A DNA stretch of 5,376 nucleotides from Thermoproteota archaeon (GTDB lineage: Archaea; Korarchaeota; Korarchaeia; B14-G2), in NCBI GenBank assembly GCA_003661385.1, contig QMWA01000125.1, positions 1 through 5,376 on the forward strand, in the 5' to 3' direction. The translations under genes were made by a program, and so were the position numbers. Of this stretch, positions 1-5,376 are shown piece by piece; within the stretch, counting starts at the first letter, position 1, and each line of letters starts with the position of its first letter. Below the pieces are notes generated by a model. That model was not told the origin of the DNA. It saw only the letters and a list, made by a program, of their open reading frames with translations, and did not search any database.

Positions 1-284
1 GGAGGCGGAGGTGGAGGTGGTGGCGGCAGCTGAGGCGGTGGCAGCTTCTCCACTGGCTTGGGGGGCGCCACTGGGCTAGGCAGCTCTCGGGGGGCTTCCC
101 TGAATATCTCCTGCATGAGCTCGTCTCTCCTGGCCCTGAACTGCTCCTCCGTTATCCTACCGTTTATGAGCTCTTCTTCAAGCCTGTCTATCTCCTCTAG
201 GATCTTCTTCCTCCTCTTGTACTCGCTTTCTGTTATCCTGCCCTCTGCAAGGTCCTTATCCAGGTCTCGGGTTGTGTACTTCAA
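1..284 (-). CDS. Partial protein with two SHOCT-like helical motifs and a polyproline tract (C-terminus beyond left edge)
   Basis: Reading leftward from a TTG at 284-282, the frame stays open to the window edge, giving 94 residues plus a partial codon. Residues ~7-30 and ~35-58 are two similar charged helical units, with GRITESEYKRRKKI and GRITEEQFRARRDEL about 27 residues apart. They resemble the short SHOCT motif (G-x-ITxEEFxxxKxxLL), which in other proteins is an oligomerisation or attachment module next to membrane or zinc-ribbon domains. From ~64 the chain becomes proline-rich (PSPVAPPKP, PPPQL) and reaches at least nine consecutive prolines at the edge, probably a linker to an unseen C-terminal domain. 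The TTG start is favoured because GGTG sits 5 nt upstream (290-293), a TATA-like element lies at 314-324, and no ATG or GTG occurs in frame before the upstream stop. Function unknown. It is divergent from the DUF3467 gene. Confidence 0.72.
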   Translation of the reverse strand, partial: MKYTTRDLDKDLAEGRITESEYKRRKKILEEIDRLEEELINGRITEEQFRARRDELMQEIFREAPRELPSPVAPPKPVEKLPPPQLPPPPPPPP

Positions 285-289
285 GCAGC

Positions 290-293
290 CACC
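290..293 (-). promoter_or_regulatory. GGTG ribosome binding site for the leftward gene
   Basis: On the minus strand GGTG precedes the TTG at 284-282 with a 5-nt spacer. GGTG is a sub-motif of the archaeal Shine-Dalgarno sequence GGAGGTGATC. The same GGTG-spacer-TTG layout recurs at three other genes in this window. Confidence 0.5.
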
Positions 294-313
294 AGGCTGG
301 TGAGCAGCGTGTC

Positions 314-324
314 TGTTAATAAGC
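314..324. promoter_or_regulatory. Shared two-way TATA box for the divergent gene pair
   Basis: GTTAATAAGC is the only AT-rich patch in the 283-355 gap. Read rightward, its centre lies about 26-27 bp before 345, where the GGTG of the DUF3467 gene begins. Read leftward, its centre lies about 26 bp from 293, where the GGTG of the leftward gene begins. The TTAATAA core is close to symmetric, so TBP could bind in either orientation, giving both genes leaders of roughly 10 nt. The placement is seen in the sequence; two-way use is inferred. Confidence 0.5.
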
Positions 325-344
325 GTTTGCTAGCTAGGCTACCC

Positions 345-348
345 GGTG
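345..348 (+). promoter_or_regulatory. GGTG ribosome binding site that decides the DUF3467 start
   Basis: GGTG is followed by a 6-nt spacer and TTG at 355. The GTG inside this motif (346) is in frame and could be mistaken for the start codon, but it is better read as part of the ribosome binding site. Confidence 0.45.
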
Positions 349-354
349 CCAGGC

Positions 355-678
355 TTGAGCCGGAGAGCTAGGGTAAGAGTCAGGACATCTGAGGGCTTCA
401 GGCAGTACTACGTGTCTGGCTCGATGATAGGGCACTCGCCGACGGAGTTCAGGATCCTCTTCTTCAGGGACTCTACTGAGATATCTGAGGGCTCTATAGA
501 GGCATTGTCGCAGCCTTCTGTGCTCAGGGAGGTGCTGTTCGAGGTTGTGATGTCTCCTGTGCAGGCTAAGCTGCTGGCTGAGCAGCTGTCAAGAAACGTG
601 GAGCAGTATGAGAGGGTGTTCGGGAAGATACCTGCCCCTGGAGGCGAGAGGAGGCCTCCTGAGGCGATGTACACGTAG
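355..678 (+). CDS. DUF3467 family protein
   Basis: This encodes 107 residues from TTG 355; GTG 346 would add three. It matches the small DUF3467 family of archaea and bacteria. Near the N-terminus is a strand with a YYVSG motif (residues ~18-22), then HSPTEFRILF (~27-36), then MSPVQAKLLAEQL (~66-78), leading into the family's C-terminal helix ending in EQYERVFGKIP. Length and motif order fit the whole domain, so the gene looks intact; only the last ~14 residues are a divergent tail. No biochemical role is established for the family, and no catalytic residues or membrane segments are visible. The TTG start gives an N-terminus (SRRARVRVRTSEGF) that begins directly with the first family strand. 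The gene is transcribed from the shared element at 314-324. Its stop codon overlaps the 3' end of a candidate guide RNA on the other strand. Confidence 0.85.
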   Translation: MSRRARVRVRTSEGFRQYYVSGSMIGHSPTEFRILFFRDSTEISEGSIEALSQPSVLREVLFEVVMSPVQAKLLAEQLSRNVEQYERVFGKIPAPGGERRPPEAMYT

Positions 679-739
679 CTCAGGCTGTGAAGCTCACTTC
701 ATTGGGGGCCCTCAGGCGAGCGTCGTGTCATCACAGCTA
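676..739 (-). ncRNA. Candidate C/D box guide sRNA
   Basis: Read on the minus strand, this stretch has the order and spacing of an archaeal C/D box sRNA. A perfect C box GTGATGA lies at 734-728, followed by a 12-nt guide (727-716, CACGACGCTCGC), a D' box CTGA at 715-712, a 9-nt linker, a degenerate C' box ATGAAGT at 702-696, a second 12-nt guide (695-684, GAGCTTCACAGC) and a D box CTGA at 683-680. A 4-bp terminal stem (TAGC 739-736 with GCTA 679-676) closes it. Such RNAs assemble with L7Ae, Nop5 and fibrillarin and direct 2'-O-methylation of the nucleotide paired to the fifth guide position before D or D'. By that rule the target sites would be the fifth base of GCGAGCGTCGTG and of GCTGTGAAGCTC; the target RNAs are not in this window. 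A TATA-like element at 761-769 fits a 5' end near 739. Against it, the C' box matches at only 5 of 7 positions, and GCTGTGA in the C box region can pair with TCACAGC in the second guide. Confidence 0.55.
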
Positions 740-741
740 AC

Positions 742-749
742 CTAATAGC
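742..749 (+). promoter_or_regulatory. Weak TATA-like element for the Toprim gene
   Basis: CTAATAGC lies about 27 bp before the GGTG at 774-777, so it could place a transcript start just ahead of that site. It is a poor match to an archaeal TATA box, and the call rests mainly on spacing. Confidence 0.25.
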
Positions 750-760
750 CTACTGGTGGA

Positions 761-769
761 AGTTAAACC
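761..769 (-). promoter_or_regulatory. TATA-like element for the candidate sRNA
   Basis: On the minus strand the sequence reads CCTAAGG then TTTAACTT, a possible BRE plus TATA box. Its centre (~765) lies about 26 bp from position 739, the predicted 5' end of the sRNA. This explains an AT-rich patch that sits too close to the Toprim gene to serve its GTG or TTG start. Read in the plus direction it could only support initiation near 791, for the internal ATG at 802. Confidence 0.45.
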
Positions 770-773
770 TTAG

Positions 774-777
774 GGTG
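774..777 (+). promoter_or_regulatory. GGTG ribosome binding site before the Toprim TTG start
   Basis: GGTG, a 6-nt spacer, then TTG at 784: the same geometry as at 345-355 and 2179-2189. The in-frame GTG at 775 lies inside this motif. Confidence 0.4.
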
Positions 778-783
778 CCTTGG

Positions 784-1206
784 TTGCCTAGAGGCAAGCC
801 CATGGAGCTAGCTGAGTGGACTAGGGCCCTAGCTGAGGAGTCCAGCATGGGCGCTGTGATAGTGGTGGAGGGCAGGAGAGACGAGGAGGCCCTGAGAGCC
901 CTTGGAGTTGAAGGGGACTTCGAGTATGCTTCCCGACTGCTGGCCCTGCTCAGGTGCACACCCAGCTACGCCAGTGGGAGGGAGTTCATCATACTCACTG
1001 ACCTGGATAGCGAGGGTGAGAAGCTAGCCATGGCGCTTAAGAGGGAGATAGAGCAGTCAGGTGGGAGAGCTGAGACTAGGCTAAGAGGAGAGTACATGAG
1101 GATCCCTGGGAGGCCTCCCAGGATAGAGGAGCTGGCCTCAGCTGTGCTCAACGAGAAGGAGGCTAGGAGAGCCAGGTGGAAAGCTAGGCAGGCGCATAAG
1201 CACTAA
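784..1206 (+). CDS. Small archaeal Toprim-domain protein (UPF0292-like)
   Basis: This encodes 140 residues from TTG 784. GTG 775 and ATG 802 (preceded by GAGG at 791-794) are in-frame alternatives. A single Toprim fold fills most of the protein. The first strand ends in the conserved glutamate, AVIVVEGRRDEEALRALGV (Glu ~29), and the second carries the acidic pair in IILTDLDSEG (Asp ~73 and ~75), the DxD of the family. Toprim domains bind Mg2+ through these residues in primases, topoisomerases, RNase M5 and OLD/RecR proteins. All three acidic positions are kept, so the site looks active. There is no helicase, zinc-finger or other domain, which matches the short stand-alone archaeal group named UPF0292. 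The substrate is unknown; an RNase M5-like role on the adjacent 5S rRNA is tempting but unproven. The basic C-terminal tail (RRARWKARQAHKH) may contact nucleic acid. The stop codon abuts the 5S promoter. Confidence 0.85.
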   Translation: MPRGKPMELAEWTRALAEESSMGAVIVVEGRRDEEALRALGVEGDFEYASRLLALLRCTPSYASGREFIILTDLDSEGEKLAMALKREIEQSGGRAETRLRGEYMRIPGRPPRIEELASAVLNEKEARRARWKARQAHKH

Positions 1207-1207
1207 G

Positions 1208-1215
1208 TTTATATA
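1208..1215 (+). promoter_or_regulatory. TATA box of the 5S rRNA gene
   Basis: TTTATATA is a near-consensus archaeal TATA box centred about 25-26 bp before position 1237, the 5' end predicted from the 5S terminal helix. The purine-containing stretch just before it (ACTAAG) would be the BRE and overlaps the Toprim stop codon at 1204-1206. Confidence 0.88.
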
Positions 1216-1236
1216 CAAGCTGAGCCCTGGAGCAAA

Positions 1237-1366
1237 GGGGGTTAGCGGTCAGAGCGCCGGGGAAACGCCCGGACTCATGCCGAACCCGGAAGCTAAGCCC
1301 GGTGGCGTCCCGTGTTGTACTGTGCTCCGAGAGGGCACGGGAAGCACGGGAGACTGCTAACCCCCC
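1237..1366 (+). rRNA. rrf: 5S ribosomal RNA
   Basis: The gene is about 130 nt long and lies outside any visible 16S/23S operon, as is usual in crenarchaea. The ends are set by a 14-bp terminal helix: GGGGGTTAGCGGTC at 1237-1250 pairs with GACTGCTAACCCCC (1352-1365, one G-U pair). Inside are the conserved 5S elements: the loop A/helix II start CAGAGCG, the CCGAACCCGGAAG stretch of loop C, TAAGCCC, and the GC-rich helix IV/V arm around CACGGGA. A strong TATA box at 1208-1215 is positioned to start transcription at the first G. There is no T-rich run after the gene, so termination at this point is not evident; the 3' end is probably made by processing. The dtdA start codon follows 17 nt after the end. 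Confidence 0.95.
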
Positions 1367-1373
1367 GCTTCAA

Positions 1374-1380
1374 GGGAGGT
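1374..1380 (+). promoter_or_regulatory. Ribosome binding site of dtdA
   Basis: GGGAGGT is a strong Shine-Dalgarno match four nucleotides before the ATG at 1384, if counted from the GGAGG core. The spacer is short but usable. A full ribosome binding site implies a leadered mRNA, consistent with transcription entering from upstream across the 5S gene. Confidence 0.75.
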
Positions 1381-1383
1381 TAG

Positions 1384-2202
1384 ATGCCTGTCTTCCTGGT
1401 CGCCAGCAGAAGAGACCCTGCTGGCCTGAGGATAGCAGAGTGGCTTGCCACACACTACGGCACTAGGACAGGCGAAGACACTTACACGCTTAGGCTAAGC
1501 TCAGAGTGCGTCCTCAAGCTGGTCAGCTGCGACATAGTTCACACCCCGAGCACCGCCGTCCCAGGCGACGCTGAGCTAGCTGTATTCCTGTCAAGGCACA
1601 GCGGGAGGAGCCCTCCTGTCCTTTCCACGCACGTAACCGGCAACTTCGGTGAGGCTTCTCTTGGAGGCGAGAGCGGGAAGCTCTCCATAGCTCCAGCTAG
1701 CAAGATGAAGCTGTTCCTCATGGAGGCTAGTAGGCAGGCTGAGAGCATAGGGTATGAGGCTGCATTCGAGTGCACACACCACGGCCCCACGCTAGACTGC
1801 CCTGTGATGTTCGCTGAGGTCGGGAGCAAGCTGGAGAACTGGCTTGACAGGAGAGCTGCCTCAGCTGTAGGGGAAGCTGTGGCCTATGCCCTGGAGGAGA
1901 GGAGGAGCTTCCCAGCTGCAGTGGCCTTCGGAGGCCCACACATAAACAGGAGATACACGAGGGCTATGGTTGAAGGCGAGCTTGCAATAGGCCACGCGAT
2001 GTCAAAGCACTACACCCACCTGATATCAGAGAGCTTGGTGGAGTACTGTGTGGCACGCACTCTAGAGCCTGTCTCCACAGCGCTAGTGGACTGGAAGGGC
2101 ATGAGGGGAGCTGAGAGAAGGAGGCTCCTTGAAGCGCTGTCTAAGCTAGGCATCCCCTACATCAAGGCGTCTGAGCTGGGTGCTGGGCTTGAAGCTAGGT
2201 GA
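1384..2202 (+). CDS. dtdA: Archaeal D-aminoacyl-tRNA deacylase (DtdA/DTD2)
   Basis: This encodes 272 residues, the usual length for the family. DtdA removes D-amino acids wrongly attached to tRNA, protecting translation in the cytoplasm; it is the archaeal and plant type, unrelated to bacterial DTD, and metal (zinc) dependent. The family's signature blocks appear in order: STHVTGNF (81-88), CTHHGPT (130-136) after the central helix, EVGS (145-148), FGGPHINRR (182-190) and GHAMSKHY (203-210). The histidines in these blocks are candidates for metal or substrate binding. The N-terminus (VFLVASRRDPAGLRIAEWL) is the typical opening strand and helix. ATG 1384 is chosen because of the GGGAGGT just upstream. 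The gene follows the 5S rRNA at 17 nt and overlaps the next gene by 14-23 nt, so it heads a tightly packed three-gene block. No truncation or unusual composition is seen. Confidence 0.95.
   Translation: MPVFLVASRRDPAGLRIAEWLATHYGTRTGEDTYTLRLSSECVLKLVSCDIVHTPSTAVPGDAELAVFLSRHSGRSPPVLSTHVTGNFGEASLGGESGKLSIAPASKMKLFLMEASRQAESIGYEAAFECTHHGPTLDCPVMFAEVGSKLENWLDRRAASAVGEAVAYALEERRSFPAAVAFGGPHINRRYTRAMVEGELAIGHAMSKHYTHLISESLVEYCVARTLEPVSTALVDWKGMRGAERRRLLEALSKLGIPYIKASELGAGLEAR
2179..2182 (+). promoter_or_regulatory. GGTG ribosome binding site inside the dtdA 3' end
   Basis: GGTG, a 6-nt spacer, then TTG at 2189. The site lies within the last codons of dtdA, which suits coupled translation. The in-frame GTG at 2180 is part of the motif and is the less likely start. 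Confidence 0.45.
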
Positions 2203-2530
2203 AGTCAGGTCTGATAGCAGCAAGCTCATAGCCTTCTTCGACTCCTCGATACCAAGGCACATGTTCTTCTCAGTGAACAGGAGGCTCAAGATGATAGGCT
2301 ACAGGGGCGTGTGGGCTCCCGCCTCGCCTGTAGGTGGAGCTGCTGGCTTGGATGAGGCTGCAGAGTACTGCTCTAAGAGAGGCATACCTGTGATAGTCAC
2401 TATGAGGAGGAGGGCTATGGGCTTAAGAGAGCTCCACGGGGTGAAGGTCATATACTTGGACAAGAGGGCTAGGAGGTCTACCAACAAGGTGATAGCGAGG
2501 ATATTCGAGGTGCTGAGGCATGAGAGCTGA
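2189..2530 (+). CDS. Uncharacterised small alpha/beta protein, possibly a degenerate PIN/Mut7-C-like fold
   Basis: This encodes 113 residues from TTG 2189; GTG 2180 would add three. I do not recognise a named family. The pattern is alternating strand and helix: a hydrophobic strand ending in Asp (LIAFFD, Asp ~18), SSIPRH, a basic helix leading to LKMIGYRGV (~33-41), a helix EAAEYCSKRG, strand IPVIVTM (~66-72), then VKVIYLD (~85-91) and a C-terminal basic helix. That order resembles Mut7-C/DUF5615-type PIN-like proteins (strand-Asp, LRxLGYD, helix, ILTRD). However, the second acidic position is replaced by arginines (TMRRRAM), so nuclease activity is doubtful even if the fold is right. It is basic, with many Arg/Lys, which would suit RNA or DNA binding. 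It overlaps dtdA upstream by 14 nt and the secreted-protein gene downstream by 11 nt, implying co-translation. No signal peptide or membrane helix is visible. Confidence 0.8.
   Translation: MKLGEVRSDSSKLIAFFDSSIPRHMFFSVNRRLKMIGYRGVWAPASPVGGAAGLDEAAEYCSKRGIPVIVTMRRRAMGLRELHGVKVIYLDKRARRSTNKVIARIFEVLRHES
2507..2512 (+). promoter_or_regulatory. Ribosome binding site of the secreted-protein gene
   Basis: GAGGTG lies 7 nt before the ATG at 2520, inside the end of the preceding gene. It supports this ATG as the true start and coupled translation within the block. Confidence 0.7.
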
Positions 2531-4229
2531 GGTCCTCGCTGCAGTCCTCCTGCTGGCCTCAGCTAGCCAGGGCAGCAGCCTGCTGGGGAGGGTTGAGGCC
2601 TCCTGTGTCCTGATAGAGAGGATGTCCTACTTCAGCAGCTGCTGCTCCCCTTACTGGCATGCTAAGGCAGTGGTGTTGAACTCTAGTGGAGAGTACCCTC
2701 TTGAGCCTGGTGAGGTCATTCAGCTCATAGTGTACGCTGGGGGCTCACCTCAGGACCCAGGCACACTCTGCAGGGTATCAGGCCTCCTCTACCAGCGGAG
2801 GGGGGAGCTCAAGCTCGTTGTGACCGGTGCTGAAGGCTTCTTCAAGCCATATGGCCCAGCTGGAGAGCCCAAGATAGGCCTCTCGGTTTCAAGGAGGCAG
2901 GTTGGCGTTGGCGAGAGCGTCAGCGTCGAGTTCTCAGTTGAGGAAGCTCCAGCTCAGCTCGCCTTGACAGTCTACTACCCAAGTGGAGAGAGCAGGGTGC
3001 TTGCTGAGGAGTGGGCTACACCAGGCCACAGGAGGCAGCTCGAGCTCCAGCTCACTGACCCAGGCTCATACACCCTGGCTTTAGCCGCCAGGAGCGCCAC
3101 CGGAAGGGTATATGTGACCTCTGAGGTGGTGTATGCTGCTGAGGAGGCTGGAGCAGCTAGCCTGCTGGTCACTGTTTTGGACTCAGAGTCAGGCAGCCTG
3201 GTGGATGGAGCTCTAGTCTACTTGAATGGCTCTCTCATAGGCAGGACAGCTGGGGGCGTGGTCGAGGTCAAGGAGCTAAGCGAGGGCGTAGCTGAGGTCT
3301 CTGTCTCGAAGGCAGGCTACTTAGACTCTGCTCTGCAGGTCAAGCTAGAGGAGGGGGCCAACGAGGTGACTATAGCCCTTAAGAGAGCTCCCCTGGAGGC
3401 CCATCTGGTAATCGAGGCTGAGAGCCCTGAGGTCAGTGCTGGAGAGGAGTTCAAGTTCAGGGTCAGGATTGAAGTCAGCAGAGAGGCGTCTGTGCACCTC
3501 ACCATCTTCAGCTCACCAGGGCTATCGATCAGGGGCATGGAGATGCCCCTGAGCGTCGAGAGGGTGGAGGAAGTCGCGCTGAGGGCTAGAGGAGCTAGAG
3601 CTGGGGTGTGGGCTATCAGAGCTGCAGCCAGGGTTTCAGCTGGATCAGCAGCCACATACATCGAGAACTACACCGTGGTTAGGGTTGTGAAGGCCGAGGA
3701 AGCTGAGCCTACAGCGTGCCTCACAGCTAAGTCGATCAGGGTGCAGGTCAGGGGCAGGGATGCGCTTGCCTCGCTGTCGGCCACAGCTTCAGCGGGAGCT
3801 GACGCATCTAGGGCTGCTGACGAGGCCTTCAAGGATCTCAGGCTCGTCTTCAGGCTGCATGAGCTAGTGGCTGTCGAGTCGCATGCCCAGAGGGCTGACG
3901 GGGCGCTTGAGGTCGTCTGCACTGGTGTGCTGAAGCCTATGAGGGAGGAGGGCGGCGTGTTCACTGTTGTGCTCACAGACTTAGCTGAAGTCGGTGTGCT
4001 TCAGGTCATCTTCGAGCTCCCCAGGAACCTGAGCTTGCTGAAGGCCCCAAGGGGCTCTAGGGTAGTCGAGTTCAACGAGACTACTGTGGTCTATGTTGCT
4101 GCTAGCGACGTAGCTGAGCTCCAGTACGCGGTCAAGGCGAGAGAAGGGGGCAGAAGCGTGAGCTTGCTGCCTGTAGCTGCTGTGGTGGCTGTCGCACTAG
4201 CTGCCTTAGCTGCTAGGAGGCTTCTCTAG
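2520..4229 (+). CDS. Secreted, C-terminally anchored multi-domain beta-sandwich protein with a PEGA-like domain
   Basis: This encodes 569 residues. The N-terminus is a probable signal peptide (hydrophobic VLAAVLLLASA, ~5-16; cleavage near 16-20), and the C-terminus is one hydrophobic segment (~548-565) followed by ARRLL, a tail anchor placing the bulk outside the cell. After a Cys-containing N-terminal domain (Cys 29, 41, 42, 84; ~20-110) come an Ig-like beta region (~117-207), a PEGA/carboxypeptidase-regulatory-like domain (~213-290, with GALVYLNGSLIG and a KAGY turn), a second Ig/CARDB-like region (~293-392) and an unassigned beta-rich domain (~395-540, Cys 400 and 467). Five N-glycosylation sequons (Asn 54, 236, 383, 503, 519) fit a glycosylated archaeal surface protein. 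No protease or other catalytic motif is visible, so a structural, S-layer-associated or binding role is inferred. It overlaps the upstream gene by 11 nt and the convergent GTPase gene by 17 nt. Confidence 0.85.
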   Translation: MRAEVLAAVLLLASASQGSSLLGRVEASCVLIERMSYFSSCCSPYWHAKAVVLNSSGEYPLEPGEVIQLIVYAGGSPQDPGTLCRVSGLLYQRRGELKLVVTGAEGFFKPYGPAGEPKIGLSVSRRQVGVGESVSVEFSVEEAPAQLALTVYYPSGESRVLAEEWATPGHRRQLELQLTDPGSYTLALAARSATGRVYVTSEVVYAAEEAGAASLLVTVLDSESGSLVDGALVYLNGSLIGRTAGGVVEVKELSEGVAEVSVSKAGYLDSALQVKLEEGANEVTIALKRAPLEAHLVIEAESPEVSAGEEFKFRVRIEVSREASVHLTIFSSPGLSIRGMEMPLSVERVEEVALRARGARAGVWAIRAAARVSAGSAATYIENYTVVRVVKAEEAEPTACLTAKSIRVQVRGRDALASLSATASAGADASRAADEAFKDLRLVFRLHELVAVESHAQRADGALEVVCTGVLKPMREEGGVFTVVLTDLAEVGVLQVIFELPRNLSLLKAPRGSRVVEFNETTVVYVAASDVAELQYAVKAREGGRSVSLLPVAAVVAVALAALAARRLL

Positions 4230-5376
4230 CATAGACCTCCTCCACCACCCCCACAGCTCTGGTGGAGGCCTCTCTGAGGAAGAACTTCTCTCCTCTCTTG
4301 ATGTAGACTGGGTTGTACATGAACTCCAGGTCGACCTTAGCCATGTCTCCTGTCCTCAAGGGCTCCTTTGACATCCATGTGAACTTCACCGTCTCCTTTA
4401 TGCTGTGAGCGTGGAGGACAGCCTGATACCCTCTCCTTATGGTGGTTGGGTGGTGTAGCACCAGTATTCTGGCTCTTATCTTCTCCACTGCAAGAGGCTT
4501 CTCTGATACATCCAGCACGACCATCCCCTTCCTCACAGAGTCGTAGTCTAGGTCTATGGCTAGGCAGGCTAGCTGCCCTGAGCTAGCTCTCCTCGCGTTC
4601 ACCCTATGGATCTGGATGGACTTGACCACTGTGGTCGTGTAGCTCCTGTTAAGCGGCCCAATCCAGACCCTGTCCCCCACCCCAACAGTCCCCTCTAGAA
4701 CTAGCCCGTAGACTACTGTCCCGACTCCCCTCACGCTGAACTTGTCCTCTACGTACATGCGGAATGGGGCTGCTGGGTCCAGCTTCTCATGCCTCCTCGG
4801 TGGGAGAAGTGACAGGAACTCCACCAGCTGGTCTATGCCCCTCCCTGTTTTGCTTGAGACGAGGAACACAGGCATCACTCTGCCACTCCTCATGTGCCTA
4901 GCTGCGACCACGAGGTCTCCTTTGCTCTTCACCAGCATGGGTATCTTGTCCACTGATGGGAGCTCAGCCAGCTCCCAGAGCTGCCTAAGCACCTTCTCAA
5001 CCCTCTCCCTGCCTACTAGGTCTATCTTGGTGACCACAGCGAACACCGGGGTCCTTATGGCCTGCATTATCCCGAACTGCTCCCTTGCGGTGCCTATCAG
5101 CCCTGCGTTTGCTGCCACAACAAGCATGCCGTAGTCTGGCTCATGTGAGCATATCCCCTTCAAGGTTGTCTTGAGGTACCTGTAGTGTCCAGCTAGGTCT
5201 ACAAAGCATATCACCTTGCTACTCTTCGTGTAGACCTCGTCTTCAGAGGGGTGTGGTAGCAGCCTGTTGACCACCTCGGCGCCATCTGAGAACCCTAGTA
5301 GGACTGTTGTGACCGATGATGTCCTCCCTGACATGAGCTCGTGCTTGTGCCTAGCTATCTTCGCTCTAGCTGACCC
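4213..5376 (-). CDS. GTPBP1-like translational GTPase, partial (N-terminus beyond right edge)
   Basis: 387 residues are visible. The frame is open to the right edge, so the ATG at 5334 is internal; upstream codons read ARHKHEL, leading into MSGRTSSVT, the switch I region typical of GTPBP1/GTPBP2 proteins. The P-loop (G1) lies outside the window. Seen here are G3 as DLAGH (residues ~60-64), where this family has Ala in place of the Pro of EF-Tu and keeps the catalytic His; G4 TKID (~116-119); G5 SSKTG (~174-178); domain II (~205-245, VEDKFSVRGVGTVVYG and GDRVWIGP); and an EF-Tu-like domain III (~302-380, RILVLHHPTTIRRGYQAVLHAH). These are cytoplasmic EF-1A relatives; eukaryotic GTPBP1 is linked to ribosomes and exosome-mediated mRNA decay, while the archaeal role is not settled. 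The visible part is intact. The gene is convergent with the secreted-protein gene. Confidence 0.93.
   Translation of the reverse strand, partial: GSARAKIARHKHELMSGRTSSVTTVLLGFSDGAEVVNRLLPHPSEDEVYTKSSKVICFVDLAGHYRYLKTTLKGICSHEPDYGMLVVAANAGLIGTAREQFGIMQAIRTPVFAVVTKIDLVGRERVEKVLRQLWELAELPSVDKIPMLVKSKGDLVVAARHMRSGRVMPVFLVSSKTGRGIDQLVEFLSLLPPRRHEKLDPAAPFRMYVEDKFSVRGVGTVVYGLVLEGTVGVGDRVWIGPLNRSYTTTVVKSIQIHRVNARRASSGQLACLAIDLDYDSVRKGMVVLDVSEKPLAVEKIRARILVLHHPTTIRRGYQAVLHAHSIKETVKFTWMSKEPLRTGDMAKVDLEFMYNPVYIKRGEKFFLREASTRAVGVVEEVYAREAS

Follow-up and report, generated by a model that had tools for sequence, protein, structure and literature searches.

Results

A C/D box sRNA candidate between two protein genes

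In the window, which is the whole stretch of 5,376 nt analysed here, a DUF3467 gene (346-678, plus strand) is followed by a Toprim gene (775-1206, plus strand), and the 96-nt gap between the two holds an element on the minus strand. Direct reading of the sequence places the full sRNA candidate, terminal stem included, at 676-739; it overlaps a gene only with the last three bases of the stem, which fall on the DUF3467 stop codon (676-678, plus strand), the remainder being intergenic. From 739 down to 676, the minus strand reads TAGC-T-GTGATGA-CACGACGCTCGC-CTGA-GGGCCCCCA-ATGAAGT-GAGCTTCACAGC-CTGA-GCTA. This order opens with the 5' arm of the terminal stem, TAGC (736-739), and a single unpaired T (735), after which come the C box GTGATGA with 7/7 consensus positions (728-734), the 12-nt D' guide (716-727), an exact D' box CTGA (712-715), a 9-nt k-loop spacer (703-711), a degenerate C' box ATGAAGT with 5/7 consensus positions (696-702), the 12-nt D guide (684-695), the D box CTGA (680-683) and the 3' arm GCTA (676-679). 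A sequence-only reading had earlier described the four boxes, the 12-nt guides and the 4-bp stem, and this description is correct letter for letter.

Several sequence features by which archaeal C/D sRNAs are recognised are present in the candidate. A C box of the form RUGAUGA and a D box CUGA lie near the two ends and are closed by a short stem, TAGC/GCTA, of 4 bp with one unpaired T. The internal D'/C' pair is judged able to form a k-loop despite the 5/7 C' box, which retains the U-G-A of the sheared pairs and a sixth-position G able to pair with the C of the D' box. Archaeal C/D sRNAs have guides of 10-12 nt and a length of 50-70 nt (PMC7994747), and the candidate has guides of 12 and 12 nt and a total of 64 nt with the stem. 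The double 12-nt spacing had been taken as a strong coincidence; since 10-12 nt is usual in archaea (PMC7994747), it is instead what should be expected.

Elsewhere in the window, a 5S rRNA gene (1241-1362, plus strand; Rfam 91.5 bits) lies between the Toprim gene and a D-aminoacyl-tRNA deacylase gene, separate from the contig of the 23S gene. Positions 2520-4229 of the plus strand encode a protein of 569 aa, probably a membrane-anchored surface protein, which contains a PEGA domain and is hydrophobic at its C-terminal end.

Statistical excess of the pattern and sister elements

The host genome is a 1.74 Mb MAG in 206 contigs. The loose pattern RTGATGA-N9-14-CTGA-N20-36-CTGA matches it 7 times, against 0 for the reversed pattern and 2.35 expected per genome by an order-3 Markov model. 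When a C' box (RTGANGN) is also required, 5 matches are left in the real genome and none is found in 20 genomes simulated with the same order of model. The absence of the full architecture from all simulated genomes, with 5 occurrences in the real one, argues that the candidate at 676-739 is not a product of chance.

The other four elements with pattern and C' box are located at C7:20042-20095, C20:4469-4516, C53:6564-6612 and C132:4337-4385 (contig and positions, listed without strand), and all have guides of 11-12 nt. Rfam models of archaeal C/D RNAs match 4/4 of them with E-values from 1e-5 to 0.02, under the gathering cut-offs. Guides of the C7 and C53 elements form 10 and 11 consecutive Watson-Crick pairs with the 23S rRNA of the genome itself, so that this 23S gene, on contig C20, can be argued to belong to the host genome; their D guides pair at positions 2080 and 1840 of it (E. 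coli ~1938 and ~1672). Altogether, guides from three of the five elements match the own 23S over 10-11 consecutive Watson-Crick pairs.

On contig C20, the 23S gene is followed on its own strand, after ~30 nt, by an RNase P RNA gene, and the C/D sRNA of that contig comes ~570 nt later (in the coordinates of stretch L078, the 23S gene ends at 620, with RNase P RNA at 651-935 and the C/D sRNA at 1501-1548), which is an unusual grouping of stable RNA genes. A second genomic copy of GCTTCACAGACTGA occurs at G000:C85 ~2107-2168 (L018:1486-1547) and would likewise be directed at 23S U2068. It is preceded by a C-like GCGATGA, 8 nt separate it from an ATGATGA downstream, and a clear D box was not found on reading the locus, so that this copy is perhaps a degenerate or chance element.

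Predicted target of the D guide

The own 23S gene occupies C20:539-3588. In this 23S, the D guide and CTGTGAAGCTT form a duplex of 10 consecutive Watson-Crick pairs plus one G-U, in which U2209 takes position +5. In published work, a target is accepted when an unbroken run of 9 or more Watson-Crick pairs covers +5 (PMC4644070), and the D guide reaches this level. Among 1499 control 12-mers, which are other 12-mers preceding CTGA drawn from about 40 loci of the same genome, at least 10 pairs are attained by 1.3%. By alignment with the E. coli 23S gene, which was anchored on GACGGAAAGACC and is two bases longer than the standard numbering, U2209 corresponds to E. coli U2068, which is situated in helix 74. 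Judging from this complementarity, the equivalent of U2068 is the probable target of the D guide. The methylated base had been expected at the fifth guide position, and both 23S targets were found with a base exactly there; neither is a perfect 12-mer, the base adjoining the D box being unpaired.

Predicted target of the D' guide

For the D' guide, the own 23S offers TCAGAGCGTCGCG, where 8 consecutive pairs place G2719 (E. coli 2590, helix 93) at +5 and an A.C mismatch lies beyond. Such an 8-bp match is equalled by 21% of the controls and is not significant alone. In two genomes of the same phylum (G026 and G028), the sequence at the homologous site is TCAGAGCGTCGTG, with which the D' guide pairs over 10 bp, and the combination of at least 8 in the own 23S with at least 10 in G026 or G028 is found for 0.7% of control 12-mers. 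Measured against the level of at least 9 Watson-Crick pairs for a second guide, the match is thus below it in the own 23S (8 bp) and above it at the site of the two related genomes (10 bp). The +5 base is G in the host, G026 and G028, A in other members of the class and C in most remaining archaea; opposite to it the guide has C, matching G. Base 2604 covaries with 2590 as G-C, A-U and C-G, which is expected for a base pair of helix 93.

The same site is already known from predictions in other archaea. E. coli 2590 equals position 2864 in the alignment of Dennis et al. through an offset of 274, which is obtained at 2552 and 2606; the number printed there for 2552 is U2526, which we take as a misprint of U2826, used elsewhere for that site, and the neighbouring C2556 = C2830 yields the same offset (PMC4644070). 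Methylation at C2864 has been predicted in Pyrobaculum, with sR30 as the guide, and in Ignicoccus, with sR124/127 (PMC4644070). With a weak match in the own 23S, supported by the same-phylum sites and by the predicted position, the D' target is likely yet less certain than the D target, and the complementarity moderately favours the equivalent of E. coli 2590.

Search for other targets and for homologues

The earlier reading had pointed to rRNA or tRNA, and the rRNA part was borne out by the 23S sites, while no match of at least 8 bp for the guides was present within the 28 tRNA loci found in the genome. Exact 12-mer targets, GCTGTGAAGCTC and GCGAGCGTCGTG, do occur in the genome, and none of the places read lies within a tRNA; the actual 23S targets are 10-11-bp matches without the base next to the D box. 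As a target, 5S rRNA was rejected with at least 4 mismatches. The MAG has no 16S gene, and in the 16S of three relatives neither guide has a match of at least 9 bp, so that a 16S target for the D' guide is excluded by proxy only. Several tRNA matches span 97-113 nt (C2:18279-18376, C2:18416-18513, C25:7475-7587 and C170:2010-2120), which suggests intron-containing tRNA genes.

A search for homologues covered relatives of which the nearest belong to another family than the host genome. DNA similarity to the gap in 60 relatives was limited to a single 26-bp match, in G024; it reads CCTGAGGGCCCCGAATGAAG but the other boxes are absent, and it is therefore ascribed to chance. GCTTCACAGNCTGA has 9 matches in 8 of 150 genomes, a number near chance, and within the class it occurs in this genome only. 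A scan of 84,980 species found no orthologous guide; it gave 31 hits, which look like chance because nearly all are bacterial. In none of 23 relatives of the class is Toprim preceded by DUF3467, and no such element lies in the 500 nt upstream of the relatives' Toprim genes.

Covariance models, which had been proposed as a check, score the candidate weakly. It reaches 13.5 bits with Rfam sR14 (RF01145), against a gathering cut-off of 38 bits; the sister elements are matched, under the cut-offs, as given above. A leave-one-out model of the four sisters gives the candidate 6.2 bits (E 0.085) and the top place in the window; with four training sequences, this profile has mostly learned their guides.

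Upstream signal

A TATA-like element, GGTTTAACT (761-769, minus strand), is situated ~26 nt upstream of the 5' end of the sRNA candidate. Its placement for a 5' end at ~739 had been stated correctly; the signal itself, with an A/T content of 7/8, is equalled at 11% of random positions and is unremarkable by itself. An A/T-rich element within -45 to -20 before the C box accompanies 4/5 of the C/D elements in the genome. Since both flanking genes run on the opposite strand, the sRNA would need a promoter of its own, and it is probably transcribed from this TATA-type one, as far as the sequence tells.

Discussion

Interpretation of the element

The boxes and their spacing, the statistical excess, the complementarity of the guides and the sister elements are direct observations, and in their light the element at 676-739 is very probably a real C/D box sRNA gene. 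It is best explained, with high confidence, as a double-guide archaeal C/D box sRNA gene on the minus strand that would direct methylation of two bases in 23S rRNA. The original reading as an archaeal C/D guide sRNA has gained support in that 23S targets were located for both guides (10 pairs and one G-U for D; 8 own and 10 same-phylum pairs for D').

From these observations we infer transcription, protein binding, methylation and a role in folding as follows. The ~64-nt RNA would form a k-turn from C/D and a k-loop from C'/D', in which an A in place of U at the fifth position of the C' box would replace a U-U pair by A-U according to k-turn rules (PMC7994747). L7Ae, Nop5 and fibrillarin would assemble on it, and fibrillarin would be directed, for 2'-O-methylation, to the 23S base that faces nucleotide 5 of the guide, the D guide leading to U2209 (E. 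coli U2068, helix 74) and the D' guide to G2719 (E. coli 2590, helix 93). As both these helices emerge from the peptidyl transferase ring, a single RNA may keep two distant strands together during folding and might serve as a folding clamp besides a methylation guide, a role which has been proposed for other double guides (PMC4644070). We put forward tentatively that this korarchaeal RNA pairs at once with helices 74 and 93 and thereby, besides guiding methylation, clamps the catalytic centre during folding, with a D' guide that fits the same-phylum site better than the own 23S. If this is true, the D' guide has been caught drifting behind its target.

Alternative explanations

It may be asked whether the candidate is a real C/D sRNA that works through its D guide alone, the D' guide being an orphan, decaying or aimed elsewhere, such as at the missing 16S or an unassembled tRNA. 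The degenerate C' box favours this, as do the own-23S match of 8 bp, which stops at the A.C mismatch and stays under 9 bp, and the lack of a clear rRNA target for one third of the archaeal C/D sRNAs known (PMC4644070). However, the D' guide reaches 10 bp at the homologous same-phylum site, the +5 base is G only where the guide carries C, the site coincides with a predicted archaeal methylation site, and neither the 28 tRNA loci (at least 8 bp) nor the three relatives' 16S (at least 9 bp) offers another partner. We therefore regard a single productive guide as rather unlikely.

That the boxes are accidental in an intergenic gap where nothing is transcribed is highly improbable. The loose pattern is indeed expected ~2.4 times per genome, at least 2 of its 7 matches (C32 and C137) look accidental, and no conserved counterpart of the candidate was found among the relatives compared; against this stand the full architecture, seen in 0/20 simulated genomes, the 23S partners of both guides, at 1.3% and 0.7% in controls, and the stem and the upstream TATA-like element in their correct positions. 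The position just upstream of the Toprim start and touching the DUF3467 stop codon might also hint at a regulatory element of the Toprim mRNA on the plus strand or an RNA antisense to the 3' end of DUF3467, with the C/D look incidental. Such a reading is scarcely tenable, as it is the minus strand that carries the consensus boxes and the two 12-nt guides for which rRNA partners were located, and the relatives' Toprim genes lack such an element within 500 nt upstream.

Relation to known C/D guide RNAs

A double-guide C/D box sRNA, the reading preferred here, is a known kind of archaeal gene, and what is new is a member from a poorly studied lineage. The candidate resembles the double guides sR30 of Pyrobaculum calidifontis and sR124/sR127 of Ignicoccus hospitalis in box order, spacing, k-turn/k-loop compatibility, length and N+5 geometry, and its D' target is homologous to their 23S C2864 (PMC4644070). 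It differs from them in that its guides are fitted to the 23S of its own lineage, that the partner target is U2068, and that it is a predicted gene. With Rfam snoPyro_CD (RF00095) and sR14, sR28 and sR35 it has the general C/D architecture in common, and its scores with the sR families are far under the gathering cut-offs, as should be expected because these families are defined by their guide sequences. Like the bridging guides sR15 and sR17 of N. equitans (PMC4644070), it would address targets that are far apart in sequence, here by 510 nt, and supposedly near in the folded rRNA; unlike theirs, its targets surround the peptidyl transferase ring in domain V of 23S, and chaperoning is hypothetical.

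C/D guide RNAs are absent from most archaeal annotations. A review gives candidates from Euryarchaeota, Crenarchaeota and Nanoarchaeota only (PMC3608112), and Korarchaeota and guide RNAs are seldom mentioned together in the literature searched. The present finding leaves the understanding of the C/D guide system unchanged. With the set of five elements and their rRNA targets, guided methylation of rRNA would be extended to the host lineage; one target of the set is also predicted to be modified in Thermoproteota, and the set gives predictions at the level of single bases.
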